From: Marine group II euryarchaeote REDSEA-S42_B7
Lineage (GTDB): Archaea; Thermoplasmatota; Poseidoniia; Poseidoniales; Thalassarchaeaceae
Length of the DNA stretch: 59,796 nucleotides
Assembly: GCA_001629255.1 (NCBI GenBank)
Contig: LURZ01000018.1
Span: 33,984-93,779 of the forward strand
Direction of reading: 5' to 3'
Positions 1 to 59,796 of the stretch are shown in pieces. Position 1 is the stretch's first letter, and each line of letters starts with the position of its first letter. The position numbers and the translations under genes were made by a program. The notes beneath the pieces are model-generated. The model had not been told where the DNA came from, searched no databases, and saw only the letters and a list, made by a program, of their open reading frames with translations.

Positions 1-189
1 GTTGAGAACCCCTTCTTCATCGGATCTTGAAATTGCTTCTCTCAAGATATCTCTGGCTCTAGCCAACTTCGAAGCAGTGAAACCACCAGCTCTAGACATT
101 TGATCAATCAGAGATCCAACATCGGTAACACTCGAAAAATCATAGTCCTCTACAGGGACTTCGAAATCGTCACGGGAGTATCCTACCAT
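1..189 (-). CDS. dys: Deoxyhypusine synthase, N-terminal part (cut by window edge)
   Basis: Only the first 63 codons are present; the reading frame runs off the left end of the window. Starting from the ATG at 189, the protein begins MVGYSRDDFEVPVEDYDFSS and continues through a stretch with the motif SRAGGFTASKLARA, which resembles the N-terminal 'tGFqAs.L..A' segment of deoxyhypusine synthases. The known enzyme moves the aminobutyl group of spermidine onto a lysine of aIF5A as the first step of hypusine formation. The NAD-binding core and catalytic lysine lie outside the window, so the call rests on this short N-terminal similarity. The gene follows uvrB on the same strand with a 24-nt gap. 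Confidence 0.7.
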   Translation of the reverse strand, partial: MVGYSRDDFEVPVEDYDFSSVTDVGSLIDQMSRAGGFTASKLARARDILREAISRSDEEGVLN

Positions 190-213
190 GGTACCCGCAC
201 AACCCTCTGGGCT

Positions 214-2484
214 TCAATTGGTGGTATTCCGAATTCGGTATATTCTGTCTCTCAGTTCTGCTGCTCTCTCGAAGTCCAGCCTATCTGCAGCCTGCCTCAT
301 CTCCATCTCAAGCCTGGAGATAACATCTGCCTCTCCATCATTATCTTCGAGATCCCTTCCTCCTTCACCTATCCACTCGGGCTGACTTACGTTCTCTAGA
401 ACTGAATCGGAGTTATTCCAGACGCCCGCACCTAGTCCAAATCTCTTTGCTAGTCCCTCCAGACCCTTTTTGCCCGGAGGCTTGGCGACCATTCTCCTAC
501 CGCCTTCACTCCCCCTACCAGCAACTCCAGAGACTAGGTCCTCCATCTCAGACCCCATTACGGGCAAGGCCTTTTCGATGGTTTTTGGGACTATCCCGTT
601 CTTTTCGTTATGCTCCCCTTGCATGGCTCTTCTCCTCACCGTCTGACTGATGGCAGCTTCCATTGAGGCAGAGACGGAATCAGCATACAGAATTACAGAG
701 CCATTTACGTTTCTCGACGCTCTTCCAATGGTCTGTAGAAGGGACCTTTCGTTCCTCAGGAAGCCCTGCTTGTCAGCATCAAAGATTGCCACTAGCGAAA
801 CCTCGGGAATATCCAGACCTTCTCTGAGTAGATTAATTCCCACAATCACATCAATCAGGCCCAATCTGAGTGCCTTGATTATCTCGGTTCTCTCCAGTGT
901 ATCTATCTCACTGTGGAGGTAGTGTGCCTTGACACCCATCCCTTCTAGGTACTCGGCGACCTCCTCCGCGAACTTGATGGTCATGACTGTAACTAGGACT
1001 CGTTCATCACGACTAACCCTTTCACCAATCTCGCTCAGCAGATCCTGTACCTGTCCCTCTGTACTTCTAACCTCTATCTCCGGATCCAGCAGTCCAGTAG
1101 GCCTTATCTCCATTTTAGCTATGCCATCTATATTTTCCAGTAATTCCTCCATACTCTGCTTAGTCTCCGGCTTCCCGACTTCGGACTTTCTGGCACCGCC
1201 CTCACTGTCCACATGCATCAGTCCCGAGGGGATGTTTTGCCCTGTCACCTCTGCAAGGTGCCTCAGCTCCCTCTCCCCCGGAGTGGCACTAACGTAGACC
1301 ATCTGAGGGACTAGGGTTTGGAACTCGTCTATCCTAAGTGGACGGTTGTCATACGCGGACGGAAGTCTGAATCCATGGTCGACTAGGTTCTTCTTTCTTG
1401 AGAAATCCCCTCCGAACATCCCTCCCACTTGGGGCAGCGTCACGTGAGACTCGTCCATGATAACGAGATATCGGTCTGCTCCCCCATGGAACTGTTCCGC
1501 ATTACTGGCGAAGAAGTCCAGAAGGCAGTATGATCTTTCCCCCCTACTTCGGCCATCAAAGTGCATCGAATAGTTCTCGACCCCCTTGCAAGAGCCCACT
1601 TCATCCAGCATCTCTAGATCAAATCTGGTCCTCTGCTCTAGTCTATGGGCCTCAAGACCCCGATCTTTAGACTCGAACCAGTCCAACCGATCGCCCAACT
1701 CTCCCTCGATATCCTCCAGAGCTTGCTTGAACCTATCTTCACTCGTCATGTAGAATTCTCTCGGATGGATCCAAGCTTCTTCGAACTCATCTAGAGGCTC
1801 CCAGGACACTGCTTCGCAGACCTGAATTCTCTCTATTCCTTCCCATCCAAATTTGACTCTAATCGGATCATCCCTGCTTGGCATCCACACATCGAGAACC
1901 TCTCCTCTGAGCCGGACGTCCCCCCTGGTTATCTCTCTTGTAGTTCTCCGATATTGAAGTTCCACCAGACTCCTAACCACATCCTGAGGATCAGCATTTT
2001 GTCCGACATGGAGCCTCAGGTGATTCTGCTGGAAAACCTCTGGTGGGTTTAGACCATAGATTGTGGAAACGGTCCCTATTGTTATCACATCTGGACGGGA
2101 AACTAGGGAAGCCACTGTAGAGAACCTCTCTTGCTCTATCCTCTCATTCATCTGCAGCTCCTTGTCAATGTAGAGGTCCCGTCCGGGTATGTATGCCTCC
2201 GGCTGATAATAGTCGTAATAGCTAACAAAGTACTCAACAGCGTTATCTGGGAACAATCCTGACATCTCCTGCCAAATTTGACGTGCCAGTGTTTTATTGT
2301 GTGATAGGATTAGCGTTGGTAACTGCATCCTTTCGATTATCTTAGCCATGGCGAACGTTTTACCTGACCCGGTGACACCGAGTAGTACACATCTTTCCTG
2401 GCCCTCTTCGATTTGTCTTACCAACACATCAATCGCTTGTTGCTGATCACCCGCACTGTCATATTCCGATTGAAGGATGAACAT
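214..2484 (-). CDS. uvrB: UvrB, excinuclease ABC subunit B (divergent)
   Basis: This is the DNA damage-verifying helicase-like subunit of nucleotide excision repair, acting with UvrA and UvrC. Walker A is GVTGSGKT at residues 36-43. The diagnostic beta-hairpin region YYDYYQPEAYIP follows, then the DESH box (IMDESHVTLPQ), the helicase motif VI region (QTIGRASRNVNG) and a C-terminal UVR motif (LDFERAAELRDRIYRIR). At 756 aa it is longer than the usual ~670 aa; the extra length lies mainly between the helicase core and the UVR motif. The residues after the hairpin (GRDLYIDKELQMNERIEQER) differ clearly from common bacterial UvrB. The ATG is preceded by GAGGTC seven nt upstream. No uvrA or uvrC is in the window. 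Such genes in archaea are generally regarded as acquired from bacteria. Confidence 0.93.
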   Translation of the reverse strand: MFILQSEYDSAGDQQQAIDVLVRQIEEGQERCVLLGVTGSGKTFAMAKIIERMQLPTLILSHNKTLARQIWQEMSGLFPDNAVEYFVSYYDYYQPEAYIPGRDLYIDKELQMNERIEQERFSTVASLVSRPDVITIGTVSTIYGLNPPEVFQQNHLRLHVGQNADPQDVVRSLVELQYRRTTREITRGDVRLRGEVLDVWMPSRDDPIRVKFGWEGIERIQVCEAVSWEPLDEFEEAWIHPREFYMTSEDRFKQALEDIEGELGDRLDWFESKDRGLEAHRLEQRTRFDLEMLDEVGSCKGVENYSMHFDGRSRGERSYCLLDFFASNAEQFHGGADRYLVIMDESHVTLPQVGGMFGGDFSRKKNLVDHGFRLPSAYDNRPLRIDEFQTLVPQMVYVSATPGERELRHLAEVTGQNIPSGLMHVDSEGGARKSEVGKPETKQSMEELLENIDGIAKMEIRPTGLLDPEIEVRSTEGQVQDLLSEIGERVSRDERVLVTVMTIKFAEEVAEYLEGMGVKAHYLHSEIDTLERTEIIKALRLGLIDVIVGINLLREGLDIPEVSLVAIFDADKQGFLRNERSLLQTIGRASRNVNGSVILYADSVSASMEAAISQTVRRRAMQGEHNEKNGIVPKTIEKALPVMGSEMEDLVSGVAGRGSEGGRRMVAKPPGKKGLEGLAKRFGLGAGVWNNSDSVLENVSQPEWIGEGGRDLEDNDGEADVISRLEMEMRQAADRLDFERAAELRDRIYRIRNTTN

Positions 2485-2515
2485 CTTTAGACCTCGTTAT
2501 TGTCTCTGTCAGCGA

Positions 2516-3448
2516 TTAACCTACGTAAATCATACTCCCCAGAAGGACCCAGCCAGTCAGCATTGAAGAAAGGAATAGCGTACTCTGATACGCCTCCATT
2601 AGTTGTGCAGAATCAGAGGATAAATCGGCCCTTTTAGTCATCACATACAGGTTTACCACGCCCATGCTGATGGCGGACAGAATCCAAACAGGTGAACTAA
2701 AACGACCCGATTCGTTGAATTCGTGCATTCCCGCAAGTAGGAAGCATATCACCCATCCTATTGTAAGTATAACGCTAAGATTCCTGGTCTTTTTAGATCC
2801 GAAGGCTGCTGGGAAGGACTTGATCCCCTGCTCCCTGTCAACTTCCTTGTCCATCAGGGCGTAATTAACATCAAATGCAGTAATCCAAAGGGCTACACCC
2901 AGCGAAATGAAGAACACCTCCGGGAACCAGAGAAACTCCAATTGCTCTTGTCCTATTCCGAAAATTGCTTCCCACCCATGGTGATCAGCAGCGATCGCAA
3001 CCCATGCACCAGCTGGTGCAAGAGCGAGGCAGAAGCCAATCCAAAAGTGACACAACCATGTGACCCTCTTTGTGTATGGGTATATCACAAATGCCACTAC
3101 AGGTAGCCATGACATCTTCAGCGCTACTTCATTCAGCCTCCATGCAGAAAAGAGTAGCATACCAAGGAACAATCCCGCGAGAACCCAAGACGATTGTATC
3201 GATATTGTCCCCGACGGAAGGTGCCTTGATGCGGTTCTTGGGTTCTCCGCGTCGATATCCCTGTCTATAATCCGGTTAAGTACCATTGCGAGCCCACGTG
3301 CTCCAACAGCAGCAAAAATAATCCAAAAACCATCTGAGATATCGCTACCAAACTCTTTGTCCGCAAGTACAAAACCAATTAGGACGAACGGAAGTGAAAA
3401 TAGTGTGTGTTCGACCTTGACGAACTCCAGAACTTCCCGAGCGCCCAT
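2516..3448 (-). CDS. UbiA-family polyprenyltransferase (likely menaquinone, MqnP-like)
   Basis: This integral membrane prenyltransferase attaches an isoprenoid chain to an aromatic ring in quinone synthesis. Both Asp-rich motifs are present: NRIIDRDIDAENPRT and, in the second half, DVNYALMDKEVDREQG; about eight to nine hydrophobic segments surround them. A longer frame reaching 3598 exists, but it would overlap ubiD by about 150 nt. The ATG at 3448 lies one base after the ubiD stop (TGAAATG), has AGAGG about six nt upstream, and gives MGAREVLEFVKVEH, a normal family N-terminus (310 aa). Pairing with a UbiD decarboxylase suggests MqnP/MqnL of the futalosine route, but no other mqn gene is visible, so the exact quinone is inferred. 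Confidence 0.88.
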   Translation of the reverse strand: MGAREVLEFVKVEHTLFSLPFVLIGFVLADKEFGSDISDGFWIIFAAVGARGLAMVLNRIIDRDIDAENPRTASRHLPSGTISIQSSWVLAGLFLGMLLFSAWRLNEVALKMSWLPVVAFVIYPYTKRVTWLCHFWIGFCLALAPAGAWVAIAADHHGWEAIFGIGQEQLEFLWFPEVFFISLGVALWITAFDVNYALMDKEVDREQGIKSFPAAFGSKKTRNLSVILTIGWVICFLLAGMHEFNESGRFSSPVWILSAISMGVVNLYVMTKRADLSSDSAQLMEAYQSTLFLSSMLTGWVLLGSMIYVG

Positions 3449-3449
3449 T

Positions 3450-5339
3450 TCAAATCCTCTGGGAAAGCCACGCATCAACTCGACTAACCATCTCTGGATC
3501 ATGGAGGGTGACAGCAGGCCATCTTCGAACGGGAAGGGGACCGTCATCAGACGGTATTGGGACCGTGGCATCCCAAGCCACTCTCGTACCAGTTTCATCG
3601 AAGTGAAGATCCCTGCCTACATCAAATCTGCAGAAAAGCTGCCAAAGGAGCCTCCTCTTCCAATCTTCATGTTCCAGGTTCGCATCCGAGTCTGTGATGA
3701 ACAGCCACTTAAGTCCCCTCGAAGAATTAAGGCTCCAGATAGAATCTCTGATTGCTGAAATCTTCTCTCTTTGTTGACGCGCCAGGTGATTATTTGTTAC
3801 TTCCACACTCTCCTCCGGACTGGGGCTGCCTTCGACTTCGGTTGTTACCACCATCATCGAGGGTCGTAACATCCTAGCCTGGACAACGCCTTCGATAGCG
3901 GATGCTGAGATTGCCAGAGATTCACCAACGATGCTCTCTTCTGGTCGAGAAATAGGATCCCCCTCTGATGGCGTGGTCGCATCGATGATCAACTTGTCAT
4001 GGACATTCTCCCAGGGAGATGTGTGAGCCAGAGAATCAGCGACCATTCCTTCCAGTATTACCAGATCATCGGGAATGTTGACCTTGTTATGGAGAGCGTC
4101 AAGAAGCTTCTCGAGATCTTTGACTTGATGCTCCTCATCGACAACTATGATTACTTTCAGGAACATCATCTGTCCAGCTCCTAGAAGCCCAAGAGCAGTC
4201 TTCCTTGCCTGACGTGGAAACCTCTGCTTCGAGGAGACAACAGCAAGATTGTGGAAACCCGTCTCGAGAGGCAGGAAAGTATCGATGACATCCCTGTGCT
4301 GGAACTTCAGCACTGGCAGCAGGGCATCACCAATAGCCTCGCCTAAGTAACCGTCCTCCATCGGGGGAATACCGACTATCGTCATTGGTACAGTTGGGTC
4401 CTTCCTGTGAGTGATTGCTGTAACGTGCATTACTGGATACTCGTCCTCTAGGGAGTAATGACCGAAGTGGTCACCGAATGGGCCCTCCATCCTTCTCTCT
4501 GAAGGCAGCGTGTACCCTTCAATTACGAAATCGCAGTCTGCCGGGACCCACAAATCATTGGTCAGGCATTTTGTGATCTTGAGCCTTCTACCGCTCAGAA
4601 GTCCTGCAAACTCATACTCTGAGAGGTTGTCTGGAAGGGGGGAGATCGCGCTGAAGATAACCTGAGGGGGGCCTCCAAGGCAAATCGCGACAGGCATCCT
4701 ATCCTCTGATGCCTCAGCATGATCCGCACCATGCTTGTGTTTCTGCCAGTGAAGGCCGACCTCATCAGGGCCGAAAACCTGACTCCTGTACATCCCTAAG
4801 TTGTGAACTCCGGTTTCTGGATCTGATGTGACAACGAGTGGAAGCGTCATGAAGGGCCCGCCATCTTGGGGCCAACTCGTTGGGATGGGGAGCCTAGTCA
4901 CATCAGGATTGTCCATCCTAACCTGCTGACAATTCCCCCTTGAGACCTTCCTAGGAGCCATTGAAATTCCTTGTCTAAGCAACCCAAGACCTGTCCATGG
5001 CCTCCTTAGAATTCCCCCTATATCCGGCTTCATGAGCCCAGTCATCATTTCACCGATCTCCTTAGGCTCCACCACACCTAGCGCAAGATTGGTCCTATCA
5101 CGGGTCCCGAAGAGGTTCATGGCAAGAGGGTACCTGCTGATACTTCCATCTCCCAACCTGGGCTGATCGAAGATAACTGCTGGGCCGTTCCTCTTTACCA
5201 ACAGGTCTGCGATACAACCTGCTTCTAGTTCAACATCGACCGGATGGCTCACCCTTAGCAGCTCGCCTCTCTGTTCCAGAGCCAGTATAAATTCCTCTAG
5301 ACTCCTCCAACCCACAACATTACGCAGCGCTCTTGGCAT
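3450..5339 (-). CDS. UbiD-family prenylated-FMN decarboxylase (MqnL-like)
   Basis: This predicted 3-polyprenyl-4-hydroxybenzoate-type decarboxylase needs prenylated FMN. The long central region matches the UbiD family: PIPTSWPQDGGPFMTLPLVV near the prFMN site, then YRSQVFGPDEVGLHWQKHKH and the ERRMEGPFGDHFGHYS segment carrying the conserved acidic and Arg residues. Its 629 aa exceed the ~490 aa of classical UbiD and fit the longer menaquinone-type members. It is followed directly by the ubiA gene. The ATG at 5339 overlaps an ATG on the other strand. A TATA-like GATATCAA centred about 27 nt upstream suggests a leaderless transcript. A UbiX-type flavin prenyltransferase was not seen here. Confidence 0.88.
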   Translation of the reverse strand: MPRALRNVVGWRSLEEFILALEQRGELLRVSHPVDVELEAGCIADLLVKRNGPAVIFDQPRLGDGSISRYPLAMNLFGTRDRTNLALGVVEPKEIGEMMTGLMKPDIGGILRRPWTGLGLLRQGISMAPRKVSRGNCQQVRMDNPDVTRLPIPTSWPQDGGPFMTLPLVVTSDPETGVHNLGMYRSQVFGPDEVGLHWQKHKHGADHAEASEDRMPVAICLGGPPQVIFSAISPLPDNLSEYEFAGLLSGRRLKITKCLTNDLWVPADCDFVIEGYTLPSERRMEGPFGDHFGHYSLEDEYPVMHVTAITHRKDPTVPMTIVGIPPMEDGYLGEAIGDALLPVLKFQHRDVIDTFLPLETGFHNLAVVSSKQRFPRQARKTALGLLGAGQMMFLKVIIVVDEEHQVKDLEKLLDALHNKVNIPDDLVILEGMVADSLAHTSPWENVHDKLIIDATTPSEGDPISRPEESIVGESLAISASAIEGVVQARMLRPSMMVVTTEVEGSPSPEESVEVTNNHLARQQREKISAIRDSIWSLNSSRGLKWLFITDSDANLEHEDWKRRLLWQLFCRFDVGRDLHFDETGTRVAWDATVPIPSDDGPLPVRRWPAVTLHDPEMVSRVDAWLSQRI

Positions 5340-5362
5340 GAGAAGGTTTGTCTGTTTTGGAG

Positions 5363-5370
5363 GATATCAA
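5363..5370 (-). promoter_or_regulatory. TATA-like box for ubiD
   Basis: GATATCAA on the plus strand (TTGATATC on the minus strand) is centred about 27 nt from the ubiD ATG at 5339, the spacing expected of an archaeal TATA box for a leaderless mRNA. It lies in the 82-bp gap shared with the divergent reductase. Inferred by position and AT content only. Confidence 0.4.
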
Positions 5371-5421
5371 ACCGAGGGTTTCTTTGATGGTGCCTTTACC
5401 GTACCCCACGTGGGCGACGAA

Positions 5422-6654
5422 ATGACGGTGTGCGACGTTCTTGTTGTGGGGGCTGGCCCCGGAGGAGGAAATGCCGCTCTGCAATGCTCACGCAAGGGGC
5501 TATCAACGATAATCATCGAGGATCACCCTGAGATAGGAACCCCTGTCCACTGTGGAGAGTGCATCTCTGAGATAGCTTGTCAGAACCTAGAGCTTACCCT
5601 CCCGGAGGAGGTAATCAGCAAGAGGGTGCACGGAATCAGGGTCATATTCCCTGATGGTACCGAAAAGCGACTTACCGAGGAGGGGTACGTTCTGGAAAAA
5701 CACCTCTTTGAGAGGTGGATAACGGATGAGGCAGTCTCAGCAGGCGCCACGCTTAACCTAGGCCACAAACTACTTTCTATGAAAAGAGCCGAGGGAGAGC
5801 CGTTTTCAGGATGGGTCTGCGATGGCAAGGGGGATCAATTCCCCATAATGGCCAAGGTAGTAATTGATGCCTCAGGGGTTGCAGCGGTCTGCTCCCGTTT
5901 AGTCAAGCCCGATGGAGAGAACCCTCTGAATCAAAAGGGCAAGGTGGTCGCAGGGATGCAGTACGAGCTTCTGGAGGTGCCCACTGATGGTTACCTGGAT
6001 TTCTACATATGGCCTAGCTATGCTGAGAAAGGGTACCTGTGGATGATTCCCAAGTGCGATGGCAGGGCAAACGTCGGACTCGTAACTGAGGACAAGCCCA
6101 GGACAAAAAAGGCTCTCGATGAATTCATTTCAAACACACATTTTAGTGAATCTGAACAAACGCTGCCTCCGTGGAAAGAAAAGGGGAGCCCGGCCTTCGG
6201 CGGGACTATCCCAATCTCGGGGCCCTTCGAGCGGACCCACTATGACGGGCTGATTCTAGTGGGAGATGCTGCAGGATTCACCTCTCCACTGTTCGAGGGT
6301 GGCTCCCACCTGGCATTGAAATCAGCCGTTTTCGCAGCACATACCGCTGCAAACGCAATTTCAGAAGGAGACCTCACCTCAGAGAGACTATCAGAGTATA
6401 CTAGACTATGGAAGGCAGAGTTCCCACCTTATGGCAAAATTCTGAGGGGGAAGACAGCCCTCTTCGAACTATCAGATGATGAGATGTCGGTCATGGCAAC
6501 ATGCTTTCCGGATGAGATGTCGGGAATGGGAATTACCGGTAAGGCTATGGTCGGGCTCAGACTTTTACTCAGAAAACCAACGTTGTACTTCAAGCGAATC
6601 GTACCAGCGATGCTAGCGTTCGGATACAGCAGGGCCAAGTACTACGGATGGTGA
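5422..6654 (+). CDS. Geranylgeranyl reductase family flavoprotein
   Basis: This FAD-dependent reductase belongs to the family that saturates isoprenoid chains of archaeal lipids or menaquinone. The N-terminal dinucleotide fold is VVGAGPGGGNAALQCSRKG with an acidic strand end (IIIED). HCGECIS follows, then a YIWPSYAEKGYLWMIPK segment like the family's substrate-cavity motif, and GLILVGDAAGFTSPLFEGG for FAD. The ATG at 5422 is chosen because it places the GxGxxG fold at the N-terminus (410 aa). The in-frame ATG at 5338 would add 28 atypical residues and sit on the ubiD start codon. CTTTACCG at 5394-5401 is a possible TATA box 25 nt upstream. The quinone genes next door suggest menaquinone side-chain reduction, but lipid saturation is equally possible. 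Confidence 0.88.
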   Translation: MTVCDVLVVGAGPGGGNAALQCSRKGLSTIIIEDHPEIGTPVHCGECISEIACQNLELTLPEEVISKRVHGIRVIFPDGTEKRLTEEGYVLEKHLFERWITDEAVSAGATLNLGHKLLSMKRAEGEPFSGWVCDGKGDQFPIMAKVVIDASGVAAVCSRLVKPDGENPLNQKGKVVAGMQYELLEVPTDGYLDFYIWPSYAEKGYLWMIPKCDGRANVGLVTEDKPRTKKALDEFISNTHFSESEQTLPPWKEKGSPAFGGTIPISGPFERTHYDGLILVGDAAGFTSPLFEGGSHLALKSAVFAAHTAANAISEGDLTSERLSEYTRLWKAEFPPYGKILRGKTALFELSDDEMSVMATCFPDEMSGMGITGKAMVGLRLLLRKPTLYFKRIVPAMLAFGYSRAKYYGW

Positions 6655-6657
6655 ACG

Positions 6658-9027
6658 ATGCTCACCTTTCTTGGGTACACGCTGGTCTTCCTAGCCCTGC
6701 TGGTCAGCCTAAATCTAGTAATCCGCCCCGAGTCTAGCTCACAGCCTTTCTTGAGGACAGCTGCAATGGGGGCCCAGTCCTCTCCCTTCCTGCTTCTGTC
6801 ATTATCATTCATTTTCGAAGCAACGTCGCTGGGTCTCGTCTCAAGTTACGTCGGCGAAGGACTACCTCTCTTCTACCGCATTTCAGCGGTATGGGGAAGC
6901 AGGTCCGGACCTCTTCTTATGTGGGCCTCGATGATGAGCGTAATCGCATGGCTGATGTCCAAGGACGAAACGACTGATAGTACCACAATAAGGGTCTTGC
7001 ACTTCTGGACTTTACTGCTCCTATTAATCTCAGCAGGACTGCGTCCCTTCTCCCCTGCTGTACCAGGCTCTGCTGGGGAGATCAGTCCATTGTTACAGAC
7101 AGATCTGATGGTGATCCCCCCGCCAGTGGTCTTCGTATACTACTCGCTGTGCCTTGCGACGGCTAGCGTTGCGGTATCCGGACTGATTAGGTCAAGGCCC
7201 TCGAATGAGATTCACGCCTCGATGATTCCATGGGCCAGATACTCATTCCTAGCGGGGACAATTGGCATAGGGCTTGGTGGTCTCTGGGCCTACACGGTTC
7301 TCGATTGGGGGGGGTATTGGGCATGGGACCCGGTCGAGACCGGATCACTTCTCCCATGGCTCGCACTTCTGGCTATATTACACTCAAGAGCCAGGCCGAA
7401 ATCATCCAACCCCTACGCATTATCGCCCGCGCTCGGGATGGTAACCGGGGCTTTGGTGATGCATGCCACCCTGGTCACAAGGGCCAACGGGGTCTGGGCC
7501 TCTGTCCATGCCTTCGTGGGCGATGGGGAGAATTCTCTCCCGAGGGATCCATATGTGCGAATCCTGGAGATCATCGATTTCAGCGCAATTGGATTCGAGA
7601 TCACGGCCTACATGACGTCATTTGTTGCCCTTCTCGGTCTTTCTGTAGCCCATGCCCTGAGGGAGCAGAGAGCCACGGTGCTCTCGAAGGGATCCCAGAC
7701 TTTGTTTGAGAAGAACCGGGCTCTAGCAGTCTTCCTTCTATTCTACTTCGCTGCTGTTGGCCTCTGGATTGGCTCAACCGCGGTCCTCTTCTTCGGATTG
7801 GCCATCCTTACACTGCTGATCTTCGGAGATCGGGACGAACCCCCGGTCCATTGGGTCTCCCTTGGGGTCCTCCTGATGCTCTTCTCGGGATGGGCGTGGA
7901 TCTCCGAGTGGTACCAGTCACTGGCTGGGATCGCGCCTTTCCTCCTAGTCTGGGTCATCCCCGATGAACAGAAGGACGACTTCTCCCGGATAACCGACTC
8001 AATTGTCGATCCCAAAAAGAGGGCCATCATGGCTCGGTCTTTTCCATGGTACTTGTCCGTGGTATTCCTGCTGTTAACCTGGGTTCTACTGACTGTAGAG
8101 ATAGAAGGCACAAGCATCGAAGCGCACGAGTACTACGGTGCCCCTCTACTGTCTTTGCTCGCAGTGGGGCTAGCACTGTACGCTTGGGGCATCAGGGTAA
8201 GCGGCAGAACAGGCGCAATCGCGCTCTCGGTGACCTTGGTCCTCTCAGTTGTTCTAGCCGCTTTCTCGGAGAGGCTGGAACTGCCTGGCAATCAAGACGG
8301 AGCAATCACCGATAGCGTTTCTCGAGGCGCTGTCTCCATGTTCATCCTGACCTGGCTGGCACTGGCCATCCCACCAACGCTGCTGAAACTATGGAGGAGC
8401 TCGAGAAAGACAATTCCCAAAATAATCCGCGGTGGCATAACGACTCGATCTGCTCGAGCAAGGTTGCTGGGCACACATATCGCCCATGCTGGTATTCTGA
8501 TCCTGTTGGTGGGGCATGTCCTCACCACCACTCTTGTTGATAGGACGGATCCATCTAACTTCGTCACCCTGGAGAGAGACGTTCCGACACAGCATCAGGG
8601 GATGGAGCTCGTGTTCACAGGGGTAGAGGTCTTATCCGCAGATGAGCAAGGCTATGGGTACCGAATAGGAGACGGCTATGTTGGAGTCGTCATCGAGGCT
8701 AGGGACGTTGGCGGCTCACTGCTCGGGAATATCACGCCCGGAATGCTCCGCTTTGACTCTCCCTCCGGCATGGTGTCCGCCAGATCGGAGGTGGATAGGC
8801 TTACGGGGGCGACAGGGGACACGATAGTAATCCTGGACCTACTACAGTCAAACGAGCTCTTGTCATCGATGATACTGGGCCAGACTGACGATGTCAGCGA
8901 GGTCAGGGTAACCGTACACCACCTACAGGGCAGCCATCTCGTTTGGGCGGGTTGGCTAATGGTGGTTACTGGGAGCGCCTTGGCCTCCCTCCCAAGAAGA
9001 GTGACTGAACCATCCCAGGACGAGTAA
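6658..9027 (+). CDS. ccmF: CcmF/CcsA-type cytochrome c heme lyase subunit
   Basis: This 789-aa polytopic membrane protein belongs to the heme-handling family of cytochrome c maturation. The tryptophan-rich signature is [20 protein letters not shown], matching the WWD domain of CcmF. Conserved histidines follow in hydrophobic segments ([29 protein letters not shown]). A C-terminal extracytoplasmic region of about 150 residues precedes the last membrane helix ([18 protein letters not shown]). It starts three nt after the reductase stop, so the two are probably co-transcribed. No ccmA-E, ccmG or ccmH gene is in the window. The ligand heme is presumably delivered by other genes elsewhere. Confidence 0.92.
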
Positions 9028-9094
9028 AGGCCCTCATCGCCCCTTACCGTTTGAATGAAAAAGGGGGAGCCGGTCGCGAGGCTCCTGAGGTGCT

Positions 9095-9790
9095 ATGATG
9101 GATAATGGCTCAATCGTTCATGTAGACTATGATTTGTACAATGCTAGCAATGACAAGCTGATAGAAACAACGAGGGAGGAGGTAGCCAAGGAACACGATA
9201 TCCATGACGAAAACAGAGAGTACTCCCCAATGATTACAACCGTCGGAGATGGTAGACTAATCCCCGGTTTTGAGTCTCACCTAGCAGGAGCCGAGGCTGG
9301 AAAGGATTACGAGTTCGATATCGAGCCAACCCAGGCCTATGGGGATAGGGACCAGAACAAGGTCGAGACTATCTCACAGAACGTCCTCCTAAGGAGCGTA
9401 AGAGACCCGAACACACTAGCAATAGGGGCTCCAGTTGAGATTGGTGGGAGACAAGGAATTCTCCAGTTCATGAGCGCTGGCAGGGCTAGGATAGATTACA
9501 ACCACCCATTGGCAGGTGTCACTCTGAGGTACAACTACCAGATTGTTAAGGTCGTTGAGGACAGGGATGAGAAGGTTCAGACTCTGATGAAGATGAACAC
9601 CGGAAGAGACGACTTCGAGATCGACTTCGAAGGTGACGACCTCACAATGACTCTCCCGGAGGAAATGGCTTACGATCAGAACTGGGCATTCACGAAGTTC
9701 TCTCTGGTTACTACTCTGAGGGAGAATGTAGGAGTCGCCAAAGTAATCTTCCGAGAGGTTCACGAGCCAAGGCAGATAGAAGAAGAGTAA
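9095..9790 (+). CDS. FKBP-type peptidyl-prolyl isomerase (SlyD-like, two domains)
   Basis: This is a folding helper that isomerises X-Pro bonds and probably acts as a chaperone. The FKBP fold is split by an inserted flap domain, as in SlyD: IVHVDYDLYNASNDKLIETT, then TTVGDGRLIPGFESHLAGAEAG, then the insert, then FMSAGRARIDYNHPLAGVTLRY (the last corresponds to 'DfNHPLAG.tL.F'). A C-terminal domain of about 80 residues follows, as in long archaeal FKBPs. Two adjacent ATGs occur; GAGGTG five nt upstream supports the first. Its TAA directly abuts the stop codon of the convergent protease gene with no spacer. Archaeal forms are cytoplasmic, and no signal peptide is visible. Confidence 0.93.
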   Translation: MMDNGSIVHVDYDLYNASNDKLIETTREEVAKEHDIHDENREYSPMITTVGDGRLIPGFESHLAGAEAGKDYEFDIEPTQAYGDRDQNKVETISQNVLLRSVRDPNTLAIGAPVEIGGRQGILQFMSAGRARIDYNHPLAGVTLRYNYQIVKVVEDRDEKVQTLMKMNTGRDDFEIDFEGDDLTMTLPEEMAYDQNWAFTKFSLVTTLRENVGVAKVIFREVHEPRQIEEE

Positions 9791-11302
9791 CTAAATTATT
9801 CTCGGAATGATAACAGGTATTAGCAGAATCAATAGGATGAAGATACTACTCAGGCTGCTGATTCTATTCGATATGTTCTCAATTCGTATCGGATGAGAAG
9901 ACCGACTGATCTTTCTCAGTACCGAGTGGACTCCGTCTCTAACAAGGTGACCACCATCGAAGGGAATCATGGGAATCAGGTTTGCGAAACCAAGCAGGAA
10001 GTTGATCCATACGAGCCAAAATAGGAAGTCGAACAGCATCAGCATCCCATCGGTTCCGAGGACCGAGCCCATGGTGCCGCTTCCAGCAACCAGCATCTCC
10101 CTTTCTTGGAGAATCATCGTCTGGCCTTCGTTTGAAATTGGGACATTCAGCATTAGAAGAGGGCGAATCACAGTGAGTATTGCTGTACCTGATGCTGAGT
10201 ATTCCCCGTCGATGATGTTGGCATAAACATCCACTCCCGCTGTTGATGAAACAAGATCGGAAACACCTAGGAAAGCATCACCAGGCTCAATTTCCAGTAA
10301 TTCCAGTAGTTCTACTCTATCTTCAATAATGCAATCACTATCTTTCTCACAGTCTTCGATGTAGTACTGGTAGCGATCTCCCATAGTGACAGTTATACTC
10401 CTCTCTGACCACTTTTCAGTGGAATCATCCCTGGATAGTACGGTTAGTTGGGCAACTTCTCCAGCGGAGAGTCCGACCATCTCATCCGAGAAATCGGAGT
10501 AATCAGAAATCTCGTTACCATCGATGTGTGTTATTGTCTCGAATGGCATTAAGCCGGCTTCTTCTGCTCCTCCTCCAACTACAATTCCTCTTGCATGAAC
10601 GCCCTTGTTTTCTGCAGCCATCCCACTGGCAACAGAACAAAGGAGAACTAAAACCACGTAAGTTACGAAGATGTTAATCGACGGTCCCGCTGCGAAAAGC
10701 CTCAGTCTGTCTCTCCGGGGGGCCCTCTCCATCTCCTTCTCTTCGGGCTCTGCGAAGGCCCCGATGGGCAGAGGCCCCAGTTGAAGCAGGCCGAAGCTCC
10801 TCAACCTCATTCCATGGGCCCTAGCTTGAATTCCGTGACTGTATTCGTGAATCACTATCGCAATTATGAGCGCCAGGGCTGGCCACCATAGTGGCACGAA
10901 GCTGGTAACTCCTGGGATTAGCAGTAGGTCGCTTGCAGGAATGGATTCCTCAGGAGGACTTATCGCTGCCGCGACTGCACTAAGGAGAAGAAGCAGTACA
11001 ACCATGAACATTACAAAAAAGCACAGCCAGATTGAGACCTCTCCGAATCCTCTCCAGAATCTCCTAGGTTTGGATACTGATTCCAGAAGCCGCATGCCTC
11101 TTCTTGTTCTGATCATCAGTATTATTCCTAAAGCTCTAGTTGCATCCATCTTGTCAAGGAGGCCTGTCGACTCCGCGTACAACAAACCCGAATACCAAAT
11201 TGCGAGAAGAGCTACTAACCAAATCGGTGCACCTAGGTTATACACTAGGAATAGCAGTAACAATGGGATTAGGATGCTCCTATTCTCCCCCTGTTCCGCC
11301 AT
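9791..11302 (-). CDS. Site-2 protease family membrane metalloprotease (M50) with PDZ
   Basis: This intramembrane zinc protease cleaves membrane-anchored substrates. The zinc motif HEYSHGIQARAHG lies in a hydrophobic segment. The second conserved site is in LIPMIPFDGGHLVRDGV, where Asp is the third ligand. About six to seven membrane helices are predicted by eye. Between them is a PDZ-like region (GIVVGGGAEEAGLMPFETIT) with a long insert containing an acidic Cys pair (DCEKDSDCIIED). At 503 aa it is in the range of archaeal multi-helix S2P proteins. It has no obvious partner regulator nearby. It ends exactly where the FKBP gene ends. The ATG at 11302 gives a short polar N-terminus followed by the first helix. 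Confidence 0.9.
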   Translation of the reverse strand: MAEQGENRSILIPLLLLFLVYNLGAPIWLVALLAIWYSGLLYAESTGLLDKMDATRALGIILMIRTRRGMRLLESVSKPRRFWRGFGEVSIWLCFFVMFMVVLLLLLSAVAAAISPPEESIPASDLLLIPGVTSFVPLWWPALALIIAIVIHEYSHGIQARAHGMRLRSFGLLQLGPLPIGAFAEPEEKEMERAPRRDRLRLFAAGPSINIFVTYVVLVLLCSVASGMAAENKGVHARGIVVGGGAEEAGLMPFETITHIDGNEISDYSDFSDEMVGLSAGEVAQLTVLSRDDSTEKWSERSITVTMGDRYQYYIEDCEKDSDCIIEDRVELLELLEIEPGDAFLGVSDLVSSTAGVDVYANIIDGEYSASGTAILTVIRPLLMLNVPISNEGQTMILQEREMLVAGSGTMGSVLGTDGMLMLFDFLFWLVWINFLLGFANLIPMIPFDGGHLVRDGVHSVLRKISRSSHPIRIENISNRISSLSSIFILLILLIPVIIPRII

Positions 11303-11379
11303 GATGATTACAATCGTCCTTGTCTCTTCAACCTGCTCTAAAACAAAAGTGAGAATACCCCCGACTGATTCGCGTAGCT

Positions 11380-11565
11380 ATGTCAAAGGCATTCGGAGGC
11401 TCCACCAGGAGCACCAATCGCAGAATCGACTCATTAGCCAGGGAGAGGGACAGTATCGGACGAATCCTGGTCCAAGCTGAACTTCATGGCGTCAGGCAAG
11501 AAATAGAATCTGTCAGGCAATCACTAGAACAGATAGAAGAGCTTCTTTGTGGTACGAGAAATTAA
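11380..11565 (+). CDS. Small coiled-coil protein, function unknown
   Basis: This is a 61-aa frame lying between two minus-strand genes. The N-terminal third is basic and serine-rich (STRSTNRRID). The rest looks like a single amphipathic helix or coiled coil (VRQEIESVRQSLEQIEELL). I do not recognise the family. It fills a gap in an otherwise fully coding stretch, and its TAA shares four bases (TTAA) with the stop of the convergent Hjc gene, a pattern seen at other real gene pairs here. It has no clear Shine-Dalgarno sequence or TATA box at a leaderless distance, which keeps confidence moderate. Confidence 0.5.
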   Translation: MSKAFGGSTRSTNRRIDSLARERDSIGRILVQAELHGVRQEIESVRQSLEQIEELLCGTRN

Positions 11566-12137
11566 CTAACTACTCTCTCTTGAGCTGACGAATTTCCTGA
11601 ATTGGACCTCACTCCAATCGCTCCTTCTGAGCTACAAATTAATGACAGAAACCTATGCACTGGCATCCCAGCATTCCAGTCTAAGTGAGGGGTACCTCTG
11701 CTTGTTAGTGGAAGTGGGGGGATACTTCTGGATAGGTGTCTGAGCTTTCCAGTCAATCCTTCAACTTCTACTTTCATTATTCTCCAACTATCTCCCCTTA
11801 CTCCCTTCAATCTGAAAGCGTAAAGCGGGAGAAGTCCACATTTCTCACCAGTAGATTTCAGGGAATTGTACTGGTCGATGGTTCTACCTGAAAGGTATAT
11901 CCTCTCGCTCTTGGAGGTCTTCACCTCTATGGGGAAGCACATGTCCCCCCTAAGAGCAAGAAGGTCACCGGTCCCCTCTGAACCGCTTCCTGGGGCCCTG
12001 ACTACCAGAAAAGGCCTTTTTACGACCCTCATTGCTTTCGCGCGCTCAACTTCAGAACAAGATCTCGTAACAGCGCGAACTCCCTTCATTTCTCCAGCGA
12101 GAACCGAACGCAACTCTCTTTCGTAACTGGTTCCCAT
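11562..12137 (-). CDS. hjc: Hjc-type Holliday junction resolvase
   Basis: This endonuclease of the PD-(D/E)XK fold cuts four-way DNA junctions in recombination repair. The family pattern is clear: YERELRSVL at the N-terminus with the first Glu, VRAPGSGSEGTGDLLAL carrying the catalytic Asp, then FPIEVKTSKSERIYLS carrying the E-x-K pair. Known Hjc proteins are about 120-140 aa. This one is 191 aa with an unrelated-looking C-terminal tail after about residue 125. The region between the first strand and GSGSEG includes a short Cys-containing insertion. Its stop codon interlocks with that of the small convergent gene. RadA and Hel308 elsewhere in the window act in the same recombination pathway. 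Confidence 0.85.
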   Translation of the reverse strand: MGTSYERELRSVLAGEMKGVRAVTRSCSEVERAKAMRVVKRPFLVVRAPGSGSEGTGDLLALRGDMCFPIEVKTSKSERIYLSGRTIDQYNSLKSTGEKCGLLPLYAFRLKGVRGDSWRIMKVEVEGLTGKLRHLSRSIPPLPLTSRGTPHLDWNAGMPVHRFLSLICSSEGAIGVRSNSGNSSAQERVVS

Positions 12138-12180
12138 GGTGCTATCCGATTCTCAGGGTTATTGAGGACACCGGTCCAAA

Positions 12181-12867
12181 TCACTGAATCTTTCCCTTTC
12201 TGTAATCTCTGGTCCTGTCTACGCCCGGGAATTGATCCTCACTTTCTCTGTAAACAGTTTTCATGTTATTCAAGAAGTTGTCTTCATTGGTTACAATGAG
12301 AACCATGTCAACCCCAGGATCATCCTCTCCATCCATCCATGGGAGAATTATTTCCATGGTCATCCTAGCTCCCTCTCTGTGCGGGTATGCGAAAACATCC
12401 ATTCCTAGAGGGGGGAGGACGAGAGTCTTCCTTGGCTTGAGAGTCTCTACCGTCTCGAATAGAGCGCCGTATGAGTTTCTCAGAAGTTCCCTTCTGAAGT
12501 TGTCCTGCGTGGGCCTCCTACAGTCTGGACCGACTACATGCACAAGTTTGGATACCGGGAGATCGAAAGCATCCGTAGTCACTGCCTCCCCGACTCCACA
12601 TGGCTGCAAGTTCAATTTCCTCCTCTCTTTTGCAATATTGGCACATGCCTCCCTGAGGCCGTCTCCAGCGGCTTGGTGCATCCTCTCATCCAAACCTTCT
12701 CTTCCGGCTAGTCTACTATTCGCGGGAATTACCATGATATCTCCCTCAACGCCGACTATGTCTCCGTAGAGAACCCGTACTTGTCCGTGCGTACATTCTC
12801 TCACGATTACAACATCAGCCACAAGAGAACGAAGGGAGGCCATCGGATATGTATCCATCGTAGGCAT
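12181..12867 (-). CDS. Macro domain protein (ADP-ribose binding or hydrolysis)
   Basis: This predicted macro domain binds ADP-ribose or its derivatives, possibly removing ADP-ribose or processing O-acetyl-ADP-ribose. Recognisable parts are the strand and loop VLYGDIVGVEGDIMVIPANS (normally GDIT..DAIVNAAN), RLAGREGLDERMHQAAG (normally L.GGGGVDGAIH.AAG), the GVGEAVTTDAFDLPVSKLVHVVGP stretch, and LPPLGMDVFAYPH. The glycine-rich loop is altered to AGREGLD, so catalytic activity is uncertain. Length is 228 aa, one domain with a charged C-terminus. It is divergent from the RAM-domain gene with a 50-bp gap holding one AT-rich element. The start may be the ATG at 12867 or the one at 12858. Confidence 0.85.
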   Translation of the reverse strand: MPTMDTYPMASLRSLVADVVIVRECTHGQVRVLYGDIVGVEGDIMVIPANSRLAGREGLDERMHQAAGDGLREACANIAKERRKLNLQPCGVGEAVTTDAFDLPVSKLVHVVGPDCRRPTQDNFRRELLRNSYGALFETVETLKPRKTLVLPPLGMDVFAYPHREGARMTMEIILPWMDGEDDPGVDMVLIVTNEDNFLNNMKTVYRESEDQFPGVDRTRDYRKGKIQ

Positions 12868-12887
12868 TTCCGGGTAGACTAGGGAAC

Positions 12888-12893
12888 TTTAAT
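12888..12893. promoter_or_regulatory. Shared TATA-like element between macro and RAM genes
   Basis: TTTAAT (ATTAAA on the other strand) is the only AT-rich block in the 50-bp gap. Its centre is about 27 nt before the plus-strand ATG at 12918 and about 24 nt before the minus-strand ATG at 12867. One element could therefore set transcription in both directions, with leaderless or nearly leaderless mRNAs. Inferred from spacing. Confidence 0.45.
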
Positions 12894-12917
12894 CGCCACG
12901 AACCCCCTCCCACAGTC

Positions 12918-13151
12918 ATGTCAACCGGATACGTACTCCTAGATGTTGAGCCAGGAACAGAGTATTCGGTGTTCGAAAAAGCCTCTTCACTGGCCTTCGT
13001 TTGTGATGCCCAAGTTCTGTTCGGAGACCATGACATGATATTGAAAATAGAAGCAGATAGTATGGGAGAAATTGCAAAACTGGTTGTCGACTCAGTACGT
13101 TCTATTGAGGGGGTAACCAACACGAAAACCCTAGCTTGTGCAGAATTATAG
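12918..13151 (+). CDS. Stand-alone RAM (Lrp/AsnC C-terminal) domain protein
   Basis: This 77-aa protein has the ligand-binding fold of Lrp/AsnC regulators without the DNA-binding helix-turn-helix. The pattern is complete: TGYVLLDVEPGTEYSVFE, CDAQVLFGDHDMILKIEADS and a VDSVRSIEGVTNTKTL ending. Related stand-alone proteins assemble into ring-like oligomers that bind amino acids or other small ligands and may modulate full-length Lrp proteins. No partner Lrp gene is present here. The start is supported by the TATA-like element at 12888-12893, which gives a leaderless transcript. Confidence 0.88.
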   Translation: MSTGYVLLDVEPGTEYSVFEKASSLAFVCDAQVLFGDHDMILKIEADSMGEIAKLVVDSVRSIEGVTNTKTLACAEL

Positions 13152-13255
13152 CCTTCGTATCTACACGAAATCTGCCCACTTTGCCTCAGTATGCCGATAT
13201 TCCGGCTCAAGTTTATTATCTATGTAGTACCACAGATAATCGGAGGAATCCAAGA

Positions 13256-13519
13256 ATGGCAGACAAGAAATATTTCGTGTTAATGCAGAACGGCAAGGAC
13301 ACTGCTCAAGTGTTCCACAGCAAGCAGCCCAGAGGGGCAGCTCTGAAGGCAGCTTCAAGAGGTGTCACCGACATCCATCTAAGGGAAAGAGGAACAAATA
13401 GAGTTCACGTGTTCTCTGGATCAAAGAGTAAGGTCCCTAAGGGAGCGAACGCACCAGACTGGCTACCTGACATGATAAACAAGGCCAACGTGAAGAAGTT
13501 GCGAATCGACCGTATGTGA
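13256..13519 (+). CDS. MC1-like archaeal chromosomal DNA-bending protein
   Basis: This 87-aa basic protein closely follows the layout of methanogen chromosomal protein MC1 (93 aa): KKYFVLMQNGKDTAQVFHSK, then QPRGAALKAASRG, DIHLRERGTNRVHVFSG, and APDWLPDMINKANVKKLRI at the end. MC1 is a monomeric architectural protein that bends and compacts DNA. The start at 13256 is chosen because GGAGGA lies eight to ten nt upstream and the N-terminus matches the family; a longer frame reaching 13136 would overlap the RAM gene. TTTATTAT near 13212-13219 is a possible TATA box giving a short leader. The window shows no histone or HU gene. Confidence 0.9.
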   Translation: MADKKYFVLMQNGKDTAQVFHSKQPRGAALKAASRGVTDIHLRERGTNRVHVFSGSKSKVPKGANAPDWLPDMINKANVKKLRIDRM

Positions 13520-13596
13520 GCATAGTCTGAGTCCACTTTTACACTTGGTTTTCGTGTACAAGTAGCGGAGGCTAAGGATTCTCGAACCAGAGAAAT

Positions 13597-14526
13597 TTAC
13601 TCCGAGCGGAATCTCTTTCGGGCCCTTTCTGTCCTTTCAGTTTCAAGCTTCTTCGCCTCTTCCATTCTAGCTCTCTCGGAATCTTGAGCTGTAGTAGCCT
13701 GCTTATTGTTCCCGGGATCAGCTGTCTGCACGAAATCTTCCGAAAAATAGCTTAAAACTCCAGATGTTAGGTTTCCTACGGCTTTAATTGGGTTTACCAA
13801 TGGGTCGAAATATTCTGTTACTACCCTTTCTTTCAGTGGAATCAGGGCATTATCCGTAATTTGTATTCCTGCAGGACACACTTCAGTGCAACACCTCGTG
13901 ATATTGCAATAGCTTATTCCAAAGTCATCTTTAATCTCTGGAATCCTATTCTCAGTATCCAACGGGTGCATCTCTAAACTTGCGAGTCTAACAAAGAAAC
14001 GCGGTCCTGCAAACTCATCGAATTTCTGGTGCTCCCTCATAACGTGACATGTGTTTACACAAAGCATACACTCAATACAAGACCTAAACTCTTGAATTCT
14101 GTCAGCCTCATATTGATTGAATACCCAATCAGGGTCTTCTGGCCCGTTTATCGGCTTAATTTTCCTATCAACCTCGTAGGCCCAGGAAGTATCCGTTACC
14201 AAATCCCGAACCAATGGGAATGACTGCATCGGTCGAATATCCACGGGGCCTTCGTAGTCGCCCATTTCTTCCTTTATGTCATCCATTCTTGTCATGCACA
14301 TTAGTCTTGGCTTACCATTAACTTCTGCACTACAAGAACCACACTTACCCGCTTTACAGTTCCAGCGACAAGCTAGGTCCGGGGCTTCTTCTGCCTGAAT
14401 TCTATGAATCACATCCAGTACAACCATGCCCTCATCTAGATCCACTGTATATTCTTTCATTTCTCCAATTGGAGAACCAGAATCATCCGGATGTCCTCTG
14501 AAAACACTGAATGTAATTTTATCCAT
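13597..14526 (-). CDS. sdhB: Succinate dehydrogenase iron-sulfur subunit
   Basis: This electron-transfer subunit of complex II links the flavoprotein to the quinone site. The [2Fe-2S] ligands lie in CRWNCKAGKCGSCSAEVNGK and a later Cys (RLMCMTRM). The second half carries CIECMLCVNTC and CNITRCCTEVCPAG for the 4Fe-4S and 3Fe-4S clusters. At 309 aa it is longer than the usual ~240-250 aa because of a charged C-terminal tail rich in Glu, Arg and Lys from about residue 265. It starts one base after the sdhA stop, so translation is probably coupled. The operon order is sdhC-sdhA-sdhB. Confidence 0.93.
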   Translation of the reverse strand: MDKITFSVFRGHPDDSGSPIGEMKEYTVDLDEGMVVLDVIHRIQAEEAPDLACRWNCKAGKCGSCSAEVNGKPRLMCMTRMDDIKEEMGDYEGPVDIRPMQSFPLVRDLVTDTSWAYEVDRKIKPINGPEDPDWVFNQYEADRIQEFRSCIECMLCVNTCHVMREHQKFDEFAGPRFFVRLASLEMHPLDTENRIPEIKDDFGISYCNITRCCTEVCPAGIQITDNALIPLKERVVTEYFDPLVNPIKAVGNLTSGVLSYFSEDFVQTADPGNNKQATTAQDSERARMEEAKKLETERTERARKRFRSE

Positions 14527-14527
14527 A

Positions 14528-16360
14528 CTACTCCTCCTCCTCTAACAAGTCTTCTGAGTCTAATAGATCCCTCAAATCATCAGGTATGGGAGGATAGGAA
14601 GTATAGTCGATTTCCATCTTCCCGTCTACTTGTTTTATTCTACTATTTACCTTGCCCCATTTTGCATTATCAGGGGATGGGAAATCATCCCTAGTATGAC
14701 CTCCCCTACTTTCCTCCCTCATCAGCGCAGACAGAGCACACATCCTGCTTACATCTATCATAGCTGCTATCTCTAATGCTTGGTGCCAGCCAGGATTGTA
14801 GACTCTCCCGCCTGGAGACGTAGTGTTCCTGCCCCTAGCCTCCAGATCATCTAGGTCCTCCAGAGCTTCTTCCAGAAGCTTGCGTGTTCGGATAATTCCT
14901 ACTTTATTCTGCATCATTACCCTGAGATCATCTACCACCTTTGCAGGATTTTCTCCATCTTCCCTCCTGAGCGGTTCAAGCATCTCCGTTATCACGCTGT
15001 CAATTTCCTGCTCATCTATCTCTTCGAAATTATCCACATGTCTCGCAGACTTCGCTGCATACTCTCCAGCAATCTTCCCGAAAGTAATGAGGTCAGACAA
15101 AGAATTCCCACCCAGACGATTCGCTCCGTGAAGTCCAGTTGCAGCTTCACCCGCTGCAAAAAGTCCTGGAACCGATGTCTCCTGGGTGATAGGGTCGACG
15201 CGCACTCCTCCCATTACATAGTGTGCTGTGGGGCCGACCTCCATCGGCTCCTTCGTAATATCAACTGCCGCAAGCTCCATGAACTGATGGTACATTCCCG
15301 GAAGCTTCTTCTTGATCTCCTCAGACTTTCTCCAAGAGATGTCCAAGTAGGCTCCTCCGTGTTCAGAAGCCCTGCCTGCAGCCTTCTCACTGTTGATAGC
15401 CTTCGCAACTACATCCCTTGTTAGCAACTCCGGAGGCCTTCTTTTTGTAGCAAGTTTTCCAGCGACTACTTCTTTCACCCATTCACTTGATTCGACCTCA
15501 GTATCTGCGAACTCTTCTCGGTACATCTCTGGTACATAATCGAACATGAACCTATCACCTTCAGAATTCGTTAGCATGCCGCCCTCCCCCCTTACTCCTT
15601 CTGTGACCAAAATACCCTTTACAGACGGAGGCCAAATCATTCCGGTTGGATGAAATTGAACGAATTCCATATCTCCCATCTCCGCTCCTGTCCAATATGC
15701 AAGAGCATGACCTTCTCCGGTGTACTCCCAAGATCCGGAGCATACCTCCCAACACCGAGTAATCCCTCCAGTTGCTAGCACGATCGATTTAGCCCTGAAA
15801 AGATGCAACGAACCGTCCGACCTATTGTAAGCAAAGCAACCCACAACTCTACCATCCTTCTTGAACAAATGACGGACAGTGTATTCCATGAAGACCTCCA
15901 TTCCCGTATGGATACCCCTCTGTTGTAGAGTTCTGATAAGCTCTAAACCGGTCGCATCCCCGATATGGGCCAGCCTGGGATATGTGTGACCTCCGAAATT
16001 CCTCTGACTTGTCTTCCCCTCTGATGTTCGGTCAAACACCGCACCCCATTGTTCCAACTCCCTTATTCTGTCCGGAGCCTGTTGTGCATGGACCTTCGCC
16101 ATCCTCCAGTCTGAAAGGTACTTTCCGCCCTTCATAGTGTCTCTGAAATGTATCTTCCATGAATCTCTGTGGTCTTTGTTAGCTAATGCGGCGGCGGCAC
16201 CTCCTTCTGCCATTACTGTGTGTGCCTTTCCGAGCATAGATTTGCTAATCATGCCAACTTTGGCACCGTTCGAACTTGCCTCTATAGCGGCTCTCAATCC
16301 TGCTCCGCCTGCTCCTATAACGACAACATCGAAGTCCCATTCCGAGTAAGATTTGTCCAT
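14528..16360 (-). CDS. sdhA: Succinate dehydrogenase flavoprotein subunit
   Basis: This catalytic subunit oxidises succinate to fumarate using covalent FAD. The FAD fold is VVVIGAGGAGLRAAIEAS. KAHTVMAEGGAAAAL contains the conserved stretch next to the flavin-attachment His. The substrate-site segments HPTGMIWP, LVTEGVRGEGG and the GANRLGGNSLSDLITFG region are intact. Length (610 aa) is normal. It lies between the membrane anchor gene (8 nt upstream) and sdhB. The N-terminal MDKSYSEWDFDVVVIGAG supports the ATG at 16360. Active direction (succinate oxidation versus fumarate reduction) cannot be read from sequence, but the aerobic gene set nearby favours oxidation. Confidence 0.95.
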   Translation of the reverse strand: MDKSYSEWDFDVVVIGAGGAGLRAAIEASSNGAKVGMISKSMLGKAHTVMAEGGAAAALANKDHRDSWKIHFRDTMKGGKYLSDWRMAKVHAQQAPDRIRELEQWGAVFDRTSEGKTSQRNFGGHTYPRLAHIGDATGLELIRTLQQRGIHTGMEVFMEYTVRHLFKKDGRVVGCFAYNRSDGSLHLFRAKSIVLATGGITRCWEVCSGSWEYTGEGHALAYWTGAEMGDMEFVQFHPTGMIWPPSVKGILVTEGVRGEGGMLTNSEGDRFMFDYVPEMYREEFADTEVESSEWVKEVVAGKLATKRRPPELLTRDVVAKAINSEKAAGRASEHGGAYLDISWRKSEEIKKKLPGMYHQFMELAAVDITKEPMEVGPTAHYVMGGVRVDPITQETSVPGLFAAGEAATGLHGANRLGGNSLSDLITFGKIAGEYAAKSARHVDNFEEIDEQEIDSVITEMLEPLRREDGENPAKVVDDLRVMMQNKVGIIRTRKLLEEALEDLDDLEARGRNTTSPGGRVYNPGWHQALEIAAMIDVSRMCALSALMREESRGGHTRDDFPSPDNAKWGKVNSRIKQVDGKMEIDYTSYPPIPDDLRDLLDSEDLLEEEE

Positions 16361-16368
16361 ACAATCAC

Positions 16369-17166
16369 CTAAATTTTGAAGCTAGGATCGTTTAGAATCC
16401 CTTCCGCGACTGCCCAGACAAATAAGTCCCCCAAGAAAACCATACCCAGGCTTGTCCAGAACCAGAATCCATGGTGGACATTTGTTTTGGAAACAAACCT
16501 GAAGATATTTCCCTGGATTTTCTCAAATCCTAAACTCCATCTTTTATTACCGCCTCCAACCAAGTGCCTAAATGCGTGACAAGAGGTAACATACATTGTC
16601 AACAGAAAAGACTCTGCAGCCAAGACAAATGTTCCAACAGACAGGCCATACGTATTAGTTCCATCAACATCATGAAATCTTAGTGTGTGGAATACGTCGA
16701 TGTACTTCATGAAGAGAATAATGATGGCAAGGTAAAGCATTATTCTGTGAATGTTGTTGAAAATAAATAATCCTCCTTCCCCTCTATAGCCCAGAGATTT
16801 GGAAATCTTTGGTTCTGCCACCACACACGCCACCGGACTAGCAAAGAATGTTCTGTAATAGACGCGCCGCATATAGTAACAAGTGCCTCTGAAACCAAAT
16901 GGTATCCAGAGTATCAACATAGCAGAATTAGCCCAGGCAGGGACTTCCAGACTCCACAGGTGGATTATATCGGGAGAGAAGATTGGGCTAGTTACTCTAT
17001 GATCGTCGTAATGAATCGCTCCATCAAAAAAAATCAATCTTAGAAATGTGTAAACCAAGGCAGCCGTAAGGGCGGCTCCCATCCACAGGGGTTCCATCCA
17101 CCACCGATCAATTCTATTTGTCTCGCCGAAGCCTTGGCTAATTGGAAGTTTGAAACTAGTAGCCAT
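16369..17166 (-). CDS. sdhC: Succinate dehydrogenase membrane anchor, Sdh1-like cytochrome b type
   Basis: This 265-aa protein has about five hydrophobic segments and several histidines suited to heme and quinone binding (NNIHRIMLYLAIIILF, TSCHAFRHLVGG, TNVHHGFWFWTSLGMVFLGD). The cytoplasmic motif GFRGTCYYMRRVYYRTFFAS and PVACVVAEPKIS is typical of the single-anchor complex II found in actinobacteria and some archaea. It is the first gene of the sdh operon. A TATA-like TTTTAAT (minus strand ATTAAAA) at about 17224-17230 predicts a leader of roughly 35 nt containing a perfect palindrome. No second anchor gene (sdhD) is present, in keeping with the single-anchor type. Confidence 0.87.
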   Translation of the reverse strand: MATSFKLPISQGFGETNRIDRWWMEPLWMGAALTAALVYTFLRLIFFDGAIHYDDHRVTSPIFSPDIIHLWSLEVPAWANSAMLILWIPFGFRGTCYYMRRVYYRTFFASPVACVVAEPKISKSLGYRGEGGLFIFNNIHRIMLYLAIIILFMKYIDVFHTLRFHDVDGTNTYGLSVGTFVLAAESFLLTMYVTSCHAFRHLVGGGNKRWSLGFEKIQGNIFRFVSKTNVHHGFWFWTSLGMVFLGDLFVWAVAEGILNDPSFKI

Positions 17167-17183
17167 TAGTCCAACTCATTATC

Positions 17184-17195
17184 GTCCCGCGGGAC
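17184..17195. promoter_or_regulatory. Perfect 12-bp palindrome in the sdh leader
   Basis: GTCCCGCGGGAC is an exact inverted repeat located 18-29 nt before the sdhC ATG, just downstream of the predicted transcription start. It could be a dimeric repressor site or, in RNA, a tight small hairpin near the ribosome entry region. Function is inferred only from position and symmetry. Confidence 0.4.
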
Positions 17196-17386
17196 ACCCA
17201 GTGCATCCCACGAGGAACTCCCATTTTAATCCAAGTTTGTACAACACTGCGTTTGAACAAGCATTGCAAAACTTACCAGATGACAGTTTCTTGATTTAGT
17301 ACCTGAAACGACTCCAGAGAGAAGAAACAAGAAATTGGCCATCAAAAATGGGAAATGTTCACGATATGATTTAATTTGGTAGTATT

Positions 17387-17494
17387 ATGCAGGGTGATGA
17401 CCTTGTCACTTCCATCTGCCCGAATTGCAATTACATGCCAGGAGCATGGCTTCCCGGGGTCAGGTGTCCTGAATGTGGAGAACCGATGCTCTAA
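17387..17494 (+). CDS. 35-residue zinc-ribbon peptide
   Basis: A very short frame encodes a peptide with two CxxC knuckles: SICPNCNYMPGAW and then VRCPECGEPML at the C-terminus. Four cysteines in C-x2-C-x12-C-x2-C spacing can bind one zinc. Similar small archaeal zinc-ribbon proteins exist, but I do not recognise a named family. The gene occupies the plus strand between sdhC (divergent) and the aldehyde dehydrogenase (convergent). Its TAA shares the four bases CTAA with the opposite TAG. AT-rich sequence (GATTTAATTT, 17369-17378) sits just upstream but is too close to be a standard leaderless TATA box. Confidence 0.6.
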   Translation: MQGDDLVTSICPNCNYMPGAWLPGVRCPECGEPML

Positions 17495-19091
17495 GCCAGT
17501 GAGGCATAGTCTGCTTCTGCCTCTTTGACATGTATCTCATCCACATCCATTTGAGCGAGCTGGAGTTTTCCAGATAGCTCGTCGTTCACAGCATGCCAGT
17601 ATGAGTAAGCTTCTATCACCCATATTCCTGACTCTCTGGTTCCATTTCCACTGTCCTTAACCCCACCAAATGGCAGATGCGCCTCAGCCCCTGTGGTGGA
17701 GTTGTTTATGCCCGTCATTCCAGCCTTTATTCCGGTCTTGAAACGGTATGCTTCAAGCCTATCGTTAGTGTAGCAAGCACTGGATAATCCAAATGGAGAT
17801 GCGTTGGCTAGATGGAGGGCATTTTCGAAATCATCGGCCCTAACTACAGTCACGACAGGTCCAAAGATTTCTTCTTGGAAGCACCGCATTTCCTCTTTTA
17901 CGTCTGCGTAAACATGCGGCCACATGTACGAACCCTCCGAAGCGTCACCTTGGAAATTCTCCGGCTTGTTTTCATTGGTAATTCTGCCTTCTCCCCATAG
18001 TTTGGTAGCCCCGTCTGTTTCACATATCCCTAGGTCCCTTAGGAAATCACTGGCATACTTTTCCGATATCATAGAACCATACAATACATCGTCATTTCTC
18101 AGTGAGTCTCCGATTTTAGTTTCCTTCACCTTTGCCATGAATTTATCCATGAACTCCTCGTATATGTCCTTGTGAAGTATCAGATTCCCCAAGCTAGTGC
18201 AACGTTGACCAGCTGTTCCGAAAGCAGCCCAATACGCACCTTCTACCGCATTTTCGATGTTCGCCGATGGCATCACAACTAGGGGATTCTTACCTCCCAA
18301 CTCCAGTGAACACGAGACTAGGTTCCTTCCACATACCTCTCCGATCATCTTTCCAACGGGTGTTGAACCGGTGAAACTGATTTTATTCACTAGTCCCTCG
18401 TCAACCGAATCAACAAGGAACTGCCCCGCTCCACTTCCTTTGCCATGAATCAAATTGACCACTCCATTGGGTAGCCCTGCCTCGTGCATTATTCTAGTAA
18501 GCATGAATGATAACAGGGGAGAGTCTTGGGGACTTTTCCAAACGCAAGTGTTTCCGCACATTATTGCAGGAATCATCTTCCAGAAGGGCACCGCTGAAGG
18601 GAAATTACTAGCATTTATGAGGTGAACAGCTCCTTGTCAGGTAACTCTGAGTTAACCGTCTGACCATACAATCTCCTTCCCTCCGATTGGAAAAATAGGC
18701 ATGTGTCGATTGCTTCCTGAACCTCACCTGCGCTCTCTTTCAGAGTCTTTCCTATTTCCCTAGATTCCACTCTGACAATATCGTCTTTGTGCTGCATTAG
18801 CAACCTTCCCATGTTTCCAATAATCTGGCCCCTAGTCGGAGCGGGCGTCTGTGACCATTGAGCGAAGGCATCCCTAGCTGAAATCAGTGCCTCGTGAACG
18901 TCTTCCTTTGTAGACAATGGAAACACTCCCACGCAGTCATCCAACCATGCTGGGTTCCTGCTTTCGAACGTCTCGCCATCGCTTGCTGGACGCAACTCTC
19001 CGTTGATTATGTTGTAGCCCATTACGGTGGGACTGCCGTTGGGGTTTTCTCTGTTTGATATCTCGAACCCCGTCTCAAGTACGTGTGCCAT
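17491..19091 (-). pseudogene. Aldehyde dehydrogenase, split by a frameshifting deletion
   Basis: The N-terminal piece (19091 down to 18615, 158 aa) ends in VNSELPDKELFTS and a TAA. The C-terminal piece continues in another frame as VHLINASNFPSAVPFWKMIP and runs to 17491. Joined, they form a nearly complete NAD(P)-aldehyde dehydrogenase: the cofactor segment, the catalytic Glu (SLELGGKNPLVV), the catalytic Cys (GTAGQRCTSLG) and EEIFGPVV are all intact. Compared with family members, about nine residues (the conserved R-x-P-x-G-V stretch) are missing at the junction, and the loss is not a multiple of three. Either the gene is recently broken or the assembly has an error here. A GTG at 18591 could restart a C-terminal fragment, which would lack part of the cofactor site. 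Confidence 0.8.
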
Positions 19092-19232
19092 GTATACGGC
19101 GGATACTACTTCTGAAATGAATTATGCGCATCGCTATGCCTTGTTCCGGCAATCATTTTACACTGTGGAGAATCCTAGGTTGCAGGGTTTAACAACCCCC
19201 TATGCACGAGAAGTGATGGCAGGGAGTAAGAA

Positions 19233-21458
19233 ATGTCACCAGACTCTAACGAATCATTAACTTTGAGAGTGGCGAAGGCGATACCAAGTGACGTGGGCCA
19301 CGGACGAGCGAGAGTCCCATTCGACAATGACCTGAACCTAAAACCCGGAGACATCGTCGAGATTGAAGGAGAGAGGAAGACTGCGGCTATTGTTTGGAGA
19401 TGCAGACCAGAAGATGCTAATCTTGGAGTTATTCGGATTGACGGAATAATTAGGAAAAACTCTGGAGTAAGTCTTGGAGACAGAGCCGAGATTCGCAAAG
19501 TCGAGGTCGAGCCTTGCACCAAATTGGTTCTGAGCCCAGTAATGGCGAAGCAACAGAAAGTTAGGTTTGGGCCCGGAATCGAAGGATTCGCAAGACGAGG
19601 CCTGAACAAGAGGCCAGTAGTTGCAGGAGACAGAATATTCATCCCAGGGATGACACTCTTCGCCGAAGCATTGCCTTTTGCTATAGTCCAGACCAGTCCC
19701 AAGGGGATAGTGCAGGTGCTTCCCGATACTGAGATCGTGATCAAGGAGGATGGCGTTGATCAAGAAGAGGAGAATATGGTTCAGACCATCTCCTACGAGG
19801 ATATCGGAGGAATTGGAAACCAACTCCAAAAGGTTAGAGAGATGATAGAGCTACCTCTAAAGCATCCTATTCTATTCCGAAGGCTCGGGATCGACCCTCC
19901 GCGAGGGGTTCTTTTGCATGGACCTCCAGGCACTGGAAAGACACTGATTGCAAAGGCAGTGGCGTCAGAGACAAAAGCCCATTTCACATCCATAAATGGT
20001 CCGGAGATAATCTCGAAGTACTACGGCGAGAGTGAGAAGCAACTCCGTGAGATTTTTGACGAGGCCGCAGCAAACGCGCCAGCAATCATATTCATCGACG
20101 AACTAGATAGCATCGCTCCAAAGAGAGAGGACGTCACTGGAGAAGTAGAGAGGCGGGTAGTCGCACAACTGCTTACACTTCTGGATGGGATGGGTGGCAG
20201 GGACAATGTCGTTGTAATAGGGGCCACCAACAGAAGGGATGCGATTGACCAGGCCCTAAGGAGGCCTGGAAGATTCGATAGAGAATTGGAGATTGGTGTC
20301 CCAGACAAGGCAGGCAGGGGAGAGATACTGGAGATTCACACTAGGGATATGCCAATCAGTGATGATTACAATTTGGAGTGGCTACTTGACCATACCCATG
20401 GTTTCGTAGGAGCCGATATCTCAGCCTTGGTAAGGGAAGCAGCGATGAAGGCTCTTCGACGTTATCTCCCAGAGATAGATCTGGACGAGGAAGAGATTGC
20501 TCCTGAGGTAATCGAGAAGATGGAAGTCAGGATGTCAGACTTCCAAGAGGCAGTAAGAGAAATCGAGCCAAGCGCTCTCAGGGAGATATACGTACAGGTG
20601 CCAGAAGTTACCTGGGAAGAGGTAGGCGGTCTCCATGATGTCAAGGAACGACTGAAGGAGAGCGTAGAATGGCCATTGAACATGCCCGAGAAATTCGAAC
20701 ATTTCGGAATAACTCCGCCAAGAGGTATAATGCTGTTTGGCGCACCTGGTACGGGCAAGACCCTCATTGCAAAGGCGATTGCTAACGAGGCCAAGGCCAA
20801 TTTCATATCCATAAAAGGACCAGAACTAATTTCTAAGTGGGTTGGAGAATCCGAGAAAGCAGTCAGAGAGGTGTTCAAAAAAGCGAAGCAATCCAGTCCT
20901 TCGATTGTCTTCCTTGATGAGTTTGAGAGCATTGCTGGAATGAGAAGGAGCCATTCCGGAGAGGGTTCAGATGTCATGAACAGAGTAGTGAACCAACTTC
21001 TGAGCAGTCTTGATGGGGTGGAAGGAATGGAAGGAGTAATCGTAGTCGCGGCAACCAACAGACCTGAAATGATCGATCCAGCACTGATGCGAAGTGGGCG
21101 ATTCGAACGAGTTCTACATATTCCCCCACCTGATAGAGACTCTAGGTCCGCAATTTTGAAGATTCACACAAAGGACATGCCCCTCGGGAAGTTCAAGATT
21201 GACGATCTGGCTGCTAGTATGGAGAATTACACGGGTGCTGATATAGAGGCAGTCTGTAGAGAAGCAGCCCTAATTTCAATGAGAGATGAGAAGAAGACAG
21301 TAACTAGGAAGCACTTTGAGACCGCAGTGGAAAGAGTCAGGCCGACTGTTAACGATGAAATGATGCAATACTACTCAAAGCTGGAAGAGACACTAACCAG
21401 TGGTCTTGAGTCTGTGAAGCGCTCCTCCGGCACGATCTCCGGAATTGAATTAATTTGA
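19233..21458 (+). CDS. Cdc48/VAT-type AAA ATPase
   Basis: This hexameric unfoldase feeds proteins to the proteasome or remodels complexes. The order is an N-terminal double-psi barrel domain ([20 protein letters not shown]), D1 with Walker A GPPGTGKT near residue 230 and Walker [15 protein letters not shown], then D2 with GAPGTGKT and [14 protein letters not shown]. Both second-region-of-homology arginines are visible ([20 protein letters not shown]). Length (741 aa) is normal for archaeal VAT. The C-terminus lacks an HbYX-like ending (it ends SGIELI). GGGAG-like sequence about nine nt before the ATG and GTTTAAC near 19188 suggest a short leader. The PRC-barrel gene follows nine nt later. Confidence 0.95.
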
Positions 21459-21466
21459 GGAATATA

Positions 21467-21709
21467 ATGAAGACCACATTCACCCAAGAAATAATGACCA
21501 GGCAAGTCTTAGATGCTGCAGGCGATCTTCTTGGCCATCTGACCGACTTCTCAGTAGATGTTGACACTGGAAACATTGTTGCAATCCTGGTCGTGACTGA
21601 ACAGGGAATCGATCCTTCCGAGCTTCCGTGGCCAACAACCGACGGCCTCCTCACAATCCCTGTCGAGGAAGTAGCTAGCGTCGGTAATGCTGTGGAACTC
21701 TCCAGATAA
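21467..21709 (+). CDS. Small PRC-barrel domain protein
   Basis: This 80-aa protein is a single PRC-barrel: TRQVLDAAGDLLGHLTDFSVDVDTGNI followed by IPVEEVASVGNAVEL. In archaea such short PRC-barrel proteins are common; one family (CdpB) takes part in cell division in haloarchaea, but I cannot assign that role here. The ATG at 21467 is favoured over an upstream TTG because GAGG lies seven nt before it, and the TTG would overlap the cdc48 stop. Co-transcription with cdc48 is likely. Confidence 0.8.
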   Translation: MKTTFTQEIMTRQVLDAAGDLLGHLTDFSVDVDTGNIVAILVVTEQGIDPSELPWPTTDGLLTIPVEEVASVGNAVELSR

Positions 21710-21791
21710 GTCGATGCAGCATTGTTCATGGTCACATAACGGTCATAAAACGTTCTTCAGGCTCAATAATCATATTTGAGGTGGCCGGACG

Positions 21792-23456
21792 GTGGATTGG
21801 AGAAAGATAGGCGGTTTTCTCAATACCCGAAGGAACAAGAGGATAGCCTTGCAAGCCTCCTTCTGGGCCGTGCTCCTGCTTCTAATCGTATCAATCGCAA
21901 TTACTTATGTAGTCCCTGGACAGACTCAACAGTCCGCATATGGGGACGAGTGGAACGATCTTGGATCATTTCGTGAGGAACTGAACAATAAGGGAGTGGA
22001 GACAACAGCGCTGGTATCCAGTCCGCTGCTTTTGAGTGACATTGATCATCCTGAGCAGACCATCTTTGTGATATCCGGTGTGGAGAGGGATACAATTTCA
22101 CTCCCACGCTTCACCGGCGAAGATGACCTGATACAATTTTCTGAGGGAGACGGGTACACTTCTTCAGAGATTGTTGCAATCAGAGAATTTGTCTCGAGGG
22201 GCGGTACGCTGATTCTCATGGACGACTTTGGATATTCGAGTAACCTTGCCTCGGAGTTTGGTCTCCAATTCACTAACCATCGCTTGTATGCGGACTATAG
22301 CTACGACAACGACCTTGGGTCTGATTTCGTATGGGTAAATACCACCTCAGCATTCAACTTCACTTCGTCACAAGGAACACAGACCACGGTTAATCCATGT
22401 ATCAGAGATATCGATGGAGATGGAGTTGTCGACGTTCTCGATCAAGATCCCAGTGACCCAGAAATCGGAGCACCATTCGTAACAGTCCAAGACTCCGGTC
22501 TTTGCGCACACCGGTTCCTAGGCACAGATCCATCAACAAATCAGCCCAGATGGGATTGGTCACAGGATTACAGCATACTCACCAATACTCCATCGGCGTT
22601 CGAGAAGACTACCTCATACAATCCTGCGGAGAGACGCTATGTCATCTCAAAAACCACTCAGGACTCGTGGATAGACAATAATGGAGACGGCAACTACTCA
22701 GTTGGCTCCTTTGCTGCGTTTGGTCTTGTGGGGGACGAGCAGGGCCCGTTCCCAGTCTACGTCAGATACTGCGAGGCTATTCTTTGTCGGGGTTCAGAGA
22801 CCGGGAGAGTCCATTTCATATCTGATGGATCAGTTCTGATTAACTCATTGTACGATCCGGAATTCGCTTCGATATACTCCGGCATGGTACCAGAAAACGA
22901 CAATAGGAAATGGATTCTAGATGTAGTAGCAGAGGCTCTGATACTGAACGATAATGGAACTTCTCCAGGAGAAAACGCATTAGTTATCTTCGACGAGAGC
23001 AGGCACCAACAGCCCACAATATTCGGTGACACGTACAACCTAGTCTACTACCTACTGATCTATTTCACTAATGATTGGATGGCCATGCTGATACTATTCC
23101 TTTTCCTGTTCATTCTGCTAGAGGCTGTACTGATCAGGAAAGAGGACCCAGAGGACTGGAGACACGTTTTCAGAGTTGTTTACTATGGATTCGGAGATGC
23201 TGAGAGATACAAGTACTACCAGAGGCCAGAGAAAATCAGACAAGTTCTTCTCACTAGGGTAAGGAATCTCAATGCCCTAACAATGGAGGAGTTTGATGCA
23301 ATGCCGGCCTCCGAACTTCAGGGAATGATCCGTGATCCCGTTCTTGTTCGCTTCCTTTTCGAGGAGAGGAACTACAGGCCAGATGAATTGGTTGGTATTG
23401 TTAGGAGAATAAAACAATGGGGAGAGTCTGGGGGTGTGACGAAAGTTGTGGACTAG
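21792..23456 (+). CDS. DUF4350-type membrane protein with extracellular calcium-like motifs
   Basis: This 554-aa protein has an N-terminal membrane helix (LQASFWAVLLLLIVSIAITY), a large outside domain, a second helix near residue 435 (AMLILFLFLFILLEAVLI) and a cytoplasmic C-terminal domain. The region after the first helix (FREELNNKGVETTALVSS, then REFVSRGGTLILMDDFG) matches DUF4350, a glutamine amidotransferase-like fold. The outside domain carries two acidic loops, DIDGDGVVDVLDQDPSDPE and DNNGDGNYSVG, that look like calcium sites. Start is GTG at 21792 with GAGGTGG upstream. It overlaps the next gene by 11 nt. Families of this kind usually accompany MoxR ATPase and DUF58 genes. Function in the cell is not established. 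Confidence 0.8.
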   Translation: MDWRKIGGFLNTRRNKRIALQASFWAVLLLLIVSIAITYVVPGQTQQSAYGDEWNDLGSFREELNNKGVETTALVSSPLLLSDIDHPEQTIFVISGVERDTISLPRFTGEDDLIQFSEGDGYTSSEIVAIREFVSRGGTLILMDDFGYSSNLASEFGLQFTNHRLYADYSYDNDLGSDFVWVNTTSAFNFTSSQGTQTTVNPCIRDIDGDGVVDVLDQDPSDPEIGAPFVTVQDSGLCAHRFLGTDPSTNQPRWDWSQDYSILTNTPSAFEKTTSYNPAERRYVISKTTQDSWIDNNGDGNYSVGSFAAFGLVGDEQGPFPVYVRYCEAILCRGSETGRVHFISDGSVLINSLYDPEFASIYSGMVPENDNRKWILDVVAEALILNDNGTSPGENALVIFDESRHQQPTIFGDTYNLVYYLLIYFTNDWMAMLILFLFLFILLEAVLIRKEDPEDWRHVFRVVYYGFGDAERYKYYQRPEKIRQVLLTRVRNLNALTMEEFDAMPASELQGMIRDPVLVRFLFEERNYRPDELVGIVRRIKQWGESGGVTKVVD

Positions 23457-24696
23457 GAAAGCAGCAATTATGTTAGCAGGAGGTGTAAGCCTAATCTTGG
23501 TCGGAATGATGATCTCCAACTTCCAGATGATGATAATCGGTCTAACCTTCATCGCTTTCATATCTCTAAATGGGTGGATAGTAGGTCAGTCTGAACTAGA
23601 GATAACACGATTCGTGCCTCATTCGAATGTATACAAGGGAGACCTGATCGAGGTTTCGCTAACAATCACGAACAAGTCCTACAGGAGAACACAGCTACTG
23701 GAAATCTTTGACAACGTGCCCCATGAGATGAAGATAAGACGAGGTATCAACCAGATTAGGATAAACCTGGGACCGGGGCAGTCAACCAAACTAGATTACA
23801 TGCTCAGGTGCCCGCTTAGGGGGCACTTCTCGATAGGACCTATTTCTGTAAGACACCGTAATGCCTTCGGTTTGTTCGTGAACGAGTCGAAGATAGAGGA
23901 TCTGTGTGACATAACCGTCTTCCCACAGGTAAGGGACGTGGAGGACGCAATGCTGAGAGCGGACGTCCCGAAGATGTATACGGGAGCCACTACACTCAGA
24001 ACTCCTGGGCCTGGGATGGAGTTCTACTCGCTCAGGGAGTACCTCTCCACCGATCCGATCCGATCAATAAATTGGAAGGCGTTCGCAAGAACCGGTGAAA
24101 TGATGGTAAATCAGAAGACTAGGGACGCAGTTACTGATGTCTTCGTAATTCTCGACACAAGAGAGGTCAGTAGAATTGGGACCGTCCTGAAGAATCCTCT
24201 CGAGATGGGCGCATCTGCAGCGGCATCTCTAGCCAGCCATTTCCTGAAAAGGAAGGACTCCGTTGCCATGGTGACCTATGGGAGCAGGATGGACTTCCTA
24301 CCGCCTGATTCTGGCGATAAGCAGCAGTACAAGGTGTTGAGTCGCTTGGCTTCTGTTTCCCCCTCCGGATCGATGCCTCTCCAGGCGGTAACAAATGCAC
24401 TTTCTCCGAGAATCAGTCGCGGCTCTCCTGTCTTCATAATCAGCAGTCTAGAGGGCGATGGCACCACTCTTCCTGCAATCAGGAACTTGTCTGGAAACGG
24501 GCACGAGATAATCATCCTGTCACCCAGTAGCGTTGACCTCGAGAGACTAGTAAGCCGCATCCCCCGAATGGCCTACGAGGTCCTCAAGTTGGAGAGACAG
24601 AATCGATTGACTGCCGTATCGGGATACGGGGCCAAAGTCGTGGATTGGATGCCCGATGTCGAGCTGTCGCAGGCTCTGGTACAGTCGAGGGGGTGA
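23446..24696 (+). CDS. DUF58 protein with von Willebrand A-like domain
   Basis: This 416-aa protein has two N-terminal membrane helices within residues 8-50, an immunoglobulin-like stretch (VSLTITNKSYRRTQLLEIFD) and the DUF58 signature LREYLSTDPIRSINWKAFAR. The vWA-like part (TDVFVILDTREVSR) has a degenerate metal site because the usual DxSxS is DTREV. DUF58 proteins usually work beside a MoxR AAA ATPase in cell-surface or complex assembly, but no MoxR gene is present here. The TTG at 23446 follows GGGGGTG and adds a basic segment before the helix; the alternative ATG is at 23470. It is translationally coupled with both neighbours. Confidence 0.88.
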   Translation: MWTRKAAIMLAGGVSLILVGMMISNFQMMIIGLTFIAFISLNGWIVGQSELEITRFVPHSNVYKGDLIEVSLTITNKSYRRTQLLEIFDNVPHEMKIRRGINQIRINLGPGQSTKLDYMLRCPLRGHFSIGPISVRHRNAFGLFVNESKIEDLCDITVFPQVRDVEDAMLRADVPKMYTGATTLRTPGPGMEFYSLREYLSTDPIRSINWKAFARTGEMMVNQKTRDAVTDVFVILDTREVSRIGTVLKNPLEMGASAAASLASHFLKRKDSVAMVTYGSRMDFLPPDSGDKQQYKVLSRLASVSPSGSMPLQAVTNALSPRISRGSPVFIISSLEGDGTTLPAIRNLSGNGHEIIILSPSSVDLERLVSRIPRMAYEVLKLERQNRLTAVSGYGAKVVDWMPDVELSQALVQSRG

Positions 24697-24700
24697 GAAA

Positions 24701-25900
24701 TTGGAACTATCTGAGAAGAAGGAGGAAATAACTGAGACCCTGCATATTCCTGTACTGAGAAAGAAATGGCAGATATTAGTCCTACAAATAACCTCCACCG
24801 TTTCGCTTTTGCTCTTACTCAAGAGGATGAGCGATATCTATGGCCATTGTAGCGATGATTTCATTTTGAACAATAACGCGGATACCTGGTGTCCCTCATA
24901 CGAACACACCAGAGGCCTAATGTGGATGGAAAACGCCAATGGACTCCTAATACCGGATTTCCTTTTGGGTGTGGGGCAGACAGGCACGATGTCCATGATT
25001 GGACCTTTGGTCTTGTGCCTATTCGCAACTTTCGGGATAGAAAGATTCTGGTCATCCTCACAGGAGCTGCAGAACAGAATCAAGCAGGTGGCTGGAGCAT
25101 TGCTTGGTGCCTGGGTAATCCTACCATTCCTATTCTCTTGGATTTTAGCAACATTCTCCAATGGCTTCCACTTCCCTTGGAACAGCAACGACTCAATGAA
25201 TCACATAGGGGAACTGTTCCATCCATTGGGACTCATGGGAGAACTCGTGTTCCTAGGAATTGTATTCGCACCAGTCTTGGTAGGACTAATCGGGATATGG
25301 GGTCTTTCGAAGAGATTGATTACCTGGGTGGTAGGATACTACATTATCGTAATCGCATTCCACGCAGTCCTTACCTTCGAACCCATAGTCTCTGAGGTTG
25401 ACGTAGGACTACGTGCGCTTCCAACCCAGATAGGAGAGGGCTCCATGTTCGGTGGCCTGGTTTCCCCGCTTGCAGGCTCTCTAATTGGGGTAGCCATACT
25501 GATGCTTATTTTCTTGGAGTCTGGGTCTGCTGCCATATCTCACATGGAATACGCAGCCTCGCTACCTGAGGAGTCCAAGAGAGATCCTGAGTATATCAGG
25601 CAGTTCAATAACGTGGTCAACTCTCATCTAATCCAATTACTAGTGGTAGTATCCTTGGTAGGAGTTACCACGGCTCTCGCTCTGGCATTCGATGACCTGA
25701 TGATATCTATAGTTGGAATACTGGAGGGTACTCAGTGGACTGGCCAAGTAAAGGAATCGCTGGAACTACAGATGACATACGGCAAAGTAATCTCTGCAGG
25801 CCTCTTCATCATAGCAGTCGCCGGACTAAGATTCGTGGTCCCGTGGCAGATTGTTTCTGGCTACGTGGAATCGGGAATTTCGAGGCTTCGCTCTAATTAG
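24701..25900 (+). CDS. Polytopic membrane protein of the DUF58 operon, unknown
   Basis: This 399-aa protein has about seven hydrophobic segments, with an extracytoplasmic loop after the first helix that contains two cysteines (CSDDF and DTWCPSYEH). I do not recognise the family. Third gene of the DUF4350-DUF58 operon, it probably contributes to the same membrane assembly. The TTG at 24701 is preferred because GGGGGTGA lies just upstream and it begins right after the DUF58 stop; a frame reaching 24656 would overlap DUF58. Its TAG overlaps by four bases the stop of the convergent small gene. Confidence 0.75.
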   Translation: MELSEKKEEITETLHIPVLRKKWQILVLQITSTVSLLLLLKRMSDIYGHCSDDFILNNNADTWCPSYEHTRGLMWMENANGLLIPDFLLGVGQTGTMSMIGPLVLCLFATFGIERFWSSSQELQNRIKQVAGALLGAWVILPFLFSWILATFSNGFHFPWNSNDSMNHIGELFHPLGLMGELVFLGIVFAPVLVGLIGIWGLSKRLITWVVGYYIIVIAFHAVLTFEPIVSEVDVGLRALPTQIGEGSMFGGLVSPLAGSLIGVAILMLIFLESGSAAISHMEYAASLPEESKRDPEYIRQFNNVVNSHLIQLLVVVSLVGVTTALALAFDDLMISIVGILEGTQWTGQVKESLELQMTYGKVISAGLFIIAVAGLRFVVPWQIVSGYVESGISRLRSN

Positions 25901-26142
25901 GCCCTAATTCTAACGTACATCTTTCCAATAGCCGTCGCGATTAAAGGAATCACTGTAACCAGTCCACAAACGGTCATCACGCTAGAGATAGCACCCATAC
26001 TCGGCTCTAGAGCCTCTTCTATTTCTGGAAAGGCAACAATTCCCAAAAATGACAGAGCAAACAGCGAAAGCCTGTCAATCGTGGGGGAGAAACTCTTGTC
26101 TCCAATCTCGCTCCTATCCGGTAGGATTTCAGAACTGCCCAT
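25897..26142 (-). CDS. Small two-helix membrane protein, unknown
   Basis: An 81-aa frame has two hydrophobic segments (LSLFALSFLGIVAFP and VMTVCGLVTVIPLIATAIG) and a basic end (KMYVRIRA). No family is recognised. It is the only candidate in the ~300-bp stretch between the operon to its left and the thiolation gene to its right. Its TAA interlocks with the TAG of the membrane protein (TTAG). The ATG at 26142 is used; a TTG at 26163 is an alternative. Support is limited to membrane pattern and position. Confidence 0.5.
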   Translation of the reverse strand: MGSSEILPDRSEIGDKSFSPTIDRLSLFALSFLGIVAFPEIEEALEPSMGAISSVMTVCGLVTVIPLIATAIGKMYVRIRA

Positions 26143-26216
26143 GGCCTTCCGGTGGATAGTCAACCAATCAAATCACCGGAGGATGGTTTGAAGCCTATGT
26201 TGCCCGACGAAGCTAC

Positions 26217-27218
26217 ATGACAGGAGCCATCGAGGTTCAGACTTGCAGCAGGTGTCGCTCCGATGCTATCGTCTTCCAGGAGTACAGTGGGCAACATCTG
26301 TGTGGGAGGCACCTTTCTTCCTCAATTCGAAAGAGAACCTCAAGGGAACTGAGGGCACAGCTAAGTCTTCCAAAGAACGCCACCAAGGCAGATGGATCAC
26401 CCTTCATAATCCTGATAGCTGTTTCAGGCGGAAAGGACTCTGCAGTCCTATTATCGATGATGGCTGACATAATCGGAGGCCGAAGGGATGTGGAATTGGT
26501 GGCGGGTTGCGTTGACGAAGGAATCGATGGATATCGCGCTCCATCGATGGAATTTGCGAGAGAGCTGGCCGACTCACTTTCCCTTAGATTCGAGACTCTT
26601 AGCTATGAGGAGATGGGGTACGGAAAAATGGACGAGGTGGTCAAACTCATGCCTGCAATGGGGCAGAGTCATGTTGAGGCAAAGGGACTCATGCCATGTT
26701 CATACTGCGGGGTCTTCCGTAGGCAGGGACTGAATGCACTGGCTGAGAGAGTTGGTGCCGATGTCATGGCATTAGGTCATAATCTGGATGATATGGCTCA
26801 GTCCATTCTTATGAACCTCCAAAAGGGTGAGATTGAAAGGTCGGTCAGGCTAGCTCCACATACCCATTCCAAGATCGATGGATTGGTTCCTAGGATTGTC
26901 CCACTTCGATGGATACCCGAGCAAGAGATCCATGCTCATGCCCTGTTTACGGGACTCCCCATTCACCATGGAGACTGTCCTCATGCCCCCGGTGCTATGC
27001 GTCAGCAGAGTAGGTCAGTTGTTGCTAATCTCGAGTCACTGACTCCCGGAGCAAGACACGGCCTACTCCACTCCCTTGATAGAATAAGAGAGATGCATTT
27101 GATGGCGAATCCAGACCTTACTCAGGATGTAAAAAATTGCAAAGAATGTGGTGAGATTACCAGTCGAGAGGTCTGCCAGTCATGCACGATGAGAAACTGG
27201 CTATCTGAGGCCTCCTGA
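26217..27218 (+). CDS. tRNA 2-thiolation enzyme, TtuA/CTU1 (Ncs6) family
   Basis: This PP-loop ATPase adenylates a tRNA uridine so sulfur can be added, either at wobble U34 (CTU1/NcsA) or at T54 (TtuA). The PP-loop is LIAVSGGKDSAVLLSM. An N-terminal zinc knuckle is CSRCRSDAIVFQEYSGQHLC. The catalytic Cys region is GLMPCSYCGVFRRQGLN with the downstream LGHNLDDMAQ motif. The C-terminal zinc knuckle is CKECGEITSREVCQSC. Length (333 aa) and full set of cysteines match the family. The position modified cannot be assigned from sequence alone. Small SAMP-like sulfur carriers are not visible nearby. Confidence 0.9.
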   Translation: MTGAIEVQTCSRCRSDAIVFQEYSGQHLCGRHLSSSIRKRTSRELRAQLSLPKNATKADGSPFIILIAVSGGKDSAVLLSMMADIIGGRRDVELVAGCVDEGIDGYRAPSMEFARELADSLSLRFETLSYEEMGYGKMDEVVKLMPAMGQSHVEAKGLMPCSYCGVFRRQGLNALAERVGADVMALGHNLDDMAQSILMNLQKGEIERSVRLAPHTHSKIDGLVPRIVPLRWIPEQEIHAHALFTGLPIHHGDCPHAPGAMRQQSRSVVANLESLTPGARHGLLHSLDRIREMHLMANPDLTQDVKNCKECGEITSREVCQSCTMRNWLSEAS

Positions 27219-27229
27219 TACAGATTCAC

Positions 27230-27697
27230 TTAGAGGACGTTTTCAATTAACTCATTGATTTCTTGATCACGTCCACAGTAATAGCACCTAACTTGTAATG
27301 GGTTCCTCGATGTCACACGCATCCTTTGTGGCAATGGTTCTCGGTCGTTCTTCGTGATACAGTTCCAAAAGGAGCACTTGGCGATATTTAATAGGTCATC
27401 AGCAAGTTCTACCTTCATCTTCTCAGCAACAGCATGATTTCTGATTATCGCTATACTGGCAGCAGGTGCTATCAGAGCAAGCCTGTCCAGGTCTTCTTGG
27501 TCTAGCTCTCTATCCTCAATTTTTAGGACATCCTTCCTTCCCAACTTATCACTGGGCACATTCATTACTAGTGAAACCGGAGTAGCTCTGTCAGTATCTA
27601 TCCTTAGAATCCTGATTACCTGCATTGCATTGCCTGAGGGGATGTGATCCACTACCGTGCCGTTTCTAATTGCGGTTACTCTCCTCATCTCACTCAT
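27230..27697 (-). CDS. pyrI: Aspartate carbamoyltransferase regulatory subunit
   Basis: This 155-aa protein is the nucleotide-binding regulatory chain that joins PyrB catalytic trimers and senses CTP/ATP. The allosteric domain begins VTAIRNGTVVDHIPSGNAM. The C-terminal zinc domain has CSFWNC and CYYCGRDQE, giving the four cysteines. The ATG at 27697 is chosen because it is preceded by a strong GGAGGTGA, and it shares one base with the pyrB stop (TGATG); a frame reaching 27739 would run into pyrB. Gene order pyrB-pyrI is standard and indicates coupled translation. Confidence 0.95.
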   Translation of the reverse strand: MSEMRRVTAIRNGTVVDHIPSGNAMQVIRILRIDTDRATPVSLVMNVPSDKLGRKDVLKIEDRELDQEDLDRLALIAPAASIAIIRNHAVAEKMKVELADDLLNIAKCSFWNCITKNDREPLPQRMRVTSRNPLQVRCYYCGRDQEINELIENVL

Positions 27698-28626
27698 CAA
27701 TTCACCTCCTTGGGCACATCTATCCCTAGACTCCTGCACAGAAGCGCCATCCTGGTGGGGACGCCATTGAAAGCCTGCTCGAAGTATCTAGCGAACTCGG
27801 TGGAGTCCACGCCTGGGTCTATCTCGTCCACCCTTGGTAGAGGGTGCATGATAATCATCCCCTTCATGGCACCGGAAAGATTCGATACCCCGATTTTGTA
27901 TATCCCAGCTACCTTGGCGTACTCGTCCTCGTCGGGGAACCTCTCCTTCTGGATCCTAGTTACGTAGATCACATCCGCCCCTGCGATTTGATCCTCCAAT
28001 GACTCTGTCTCCATGATTTCTGAACCGTGTTCTCTGAGATCCGAAACTATCTCTACTGGCATTTTCAGCGTTGATGGCGATACCAGAGTAAGTTTGGCAC
28101 CGAACCGAACTAATGCATGGGAAAGGCTGTGAACCGTTCTACCATATCTCAAATCTCCGACAAGGACCACATTAAGTCCTTCTAGAGTACCATGCGCCTG
28201 TCTGATAGTGAAGAGATCAAGCATTGTCTGGGTGGGATGATTTCCAGCACCATCACCAGCATTCAGAATAGGAATTTCCACTGCATCTGCGCTGTATTGG
28301 GCTGCACCTTGTCTTGGATGCCTAATCGCTGCCACATCAGCATATCCGTCAATCATCTGCATTGTGTCATAGAGGGTCTCACCCTTCGCTACTGATGTGC
28401 CAATAGAAGTAAAGTTCAGGACGGAACCACCGAGCCTCTTCATGGCAGTCTCAAATGACATTCTGGTCCTAGTTGAGTTTTCGAAGAACATATTTGCCAG
28501 CACCTTTCCCTGGAGGAGGGGGAGGTAAACATCTCCTCTGGCAACCGGAACTAGTCTCTCGGCATCGTCCAGAACGGCAACGATTTCCTGGTTGGTTAGG
28601 TCGTCCATAGTGACTATGTCGCCCAT
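27697..28626 (-). CDS. pyrB: Aspartate carbamoyltransferase catalytic subunit
   Basis: This enzyme makes carbamoyl aspartate in de novo pyrimidine synthesis. The carbamoyl phosphate site is ENSTRTRMSFETAMKRLGG, followed by the 80s-loop region TSVAKGETLYDT. HPTQTMLDLFTIRQAHG and HPLPRVDEID complete the active site. The length of 309 aa is normal. The ATG at 28626 gives MGDIVTMDDLTNQEI; an internal ATG at 28608 is possible. It lies head to head with the sugar kinase gene with about 110 bp between. The window also holds pyrC. Confidence 0.96.
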   Translation of the reverse strand: MGDIVTMDDLTNQEIVAVLDDAERLVPVARGDVYLPLLQGKVLANMFFENSTRTRMSFETAMKRLGGSVLNFTSIGTSVAKGETLYDTMQMIDGYADVAAIRHPRQGAAQYSADAVEIPILNAGDGAGNHPTQTMLDLFTIRQAHGTLEGLNVVLVGDLRYGRTVHSLSHALVRFGAKLTLVSPSTLKMPVEIVSDLREHGSEIMETESLEDQIAGADVIYVTRIQKERFPDEDEYAKVAGIYKIGVSNLSGAMKGMIIMHPLPRVDEIDPGVDSTEFARYFEQAFNGVPTRMALLCRSLGIDVPKEVN

Positions 28627-28737
28627 CGTTATCTGACTATCGCGGAAGCAGCCCTCTCATATGCCTTGTCATTGCATAAAATGCTCAATTTCTCCAAACC
28701 GGCGTCTTGATGTGTGAAGCGCTGCCCCGAAGTTTCG

Positions 28738-29688
28738 ATGATAATCAGCCGAACCCCTCTCAGAGTTTCGTTCTGTGGAGGTGGAACGGATATTGATGAC
28801 TTCTCGATGTCAGAACCAAAGGGGGGCAGGGTAGTTTCAGCTGCACTGTCCAGATACGTGTATGTTACCATAAACAGGAGGTTCGATGATCGGATTCGAG
28901 TCTCTTACTCATCCATGGAGGATGTAGGTTCTCTAGAAAACATTCAACACGGTCTGGTTAGGGAGGCATTGAGACTAACTGGAATAGAGTCGGGCGTAGA
29001 GATTACCACTATTGCTGATATCCCAGGACAAGGAACCGGACTCGGGTCCTCCTCTTCGGTCACTGTAGGTCTACTCAATGCGATGCATGCTTTCCAGGGA
29101 AGGGAGGCATCTAAGGATCAACTCGCTGAAGAGGCTTGCCAGATCGAGATAGACACCTTGGGTGCACCGATTGGCAGACAGGACCAGTACGCAGCCTCTT
29201 TCGGAGGAGTCAACTCAATCAGGTTCGGAAAGAATGGAGTCCAAGTTGAACCCATCGAGGTTTCAGAAGGATTGTCCAAGAAATTCTCCGAGAATTTCAC
29301 CCTCGTTTTCACAGGAATGACTAGAAGTGCAAGCAAGGTCTTGTCTAAGCAATCTGATGATGAGTCTGACAAGAACAATAGGATGAGGGAAATTAGGAAG
29401 CACGCTGATGAGGCAGCTTCCTTTATACAGCAAGGAGATCTTGATTCACTAGGGGCCATCCTAAATCAGACATGGATATCTAAGCGAGGAGTCTCCTCAA
29501 TGATTACTAATACACAAATCGATGATTTGTATGAGAGTGCGATATCCTCCGGGGCAATAGGAGCCAAGCTACTAGGAGCTGGAAATGGAGGCTTCCTCTT
29601 GGTATGTGGAAATCAGCAGCTCCGAGGCATTTTACAAAGGGAACTAGGGGCAGGCCATCGGATGTTCACTTCTCTGGCTCCCGAATAA
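28738..29688 (+). CDS. GHMP-family sugar kinase (heptose 7-phosphate kinase-like)
   Basis: This 316-aa kinase begins MIISRTPLRVSFCGGGTD, the characteristic start of HddA-type sugar kinases. The GHMP phosphate-binding loop is IPGQGTGLGSSSSVTVG, and the third motif is AKLLGAGNGGFLLV. Related enzymes phosphorylate D-glycero-D-manno-heptose 7-phosphate or fucose-type sugars for glycan synthesis. No heptose isomerase or nucleotidyltransferase is adjacent, so the substrate is unknown. The ATG at 28738 is chosen over a GTG at 28714 on family N-terminus. GCATAAAATGC near 28673-28683 is a possible promoter element. Confidence 0.85.
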   Translation: MIISRTPLRVSFCGGGTDIDDFSMSEPKGGRVVSAALSRYVYVTINRRFDDRIRVSYSSMEDVGSLENIQHGLVREALRLTGIESGVEITTIADIPGQGTGLGSSSSVTVGLLNAMHAFQGREASKDQLAEEACQIEIDTLGAPIGRQDQYAASFGGVNSIRFGKNGVQVEPIEVSEGLSKKFSENFTLVFTGMTRSASKVLSKQSDDESDKNNRMREIRKHADEAASFIQQGDLDSLGAILNQTWISKRGVSSMITNTQIDDLYESAISSGAIGAKLLGAGNGGFLLVCGNQQLRGILQRELGAGHRMFTSLAPE

Positions 29689-29715
29689 TCTTCGGAACTT
29701 GAGAGAGGTGCCAAG

Positions 29716-31836
29716 ATGACACCCGAAAAAAGGAAATCAGAGTATCTAGCAACCCTCCTCATTTCTACTCTGCTCATGCTTTCTCAAATTATGGCATCTC
29801 ACAATTCATTGGAGGAACACGAATCGGATTCAGGTTTCTCAGATTCGAACGGTAATCAGACAATTCAAGGGCAGTCGTTCCTTAATTTCACCAATTCAAT
29901 CTCACATAGCTCACAGGTGAATGCGACTTGGTTTGCACAGGTGTCCGTTCTCGAGAGTTACGGAACCGATCTTCTGGAGAACAGATCGATCGGGCTCTTG
30001 AACCAGATAGATCAGGACCTAGGTAACTCGGATGGGTGGATAGACGAATCGGAAGCCAACTCTTTCTCTGAACTGGTAGTCTCTTCCAGAAACTGGACAG
30101 ACTCATTTTCAGGTGGTTGTTGCACATTCGACTATTCTTCCATGTCAGTAGTTGGATCCATTGACGTATCTGTCAATCCTCCGGAAATAGGGCCTACAAA
30201 CAGAACTGGGGGTGAATGGGGGTGGACGGAGAGTGGAAATCTGATCGGTACTTCCGATGGCAGAACTCTTCGATTAATCGACCTCCCAAGAGTAGGCGCT
30301 TTGATTGAGGAGGTTCCCCTGATGGTCTCTCTTCCTGAGGGCTGGGAGTTCAAGTTTAGCCCAATGTCGGAGATAATTACAGGTAGCCCAAGAGCATTCG
30401 TTGTCGACAGGTCTCAGGCCCCAGTTGCCTATGACATCAGGATTACAATTGACCGTAACATGCCTCCGATCCTTTCTGCGATAAGCTTCCCTCAAATTTC
30501 CTCAACAATCTCACTGGCAAAGTCCTCTTTGTTCTCTGCAACGTGCTCGGATAACCCATTGGAAAATCCGAGAATAGAGTGGACGATAAGCAGAAGCGGA
30601 ACAACAATTTCCTCATTCGAGAATGATTGGATATCGGTCAAGCCCAGCGATCTAAACTTCACCCATGGCGACGTAATGAGCGTGAACGCAACCTGCATTG
30701 ACTTCCACGGATCAGTATCGCATTGGAACGACAATCCCACCGTTGACGGAATCCCACCAGACTGGAGCGGGAAGTTCACAGTTAATGGAATCGAGGGACA
30801 GGTAATACAAAATGGAAGCCAAACGCCAATTCTTGCACCGGCGGGGAGCTTGGTTAGATTCGATGTCAACGCATCCGACGACTCATCATTACCGGTATTG
30901 CTGGAGTTGTACACAAACGTATCAGAGGGATGGAGGCAAACCGGTTTGAATCAGCAAACCTTCGAGTTCACCGCCAACCAGGGAATGGGCATCAATGGCG
31001 CCGATATGGGGATTGATGAGAGGCACTTGCAGAGGGCACCATCTGAAATCCTCATGGCACTGGTCGCTACCGACGATGCCGGAAACACGGTCTTATCGGA
31101 ATGGACACTCAGAGTCCTGGATGCAAACCCCCCCACAGTAATTCCACGATTATTCTCCGATGGAATAGAAATTGAGTATGACGACAAAATACATGAAAAT
31201 GATGAACTAGAGCTTAACCTCTCTCATTCTTACGACGACCTCGATCCAATAGGCGACGTTTCATGGTCCATATTGGTAGACGGCGAAGAGATATTCCAAA
31301 GTAACCCAGACTGGTCGGTCTTCGAACCAATAAGCCTCTCATTTCTCACCAAGGGCACTCATAACATCACCGTGAAAGCAACCGACTCCAAGGGGAATGT
31401 CAGGGAAGAACCGATCTCGATTACTGTTGAGCCTAGGAGTGGGGCTCACATCAGTGTGGTCGAAGCGACGCTTCCTGATGATGCTAGGATTGGAAGTAGC
31501 GTGATGCTCACGGGGATAGTACAAAACGATGGTTCCGATCCTGCGTTTGCTCGAGTGTGCCTATCAGATATCTGCGGAAGATGGACAGAAGAGCCATTTG
31601 CAGCCACATTGGAATCAGGCCCTGGACAGGCGACGATAGAGTTCCAGTTCGAGATGCAGAACGATACCGTCGAGGATCTATACCTCAGCTGGGATAGCGC
31701 TTCATCAGGGACATATGGGGATATTCCAATAGAGGTATCTCTAAAGAAACAAGCAGGAATCGCAACATCACTGATCCTGGTTGTTATACTCGGAATATCT
31801 GCATTATTATTTGCATGGTACAGAAACTCAGAATAA
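29716..31836 (+). CDS. Membrane-anchored surface protein with Ig-like repeats, unknown
   Basis: This 706-aa protein starts with a basic stretch and a hydrophobic signal segment (YLATLLISTLLMLSQIMASH) and ends with one membrane helix (ATSLILVVILGISALLFAWY) plus a short tail. The body is rich in Ser, Thr, Asn and Asp and appears to consist of several beta-sandwich units, the last resembling a CARDB-type domain (ASSVMLTG-like region around residues 590-680). A possible calcium loop is DLGNSDGWIDESEA. N-glycosylation sequons are frequent. I do not recognise the family. GAGGTG five nt before the ATG and a 27-nt gap from the kinase suggest an operon. Confidence 0.75.
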   Translation: MTPEKRKSEYLATLLISTLLMLSQIMASHNSLEEHESDSGFSDSNGNQTIQGQSFLNFTNSISHSSQVNATWFAQVSVLESYGTDLLENRSIGLLNQIDQDLGNSDGWIDESEANSFSELVVSSRNWTDSFSGGCCTFDYSSMSVVGSIDVSVNPPEIGPTNRTGGEWGWTESGNLIGTSDGRTLRLIDLPRVGALIEEVPLMVSLPEGWEFKFSPMSEIITGSPRAFVVDRSQAPVAYDIRITIDRNMPPILSAISFPQISSTISLAKSSLFSATCSDNPLENPRIEWTISRSGTTISSFENDWISVKPSDLNFTHGDVMSVNATCIDFHGSVSHWNDNPTVDGIPPDWSGKFTVNGIEGQVIQNGSQTPILAPAGSLVRFDVNASDDSSLPVLLELYTNVSEGWRQTGLNQQTFEFTANQGMGINGADMGIDERHLQRAPSEILMALVATDDAGNTVLSEWTLRVLDANPPTVIPRLFSDGIEIEYDDKIHENDELELNLSHSYDDLDPIGDVSWSILVDGEEIFQSNPDWSVFEPISLSFLTKGTHNITVKATDSKGNVREEPISITVEPRSGAHISVVEATLPDDARIGSSVMLTGIVQNDGSDPAFARVCLSDICGRWTEEPFAATLESGPGQATIEFQFEMQNDTVEDLYLSWDSASSGTYGDIPIEVSLKKQAGIATSLILVVILGISALLFAWYRNSE

Positions 31837-31885
31837 TCCTGTCCCTGCGCTGAACCTGGAACCGTATACATATTGACCCCCCTTT

Positions 31886-33607
31886 ATGTACGGGCATATG
31901 GTGATGCTTCCAGACTACCCCTCTCGTGTCGTCGCCAAGCATCGAACCAGGGTGGAAAGGGTATCTTTGCTCTTTCAGTTAATCCTAATTTCACTCGGGG
32001 CTTGGTGGCTCTTCTCTTCTTTTGGGTCCGAATCATCTCCGCTTAACAGGTACGTACCGGTATTAATTCTGTTCTCCTCTGCACTACTTCTTCAGGACCT
32101 AGTAGAATTCGGACCAACTGAGAGAATGCGAATCTCCACTGCATGCTGCATTGCATGGCCATTACTGCTGGCAATGGCATCGGTAAACCGTGTTGAAGGA
32201 AATATCGCCGCAGTCCTCACTCTGATTCTTGTCTCCGCAATTCTGTATTATATCTCGAGGAGTTTGCTAGGATACGATGTGAAAACAAGGAGATGGAGGG
32301 GAATGATGACAACAATTGGATTCACTATTGCGATTCCGATAGTCCTGGAATCAAACATCGCGTCTCTTTTGATAATGTCAATTGCCGCCTCATTCACCAC
32401 TATACCAATACTGTTCACGAAAGACGGGCTAGAGGAAGAAAGGAAAGATTTCTCTGAACAACTTAAGGATGCAGAGAGACATATCCTTGGTCTACAGTCT
32501 GGGAACACACTAATGCAACAACCGAACTCCCTACTAAAGATGGCCAGAGAGCAAGGTTGGAAAAATCCTGAAAGAGGTACTGAACTAATCTCAGAGGCCA
32601 AGAAGGAAGCAACCAGGATTGCATCATTTTTATCTGACGTCGAAGAAATCAGGGAGCAATCTGAAATGTCCATCAATAAAGCCGAGAGAGTAACAGGTTT
32701 CCCAGGGAGGCCAAGGAAGATTTTCGAAGACGCCTTGGCCGAACTTGAAAACGGCTCACTCAGGGCTTCTGAAAGCAGGTTCAGGGAGGCTAAGTCCGAG
32801 GCAGAGATGATTGAATCCAACTGGCAGAATGCCGTAGAAGCGATTGATGAGGCCGAGAAAGCTATTTCCGATGCGCAGGGTCACCTGGTCCAAGGACTTC
32901 GATCAACTCTAAATGAAGCGAAAAAAGCCATGGAAAATGAGGATCCACAATACGCATTGGCAATTGTTTCAGAGATACCATCCCAGATGGTTGATGTTGA
33001 AGGACTAATGTCGCAAGCAAGAAAATCCTTTGAGGAGGCCAAGAGCGAGGCTTCTTCGTTTGATTCGGGCTCCATTGGAGATCTGAATAAGAGGTTGGAA
33101 GATGCAAATGAGGCCTTAGATTCTGGAAATGCTTCTCTCGCAATCGGACTCTCGGAAGGAGTGACTAGGTCAATTAGGAAGGAATCCGAAGCTAAAACCA
33201 CTGTTCAGAGGTCTCTTAGACAGGTCAAGCGCATCAAGGACAGGATACCAGTTGGAGACTCGGGCTCTGAGTGGAGTAGAAGACTGGATGAGGCGAAATT
33301 GTCTGCAGATAAAGGAAAATGGATAGAGGCCGCAGAAAGTCTGAGCGCACTAGCCGAAGAGCTGGATGATTTCCACTCACGACTCGAAGAGGCCCGAGAG
33401 ATGCTCGAATTCCTGGATGGGGATTGGAGAAAACTCAGGAAAAGGCTAGAGTCATCGGGATATGGAGCGGATAACAAAGACAGGATTTCAACCGAGGGAT
33501 ATCTTGCAGCCGCAGAGAGGGCTCTTTCAGAAGGGCAGATCGACGATTGCTTGGAATCATTGGGAGAAGCAGACTCGTCAATGGAAGTACTTCGTCGTCT
33601 AGTCTAG
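31886..33607 (+). CDS. Multi-helix membrane protein with long cytoplasmic coiled-coil domain
   Basis: The first ~180 residues hold about six hydrophobic helices. The remaining ~390 residues are highly charged and helical, with repeated Glu/Lys/Ala/Ser patterns such as ESRFREAKSEAEMIESNW, EAKSEASSFDSGSIGDLN and RRLDEAKLSADKGKWIEAAE that suggest TPR-like or coiled-coil repeats of about 60-70 residues. The family is not recognised; known proteins with this layout act as membrane-tethered scaffolds. A TATA-like TATACATATT at about 31864-31873 could give a leaderless start at ATG 31886 or 31898. It follows the surface protein gene by 49 nt on the same strand. Confidence 0.75.
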   Translation: MYGHMVMLPDYPSRVVAKHRTRVERVSLLFQLILISLGAWWLFSSFGSESSPLNRYVPVLILFSSALLLQDLVEFGPTERMRISTACCIAWPLLLAMASVNRVEGNIAAVLTLILVSAILYYISRSLLGYDVKTRRWRGMMTTIGFTIAIPIVLESNIASLLIMSIAASFTTIPILFTKDGLEEERKDFSEQLKDAERHILGLQSGNTLMQQPNSLLKMAREQGWKNPERGTELISEAKKEATRIASFLSDVEEIREQSEMSINKAERVTGFPGRPRKIFEDALAELENGSLRASESRFREAKSEAEMIESNWQNAVEAIDEAEKAISDAQGHLVQGLRSTLNEAKKAMENEDPQYALAIVSEIPSQMVDVEGLMSQARKSFEEAKSEASSFDSGSIGDLNKRLEDANEALDSGNASLAIGLSEGVTRSIRKESEAKTTVQRSLRQVKRIKDRIPVGDSGSEWSRRLDEAKLSADKGKWIEAAESLSALAEELDDFHSRLEEAREMLEFLDGDWRKLRKRLESSGYGADNKDRISTEGYLAAAERALSEGQIDDCLESLGEADSSMEVLRRLV

Positions 33608-33637
33608 GAAATCCCGATTCTCAATTAACCGAGCCTC

Positions 33638-33646
33638 TCAATTACC
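33638..33646 (+). promoter_or_regulatory. TATA-like box for tRNA-Gly
   Basis: TCAATTACC is centred about 27 nt before the first base of the tRNA. Inferred from spacing and AT content alone. Confidence 0.3.
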
Positions 33647-33668
33647 AAGACTCCCTCCCTGAATTGAA

Positions 33669-33743
33669 GCGGACATGGTCTAGTGGTTATGACAGCAGGT
33701 TCCCAACCTGCTAACCCGGGTTCAACTCCCGGTGTTCGCACCA
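33669..33743 (+). tRNA. tRNA-Gly (CCC)
   Basis: The acceptor stem pairs GCGGACA with TGTTCGC (one G-T pair), followed by A and an encoded CCA at 33741-33743. The anticodon stem GCAGG/CCTGC closes the loop TTCCCAA, giving anticodon CCC for codon GGG. The T arm is CCGGG-TTCAACT-CCCGG. No intron is present. It lies alone between two protein genes. Confidence 0.95.
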
Positions 33744-33790
33744 ATATCCGGTAAACGACTGAAACATCACCGACACATGCCGCCAATTTG

Positions 33791-33797
33791 TTTAAAT
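33791..33797 (+). promoter_or_regulatory. TATA box for the 62-residue peptide gene
   Basis: TTTAAAT is centred 28 nt before the ATG at 33822, as expected for a leaderless archaeal transcript. It is the strongest AT element between the tRNA and the peptide gene. Confidence 0.55.
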
Positions 33798-33821
33798 CAC
33801 AGATGTCGATGTTTACGTTTC

Positions 33822-34010
33822 ATGGACCAAACACTGGACATGCAGGTCGCCGCGCTAATTTTCCTGGCCGGCACTAAGAGCCTCGTCACCAGTGAGCACC
33901 CTGGTGGCGTTGAAATGACGAGCGAAGTAGAGGAGGATTCGGAAGATCCAGCACCGAGAAATATTCCTCAAATACATGAGCCACTGAATTACGGCTCAAT
34001 AGGAATTTGA
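33822..34010 (+). CDS. 62-residue acidic peptide upstream of a lipoprotein gene
   Basis: This short frame starts MDQTLDMQVAALIFLAGTKS and becomes acidic and proline-rich (EVEEDSEDPAPRNIPQIHEP). No family is recognised. The ATG at 33822 is chosen because a good TATA box sits 28 nt upstream, indicating a leaderless start; the open frame extends left into the tRNA and cannot all be coding. The next gene begins 62 nt after its stop, so this may be the first gene of a two-gene transcript. The short hydrophobic stretch near the N-terminus is too brief for a confident membrane helix. Confidence 0.55.
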   Translation: MDQTLDMQVAALIFLAGTKSLVTSEHPGGVEMTSEVEEDSEDPAPRNIPQIHEPLNYGSIGI

Positions 34011-34072
34011 AACTTCGTTGTTGTGTACTGGCCCACTACTGTATTGAAATAATGAATCACGGAGGTAAAGAT

Positions 34073-36511
34073 ATGAGGAGAAAATCCATTCGAGCTTTCT
34101 CGATGATGCTCTTGATGATGACAGCCGGCTGTCTACAGGCTGTGGATGGGGTCATCGAGGATATCGATAGGACCATAGATGCAATGGAGGGGGACTATCC
34201 CAAGCTAGATCTACCAGAGAGAACTAGATCTTCTCCCTCTCTACATACCTACGATGCATGTGAGACACTTCTGGAGGATCTAAAGACGGCAGTGTACGAC
34301 GAGATGATAGTTAATCTGGACCAACAAAGCTACTGGCATTGGGTCACAGAGCCAATTATGATGAGGATGGATGGCGGATCTATCTTCGCGGAACCAGATT
34401 TGGATCTTGCTGATGACTCGGCTACTGATACTGGAGGGTCTGGATCCGAACAGACCACCGAATCCCGTGAGGGGGAGTTTTCAGGTACGAATAATCAGGA
34501 GGCGGGTGTAGACGAAGCGGACTTCCTCAAGACTGATGGTTACCACATCTACATGCTTAACGGTCGATTGCTACTGATTATGGGAGTTCCTGAATTTGGT
34601 GAACTCACATTGGAGTCCAACCTAACAATAGAGGGAAACCCTACTCAGATGATGATTGAGGGGGACAGACTGGTTATCTCCTCTTCGATATACTACTGGT
34701 CTCTACCCGAAGACAGCGATCTCAGGAAGGTGATGTCCGAGGAAGTCACGGCCACCGACCCGTTCAGTGACGTGACCTACACCTACACGAAGGTTCGGAA
34801 CTTAGTCAAGTACACCGTGGTAGACATAACTAATCGATCATCTCCAGTTGTCGAGAAGGAGATGTACATCGAGGGCAACTACCACACGGCAAGGATGGTT
34901 GATGGGACGGTTCGCTCAGTAACACACCTATGGACATACTTCGACGGAATCAGAAACTGGGTCGAATTACCAGAGGAGTACTGGTCAGTGGAAGATACTG
35001 ACGAGAGAATGGGTATCTGGAACGATAGCGTAAAGCAGACCGTTCTAGACAATGAGCAGGTCATCTCAGAGCTCACTCTGGATGACTTCGTCCCTCATAT
35101 TTACGAAATCAGGGAAGGTGAGATATTCACACATCCTCTGACCTTTGAGCAGTGCACAGAGTTCTCAGCGAGCTCTGATAGCGCAGGACGGGGTTTCACT
35201 ACCATTATGACAATGCAGATGCTCAATGAAGAAGTATCTCTAGAGGTTGACCACATCACATCCTCATGGGCCCATGTCTACTCCTCCGAGGACACCCTGG
35301 TTCTAGCCGAGCCAGCGAACGACGGCTGGTGGTTCTGGAGGAACTCTGAGTGGGAGGATGCCACGAACATCCACTCATTCGACATCAGTGATGCTAATCA
35401 CACCACCTATCTCGCTTCCGGAAGGGTTGAGGGGACTGTAAACGACCAGTTTTCAATAAGTGAGCACAATGGCTCGATTCGCGTAGCCTCGACTTCCGAC
35501 AACTGGTGGATGTGGTGGAGGTTGGCTGAAACAGACGAGAATGGCGAACCGGTCTGGACAGGACCCACAAACCAAGTCACTATCTTGATGGATGATGGAG
35601 AAGGGAGGCTCGATCAAATCGGTTTCCTCGGAGACATTGCAGAAGGAGAGACGATTTGGAGTGCTAGATTCGTCGGAGATAGGGGCTACCTGGTGACTTT
35701 CATGAACATTGACCCGTTATGGGTTCTCGATCTCTCAGACCCCTACAACCCGATTGTTCTGGGGGAACTGCACGTACCAGGAGTGTCAACTTACATCCAT
35801 CCAATTGACGATGATAACCTGCTCACCATTGGAATAGCAGGAGGCGCGGATGGGCTCGGTCTTGATTGGTCCATTACTCAAGTCTCCCTTTTCGATGTCA
35901 GTGACACCAGTAATCCGAGCCTATCGGATACTCTTCCACTCACTCCTGCGTACGTCGACGAGAACTGCGAGGACATCATGACCTGCGGCTGGTCTTGGTC
36001 CTACTCCGAAGCAACTTACGAGCACAAGGCATTCACCTTCTGGGCTCCTGAGTCACTTTTGGCAGTCCCACTGTCCACTCACAGGTACGTCTACGACGAG
36101 ATTGAGATCGAGGGTAAGGTCTACTCTCACTACGGGTATGAATACGTCTCGATGCTCAAGATGATCGATATCGACACCGAAAACGGATCCCTATCAAATC
36201 ACGGCGAGGTTGAGCACTCTGAGTTCTACAACGGGGAGGGCCTGTCAAGTTGGTGGTCAGGCTCGACGAGTATCAGGAGATCGATGTTCATGGGGGACTA
36301 CGTCTACGCCTTCTCAGCTGGCGGAGCTACAGTCCATAGGACGACCGACCTACAAATGATGGTCGAATTGGAACTCCCCGGAAATGAGCCAGTAGAGTAC
36401 AACTATGTCTCCGAGGAGCCTGATAGAGTCGATGAGGACTCAGAAGAGTCATCTGAAGAGACAGAGACATACCCATGCAACGAGTCAGACGCGGAGGGTT
36501 GCGAGGACTAG
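34073..36511 (+). CDS. Beta-propeller lipoprotein (PF09826-like)
   Basis: This 812-aa protein has a signal peptide with a lipobox (SMMLLMMTAGC, Cys about residue 20), so it is probably lipid-anchored outside the cell. The hallmark EAGVDEADFLKTDGYHIYML matches the 'beta propeller domain' family of secreted archaeal and bacterial proteins. Repeated blade-like segments follow (ITNRSSPVVEKEMYIEGNY, LSDPYNPIVLGELHVPG, VSDTSNPSLSDTLPL). The ATG at 34073 has GGAGGT seven nt upstream; a frame extending to 34007 lacks this. The C-terminus is very acidic (ESSEETETY...). The family's function is not established. Confidence 0.87.
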   Translation: MRRKSIRAFSMMLLMMTAGCLQAVDGVIEDIDRTIDAMEGDYPKLDLPERTRSSPSLHTYDACETLLEDLKTAVYDEMIVNLDQQSYWHWVTEPIMMRMDGGSIFAEPDLDLADDSATDTGGSGSEQTTESREGEFSGTNNQEAGVDEADFLKTDGYHIYMLNGRLLLIMGVPEFGELTLESNLTIEGNPTQMMIEGDRLVISSSIYYWSLPEDSDLRKVMSEEVTATDPFSDVTYTYTKVRNLVKYTVVDITNRSSPVVEKEMYIEGNYHTARMVDGTVRSVTHLWTYFDGIRNWVELPEEYWSVEDTDERMGIWNDSVKQTVLDNEQVISELTLDDFVPHIYEIREGEIFTHPLTFEQCTEFSASSDSAGRGFTTIMTMQMLNEEVSLEVDHITSSWAHVYSSEDTLVLAEPANDGWWFWRNSEWEDATNIHSFDISDANHTTYLASGRVEGTVNDQFSISEHNGSIRVASTSDNWWMWWRLAETDENGEPVWTGPTNQVTILMDDGEGRLDQIGFLGDIAEGETIWSARFVGDRGYLVTFMNIDPLWVLDLSDPYNPIVLGELHVPGVSTYIHPIDDDNLLTIGIAGGADGLGLDWSITQVSLFDVSDTSNPSLSDTLPLTPAYVDENCEDIMTCGWSWSYSEATYEHKAFTFWAPESLLAVPLSTHRYVYDEIEIEGKVYSHYGYEYVSMLKMIDIDTENGSLSNHGEVEHSEFYNGEGLSSWWSGSTSIRRSMFMGDYVYAFSAGGATVHRTTDLQMMVELELPGNEPVEYNYVSEEPDRVDEDSEESSEETETYPCNESDAEGCED

Positions 36512-36520
36512 CTAGGGCTA

Positions 36521-37873
36521 CTAACCGAACCTTAGTGCTCTACCTACTGAACCTGGTAGTGCAACCGGCAATCCACGTAGTGCTCCGTTTTCCTCTCTTT
36601 TGTGGACTATCTCGCCATCCACTATCGTGTATCTTGGCCATCCCGTAAGCTCCATACCATTGTACGGAGTCCAACCAACCCTTGTCCATGTATCCGCATC
36701 AGTTATGGTTCGCTTAGTTTCCAAGTCGACCAAAGTCAAGTCAGCATCATATCCCTCAATTAAGGAGCCCTTATTCTGAATGCCGTATACCTTGGCAGGC
36801 CCCTCACACATCCAGCTAACTACTTCTGAGACACTACATTTGCCATCCAATGCGTGAGTCAGCATTAGCGGTAACGATGTCTCGACACCTGGCATTCCAG
36901 CCGGTGCGTTAGGGAAACCCACAGATTTGGACTCCAGTGTGTGAGGGGCATGGTCGGTGACCACGCAATCTATGGTGCCATCCTTCAGACTCCTCCAAAG
37001 AGAATCTCGATCCTCAGTATAACGAATTGGCGGATTCATCAGAACCCTCTCTCCTAGAATCTCGACATCATTCTGATCGAAGGTCAGGTGCTGGGTGCAC
37101 ACCTCGGTAGTGATGAGATCGCCTTTGTTTTTCTGTAACCATTCTGCTTCCTTCTGGCTTGTCAGATGGACGATGTGGAGACGATGATCGTGATCCTTGG
37201 CTAGTGAGGCCGCTCTTTTCGTGGCTAGGAAAGCGCATTCAACATCTCTGCACTCTGCATGAGAAGCAATGTCAGTACGATGTTCAAACTCTGCAGTACG
37301 CTGCTGCAAGCGTTCCTCATCTTCCGCATGGGTCGCGATAATCCCCCCTGTGTTGGCGAAGATATTCTCCAGTTGCTTTTGCTCATGAACGAGCAGGTCT
37401 CCAGTACTGCTGCCCATGAAAATCTTGATTCCACAAACGCCATCCATTCCTTCCACGCTTTGCAAATCTGCGATATTGTCGTTTGTAGCACCTATGAAGA
37501 ACCCATGATGGGTAACAGACTTCTTTGAAGCGATAGCAATTTTTCGTTCCAAAGTCGAACGATTTGTAGCATTGGGATCGTTGTTTGGCATGTCAAGGAA
37601 TGAGGTTACTCCTCCCGCAGCAGCAGCTCTACTTCCGCTCTCTAGATCTTCCTTTTCGGTGCTTCCAGGCTCCCTGAAGTGAACATGAGGATCAATTGCT
37701 CCTGGAAGCAAGTGTAAGCCCGTTGCATCGATCACTGCCTCATTACTTCTAGCATCCAATCCCCCTCCGGGTGCTATGGTCGAGATAGAGCCACCAGAAA
37801 CACGCAGGTCTCCTTCAACAACCCTATCTGGCAAAATCAGGGTCGCATTCTGAATTAGCAAATGACCATCCAT
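36521..37873 (-). CDS. pyrC: Dihydroorotase
   Basis: This zinc amidohydrolase closes carbamoyl aspartate to dihydroorotate, the third step of pyrimidine synthesis. The metal motif is DPHVHFREPGSTEKEDLESG. GGVTSFLDMPNNDP, the carboxylated-lysine region GIKIFMGSSTGD, THAEDE and VTDHAPHTLESK complete the site. At 450 aa it is the long, type I-like form. The C-terminal amidohydrolase beta strands include the ADLTLVDLETKRTI stretch. It is convergent with the lipoprotein gene (9-nt gap). PyrB and PyrI are about 8 kb away, so the pathway genes are scattered rather than in one operon. Confidence 0.95.
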   Translation of the reverse strand: MDGHLLIQNATLILPDRVVEGDLRVSGGSISTIAPGGGLDARSNEAVIDATGLHLLPGAIDPHVHFREPGSTEKEDLESGSRAAAAGGVTSFLDMPNNDPNATNRSTLERKIAIASKKSVTHHGFFIGATNDNIADLQSVEGMDGVCGIKIFMGSSTGDLLVHEQKQLENIFANTGGIIATHAEDEERLQQRTAEFEHRTDIASHAECRDVECAFLATKRAASLAKDHDHRLHIVHLTSQKEAEWLQKNKGDLITTEVCTQHLTFDQNDVEILGERVLMNPPIRYTEDRDSLWRSLKDGTIDCVVTDHAPHTLESKSVGFPNAPAGMPGVETSLPLMLTHALDGKCSVSEVVSWMCEGPAKVYGIQNKGSLIEGYDADLTLVDLETKRTITDADTWTRVGWTPYNGMELTGWPRYTIVDGEIVHKREENGALRGLPVALPGSVGRALRFG

Positions 37874-37950
37874 GGTGGGTTCCTATGTTGTCGGAACGCT
37901 GACATCACAATACTGTTGCCATCGCTGACTCATTTTCATCCCCCGCTCGC

Positions 37951-37960
37951 TTCAAATAAT
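37951..37960 (+). promoter_or_regulatory. TATA-like box for initiator tRNA
   Basis: TTCAAATAAT is centred about 25 nt before the first base of the tRNA and is flanked by GC-rich sequence. Position fits an archaeal TATA box. Confidence 0.5.
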
Positions 37961-37980
37961 CGAGGCCCCAGCGCGGAGGT

Positions 37981-38058
37981 AGCGGGTTGGAGTAGTCAGG
38001 TTATCTCGTCGGGCTCATAACCCGGAGACCGATGGTTCAAATCCATCACCCGCTACCA
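37981..38058 (+). tRNA. Initiator tRNA-Met (CAT)
   Basis: The acceptor stem AGCGGGT/ACCCGCT begins with an A-T pair, typical of archaeal initiator tRNA. The anticodon loop is CTCATAA with three G-C pairs below it (GGG/CCC), another initiator mark. The T arm is GATGG-TTCAAAT-CCATC. CCA is encoded at 38056-38058. No intron is present. The sequence between this tRNA and radA (38059-38191) shows only a TATA-like block next to radA. Confidence 0.93.
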
Positions 38059-38160
38059 GAAAATAAAGTGAAAGTGAAAAATCGCTGTACTGCAACGATT
38101 CTCAAAGAATGACTACTTTCATAGAGCGACCAGGGGTCCTTCATTTGTTCATATACCCCC

Positions 38161-38168
38161 GATTAAAG
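38161..38168 (+). promoter_or_regulatory. TATA-like box for radA
   Basis: GATTAAAG is centred 27 nt before the radA ATG at 38192, fitting a leaderless transcript. This spacing also favours that ATG over an upstream TTG. Confidence 0.5.
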
Positions 38169-38191
38169 ACAGGGAAGTATTGGTGAACAGG

Positions 38192-39193
38192 ATGAGCGAA
38201 AAAACAGCAAGTGAAAGAATGGAAGAAGAAGAAATTGTAATCGATGTGGACGATGCAGAGCCCACTATCGAGGATCTCCCAGGCGTGGGTCCTGCAACTG
38301 CGGAGAAGCTTCGAGAAGCAGGTTTCGAAGAACTACTTGGGATAGCTGTGATGAGTCCATCTGAACTATCAGACCAAGCAGAACTGGGAGAGGCAGTAGC
38401 CGCCAAGATTATTGCAGGAGCAAAGAAGCTAGCCAATATTGGGGGTTTCGTTAGTGGAGTAGCACTTCTAGAGAAGAGGAAGAGAGTCCAAAAGTTGACC
38501 TCAGGAGCTTCATCTCTGGACGAACTACTAGGTGGAGGTTTCGAGACTCAGTCAATAGTAGAGGTATTCGGAGAATTCGGAAGTGGAAAGACGCAAATTG
38601 GACATCAGCTAGCGGTGAACTGCATTCTTTCTTTGGATCAGGGGGGACTAGATGGAGAGGTGGTTTACATTGACACTGAAGACACTTTCAGACCGGAGAG
38701 AATAGCCCAGATGGCAGAAGGAGTGGACATGGATCCTCAAGATGCTCTGGATAGGATACACGTAGCCAGAGCTTACAATTCTGCTCACCAGATGTTACTT
38801 GTCGATGAAATCAAGAGGATGGCAAAGAGTATTGATGTGAAAGTGATCATTGTCGATTCTCTGACAAGTCACTTCAGAGCCGAGTACGTAGGCAGAGGGA
38901 TGTTAGCTCCCAGACAGCAGAAGCTAAATCGACACATGAAGGAACTCAAGCAGGTCGCAGATGTGCAGAATGCGATCGTTTTGGTGACAAACCAGGTTCA
39001 GGCGAAACCAGATGCGATGTGGGGAGATCCCACCAGAGCAGTAGGAGGGCATATCGTCGGACACGCCAGCACATTCCGCCTTTACCTCAGGAAGTCAAAG
39101 GGGGGCCGTAGAATTGCTCGCCTGATTGACAGCCCTAATCTACCCGAGGGTGAGGCAGTCTTTACCGTGACATCCGAGGGCCTGCGTGACTAG
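38192..39193 (+). CDS. radA: RadA recombinase
   Basis: This archaeal RecA/Rad51 protein forms filaments on single-stranded DNA and carries out strand exchange. The N-terminal helix-hairpin-helix domain has [20 protein letters not shown]. Walker A is [13 protein letters not shown], Walker B lies in [16 protein letters not shown], and DNA-binding loop residues occur in [12 protein letters not shown]. The C-terminus has [17 protein letters not shown]. Length (333 aa) is normal. The acidic first ~35 residues precede the helix-hairpin-helix. ATG 38192 is chosen from the TATA spacing; a TTG at 38180 would add four residues. Confidence 0.97.
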
Positions 39194-39217
39194 CGCGCAG
39201 GTCTCGGAGTCCGAAGA

Positions 39218-40927
39218 CTAAGCAGCCAATTCCGATAGCTCTGACTCGACCATCCCGAGTAGGGAGAGGAAGTGTCCCTCATCGAATCCTAGTCTCAGAT
39301 CCGCTGCTTCAAAGAGCTCCGGCAGCGTCTTTGTGTTCCCGAGTGACATCGCTTTCGCATAGTCATCCAATGCCTTTTGCGGATCTCCCATTTGTGTCTT
39401 CCATAGCTGCAGTGATCCGAGTTGCGCTATTCCGTATTCAATGTAATAGAAAGGTACGCCGAAAAGGTGACCCTGCTGCTGCCAAGAAACCTCTCTGAAA
39501 TCTGTATGACCAGTCCAGTTCATGTCAGATCCGAATTTGTCCCTTATTGAGAGCCACACCTCCGCTCTTTCCTCCCTGGAATGGCCCGGGTTAGCGTAAA
39601 TCCAATGCTGGAAAGAGTCTATGGTGGCTATCCAAGGAAGCAGGAAAACCACTCCTTCTAGATGCGTCCTCCTCGCCCTTAACGCGTCTTCTTCATTCTC
39701 GTAGAATTTGTCCCACCATGGTTGTGTTAGTAATTCCATTGACATAGATGCGACCTCGGCGAACTCGATAGGATAGTCTCTCTCATCAATCAGTTCCAGA
39801 TGGCCACAGTACAGTGAGTGGAAGGCATGGCCTGCTTCATGAATCATTGTCTCCAAATCACCTTGTAGACCAGCCGCATTCATGAAAATGAAAGGTACCC
39901 TGCTCTTCTCCAAGTAGTATTGGTAACCCCCTGGGGCCTTGCCCTTTCTGGTGTCCAGATCAAGGGTATCCATTTCTACGAGTCTGTCGAATTTTCCACC
40001 GAGGTCTTCTGAGATTTCATTGAACATATCTGACAGTTTCTCTACCATTTCTTCAACCGTATCGAATGGCCTTAGCGGATCTTTGCCGTGTATATCAGGG
40101 CCAGAACCTCCCTTTTCATTAACATCCCACGGTCTCAATTCGCTGATTCCAAGACCCGCTCTCCTGTTCATGTTTATCTCATTGAGTATTGGGATACATA
40201 CAGATTCTACCGAGTCATGAAATTCTAGACAGTCTTCAATGGTATAGTCGAACCTATGCATCGCTCTGAACATGTATTGCGTGTAACTTTCGAATCCTGC
40301 GTTGAGAGCGATCTGGTGTCTTATCGAAATCAACTCATCGAAGATTTCCGAAAGCCTCTCGTTATCCTCCATCCTTCTCCCTGCCATAGTGGTCCAAGCA
40401 GCCTGACGCTCCGATCTATCGTTTGATTCTAGGAATTTGCTCATCTGTGGGAATGTCATCTCTTCTCCATGGAAATCAACTGTCATAGCACCGTTTATGG
40501 ACTGAGCCTCTGTTACTAGCTCAGTCTGCCTGACTCCAAGAGGGATGTTCTCTTTTCGGAATATCTCTATATCATTCCTCATCCCTCTAAGCATCAGGTC
40601 GTATCTTTCAGGGAGGTCATCAACGGATGGATGATTCACAATCCTTCTATTCAGAGAATCCGAGAATTCAGACAGCCTGGGCCTTACATTGCTAACAAAC
40701 TCTAGGAAACTACCTTTCTTCTCCTCGCTCTCTGTGTCACATGTCATCCCAATGTACAACAGCGCTCCAGTCTCAGAAACATGTTCTGCTAGTTTGGATG
40801 AGTCTGAAATTAGATTCTCTAAGCAACCTGAACAGCTTAATTTCCTTTCCAAGAGGTCCCTAGTCAAGGGCTCTAGGTTTTCCCACTTAGATGCATCTAA
40901 GTCATCTGGAACGAAGTCATTCCCCAT
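39218..40927 (-). CDS. pepF: M3-family oligoendopeptidase F
   Basis: This cytoplasmic zinc peptidase degrades short peptides. The zinc motif is TMIHEAGHAFHSLYCG, with the third ligand Glu in the following helix (IEFAEVASMSMELL). RVPFIFMNAAGLQGD precedes the active site, as in PepF-type enzymes. The length of 569 aa is normal. Two starts are possible: GTG at 40939, overlapping the zinc protein's stop as GTGA, or ATG at 40927, which has GAGGG seven nt upstream; the second is preferred. Co-transcription with the small zinc protein is likely. It is convergent with radA (24-nt gap). Confidence 0.93.
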   Translation of the reverse strand: MGNDFVPDDLDASKWENLEPLTRDLLERKLSCSGCLENLISDSSKLAEHVSETGALLYIGMTCDTESEEKKGSFLEFVSNVRPRLSEFSDSLNRRIVNHPSVDDLPERYDLMLRGMRNDIEIFRKENIPLGVRQTELVTEAQSINGAMTVDFHGEEMTFPQMSKFLESNDRSERQAAWTTMAGRRMEDNERLSEIFDELISIRHQIALNAGFESYTQYMFRAMHRFDYTIEDCLEFHDSVESVCIPILNEINMNRRAGLGISELRPWDVNEKGGSGPDIHGKDPLRPFDTVEEMVEKLSDMFNEISEDLGGKFDRLVEMDTLDLDTRKGKAPGGYQYYLEKSRVPFIFMNAAGLQGDLETMIHEAGHAFHSLYCGHLELIDERDYPIEFAEVASMSMELLTQPWWDKFYENEEDALRARRTHLEGVVFLLPWIATIDSFQHWIYANPGHSREERAEVWLSIRDKFGSDMNWTGHTDFREVSWQQQGHLFGVPFYYIEYGIAQLGSLQLWKTQMGDPQKALDDYAKAMSLGNTKTLPELFEAADLRLGFDEGHFLSLLGMVESELSELAA

Positions 40928-40935
40928 CTTAGCCC

Positions 40936-41181
40936 TCACTTCTTTACCGACATAGGGCCCAGAGGCAAGGGGCCCTCTTCTCTAGTCCACTTCGCGCACT
41001 TCCACTCTTTCACAGATGTCTGAACCTTCTCCATTACCTCTTCCTTGTCCGGATGATCGGGGTTGTTCTTCTCTATCCAGCACGCAGTACAGTATCTCTT
41101 GGCATCATGTATCAGGAAGTTTCCTGATGTGCAAGCAACACCACAAACTATGCATGAACCGTATCCGTAGTACTTTGGCAT
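40936..41181 (-). CDS. Small zinc-finger protein upstream of pepF
   Basis: This 81-aa protein has two CxxC knuckles, SCIVCGVACTSG and KRYCTACWIEK, spaced like a treble-clef or LIM-like zinc site, followed by a charged tail (EEVMEKVQTSVKEWKC). No named family is recognised. The ATG at 41181 begins MPKYYGYGSCIVCG; an upstream in-frame start at 41208 would add nine residues. It ends 8 nt before the preferred pepF start, so the two probably share a transcript. Confidence 0.65.
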   Translation of the reverse strand: MPKYYGYGSCIVCGVACTSGNFLIHDAKRYCTACWIEKNNPDHPDKEEVMEKVQTSVKEWKCAKWTREEGPLPLGPMSVKK

Positions 41182-41235
41182 GTTATGGTTATCTGTCAGG
41201 ACACCCATCTATCAACATGACTGATGAGAAATCAC

Positions 41236-41805
41236 TTACCTTAGGCTTGAAAGCGATAAATGCGTAAGAAACGCATCTTCAATATCCGAAACCTTCGAGT
41301 CTATTCGATATTCACTCCCTATTCTCATGAGCCCTTCAATCGTAGGAATGGGTCTTTCAGGAACTAATGAACCTCTAAGATGCTCTATGAGCTTGATAGC
41401 ATCTTCATTTGAATCATTGAATGTGTCCAGTGGAATCGAAAACTCGCCGAAACCAACTCCTAGTTCTGAATCTGGTAGCATGACTATCCATGCCTTTTCG
41501 TCACCCAATGAGATTCCAGACCTCTCGAATGCCTTGTTTATCTGTCGAGTACCCGAGATTAACCTTAGAAACTCAGTGTCTGCAGTTTTGGCTACCATTT
41601 CTCCGGAAATCTCGCTCCTTCTAAGTGCGTACCATGCAGTCCAAAGGTGCATCTCGCTCGCAGCGGACTCGAATGCCAGAAGCATCCATCTGTTGCTCGG
41701 TCTAAATTCATTGATGATTGAGACAATAGAGAACACGTTGCTGATCGGTTCAGGAAACCTAACCCCCCATGCCGGAAACCAGGGAACTGGATGCTCCGAA
41801 TCCAT
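41236..41805 (-). CDS. cgi121: KEOPS complex subunit Cgi121
   Basis: This 189-aa protein matches Cgi121/TPRKB: MHLWTAWYALRRSEISG corresponds to the helix of conserved small and basic residues, and TEFLRLISGTRQINKAFERSG is the family's best-conserved stretch ('E.L.YLsGTrQI..A....G'). Cgi121 binds tRNA and the Bud32 kinase within the KEOPS complex that makes t6A at tRNA position 37. The N-terminal 40 residues are less typical. It follows the Hel308 gene on the same strand with a 32-nt gap. Kae1, Bud32 and Pcc1 genes are not in this window. Confidence 0.8.
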   Translation of the reverse strand: MDSEHPVPWFPAWGVRFPEPISNVFSIVSIINEFRPSNRWMLLAFESAASEMHLWTAWYALRRSEISGEMVAKTADTEFLRLISGTRQINKAFERSGISLGDEKAWIVMLPDSELGVGFGEFSIPLDTFNDSNEDAIKLIEHLRGSLVPERPIPTIEGLMRIGSEYRIDSKVSDIEDAFLTHLSLSSLR

Positions 41806-41837
41806 GTGCTCGGATGGAGTCCCCTAAAAGAATTTGA

Positions 41838-44393
41838 TTAGCGTGACCTTCTCACCGAATTTCCGGCCGATCTAACCAGATTGTCAACGAGCTTTGGGCT
41901 CCATCCCCTAAGGTCGGAGAGTCTTGCCCTATCCCTTTCAGTGATTTCTGAAACGTCCAAAGCGGTTGAAACTCCCAGAGTATCAGCCATCTCTCTAGCT
42001 CTAATTCTGCCTACACCTTTGATTGAAACAAGTCCTAGGATGTCAGCCCTGCATCCGTACCTTACTCTCCTGTGTACCTCGTCAATTGAATCATACAGAG
42101 CTTTATGGGCATCACGTTCGATGCTTGCTAGGTATTGGTCCTCTGAAAGGATTCTTCGCATCGCGAATAGCAGCCATTCCATCAACTCGACTCTGCCCCT
42201 AAGATCTCCGGGTTGAACTCCCCACTCCTCTTCGATACTATCCAAGGAGGCTTCCTCCATCCATGATTGAACCACTAAGGCACCCTTCATTCTTCGTTCC
42301 TGTTCAAGATCTATAGATTCTCCCAACAACTCTCTTTCATGCCCATGCAAGACTCCTAGTATTGTATCATAATCACTCTTCCTTGGCCAGAGAGGAAGGA
42401 AATCAGGAGTGCAAGAAGCCAGATGAAGGAGAGTTAAAGGAGACACCTGTCCAATCTGGTCTTGACCTGAAATAATTTCCATTGCCCTATTCAGACCATC
42501 ATGGATTATCTTCCCTGAAATTGGGTTAAGGTAGAGTCTTGAAACTCTTGAGCCCAGAGAAGTGGGAGAATATGTCATAGCTGCTGGTTCCGGTACCCAA
42601 CCCTCTGAAACCTGGTAGGAACTAGCCTTGGTGAATCCAAATATTGCTGGGCCGGTTCTAGGAGATAGAACCGGTTTTCGCCCCTCTTCTTTCTTGAAAA
42701 GATCCAATCCTGGAATTGAAGTGGCAGAATTTGCCCAAGATGGCATCTCGTCTTCCCACGTTTCTTCGTCACTAGACTCTGAAACTCTGTCTTTAATCTC
42801 CCTCTTGACTTCCTGGGACTCTCCAGTCCTTTCAATCATTGAGTTCTCGCAAAGCCAATGGAGAACGTCATCAGTTCTGGCTTCCAAGGACTCTGCAGGC
42901 ATCTGGCTAGCCAGGAAAGTCTTAGATAGGAACCGCGAAATTCCGTCTCTGTCATTTATTCCTGCAGTTGCGACTATTGAGAGAATGTGAGCTAGTAGTG
43001 CACCATCCTGTTCGGCATGTTGTGCGCTCGGATTTGCCAGCTTAGATGTAACTTGTTCTGATTCTCCTTTTAGGTAAAGCTCTATTAGATTCGACTCATC
43101 TTGAATGTTTTTAGAAACTAGGAAAGACTCTCCAAAGTCATCAAAACCAGGCCTTCCGGCCCTTCCCATCATCTGCCTCACCTCCATTACTGGCAGGGGC
43201 ATGCTCCTCGATGCAATTGTACTCCATCTTCTGGTATCTCTGACAACAACCCGACTCGCTGGTAAGTTTACTCCTTGCGCTAGAGTTGGAGTTGCGACTA
43301 TACACTGAAGATTTCCACTCCTGAATCCATTCTCTATTACCTTTCTCTGGGAGGATGTCAAACCAGCATGGTGGAAACCTACTCCTCCTCTAACTGAATT
43401 CGAAAGAGCCTTCACAGTGGCCGAACCATCCTCCCCCCTCCACAACTGCTGTGACATGGAGGTCCAAGATTCAACCACTGCCTCAGTGAAACCCAGATCT
43501 CCACTTTCTAGCTTAGTCTTCAAGTGACCTGAGAGCTCTCTCGCCTCTTTCTGTGCAGATGATCTCGAAGAAACGAAAACTAGCATCTGTTTCCCCTTCT
43601 CAATAGTGTCGTTCATCACAGAATGGAGGTTTTTCTGAACACTTCCTTCGAGACGCTTGGGTTCTGGTAAATTGAAATCCGATCCCGGGCTCTCTACCGA
43701 GTGATACTTCATATCCAATCCTGTCAAAGTACCTGAGTAGAGGGCTATTGGTCTCCAGTTAGAGGTTACTAAATCTGCCTCCAGCCATTCGGACAACTCC
43801 TGTGCATTTCCTACTGTAGCAGAAAGAGCCAAGATCTGTACTCTCGATGAGCTATGTCTTATTCTGGACAGTAGAATCTCAAGAGTAGGGCCTCTGGAAG
43901 GATCTTGCATAAGGTGAAACTCATCTGCCACAACTATTCCAATGTCATCCAGTAGCGATGGCTTAGATCGCAGCATTGAGTCTAGTTTCTCGCTAGTACA
44001 AACTAGTACGTCTGAATTTTCCACTAGGCTTGTTTCACTACTCCTGTCCCCGATAGCCAGACCAACTTTCAGTCCAACGCTCGAGCACACCTCCTTCAAT
44101 TCCTCGTATTTCTCCGATGCTAGAGCCTTTAGAGGAACGATGTAAATTCCTCTTTGTCCACTCAAATCTCCAATCAGCCTGTTTGCCAGTGTGATATGAG
44201 CAACTAGGGATTTTCCGCTTGCAGTAGGAACTGCGAGCATCAGATTTCTACCCTTGAGGGTGTTCGGCAGTGCTTCCGCTTGTGGTGGAAATAAACTATT
44301 TATTCCCCATTTCCCCTGGAGCATATTCTTCAGACGTACATCGAATTCGAACTCTTCTAGACTTGAGAAAGATGCCTCATCCCCGTCGTCCAT
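41838..44393 (-). CDS. hel308: Hel308-type Ski2-like DNA helicase
   Basis: This 3'-5' helicase acts at stalled replication forks. Walker A is AVPTASGKSLVAHI, motif II is VVADEFHLMQDPSRGP (DEFH instead of the more common DEVH or DECH), and motif VI is QMMGRAGRPGFDDFG. The ratchet domain follows, and the C-terminal helix-hairpin-helix has SIKGVGRIRAREMADTLG. At 851 aa it is longer than the ~700 aa of typical Hel308; the insertion is an acidic, Pro/Ser-rich region near residues 540-600 (SSDEETWEDEMPSW). Start: ATG at 44393 with MDDGDEASFSSLEEFEFD. Confidence 0.92.
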   Translation of the reverse strand: MDDGDEASFSSLEEFEFDVRLKNMLQGKWGINSLFPPQAEALPNTLKGRNLMLAVPTASGKSLVAHITLANRLIGDLSGQRGIYIVPLKALASEKYEELKEVCSSVGLKVGLAIGDRSSETSLVENSDVLVCTSEKLDSMLRSKPSLLDDIGIVVADEFHLMQDPSRGPTLEILLSRIRHSSSRVQILALSATVGNAQELSEWLEADLVTSNWRPIALYSGTLTGLDMKYHSVESPGSDFNLPEPKRLEGSVQKNLHSVMNDTIEKGKQMLVFVSSRSSAQKEARELSGHLKTKLESGDLGFTEAVVESWTSMSQQLWRGEDGSATVKALSNSVRGGVGFHHAGLTSSQRKVIENGFRSGNLQCIVATPTLAQGVNLPASRVVVRDTRRWSTIASRSMPLPVMEVRQMMGRAGRPGFDDFGESFLVSKNIQDESNLIELYLKGESEQVTSKLANPSAQHAEQDGALLAHILSIVATAGINDRDGISRFLSKTFLASQMPAESLEARTDDVLHWLCENSMIERTGESQEVKREIKDRVSESSDEETWEDEMPSWANSATSIPGLDLFKKEEGRKPVLSPRTGPAIFGFTKASSYQVSEGWVPEPAAMTYSPTSLGSRVSRLYLNPISGKIIHDGLNRAMEIISGQDQIGQVSPLTLLHLASCTPDFLPLWPRKSDYDTILGVLHGHERELLGESIDLEQERRMKGALVVQSWMEEASLDSIEEEWGVQPGDLRGRVELMEWLLFAMRRILSEDQYLASIERDAHKALYDSIDEVHRRVRYGCRADILGLVSIKGVGRIRAREMADTLGVSTALDVSEITERDRARLSDLRGWSPKLVDNLVRSAGNSVRRSR

Positions 44394-44437
44394 GGGGGGA
44401 CTCTAATTCGGCCGTTCTAAAGGATGCCGAGTGATTA

Positions 44438-44914
44438 TTAATTCCATCTATGAAAGGCTGGATGACCCTCCTTTACTGCAACGAATAGTCCTGTTCCAGT
44501 TGCGCACACTTCTCCATCTGCAGAGAGGGACATCTTCACGTTGGCCCTGTCATCTCCAATCTCAGTTACTTCTCCCTTGACGATTAGAGTACTTCCCATT
44601 GGGGTCGGACGCCTTAGTTTGATGCTATATGATGCAGTTACAGTACATGGAGGCTCGGTATCTCCTGCCTTGTCCATTAGTGCAATCGCCGCAGTCCAGT
44701 TTCCATGGCAGTCGAGAAGTGTCCCGATAATCCCTCCATTAATCATCCCAGGGAATGCCTGATGACTCTCCTCAGGAGTAAATTCCATTTCCAAGCCATC
44801 TTCTGTCCTGAATGATCTGATTCTAAGGCCATCCTCGTTAGAGGGACCGCAACCAAAGCAAATACTCGTTGGGGCATGAATTTCCTGAACGGAAAGCCCC
44901 TCTCTATCGCCCAT
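44438..44914 (-). CDS. Hotdog-fold thioesterase (PaaI-like)
   Basis: This 158-aa protein has a single hotdog fold that probably hydrolyses acyl-CoA. The N-terminal CFGCGPSNEDGLRIR motif is typical of one PaaI-like subgroup. FPGMINGGIIGTLLDCHGNW carries the catalytic region (Asn/Gly-Gly-x-x-x-x-L-D), and SYSIKLRRPTPMGSTLIV is the conserved strand pair. The substrate is unknown. It is divergent from the deacylase gene; its ATG at 44914 overlaps the most upstream ATG of that frame, though the deacylase probably starts at 45000. Confidence 0.85.
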   Translation of the reverse strand: MGDREGLSVQEIHAPTSICFGCGPSNEDGLRIRSFRTEDGLEMEFTPEESHQAFPGMINGGIIGTLLDCHGNWTAAIALMDKAGDTEPPCTVTASYSIKLRRPTPMGSTLIVKGEVTEIGDDRANVKMSLSADGEVCATGTGLFVAVKEGHPAFHRWN

Positions 44915-44970
44915 GACTGTCGTTAGGGGTTATTCCGAATTGAATTTTCCCAAAACCTCACTCCGCATTG

Positions 44971-44978
44971 TATTAATT
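44971..44978 (+). promoter_or_regulatory. TATA box for the AstE-like gene
   Basis: TATTAATT is centred about 26 nt before GTG 45000, the expected distance for a leaderless archaeal mRNA. This placement decides the start of the following gene. Confidence 0.5.
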
Positions 44979-44999
44979 TGCCAATCCCTCGGGCCAACA

Positions 45000-46355
45000 G
45001 TGCCAGAAGACGAACAGGCCACTTCGATTCCGACCTCAGATGCAGAGGAATCCAAACTCCCCCCCCGCGCTAAGAAGCGAAGATTCGCTCCAATCAAGAT
45101 AGCTAATCAGATTCCCATGAAGCGAAGAAAGGAGATAGAAAAAGCTCTGGGAGAAGTGGGGGAGAGCCCTTCCAAATGGTCTCGAAATGAAGGAACGAGG
45201 AATCACGTATTCATGAGAAAGAGGATAAAACCAGGAACAATTAGACACATGGAATACGAACTCCTGGATGTTGAAATCGGAGAATCTTGGCCAGTCCCGA
45301 TAAGCATAATTCACGGCTCGAGGCCTGGTCCTGTAGTAACTCTCCTAGGTTCAATACATGGAGACGAACTTGTAGGGCCACTAGCCCTAACTTATCTATG
45401 CGGACCCAACTTCATGGGAGAAGACCGAGTCATAGACGCTAGTGTATTGGCTGGAACAATCCGAATCGTACCCATAGTCAACCTTCCCGGATATCGGAGG
45501 ATGATTCGAGACTTCCCTGATGGGAGGGATTTGAACAGATGCTTTCCGGGAAAGTCCGACAGCAATACCACCTCAAGAGTGGCCTACAAGCTATGGAGCA
45601 ATGTCATCAAAAGCAGTGATTATGTGGTTGATCTCCATTCCGCGGCGAAGGGAAGGACAAATATCCCCCAAATCAGAGCAAATTTAGCCCATGCAAGCAG
45701 TAATCGAATTGCGAGATCCTTTGGAATAGAGACTATTCTAGATAGCGAGGGGCCAAAAGGGTCCCTAAGGAGAGTAGCCAATCAGGAGGGAATAGCCTGC
45801 ATCACTTACGAAGGAGGTGGTTCGGATGAGGCAGATCCGGAGTCAGTTCAGATTTCCATGTATGGAATAATCAATCTTCTAAGGAGTCTCAGAATGCTTC
45901 CAGGTTATCCTAGCAAACCGAGGTTCAGGATTCTTGCATCGGGATCAGTCTGGATTCGTTCCGATCAAGGGGGCCTGTTGGACGTCTTAGCACCCGCTGG
46001 AAGCTTCGTTGAGGAAGGAGAGATAGTTGCAACTATTACCGATCCAGAGCTTCCGGGTATTCAGCATGACGTCAAGTCCCCCATACGTGGGCTCCTAATC
46101 AGCTCAGCAACACATCCGTTCGTGAACTCAGGGTCTCCGATTGGTCATCTATTGCCAGTCAAGAGAGGAGTATCTACTTTGAAGAGGAGGCTAGATAATG
46201 AGGGTTGCCTGATAATCAGTGGTTCCGATGGAGAGCCTCCATGGAGAGAGGATGATGATATCGAGGACATCGCAGTATTTGGGGAGTGGTCTGGAGGGTC
46301 CCCAGATGCAGAATGGGGTCCAGAAGGTTCGACGTACGAGGAGGAAGACAACTGA
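45000..46355 (+). CDS. Succinylglutamate desuccinylase/aspartoacylase-family zinc hydrolase
   Basis: This predicted zinc amidohydrolase of the M14 carboxypeptidase-like fold has the metal motif GSIHGDELVGPLAL (H-x-x-E) and later DLHSAAKG. NLPGYRRMIRDFPDGRDLNR is the substrate-binding Arg/Asn region. A C-terminal lipoyl-like beta domain (GLLDVLAPAGSFVEEGEIVATI) is normal for the family. The N-terminal ~70 residues are basic and unusual (PPRAKKRRFAPIK). GTG 45000 is chosen because a TATA box is 26 nt upstream (451 aa). Some members act with RimK-type ligases on glutamate tails, but no rimK gene is visible here. Confidence 0.85.
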   Translation: MPEDEQATSIPTSDAEESKLPPRAKKRRFAPIKIANQIPMKRRKEIEKALGEVGESPSKWSRNEGTRNHVFMRKRIKPGTIRHMEYELLDVEIGESWPVPISIIHGSRPGPVVTLLGSIHGDELVGPLALTYLCGPNFMGEDRVIDASVLAGTIRIVPIVNLPGYRRMIRDFPDGRDLNRCFPGKSDSNTTSRVAYKLWSNVIKSSDYVVDLHSAAKGRTNIPQIRANLAHASSNRIARSFGIETILDSEGPKGSLRRVANQEGIACITYEGGGSDEADPESVQISMYGIINLLRSLRMLPGYPSKPRFRILASGSVWIRSDQGGLLDVLAPAGSFVEEGEIVATITDPELPGIQHDVKSPIRGLLISSATHPFVNSGSPIGHLLPVKRGVSTLKRRLDNEGCLIISGSDGEPPWREDDDIEDIAVFGEWSGGSPDAEWGPEGSTYEEEDN

Positions 46356-46378
46356 TGACCAATCTTTTGTCCTCTTAA

Positions 46379-49300
46379 CTACGGGTTTTCATCGTTCGAC
46401 CAAGATATATCTGGAGCAGAAGGCAAAACCACACCCCTGTTTTCGGGACTTATGGCCAGTCTCTCTGGATTTACTCCATATGCTTCGAGGGCATCTTGTA
46501 ACTCTTTAGCCCTCGAAATTCTGATTCCAATCAAGAATCCTCCTGCAGAGAGGGCAATAAGGAAAGTGACTATCCCAATTATGCCTGTTGGGCTAGAGAA
46601 AATTGAGGAAAGCCAATTCATTGATTGCGGCTCTACCCAAATAGTCACCATGATATTCCACTCTATTTCAGTGTAGTAACCGTCTTCTGAGACGACCGCT
46701 TTTAGCTTCTGAATTGACGACCCCTCATCGCAGAATTGTATATGCATACTTTCCTCTGTATCTCTGCAATGGATCGGCATCAGAATGACAGTCTTCCCAT
46801 CTTGGCTGGTGTTGACTTCCAGAGAATAACCACTCATAGACCAAGTGATTACGGCGTCAACCGATGACTGAATCCCATAGACTGAGATTTCAAAGGACTC
46901 ATTCGCTGAATCCCAGGTAACTGGTATCGAACTAAAGGTCTTAGGACCATCGTATATATTCCCGTTTTCCAAGAAAACAGTACCCGACGACTTATCGTAA
47001 TTTGACAATATTAGACCTAGCCTGTTCAAAAACTCATCCTCTTCTCCGTCGCAGTCATCATCAACGCCATTCCACTGTTCGACAGCACCAGGGTATGTAC
47101 TTCCGACTAGATCGTCACAATCGTCATAATCGTAGAACCCGTCATTATCTCGGTCATAGTCTGCGAACACCGGACTAGAAAGGCCACGAGCAATTTCAGT
47201 TCCATCGTCTACTCCGTCTTGGTCCGTGTCTGCAGAATCGAATGATGTGCTGTAGTTGTGATACTCGGAATAGTCACTCAGGCCATCACCGTCAGTATCT
47301 CTTTCGTAGAAGTCCTCATCCACTAAATCGTCGCAGTCGTTATCTTTTCCATCTAGGTCCTCAGGACGCTCAGGAGCCCTTTCGAAGTCATCATCATCAC
47401 AGTCTTGGAAATGGTACCAGCCATCTAGGTCAGAGTCAGAATCTGCAACAAGCGGGTCAGACATGAACTCATTCAATTCAGTCCCATCGGGGAGTCCGTC
47501 CCCGTCAGAATCCCCGTCATTAGGATCCGTGGAGTATTGGTGATACTCTGCATAGTCAGTCAATCCATCCATATCTGTGTCAATCCAGAAGAAGTCTTCG
47601 TCTATGTCTTCGTCACAATCGTTGTCTAGTCCATCTAGGGACTCAGTCACGTCTGGTGCAAAACTCGAATCGTTGTCATCACAGTCATCGAACCAGTAAG
47701 CTCCATCGCCATCTGCATCTAGATCAACTATTAACGGATTACTACCGAACTCCAACTCCTGCCGATCTGGTATTCCATCCCCATCTGAGTCAGAATCCTC
47801 TGGGTTTGTTCCATGTATGTGGAATTCTTCCCAGTCCGACAATCCATCTCCATCTGCATCTGAATCATTGAAGCCCTCATCCTCAAGACCGTCGCAATCG
47901 TCATCCTTTCCATTGAGGATCTCTAACATCCCCGGATTTACCTCGATATCATCATCATCGCAGTCTTGGAAATGATAGTAATCGTCCGAGTCGTTGTCTG
48001 CGTCAAAGGTCAGGGGGTCTGAGAACCAAACAGTTATTTCATCATAATCGCTAATTCCGTCAGAATCAGAATCGTATGACAGTGGATTCGTGCTATGGAC
48101 CATTACCTCTTGATAATCGCCGAGCCCATCATCATCGGTGTCGTTGTCAATCGCCTTGGTCCCGTAGATTACAACTTCCTGATAGTCATCCAATCCATCG
48201 TCATCCGAGTCAGAATCTAATGGATCCGTCAGATGCACCGAGGTCTCATTCAAATCACTCAGACCATCCCCATCATCATCCAAGTCAAGGTAGTTGCATA
48301 CTCCGTCCAAGTCAGTGTCCGACGGAGTGGACGAGTTATCCAGAGGGTCAGTTGAACATGACAGCTCCGCGGAGTCGTTCCAATTATCATCATCATCGTC
48401 GGAGTCAAGGTAGTTGCAGGCTCCGTCCGAGTCAGTGTCCGACGGAGTGGATGAGTTATCCAGAGGGTCGGTCGAGCAGGACATCTCGTCTATGTCGACC
48501 CAACCATCATTGTCATCGTCTAAATCGTTGTAGTCGGGCCACCCATCCCCATCTGTGTCTGTAACATTCCCGACTCCATGGAAAATCAACTCCCATGAGT
48601 TCAGAGTCCCGGAGTTAGATCCCGTGACCGAATCTCGAACCTTCAGGATCCAGTTACCCTGAGAGGACTCGTCCCAGTGCTGGACCGTACCGAACCTCCA
48701 ATTCGAGTAGTCTGCATTGTTGTCATCATGAACCTCAGCAAGCCACGACTGGTGACCACTAGGGGACTCCAGAACAATGTCCAGCTCTCCTCTGGCAGTG
48801 TGGGTGATATCGACAATAACGTCTACCGACTCTAGGCTCAAGTCAATTGGAACCGAGAGGTTGAACTCAGTCCATGCGCTTGGTCCGTTATCGATGACAA
48901 GATTCTCTGTGAAAGGCCCAAAAGTAGCGTTCGCCTCCTCCCCACTGCTCGTCCAATTCTCAGCCAATGACACTGCTGCACCTGCATCCACTGCTCCGAA
49001 TCCGTACTTATGAGAGACGTTGAGACCTCCCCCGTTCACGGTCCACGAAGAATCGTTCACATCGTTCTTCCTGGAGCTATGGACGAGGATATTCTGGACA
49101 TCGCGCCAAGTCAAATCGGGATTTGACTCCAGAATCAGAGCTATTACTCCGGAAACAAGAGGTGTTGCACTAGAGGTTCCTCCGAAGTCATGGTTAACGT
49201 CTCCTCCGCTGTATCCGCCTGTTCCAGTGATATCCGTGGTTGTTATCCCTTCGTAGTCAGGCGTCCCACCATTGGAGTGTGCGGTTACCAGAATGTTTGC

Positions 49301-50413
49301 CCCAGGTTCAGAGTACCACGATTGATCGCCGTAGTGTGTAATAGCGGATACTGCAATCGCATATCTTAGGCTTGCATAGCCGTCATAGTTAGAATTGTCA
49401 TTTGCTTCAAGCCCATTCCCAGCGGCCCACGTGTAAATATTGCCCAGCCCGGACCTTCCGTTGTATATCGAATCCTCAATGGCTGCAATGGTTATTGGAC
49501 CAGGGCCCTCAAGACTGCTCCCATCGTCTGTGGGCCCCCAGGAGTTAGAGTAGATATCTATGTCTCCGTTGTCATAACTAAGAGCATCCGCAGCGGTAGA
49601 GTCCGTGAAACCACACGCAATCAATCTGTGGCCGGCGATATTTGCCCCGAATGCAGCACCTGTCACTCCGATTGAATTGTTCCCGGTTCCTGCTGCTACT
49701 CCGGCTACCGCTGTTCCATGCCCGTCCCAGGAGTTAGGGTCCGGGTCCGGATCATCTCCGCACCAGTCATAGGAGTGCTGAGAGAGGTAGTTAGTGGTAA
49801 GGTCAGGGTGAGAATGCTCCACACCGTCGTCAATCACACTGATCACGACTCCCGAACCATTGTAGGAGTTCCAGACTGCAGTTACATTAGCATCCTCGCC
49901 CGACGTACCGCTAGTTTGTCCAGTGTTGTTCAGATGCCATTGATCGTCATAGAATGGGTCATTTGGCTCGAATCTCGTAGAGACAGACCTATCCAGTAGA
50001 GGCGAGAAAGACTCAATCTCCCCCTTCAAAAATGAACTCCTCAGTTTTTCGAGTCCTTTTGTAGAATCTTCGAAAGTCCATATGTAGGAACCCCTAAGAT
50101 GCTCTACTGGCTTGCTTTCCTCAGGCTCCGCTTCCGTCCATCTATGCTCCTTAATCGGGATTCCAGTCACGACAAGCCAGGAATCTACAACCGCCAACTC
50201 TGCCTCTTCATATGAGTCGATATCAGAAACTCTCTCGAACGCAATCTGGACCGATCTTGAGTATGTCCCCAAGATATCTTCCAAAACTACAGTGGGTATT
50301 TCCTCAGGCTCTTCCCCTCCTACGGCGTGCGCAGCAGGGGAGAAGGACACCATCAACAATACCAATATGGCGACTCTCACATGGTAGTTACATAAACTAG
50401 AGAATATAGCCAT
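46379..50413 (-). CDS. Giant secreted subtilisin-like protease with calcium/metal repeats
   Basis: This 1344-aa S8 serine protease has a signal peptide (residues 1-30, ending PAAHA), a propeptide-like region, and a catalytic domain with Asp in VISVIDDGVEHSHPDL (~196), His in WDGHGTAVAGVAAG (~232) and Ser in FGGTSSATPLVSG (~414). A P-domain/proprotein convertase domain follows (ARGELDIVLESPSGHQSW). Residues ~615-1170 are acidic repeats: TSP3-like D-x-D-x-DG motifs and four MopE-like units (DCDDDD...NGKDDDCDG). One membrane helix (GIIGIVTFLIALSAGGFLIGI) and a short cytoplasmic tail end the protein. It likely digests proteins at the cell surface; the repeats may bind calcium and act as a stalk. 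Confidence 0.92.
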   Translation of the reverse strand: MAIFSSLCNYHVRVAILVLLMVSFSPAAHAVGGEEPEEIPTVVLEDILGTYSRSVQIAFERVSDIDSYEEAELAVVDSWLVVTGIPIKEHRWTEAEPEESKPVEHLRGSYIWTFEDSTKGLEKLRSSFLKGEIESFSPLLDRSVSTRFEPNDPFYDDQWHLNNTGQTSGTSGEDANVTAVWNSYNGSGVVISVIDDGVEHSHPDLTTNYLSQHSYDWCGDDPDPDPNSWDGHGTAVAGVAAGTGNNSIGVTGAAFGANIAGHRLIACGFTDSTAADALSYDNGDIDIYSNSWGPTDDGSSLEGPGPITIAAIEDSIYNGRSGLGNIYTWAAGNGLEANDNSNYDGYASLRYAIAVSAITHYGDQSWYSEPGANILVTAHSNGGTPDYEGITTTDITGTGGYSGGDVNHDFGGTSSATPLVSGVIALILESNPDLTWRDVQNILVHSSRKNDVNDSSWTVNGGGLNVSHKYGFGAVDAGAAVSLAENWTSSGEEANATFGPFTENLVIDNGPSAWTEFNLSVPIDLSLESVDVIVDITHTARGELDIVLESPSGHQSWLAEVHDDNNADYSNWRFGTVQHWDESSQGNWILKVRDSVTGSNSGTLNSWELIFHGVGNVTDTDGDGWPDYNDLDDDNDGWVDIDEMSCSTDPLDNSSTPSDTDSDGACNYLDSDDDDDNWNDSAELSCSTDPLDNSSTPSDTDLDGVCNYLDLDDDGDGLSDLNETSVHLTDPLDSDSDDDGLDDYQEVVIYGTKAIDNDTDDDGLGDYQEVMVHSTNPLSYDSDSDGISDYDEITVWFSDPLTFDADNDSDDYYHFQDCDDDDIEVNPGMLEILNGKDDDCDGLEDEGFNDSDADGDGLSDWEEFHIHGTNPEDSDSDGDGIPDRQELEFGSNPLIVDLDADGDGAYWFDDCDDNDSSFAPDVTESLDGLDNDCDEDIDEDFFWIDTDMDGLTDYAEYHQYSTDPNDGDSDGDGLPDGTELNEFMSDPLVADSDSDLDGWYHFQDCDDDDFERAPERPEDLDGKDNDCDDLVDEDFYERDTDGDGLSDYSEYHNYSTSFDSADTDQDGVDDGTEIARGLSSPVFADYDRDNDGFYDYDDCDDLVGSTYPGAVEQWNGVDDDCDGEEDEFLNRLGLILSNYDKSSGTVFLENGNIYDGPKTFSSIPVTWDSANESFEISVYGIQSSVDAVITWSMSGYSLEVNTSQDGKTVILMPIHCRDTEESMHIQFCDEGSSIQKLKAVVSEDGYYTEIEWNIMVTIWVEPQSMNWLSSIFSSPTGIIGIVTFLIALSAGGFLIGIRISRAKELQDALEAYGVNPERLAISPENRGVVLPSAPDISWSNDENP
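48288..48482. repeat. 120-bp-period tandem duplication inside the subtilase gene
   Basis: Two copies of a ~75-bp conserved block start at 48288 and 48408 (period exactly 120 bp, 40 codons). Within 48301-48362 versus 48421-48482 only about six of 62 bases differ. Each copy encodes CSTDPLDNSSTPSDTD plus an acidic loop. The similarity at DNA level indicates a recent in-frame duplication. Confidence 0.85.
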
Positions 50414-50429
50414 TCGTCTTTGTTGCTGG

Positions 50430-51407
50430 TCAATTGTCCGAGTTCTCAGAGTCTCCAGAAGAGGATATTCTGTGGTACACGAAGGGTGCTATGACGAGAT
50501 ACATCAGAACCCCATATACTCCTGAGGGTAAGCTTAGTGTAGATAGGCCCCCACTAGGAGAAGCGAGAATCAGACCTCCCACGGTAATTCCTACAGTCGC
50601 ATTCTGTATTCCACTCTCAATCGAAACAGTAGTAGCCCTTGAGGGCTCAAGGTTGAGTAATTTCGCACTTTGGTAGCCGATAGTGAGCATAAGGGCGTTT
50701 AGTGCTACCACAGATGGGCCTAGAGTTCCGATGTTGTCCATCAGAGTATCCCATTCACTGGCTATTGCTGCTAGGACGATTATCGCAAACAGAACCGCTG
50801 CGGCTAGGCTGACTCCCCTGTCAATAGAAGTTGCTGTAATAGGCTTGATAGCCTTGATGGACATTCCAATAGCTACGGGGAGAGTAGTCAGCAAGAACAT
50901 GGTAATTCCAAGACCAATGATGTCTATGGTCGGCGCCGACTCTCCCATGAAATGGTCCATTGAGAAGCCAACCACCAATGGCAACGTAATCACGGACACA
51001 ACCGAAACAACTGCTGTGTATGAAATTGAAAGCGCAGTATCTCCTCTTGCCAACTTCGTAAGTATGTTCGACGTGACTCCACCAGGGCAACATGCTAGAA
51101 TCATCAGACCCACTGCGAGCTCCCCGTCCAGATCGGCCAAGCTTGCTATGGCGAAACCCACAATTGGAAGCACCAGCATCTGATTTACTATCCCGATTGT
51201 AAATGCCCTCGGCTCTCTGAAAACTAAGGCGAAGTCACCTGTGGTTAGTCCCAAACCAAGTGAGAACATGATGAACGCGAGTGCAAGTGGTAGCACTATA
51301 TCGATAATCACGTTGTCCTCATCTTCTGTCTCCTCTTGAGCCTGAACCGAAGATGAGACCATCACCAGTACAATCAGTACCGAAATAACGACTATCGCTC
51401 CTCTCAT
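50430..51407 (-). CDS. BASS-family (bile acid:sodium symporter-like) transporter
   Basis: This 325-aa membrane protein has about nine to ten helices after a cleavable-looking signal segment (VVISVLIVLVMVSSSVQAQ). The family pattern is present: LPLALAFIMFSLGLGLTTGDF, LMILACCPGGVTSNILTKLARGD and IESGIQNATVGITVG (the crossover helix motif). These transporters move organic anions such as bile acids, pantoate or keto acids with sodium; the substrate is unknown here. The extracellular N-terminus is acidic (EETEDEDN). It lies downstream of the LeuA-like gene (upstream start 51407, gap 38 nt) on the same strand. Confidence 0.9.
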   Translation of the reverse strand: MRGAIVVISVLIVLVMVSSSVQAQEETEDEDNVIIDIVLPLALAFIMFSLGLGLTTGDFALVFREPRAFTIGIVNQMLVLPIVGFAIASLADLDGELAVGLMILACCPGGVTSNILTKLARGDTALSISYTAVVSVVSVITLPLVVGFSMDHFMGESAPTIDIIGLGITMFLLTTLPVAIGMSIKAIKPITATSIDRGVSLAAAVLFAIIVLAAIASEWDTLMDNIGTLGPSVVALNALMLTIGYQSAKLLNLEPSRATTVSIESGIQNATVGITVGGLILASPSGGLSTLSLPSGVYGVLMYLVIAPFVYHRISSSGDSENSDN

Positions 51408-51445
51408 GTTCTCCGAGGAATTTATCCTCGTATAACTGTGCTCTC

Positions 51446-52705
51446 TTACTTGGTGGCTGTGAATTCAGAAATTGCATCGTGTACCTCTTCGTCGGTCATC
51501 ATCCTTCTCTGACTCTTTGCCACATCGAACATGTGCGCTACTAGATCTTCCTCTGCTTCGTAACCATTTCTCTTCAGCCAATGAATTACATTTGATCGTC
51601 CGCTCATGTGCCCGATTCTGATTACCTGCTGTAGTCCGAAGTCACCAGCAGGGACGCCGGAATAGACTCTATCCGCCAACCAATCATCCCCTTTGTCCAT
51701 CGCCTTGATCACCGCCGAAGCATGAACACCAGTACCTGTCTCAAAGGCATCCTCTCCGAAGACCGGATAGTTATGCGGAAGAGCCACTTCCACATACTTG
51801 TGAGCCATTCTTGTATATTCGTTCAGCGCGGTAAGATCGTTCTTGATTACTCCCATCAGGCTCAAATTCACAAGTGTTTGGTCCAAGGGTGCGTTACCTG
51901 CTCTCTCCCCTACTCCTAGAGCCGTTCCGTGAATCACATCAGCACCTGCTTCGTATGCAGCTAGGTTGTTCGCAACTCCCAGGCCCCTGTCTTGATGCCC
52001 ATGCCAGTTAACCTCTATCTCTCTCCTTTTGACTCCTGAGTCGGGAATGACCTCTTCCTGGATGAATTCAAGGAGCTTTCTAACTCCATTAGGGGTAACG
52101 TGTCCGCACGTGTCACAAACACAAATTCTGTCTGCCCCCAATTCTATAGCCCTCTCGTACACCTGCTTGATTTCTTCCGGCTTGCTCCTCGTAGTATCCT
52201 CCGTTACGAACATCACTGGGATTTCGTTGTCCACAGCGAAGGTGACCGCTTTCTCGGCGGTCTCCATTATTCTCCCCATAGTCCATCCTTCGGCAAACTG
52301 CCTAATCGGGCTTGTTCCTAGAAATGCACTCGCCTGGATCTGCCTCTCATGCTTTGCTTGTAGCTCCACCAGTGGTTCGATATCTGAGACAACTGTCCTA
52401 ACAGCACATCCCGGTCTGAGATTATACCCATTTTCTCCCATATGATTTAGCATGGAATCGATATGGTCTATGTGAAAGGGTCCTGCTCCGGGAAGACCTA
52501 GATCCACCTTCTGGATACCTAGTTTCTCCATGTAGTCGATTAGTTCTATTTTCTGCTGAATTGTTGGGTTTCTGGCGCTAGGACTTTGCAAACCGTCTCG
52601 AAGAGTCTCATCGTCGAACCACAGCTCATGCGGGTGATCCGACTCGTCTCGATCTATCGAGTAGTCGATATCATTCCAGTCGTAGATTAGGTCATGCTCT
52701 TCCAT
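51446..52705 (-). CDS. LeuA-like synthase (isopropylmalate/homocitrate synthase superfamily)
   Basis: This 419-aa acetyl-CoA-dependent condensing enzyme of the HMGL-like TIM-barrel group has the metal and catalytic segments WFDDETLRDGLQSPS, EVNWHGHQDRGLGVANNLAA and LGVGERAGNAPLDQT. It lacks the LeuA regulatory domain, so leucine feedback is not expected. Possible reactions are isopropylmalate, citramalate, homocitrate or Re-citrate synthesis; the sequence does not decide between them. No leuB, leuC or leuD gene is nearby. Next to a BASS-type transporter, a role in keto-acid or organic-acid metabolism is conceivable but speculative. ATG at 52705 is used. Confidence 0.82.
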   Translation of the reverse strand: MEEHDLIYDWNDIDYSIDRDESDHPHELWFDDETLRDGLQSPSARNPTIQQKIELIDYMEKLGIQKVDLGLPGAGPFHIDHIDSMLNHMGENGYNLRPGCAVRTVVSDIEPLVELQAKHERQIQASAFLGTSPIRQFAEGWTMGRIMETAEKAVTFAVDNEIPVMFVTEDTTRSKPEEIKQVYERAIELGADRICVCDTCGHVTPNGVRKLLEFIQEEVIPDSGVKRREIEVNWHGHQDRGLGVANNLAAYEAGADVIHGTALGVGERAGNAPLDQTLVNLSLMGVIKNDLTALNEYTRMAHKYVEVALPHNYPVFGEDAFETGTGVHASAVIKAMDKGDDWLADRVYSGVPAGDFGLQQVIRIGHMSGRSNVIHWLKRNGYEAEEDLVAHMFDVAKSQRRMMTDEEVHDAISEFTATK

Positions 52706-52756
52706 TGTCGCACCCGTGTCCTCCGATGGTTCGTTAGGTGTTTCAAACCATCGGGA

Positions 52757-53806
52757 CTATGTGGTAGATTTCAACTCCGTCCTAGTCACGAAAACAGTGG
52801 CTGTGATCGCTCCAATAACGACTCCAAATTTCCCAAAACTCCCAGTTACAAGAACTACGAACATCAGTGCAAGATACAGCATCGAGACGAAAAAAGAAGT
52901 TGCAGCGCTGGAGATCCTACCTGTTTCATCGGGCTCCTCTGAAATGTCTATCCTCCAAACAGTGGAAGCATACCAAAGACCCAACCCTAGAATCGTCCAA
53001 CTCAGGACGTGGTAACTCCAATCCTCAATTTTGATTGCCTCTAAAGTTGTGGGAGCCGCCAGCGACAGAAGGACCAGCAGAATTGAGTAAACCTTCATCT
53101 CCAAAAGAGTTCGTTCAGGCCCTTTCACATTAGGCAGCATCGGGACTCCCACTTCCGCATATTCTTCGGATCTGTACAGTGCTAAGGCCCAGAAGTGCGG
53201 TGGAGTCCACAGGAAGATAAGGAAGAACATGAACCATGGCATTAGACTACCGATTTCAATCACCGACTCTAGTACAGAAGCCATTGAATCGGTTGAGATA
53301 AACAGGTCCCCCGACGAAGCTGACCATCCTATTACTGGGGGGGTCGAACCAGCAATTCCTCCAATTACGATGTTCTGCGGAGTCCTTCTTTTCAGCCAAA
53401 TGCTGTAAATCAAAACATAGAATAGAACGCTGAAAGCCGACCAGAAGGCAGCTACTTCATTCGACATTTCATAGAACCACCAGACTCCCAGAATGGAAAT
53501 AAGAATCCCGAAGAATAACGCGGATCCCGCCTCAACTCTACCAGATGGAATGGCTCTGTCGGAGGTTCGGAGCATCTTAGGATCTATGTCTCTATCATAC
53601 CACATATTGATTGCATTGGCGCCCCCTGCGGTAAGATATCCTCCAATCAGAACTACCACCATTGTCTGAATCGAGTCGAAACCAAAATCTCCTTCCATTG
53701 AATCATGAATTATCACTGAACATATCGCAGTAATTTGTAGAAGGACCACCACTCTTGGCTTAGTCAATGAGAAGTAGTCTTTGATGGAATGAAGAATCTG
53801 AATCAC
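52757..53806 (-). CDS. ctaB: Heme O synthase (protoheme IX farnesyltransferase)
   Basis: This UbiA-fold membrane enzyme adds farnesyl to heme B to make heme O for terminal oxidases. The first Asp-rich motif is NAINMWYDRDIDPKMLRTSDR, and the later conserved stretch FLIFLWTPPHFWALALYRSEEY is specific for CtaB. About nine helices are seen over 349 aa. It overlaps ctaA by four bases (ATGA), so the two are translationally coupled. Together they supply heme A for an aa3-type oxidase not in this window. Confidence 0.95.
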   Translation of the reverse strand: MIQILHSIKDYFSLTKPRVVVLLQITAICSVIIHDSMEGDFGFDSIQTMVVVLIGGYLTAGGANAINMWYDRDIDPKMLRTSDRAIPSGRVEAGSALFFGILISILGVWWFYEMSNEVAAFWSAFSVLFYVLIYSIWLKRRTPQNIVIGGIAGSTPPVIGWSASSGDLFISTDSMASVLESVIEIGSLMPWFMFFLIFLWTPPHFWALALYRSEEYAEVGVPMLPNVKGPERTLLEMKVYSILLVLLSLAAPTTLEAIKIEDWSYHVLSWTILGLGLWYASTVWRIDISEEPDETGRISSAATSFFVSMLYLALMFVVLVTGSFGKFGVVIGAITATVFVTRTELKSTT

Positions 53807-54822
53807 CCATCCTCAGCGATCGAGCATCCGATCCAAGATATGGCCATAGTGACGAAAGTCAGTGATGCCATCATGAGGTGTACTAATGAGAGGAATTCAA
53901 AGAATCCTTCTTCCAAATCCCAGGATAGAACATAAATCGCCCCAATGGATGTATTGACGAAGAAAAAGAAAGTTGAGCCCCAAATCCAGTTCCTAAGGAC
54001 ATTATTCCCTGACTGCTCGTTGGAAATCGAGTATGATGCGAAAATCAGTGCGATTAGCATCAGACCGACAAACCATCTGTGAATGATCTGCGACTGGGCG
54101 ACAACATCCTCTACTGAATCAATTATTTTCCCATTACACAGAGGCCAGGAATCGGGCAAGCCGTCCACTCCGCATCCGAAATTTGCACCGGGAGTCGTAG
54201 AAACGAAGGTTCCAGAGAAAATTGAGACGAACGCCCCTATTGACAACAATCCTACTCTGACTTTCCATTTCTTAGAGATCGAGTAATCGAACCTTAACCA
54301 CCCAGGAAGCCCATCCTCCGTCCTAGTGAGAGTTAACCACAACCAAAACATGCTCATGGTAAAAGCCAATGCAGAGCTTAGGTGAAGGGCTACGCTCCAA
54401 TGGAGATTGTCCATTTCAACTGTCAGCCACCCAATGCCACCTTGCCAGACAATTAGGACAACAGTCAATGTGGATGCGAACTTGACTTTCTCCTCGCTTC
54501 CTCTCAGCATGTACCAGTTGAGAATAACCAGAGGTCCCAGAACTAGGCCTGCAAGAATCCTGTGCAACCACTCTGTGAATATCTGGAAAGTAGTGTATCT
54601 ATGTCCAGATCCCCTAGAATCCACCTCATCTGGATTCTCAATGTACCAAGCCTCTTGCTCTTCCTCGGAAATATCGAAACCGAAGGTCCCGAAACACAAT
54701 GGCCAATCCGGGCACGACTCTCCTGCATCGTAGATACGAATTAGGCCGCCGAGTCCGATTACTACCACAGTCAGGCCGATCAAACAGGCTGTTAGGCCCC
54801 TAGAGTACTTCCAGTTAGTCAA
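53803..54822 (-). CDS. ctaA: Heme A synthase (CtaA/COX15 family)
   Basis: This 339-aa membrane enzyme oxidises heme O to heme A. The N-terminal signature is GGLIRIYDAGESCPDWPLCFG. Histidines expected to bind heme are in TEWLHRILAGLVLGP, DNLHWSVALHLSSA, IIHRWFVGLML and LVHLMMASLTF. A Cys pair (CGVDG...WPLCNG) sits in an extracytoplasmic loop. About eight helices are seen. It precedes ctaB in the operon. Confidence 0.95.
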   Translation of the reverse strand: MTNWKYSRGLTACLIGLTVVVIGLGGLIRIYDAGESCPDWPLCFGTFGFDISEEEQEAWYIENPDEVDSRGSGHRYTTFQIFTEWLHRILAGLVLGPLVILNWYMLRGSEEKVKFASTLTVVLIVWQGGIGWLTVEMDNLHWSVALHLSSALAFTMSMFWLWLTLTRTEDGLPGWLRFDYSISKKWKVRVGLLSIGAFVSIFSGTFVSTTPGANFGCGVDGLPDSWPLCNGKIIDSVEDVVAQSQIIHRWFVGLMLIALIFASYSISNEQSGNNVLRNWIWGSTFFFFVNTSIGAIYVLSWDLEEGFFEFLSLVHLMMASLTFVTMAISWIGCSIAEDG

Positions 54823-54855
54823 TTGCTATCGCTCCCGGTAAGGGGCCGTAACGCT

Positions 54856-55116
54856 TCATTCTTCCCCGAAGTGAGGGTCAATGTCAATGGGGATCTTGTT
54901 CTGCTCGTACTCCAGTGTGGCTATCTTCATTGGGTCCAGAACGACTTTCTCCTTCGCATCGTCTACACCGTATAGTTGGATCAACTCCCCGCTGTACTTC
55001 TCACGTAGCTCGTCCTCTGTCACGAAAAGAGGGGCTCCCATGCTTATCTGGAGCGCTCGGGCACCGATTATTCTGGCCTTTTCGAAGCGTGTATGAGTGC
55101 GAGCTGGCTCAACCAT
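54856..55116 (-). CDS. rpo6: RNA polymerase subunit Rpo6 (RpoK)
   Basis: This 86-aa omega-like subunit carries the hallmark [21 protein letters not shown], followed by an insert ([17 protein letters not shown]) and the final [19 protein letters not shown]. It helps assemble the RNA polymerase core. TTATTTG (plus strand 55140-55147) lies about 28 nt before the ATG at 55116, fitting a leaderless start. The insert between the two conserved parts is longer than in most short archaeal RpoK proteins (~57 aa). It lies just upstream of ctaA on the same strand. Confidence 0.94.
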
Positions 55117-55180
55117 CGAGGCGGTGGACCGGAGACTCCCAAATAAGGTCTATGACTGGTATGGGAGAACCAAAACTTGG

Positions 55181-56341
55181 CTAAGGGCACTCTACCATCA
55201 TTGCTACTGCGTTTCCACCGCCAAGACAAACTGTCACAATCCCCCTCCTAGATTCTCTCCTTCTCATGGCATTAACCAAAGTCATCAGGCACCTAGCCCC
55301 TGTAGCTCCGAGTGGGTGACCGATGGCAATTGCCCCTCCATGCGGGTTGAATGACTCATCGGGAATTCCTAATGAGTCCCTAATCGCGCATGAGGCTGAA
55401 GCGAAGGCCTCGTTATGCTCCAAAATGTCTACATCTTCCAATCTCATACCAGTCATCTTCAACAATTTCTTGACAGTAGGTATCGGCGCGGACATCACTC
55501 TGCTGGACTCCACTCCAGATGTGGCATACTCCACAATTCTTGCCAAGATTGGCCAACCTTCTCTTTTTGCCTTCTCTTCTGAAGCAATCAATACTGCAGA
55601 GGCTCCATCCGAGACTTGACTGGCATTTCCTGCGGTGACTTGACCGTTTTCTGAGAAAACAGTCCTGAGTGATGATAGAATCTTTTCATTCGTCTCTGGA
55701 CGAATGCCTTCATCAATAGAAAGAGAGCCGACAGGAAAAACCTCTTCATTGATCCATCCCTTCTCCCAAGCTTCATTGGCCATGGAGTGTGAGCGGACTG
55801 CGAATTGATCAGATTCTTCTCTGGTAATTCCATGCTCCTCTGCTACCGTCTCCCCTGTATTGCCCATTGACTCTCCAGTGAATGCGTCCTTCAGTCCGTC
55901 TACAATCAGTATAGACTCAAGAGAACCAAATGGGACGTCTTGTCCTTTGGCTACATTCCGAGAAATGTGTGGTGCATTGGTCATTGACTCCATCCCCCCT
56001 ACAATCACAACTTCCGAAACTCCTGCTCTAATCTCTGTGGCAGCAATCATCGCAGCCTTCAGGCTTGAGCCGCACACTTTGTTGATAGTAGTGCAGGGGG
56101 TAGTTACCGGCAAACCCGCTCCTATGGCCACTTGACGAGCCGGTGCCTGCCCGCATCCTGCTTGCAGAACTTGGCCCATGTACAATTGATCCACCACTCC
56201 TTCTACAGGATCTATTCCCGATCTAGTACAGACTTCCTTTACAGCCATGATGCCCAGTTCGACAGCAGTGAACTGTGAAAGCGAACCTCGAAACTTTCCA
56301 ACCGGAGTTCGTGCATAAGCACAGATTACTGGGACGGGCAT
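55181..56341 (-). CDS. Acetyl-CoA acetyltransferase (thiolase)
   Basis: This 386-aa enzyme either condenses two acetyl-CoA or splits beta-ketoacyl-CoA. Active-site parts are TINKVCGSSLKAAMIA (nucleophilic Cys), HGGAIAIGHPLGATGARC (His) and GIVTVCLGGGNAVAM (second Cys). The ATG at 56341 gives the normal N-terminus VICAYARTPVGKFRGSL; an earlier in-frame ATG at 56383 would add 14 unusual residues. It follows the tryptophan dioxygenase gene by about 57 nt on the same strand. Thiolase could serve mevalonate synthesis (archaeal lipids) or fatty- or amino-acid breakdown. Confidence 0.95.
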   Translation of the reverse strand: MPVPVICAYARTPVGKFRGSLSQFTAVELGIMAVKEVCTRSGIDPVEGVVDQLYMGQVLQAGCGQAPARQVAIGAGLPVTTPCTTINKVCGSSLKAAMIAATEIRAGVSEVVIVGGMESMTNAPHISRNVAKGQDVPFGSLESILIVDGLKDAFTGESMGNTGETVAEEHGITREESDQFAVRSHSMANEAWEKGWINEEVFPVGSLSIDEGIRPETNEKILSSLRTVFSENGQVTAGNASQVSDGASAVLIASEEKAKREGWPILARIVEYATSGVESSRVMSAPIPTVKKLLKMTGMRLEDVDILEHNEAFASASCAIRDSLGIPDESFNPHGGAIAIGHPLGATGARCLMTLVNAMRRRESRRGIVTVCLGGGNAVAMMVECP

Positions 56342-56398
56342 GGACCGCCCACTGACGATCTGGACTTCAATGGCACGATGCAATTCTGTCCTCAGAAC

Positions 56399-57481
56399 TC
56401 ACGAATCGAGAGTGTAACCGTAGAATTCTGCGTTAATCAGGTCAGGTCTATTCTGAGGTTTAACGAGTATCGTCCTGACTTCCCACAGGTCCTTGAAAAT
56501 TCGATATCTGGCTGTTGCATCCAAGTAGTCCACTCCGCTTGTCCCACCGGTGCCAGTCCTCTTTCCAATGATTCTCTCTACCATTCGTGCATGGTCGTGC
56601 CTCCACTTTGCCATTGACTCCTCTAACTCGACAAATGCGTCGATGAGCTTTCTCGGCCAGGTAAGAAGTGGCAACTCTCGATATGACTCAATGAAAAGAA
56701 GACCTGCTCTAGATCGACTAATCTCTCCATCAGGAATCAAGAAAGAAATTGCAGACCGATGTGATGAGTCAATTCTTTCTCTCATCCTATCTGCTCCCTC
56801 CATGTCCAAATCGGACATTCTCTCAAAGGCCTCTTGCCCCATCTTTAGATGAGACTCTAGATGCGCCTCCACATATGCCCTCACCACATTTTCGTCATCA
56901 TCACCGTCGAAAGAAGAACCCATGATGGGCGTCCGTTCGATCCATTTGAGGAGCGACTCGAATAGGGAGGATTTCCGCATCTGCTCTTCTAGCCTTTTCA
57001 GTACCTCCTCGTCCTTCCCTCCTCTCTCGGATAGCTTTCTGAATGTCTTAATCGGGTCCATGCCGAACATTCGGTCTTCCGGTTCAAGACCTAGGAGTCC
57101 CTCAAACTCACGCATCTGAAACGACTCGAACCCCGATGCGGTGCCCAATCCGTCTCTGAAGGCTAGGAATCCCTGTGGGGTCAGAGTCTCGAGAACCGTC
57201 CATTGGTTCGCCATTAGTCGAAAAATCTCAGTCGTCCTCTCCAGGTGACTTACGGCCCTTGGAATATCATCCTCAGGAACGGGGACCTGATCCAAAATCT
57301 CTCTGGTTTCTGAGAGTTCTCGTATTATTTGCTTGAACCAGAGCTCGAAAGTCTGGTGAACGATGATGAAATGCATTTCATCTGCAGAAATTCCCCTTTC
57401 TTCTCCCTGCAGTTCCAGTAACTCGTGAAGCCTCAGGTAGTCCCCGTATGTCCAGTTACCGGACTCTCCGTTTCCGCCCAT
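56399..57481 (-). CDS. kynA: Tryptophan 2,3-dioxygenase
   Basis: This heme enzyme opens the indole ring of tryptophan to N-formylkynurenine. Family motifs are YGDYLRLHELLELQGEE, DEMHFIIVHQTFELWFKQII (substrate-binding His, Phe/Tyr and Arg region) and WRHDHARMVERIIGKRTGTG, which has the proximal heme His and glycine-rich segment. Length (360 aa) lies between bacterial (~290) and animal (~400) enzymes. No kynureninase, formamidase or other kyn gene is in the window. The thiolase gene follows on the same strand. TDO is uncommon in archaea, so transfer from bacteria is a likely origin. Confidence 0.94.
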   Translation of the reverse strand: MGGNGESGNWTYGDYLRLHELLELQGEERGISADEMHFIIVHQTFELWFKQIIRELSETREILDQVPVPEDDIPRAVSHLERTTEIFRLMANQWTVLETLTPQGFLAFRDGLGTASGFESFQMREFEGLLGLEPEDRMFGMDPIKTFRKLSERGGKDEEVLKRLEEQMRKSSLFESLLKWIERTPIMGSSFDGDDDENVVRAYVEAHLESHLKMGQEAFERMSDLDMEGADRMRERIDSSHRSAISFLIPDGEISRSRAGLLFIESYRELPLLTWPRKLIDAFVELEESMAKWRHDHARMVERIIGKRTGTGGTSGVDYLDATARYRIFKDLWEVRTILVKPQNRPDLINAEFYGYTLDS

Positions 57482-57557
57482 AGCCCCGCATGAGGCAGCT
57501 CACTTGAAGCGTTGCCGCTGAATTGGAACCACTAAAACGCCCGATTCATTGCGGGGG

Positions 57558-58166
57558 ATGATGCCTGAGCCAATTGGATGGCCGGATGACCCTGATTCCC
57601 CGCCTCCTCTACCTTCCAGCTCATTGTTGGTCGAGGATGGGCTAGAATTGCTTGCTCCCATTGAGGGAGACGCCAGAGAACTCTTCGTTACTGTTGATGA
57701 GAACCGAGAATACCTCAGGGAGTGGCTTCCATGGCTGGATGACGTCAATTCAATGGATGACGAGTTAGCGATGATTCGTCGTATGAGAGATGGCAAGAAC
57801 TTCAACTGGGTTTACTTGATTCGTAAATACGGCGAACTCGTTGGTGTGGTCAGTCTAAATTGGATAGATTGGGACAATAGGAGCTTCGGATTGGGATATT
57901 GGGTTTCAGAGTCCTCATCTGGCAGGGGAATCATTACCAAGTCATGCAGGAGGGTCATAGATCACTGCTTTTTTGATTTGAAACTACATAGATTAGTTAT
58001 CGAGGTTGCAGTGGACAATCATCCTAGTCGAGCAGTAGCAGATAGACTGGGTTTGCGCTTGGAGGGAATTTCAAAGGACAGGGAATGGTTGTATGATCGC
58101 TTCACTGACTCCGTAATGTTCGCAATCACCGCGCCAGAGTGGAATGTCCAGTCAGGGGATAATTAG
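57558..58166 (+). CDS. GNAT-family N-acetyltransferase (RimJ/RimL-like)
   Basis: This 202-aa protein acetylates an amino group, possibly a ribosomal protein N-terminus. The RimJ/L layout is clear: LELLAPIEGDARELFVTVDENREYLREWLPW, YLIRKYGELVGVVSLNWI, LGYWVSESSSGRGIITKSCR (acetyl-CoA loop; the family's Q/R-x-x-G-x-G/A is GRGIIT) and VDNHPSRAVADRLGLRLEG. Tandem ATGs at 57558 and 57561 are the likeliest starts; a TTG at 57549 is also open. It overlaps the convergent NFACT gene by 15 bp. The first 25 residues are proline-rich and not conserved. Confidence 0.88.
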   Translation: MMPEPIGWPDDPDSPPPLPSSSLLVEDGLELLAPIEGDARELFVTVDENREYLREWLPWLDDVNSMDDELAMIRRMRDGKNFNWVYLIRKYGELVGVVSLNWIDWDNRSFGLGYWVSESSSGRGIITKSCRRVIDHCFFDLKLHRLVIEVAVDNHPSRAVADRLGLRLEGISKDREWLYDRFTDSVMFAITAPEWNVQSGDN

Positions 58167-59796
58167 CCCTTTATCATCTACTGAACAGCCCCCCGGCGGA
58201 AGACAGGACAGTACATCTTCCTGGGATAGCCCAGTTGATTTGGAGATCCTATTCGCCAATGCTTCCTTCTTCTCTCTCCCCGGAGATATTGCGGCCCATC
58301 TTTCGCAAATTTCAGAGATGGTACTCGGGACTCCTGTAATCGGCATCGGGACTCCATTCACTACGGCCAATCCTATTGCTACCTCTAGGGGGACATCTTT
58401 GTGCCAGCTTCTCTCCCCTCTTACAACGAAGGAACCCCTCGCTAATGAATCTCCAGTCTCCGTGGTTTTGGAAACCTGGCTGGATCTAGCATGGAACGCA
58501 GTTGCTGCAGCTCCACCGCTCCCCCATGCTCTAGACCAGCAAACAGCCATTTGAGCAGCCTCGGAAATAACTGAATCGTCCAATTCGCGCGCGTCATCCA
58601 AACCCTCTCCCAGTGTCTGGGAAATCTGCATGGAAGCGACTCCCTTGGGAATGAGCCCCTCCTGAGAATCGCTTGGAACCAAGCCGTCCCTGAGCCTTAG
58701 TGAGCATGAGGGAGCACCGTGGAGATCTGCATGGAAGTAGAGGTCACTCTTGGAGAGGTGCTTTCTCACTAGCACGTCGTTTCCTTTTGCATCCTTCCCA
58801 CCGATAATCAGGTGCCCACCAGATAGTATTGCCCAGCGATACTTCTCGAACCAGAATTTCCTAGCTCTCTTCCTACTTTTGAGCTTCCCCGAAGCAGCTT
58901 CCCTCGCCGCCTTCTTGTCTGCAGTTTTCTTCGACCTTTCGGTTTTCTCGAGTGCTTCCAAAGCGCCCTTGGCTTTGTTCTTCTGAGATCGAGCCTCCCC
59001 GAAGTACCTCTGCGCGTTCTGATGCACGGTCTTTGATGCGTCGAGAGTCACACTGGCACCGGGCTCTCCATCCTCATCCGGAAGGAAGGCCACCACTGTG
59101 TGTTTCGCTGGATCCACGCTATCTAGCCACTCAACCTCGTGAGCGATGTCTGCGATGTCCAGCCATCCCCTTTCCTCGACGGCATTGTTTAGTTGGGTTA
59201 GGATGCTGTCAACATGACCCCAGTTATCCTGGATAGACTTCCCTAGCTCCTGGGTTATCGCGGCTCTCTGATTGAACTTCTCAATTGCCTTCCTCTGCTG
59301 AGATGCTCTCCTCGAAAGCTTGGAACTCTCGTCCTCTGCTCTATCGCCCGCTTCTACCAGCTTCTCTTCTTCCCTGCGAATGAATGCTGCAGCGTCATGT
59401 GAGCCGAAAATGAAGTCATATGCATCTGACAACCTAGAAGTCGACTCCCTCATACTTTCGTTCATCGAGGGTAGTTCTATGGGGGAGAATTCGATTATTC
59501 CAGCCGCTGCCGAGTCTCTATCGGACTCGTTCTCTGCCGAGTTCCATGCATCCTTTGAGGCATGGTCGGATAGCCAGATGTTACCTCCCTCCCCCTGATC
59601 CAGATCATCGAGCATCTTGGAGAGAGCGATTTCCAGTGAAGACTTCTGTTCCTCAGTAAGGGAATTGGATTCCGAATCCTCGTCAATTCCAGCCAACGAG
59701 CATACTGCACTTCCATAGATTCTTCCGAGATTCACTCTCGACGCAAGGGTCCTAATTAACGCATGATCGCTGCTAGAGAGAATCTCGTTCAGGGAC
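58152..59796 (-). CDS. NFACT-family protein (RqcH/Rqc2-like), cut by window edge
   Basis: The frame continues past the right end: before the GTG at 59735 it reads DHALIRTLASRVNLGRIYGS, the typical end of the NFACT-N domain. The middle has a long coiled coil (EDESSKLSRRASQQRKAIEKFNQR), then a basic stretch (KLKSRKRARKFWFEKYRW). The NFACT-R domain follows: GGHLIIGGKDAKGNDVLVRKHL and DLYFHADLHGAPSCSLR. NFACT proteins bind stalled large ribosomal subunits and recruit Ala-tRNA for C-terminal tailing of stuck peptides. The visible portion is ~548 codons, so a GTG start at 59735 is unlikely. The N-terminus is outside the window. Confidence 0.92.
   Translation of the reverse strand, partial: SLNEILSSSDHALIRTLASRVNLGRIYGSAVCSLAGIDEDSESNSLTEEQKSSLEIALSKMLDDLDQGEGGNIWLSDHASKDAWNSAENESDRDSAAAGIIEFSPIELPSMNESMRESTSRLSDAYDFIFGSHDAAAFIRREEEKLVEAGDRAEDESSKLSRRASQQRKAIEKFNQRAAITQELGKSIQDNWGHVDSILTQLNNAVEERGWLDIADIAHEVEWLDSVDPAKHTVVAFLPDEDGEPGASVTLDASKTVHQNAQRYFGEARSQKNKAKGALEALEKTERSKKTADKKAAREAASGKLKSRKRARKFWFEKYRWAILSGGHLIIGGKDAKGNDVLVRKHLSKSDLYFHADLHGAPSCSLRLRDGLVPSDSQEGLIPKGVASMQISQTLGEGLDDARELDDSVISEAAQMAVCWSRAWGSGGAAATAFHARSSQVSKTTETGDSLARGSFVVRGERSWHKDVPLEVAIGLAVVNGVPMPITGVPSTISEICERWAAISPGREKKEALANRISKSTGLSQEDVLSCLPPGGCSVDDKGLIIP

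Follow-up and report, generated by a model that had tools for sequence, protein, structure and literature searches.

EzrA, a bacterial spectrin-like division regulator, is tethered to the membrane by one N-terminal TM helix and extends into the cytoplasm as a rod in which long continuous linkers join the helices, and helical rods are also found in EbhA/Ebh of Staphylococcus, which is an extracellular protein. Five repeats of about 100 residues are described for EzrA in passages of PMC4243239. Ig-like surface proteins and Ca-stabilized adhesins (e.g. 4p99) combine a tandem Ig-like ectodomain with a membrane anchor, and HddA-type heptose phosphate kinases belong to systems that also contain GmhA and GmhB. 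Each of these systems was compared with one part of a locus in the stretch of DNA analyzed here (59,796 nucleotides; the window), the host genome of which is Ca. Poseidoniales (Marine Group II). Marine Group II is described in passages of PMC6461757 as the most abundant planktonic archaea in ocean surface waters and as lacking cultured representatives.

The locus comprises three features at the gene level, for which we infer co-transcription:

28714..29688, + strand: GHMP-family sugar kinase, nearest to the D-glycero-D-manno-heptose phosphate kinases (HddA type) (NCBIfam, solved relatives)
29716..31836, + strand: P1 (706 aa), headless surface stalk protein of type I, probably N-glycosylated (ORF, model, homologs)
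31886..33607, + strand: P2 (573 aa), core protein of Poseidoniales with six TM helices and a helical rod in the cytoplasm (ORF, homologs, model)

On balance we favor, with some reserve, the reading that P1 is a glycosylated display stalk and P2 a membrane-anchored cytoplasmic scaffold, encoded by genes that are usually neighbors and do not form one obligate module. P1 and P2 are real genes rather than chance ORFs, since homologs are found across the order. The first-pass annotation had described two uncharacterized proteins encoded side by side, one at the surface and one in the membrane with a helical rod reaching into the cytoplasm, and the coordinates, homologs, structure models and loop charges agree with its two ORFs and their topology. 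Its statement that neither protein is recognized also holds, as no Pfam or NCBIfam model scored above its cut-off in P1 or P2; membership in a transporter or chaperone family was likewise not found above cut-off with Pfam and NCBIfam on the pair and Pfam on 20 P2 members. No account of P1 or P2 was found in the literature, which was examined largely via abstracts and passages. Passages of PMC9258230 report 199 families in modules linked to Poseidoniales and a Thalassarchaeaceae module containing calcium-binding domains, and it is possible that these families include P1 or P2.

The structure model of P1 (mean pLDDT 85.3, pTM 0.54) and its homologs divide the protein into the following parts:

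29737..29793, + strand: N-terminal signal helix, residues 8-26 (structure model)
29992..30087, + strand: EF-hand-like helix-loop-helix with a non-canonical loop, residues 93-124 (model, column counts)
30460..31731, + strand: tandem Ig-like domains, about four, residues 249-672 (models, fold matches, weak PKD signal)
30916..30924, + strand: near-invariant N-glycosylation sequon at N401 (40 of 42 sequences)
31759..31830, + strand: C-terminal TM anchor, residues 682-705 (model, hydropathy)

The number of Ig-like domains (~4) is read from the strand pattern of the model, and one of them gives a weak PKD signal (PF00801, 22.0 bits) just under the Pfam cut-off of 23.5. A search of solved structures with the P1 profile returned three weak matches, and the Ig-like fold matches are many and generic, among them a Haloferax S-layer chain (7ptu, Z 8.7). 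An EF-hand-like loop had been noted in P1 earlier. The predicted helix-loop-helix (helix 93-102, loop, helix 111-124) is indeed conserved, with D99, G103 and E113 each present in 42/42 sequences and D106 in 41/42, but the loop departs from the canonical form at position 1. A canonical EF-hand was rejected because this position is Leu (38) or Ile (4) in the 42 sequences, not Asp. The domain is possibly stabilized by calcium. P1 differs from the Ig-like surface proteins and adhesins in having this conserved EF-hand-like domain and in that some of its relatives exchange enzyme heads in front of the stalk.

P1 carries 14.5 N-glycosylation sequons compared with 7.4 in shuffles, and the count is above expectation in all 42 of the sequences. 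The genome encodes a member of the STT3/AglB family, so that P1 has the features of an archaeal N-glycoprotein, namely a signal peptide, sequons above chance and AglB in the genome. P1 is probably N-glycosylated. An excess of sequons is not unique to P1; the subtilase encoded in the window has 21, with 12.2 expected.

A heptose-kinase-like gene is the usual upstream neighbor of P1. In the window, the likely true start of the kinase is the ATG at 28738. The best solved relatives are 3k85, 4n3o, 4usm and 4usk; the first two are heptose kinases (E 1.9e-36 and 2.8e-35, respectively) and the next matches are named only as sugar kinases. Against the NCBIfam equivalog NF049969 the kinase scored 155 bits (E 2.7e-45), below the cut-off of 600 at which it would be called an HddA equivalog. 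The kinase stays with P1 away from P2 in two genera (g16 and g21), and the two genes are separable, as the locus of two other genera (g14 and g19) contains P1 but lacks the kinase, and two loci (L187 and L189) have the kinase and P2 with P1 absent. A gmhA-like gene was found in 22 of 23 kinase-bearing genomes versus 1 of 17 kinase-less genomes, counts that ignore kinship; genome G058 has a GmhA match and no kinase at its locus. In a comparison of 18 gmhA loci, 17 showed a gmhB-like gene adjoining gmhA. Both GmhA- and GmhB-like pathway partners are present and encoded away from the kinase locus. The HddA systems with GmhA and GmhB are nearest to the window kinase, with GmhA- and GmhB-like genes that adjoin each other and co-occur with it, but here the kinase gene is linked to a surface protein gene and its substrate is a prediction. 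Because the kinase, GmhA and GmhB matches all fall below the NCBIfam equivalog cut-offs, the sugar could differ from heptose. A literature search combining Marine Group II with heptose gave a sole match, which concerns phages.

The P1 of the window is headless. Among 59 scored P1 relatives, 11 have an enzyme head before the stalk, positioned after the signal helix; 44 are headless, as scored by length, 3 have another extension and 1 has insertions. The heads are a beta-lactamase-type serine hydrolase, a metalloprotease, Exo_endo_phos, or two together. PF00144 heads were found in nine proteins (L161, L162, L164, L167, L179, L181, L198, L204, L208) with E values from 2e-46 to 8e-42 and 144-160 bits versus a Pfam cut-off of 27. 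All nine contain SLSK, YSN and HWG, which we take to be the SxxK, YxN and HxG motifs of PF00144 beta-lactamase-type serine hydrolases, and both the scores and the motifs place these heads in that family. Reprolysin-like metalloprotease models scored over the Pfam cut-off in L167, L180 and L190 and below it in L160, with HExxHxxGxxH in 4/4 of these heads, and a PF03372 (Exo_endo_phos) head was found in L172 (E 9e-12). On the P2 tree the head states require at least 9 changes, and head versus no head at least 5; the sister loci L160 and L172 bear different heads. No literature match was found for Poseidoniales combined with beta-lactamase and peptidase.

These heads, with their predicted enzyme activities, point to hydrolase display more than to adhesion, which is a possible role. 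Since heads are a minority (11/59), display may be a derived use. P1 could alternatively be a plain S-layer or coat glycoprotein in which the rare enzyme heads are unimportant fusions, a reading that we consider possible but doubtful. The Ig-like tandem together with the sequon excess, the headless majority and the Haloferax S-layer chain among the many Ig-like matches all fit a coat protein, but those matches are generic, the heads retain their catalytic motifs and sit in separate clades, and the Poseidoniaceae genera in which P1 was not seen at the locus (5/10) would need another coat.

Sampling of 127 Poseidoniales recovered P2 in 122, some of them from lineages in which P1 was not found. 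The earlier expectation that the two genes are kept together in relatives stands for Thalassarchaeaceae, where P1 is directly upstream of P2 in 71 of 74 loci, and fails for Poseidoniaceae, where among 27 genomes P1 is beside P2 in 7, elsewhere in 3 and not found at the locus in 16, with the contig cut in 1. Adjacency in both families argues that it is old. Five of the 10 Poseidoniaceae genera read (g11, g12, g13, g15 and g17) showed no P1 at the locus. Genome G255 was unmatched in the whole-genome P1 search, yet its locus holds a 972-aa P1 (164 bits); such a search can therefore miss P1, and the counts of absence rest on the loci that were read, so that these genomes may have a P1 at another site. 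Most other matches in Poseidoniaceae genomes lie in other proteins, are confined to the PKD/Ig part (about 437-564) and were left uncounted.

The proposal that P1 and P2 act as one module bridging the envelope and the interior was not supported by this comparison. In its structural form, the TM helix of P1 would pack into the six-helix domain of P2 and couple the stalk to the rod. Past its TM helix, P1 has a tail of ~1 residue in the model for the window, and the tails of relatives are short too; a connection to an internal scaffold would therefore have to run through the membrane. The conserved gene order in Thalassarchaeaceae and in the 7 Poseidoniaceae genomes favors such a complex, as does a residual correlation between P1 and P2 identities after removing pyrB (partial r 0.29), but this correlation is small and its 136 pairs from 17 genomes are non-independent. 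P2 remains where P1 is not found or lies elsewhere, which indicates that P2 does not depend on P1, and it also remains on a long P2 branch in L187 and L189, where P1 is missing. We therefore regard a trans-envelope complex as unlikely. P1 as an obligate partner of P2 is excluded by the P2-only loci.

P2 consists of two parts:

31916..32413, + strand: membrane domain of six helices (residues 11-176), less conserved than the rod (model, charges, identity)
32432..33601, + strand: cytoplasmic rod, residues 183-572, ~64-residue period (model, repeat analyses)

The likely true start of P2, supported by homologs, is the ATG at 31898 (MVMLPDYP) rather than at 31886. The structure model (mean pLDDT 87.5, pTM 0.46) has six TM helices within residues 11-176 followed by helices over residues 183-572. 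Positive charge is found at the N-terminus (+1.1) and in loops 2 and 4 (+1.4 and +3.1), and negative charge in loops 1 and 3 (-0.9 and -1.6), a pattern that fits an N-terminus inside. The even number of TM helices and the inner loops would put the rod inside as well, although the segment directly following the last TM helix is acidic (-1.6). The model and loop charges thus bear out the earlier description of a six-helix membrane protein with a cytoplasmic helical rod of ~390 residues. The median pairwise identity among 17 genomes is 0.241 for the membrane part versus 0.376 for the rod.

P2 might instead be a sensor or transporter in which the membrane domain binds a ligand and the rod is the output domain. 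Six TM helices and a match of residues 76-180 to ABC-exporter membrane domains (VIA, Z about 7) are consistent with this, but these fold matches do not rise above noise, conservation is lower in the membrane part than in the rod and no signaling or transport family scored above cut-off, and we consider it improbable.

In the model, the rod alternates helices of 14-18 and 21-45 residues, and about six repeats of ~62-64 residues per unit are proposed for it, of which only 2 of 15 pairs exceed 50% in hhalign (R3-R4 91.4, R4-R6 63.3). Its nearest relatives by sequence profile are giant proteins:

Loci L125-L128, L134, L135 and L137: giant helical-repeat ORFs, 1,232-1,625 aa, in other Thermoplasmatota

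The rod aligns with these over 321 columns (hhalign 97.7%, E 2.1e-12), almost its entire length, and there were 0 matches in the controls, which comprised 200 block-shuffled giants, 5 reversed giants and 19 long unrelated-control ORFs. The P2 rod shows profile similarity beyond composition to this Thermoplasmatota 62-residue helical repeat and, on this sequence evidence, is distantly related to the giant repeat proteins. The giant protein of L125 has a 62-residue autocorrelation peak, like the P2 unit. Unlike P2, the giants have no TM helix by hydropathy, except for one in L127, and a C-terminal Cys/His cluster that is invariant in the 6 aligned (RING-like in L125); they also have many more repeats, compared with about six behind six TM helices in P2.

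Fold matches to P2 were judged against a helical noise level of Z 13. A search of solved structures with the P2 profile gave no match, and none of 136 Foldseek matches reached E 0.001 or better. The top structural match of the last 80 residues (494-573), and the best for P2 overall, is no scaffold protein but the DnaK helical lid 4b9q (Z 10.6, 77 residues aligned, rmsd 2.1), which is below this level, and no Hsp70 family match was found in P2 with Pfam or NCBIfam. Residues 314-567 match EbhA 2dgj (VIA; 219/242 residues aligned, Z 7.7, rmsd 9.4), again under helical noise, and EbhA differs from P2 in being extracellular. The alternating helices could fit the EzrA-type continuity of the third helix of one repeat with the first of the next, in a model with a pTM of 0.46. 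The likeness of the P2 rod to the EzrA and EbhA rods is architectural only: the P2 unit is ~64 residues versus ~100 in EzrA, six TM helices are predicted versus one, and no sequence-family membership is shared with EzrA.

That P2 is an EzrA-like division-ring regulator, a membrane-tethered spectrin-type arch binding FtsZ, is very doubtful, for although the long helices between short ones are as in EzrA, its cytoplasmic domain 4uxv is among the VIA matches (Z 7.8 over 327 residues), two of the 20 P2 members match PF06160 (best E 0.0016) and the genome has two tubulin/FtsZ-family matches over the Pfam cut-off, the repeat length and the six TM helices differ, the 4uxv match has an rmsd of 11.3 and a Z under the noise level, and a divergent SepF in 29/30 Poseidoniales means that no FtsZ anchor need be missing. 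P2 as a missing FtsZ anchor was rejected; PF04472 alone matches 3 of 30 Poseidoniales and a divergent SepF query 29 of 30.

In the favored reading of a display stalk and a separate scaffold, P1 would leave the cell by means of its signal peptide, carry N-glycans and be anchored through a single TM helix at the C-terminus, with an ectodomain formed by the domain with the EF-hand-like motif and about four Ig-like domains. In several relatives a catalytic head is fused at the membrane-distal end, an arrangement that would make the stalk a display platform keeping hydrolases off the membrane. The headless P1 of the window may serve as a coat, adhesin or partner-binding stalk. The heptose-type kinase and the GmhA/GmhB-like enzymes would probably make an activated sugar, presumably heptose, for surface glycans. 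The six TM helices of P2 would anchor a rod built of short helical-bundle repeats in the cytoplasm, and the most likely role of this rod is to serve other proteins as a scaffold or spacer bound to the membrane.

A broader and more tentative proposal is a modular surface display in Poseidoniales, in which a heptose-glycosylated Ig stalk carries heads exchanged between lineages and the order-specific P2 rod positions stalks or membrane proteins, as an archaeal counterpart to membrane skeletons of the spectrin type. Its near-universal occurrence and the stronger conservation of its cytoplasmic part relative to its membrane part make P2 a good candidate for an envelope scaffold specific to this lineage. 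If true, a hydrolase-bearing stalk would show how these cells retain enzymes instead of losing them to seawater, and the heads of the P1 stalk could be used as a marker to predict the substrates that a given lineage digests.

Both members of the gene pair proposed by the first-pass annotation, a surface stalk protein (P1) and a six-helix membrane protein (P2), are present as open reading frames at the positions listed here, in the same direction, in a genome of 1.19 Mb that is 71% complete.

Upstream of the P1/P2 pair, opposite strand: pyrB-pyrI
28714-29688, + strand: GHMP-family kinase gene, upstream of P1
29716-31836, + strand: P1, 706 residues
31886-33607, + strand: P2, 573 residues
Downstream of P2: tRNA-Gly and a beta-propeller protein gene

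P1 lies immediately upstream of P2 in 71 of the 74 named Thalassarchaeaceae loci; of the three exceptions, the L184 sequence begins with P2, and in L187 and L189 the kinase is followed by P2, with no P1. Among 27 Poseidoniaceae genomes read, P1 and P2 are adjacent in seven (genera g14, g19, and g20) and separate in three (g16 and g21), one contig is cut, and the other 16 (g11, g12, g13, g15, and g17) showed no P1 at the locus. The two genes do not form an obligate module. The ancestral order was probably kinase-P1-P2, which P2 outlived. Intergenic gaps, measured with mechanically chosen starts, have a median of 0 nt between the kinase and P1 (59 loci, -323 to 177) and of 52 nt between P1 and P2 (67 loci, -106 to 90), sizes that fit co-transcription of the three genes. 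The P2 proteins of L187 and L189 sit on a very long branch (1.57). L148 and L158 carry the archaeal kinase-P1-P2 order despite record labels of a Planctomycetaceae bacterium and an Acidiferrobacter sp., and are probably mislabelled or contaminated bins. Elsewhere in the window (21792-25900), a run of three genes encodes DUF4350, DUF58, and an unrecognised 414-residue membrane protein, homologs of which are found near the P1/P2 locus in many relatives.

The P1 proteins of relatives differ in their N-terminal parts. Sixteen P1 open reading frames in the named loci measure 931-1316 residues, versus the usual ~700, and the stalk profile matches their C-terminal portion. Pfam identifies the extra N-terminal parts of nine proteins, L161 among them, as PF00144 heads, all of which keep the SLSK, YSN, and HWG motifs (one of the nine, L204, is a gene split in its assembly). 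Reprolysin-like metalloprotease heads pass the Pfam cut-off in three proteins (L167, L180, and L190) and fall short of it in a fourth, L160; all four contain HExxHxxGxxH. L167 bears two heads, one a metalloprotease and the other PF00144, and L172 an Exo_endo_phos head. L196, L199, and L201 together form a clade in which P1 is extended by 230-340 residues; a scan of the L196 protein, the one scanned of the three, assigned the extension to no family. The L070 extension matches CarboxypepD_reg below the cut-off, and L171 has two internal insertions between stalk domains and no N-terminal head.

Head states were mapped on a rapidly built tree containing 70 P2 proteins, from which L194, L204, L207, and L208 were excluded as P2 is cut or split; 11 rows were unscored (P1 cut, split, or absent). 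The 59 scored loci comprise 44 without a head (assigned by open reading frame length, without individual domain scans), six with PF00144, three with a metalloprotease, one with both, one with Exo_endo_phos, three with another extension, and one with insertions. Because the tree requires at least nine changes of state overall (at least five between an enzyme head and none, and three for the metalloprotease heads), and because the sister loci L160 and L172 bear different heads, the heads of P1 reflect exchange or repeated gain and loss rather than a single old fusion.

The P1 structure model, built from 42 sequences (mean pLDDT 85.3, pTM 0.54), begins with a signal helix and a linker modelled at low confidence; then come a beta domain that includes a helix-loop-helix at residues 93-124 and a series of Ig-like domains reaching residue 672 (about four, as the modelled strand pattern suggests), and a transmembrane helix lies at the C-terminus. 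In the EF-hand-like motif D99, G103, and E113 are found in 42 of 42 sequences and D106 in 41, and canonical loop position 1 is occupied by Leu or Ile; calcium binding is plausible from these columns. The fold matches are many unrelated Ig-like tandems and hold little information on function. P1 averages 14.5 sequons versus 7.4 in shuffles, with all 42 sequences exceeding expectation and N401 kept in 40, and the genome has an STT3/AglB match above the cut-off. The excess is not peculiar to P1, as the 1344-residue subtilase of the window has 21 versus 12.2; the beta-propeller protein has hardly any (7 versus 5.5). This secreted, sequon-rich subtilase (46379-50413) also carries a P-domain, TSP3 repeats, and four MopE metal-binding motifs.

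P2 has six predicted transmembrane helices (residues 11-176) followed by helices at 183-572; the loop charges agree with an N-inside orientation, although the segment after the last transmembrane helix is acidic. P2 was matched in 122 of 127 Poseidoniales genomes, usually as a single copy of nearly full length, the second matches listed being fragments or weak. One of the five misses, G027, is likely a gap, since P1 runs off the contig end. There were no matches in seven same-class genomes outside the order, and 20 of 262 genomes beyond Poseidoniales gave matches, those listed falling in the rod. The median pairwise identity in 17 genomes is 0.376 for the rod versus 0.241 for the membrane part. 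In many of the Poseidoniaceae loci read, P2, pyrI, or pyrB has as its neighbour a membrane protein of 850 residues that gives a weak TPR signal (L071 10005-12566 and equivalents), often with thrS nearby.

In the model of the rod, short (14-18 residues) and long (21-45) helices alternate in six units of ~64 residues. Profile comparison gave 91.4% for units R3-R4 and 63.3% for R4-R6, with the remaining 13 pairs below 30% and a maximum of 3.2% in 30 column-shuffled decoys. The rod matches read outside the order are mostly giant 1,200-1,600-residue many-repeat open reading frames of other Thermoplasmatota, with a few of ~440-540 residues. In L125 the autocorrelation peaks at 62 residues, and the protein carries a RING-like zinc finger; this C-terminal Cys/His cluster is invariant in six aligned giants (L125, L126, L128, L134, L135, and L137); Pfam scans of L125 and the shorter L127 found no repeat family. 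Profile-profile alignment of rod and giants gave 97.7% (E 2.1e-12, 321 columns), and the rod search had no matches in 200 block-shuffled giants, five reversed giants, or 19 long control open reading frames. Fold matches to the DnaK lid (Z 10.6, 77 residues), EzrA (Z 7.8, 327), and EbhA (Z 7.7, 219) are all below the level expected for helical models, and for this reason the rod, although like spectrin- and EbhA-type rods in architecture, is assigned to neither.

Heptose kinases are the closest matches to the window kinase. A gmhA-like gene was matched in 11 of 21 genomes of one search set and 13 of 20 of another, and occurs in 22 of 23 kinase-bearing genomes (exception G312) and in one of 17 kinase-less genomes (G058). 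G035, whose contig begins within P1, was left out; G059, G235, G255, and G058 were called kinase-less from reading the locus with no kinase match listed, and G191 from the matches listed alone. The Fisher test on this co-occurrence ignores kinship; the informative cases are the Poseidoniaceae genera. Both genes are present in all five genomes of g16, g20, and g21, the genomes sampled from g11-g15 and g19 yielded neither, and in g17 (G058) gmhA alone was matched. Of the 18 gmhA loci compared, 17 have a gmhB-like gene next to gmhA, and the remaining one is L239 of genus g10; in L069, of the same genus, gmhA instead adjoins the kinase and P2, and gmhB was not found. In the Thalassarchaeaceae loci L246 (7148-8373) and L248 (7354-8595), GmhA- and GmhB-like genes lie side by side, tracking the P1-linked kinase. 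Since all three enzymes score under the equivalog cut-offs, heptose is only a best guess for the sugar handled.

Homolog searching detected SepF in 29 of 30 Poseidoniales genomes (against three with Pfam's model), and P2 therefore need not serve as an FtsZ anchor. The divergent SepF was seen in L230, L231, and L232 beside a proteasome-like gene. From its shape, its conservation, and the absence of recognised catalytic families, we tentatively infer that P2 is a scaffold. No description of P1 or P2 was found in the portions of the literature searched. The most economical reading of P1 is a display stalk, conserved and anchored, whose catalytic heads vary; the P1 proteins without a head, which are the majority, would have to serve otherwise, for example as a coat, in adhesion, or by binding separate enzymes. 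None of the building blocks is new in kind (Ig-domain stalks, helical rods, heptose enzymes); what is new about them, as far as seen, is that heads vary on a conserved stalk in archaea and that a six-helix membrane rod is specific to the order.
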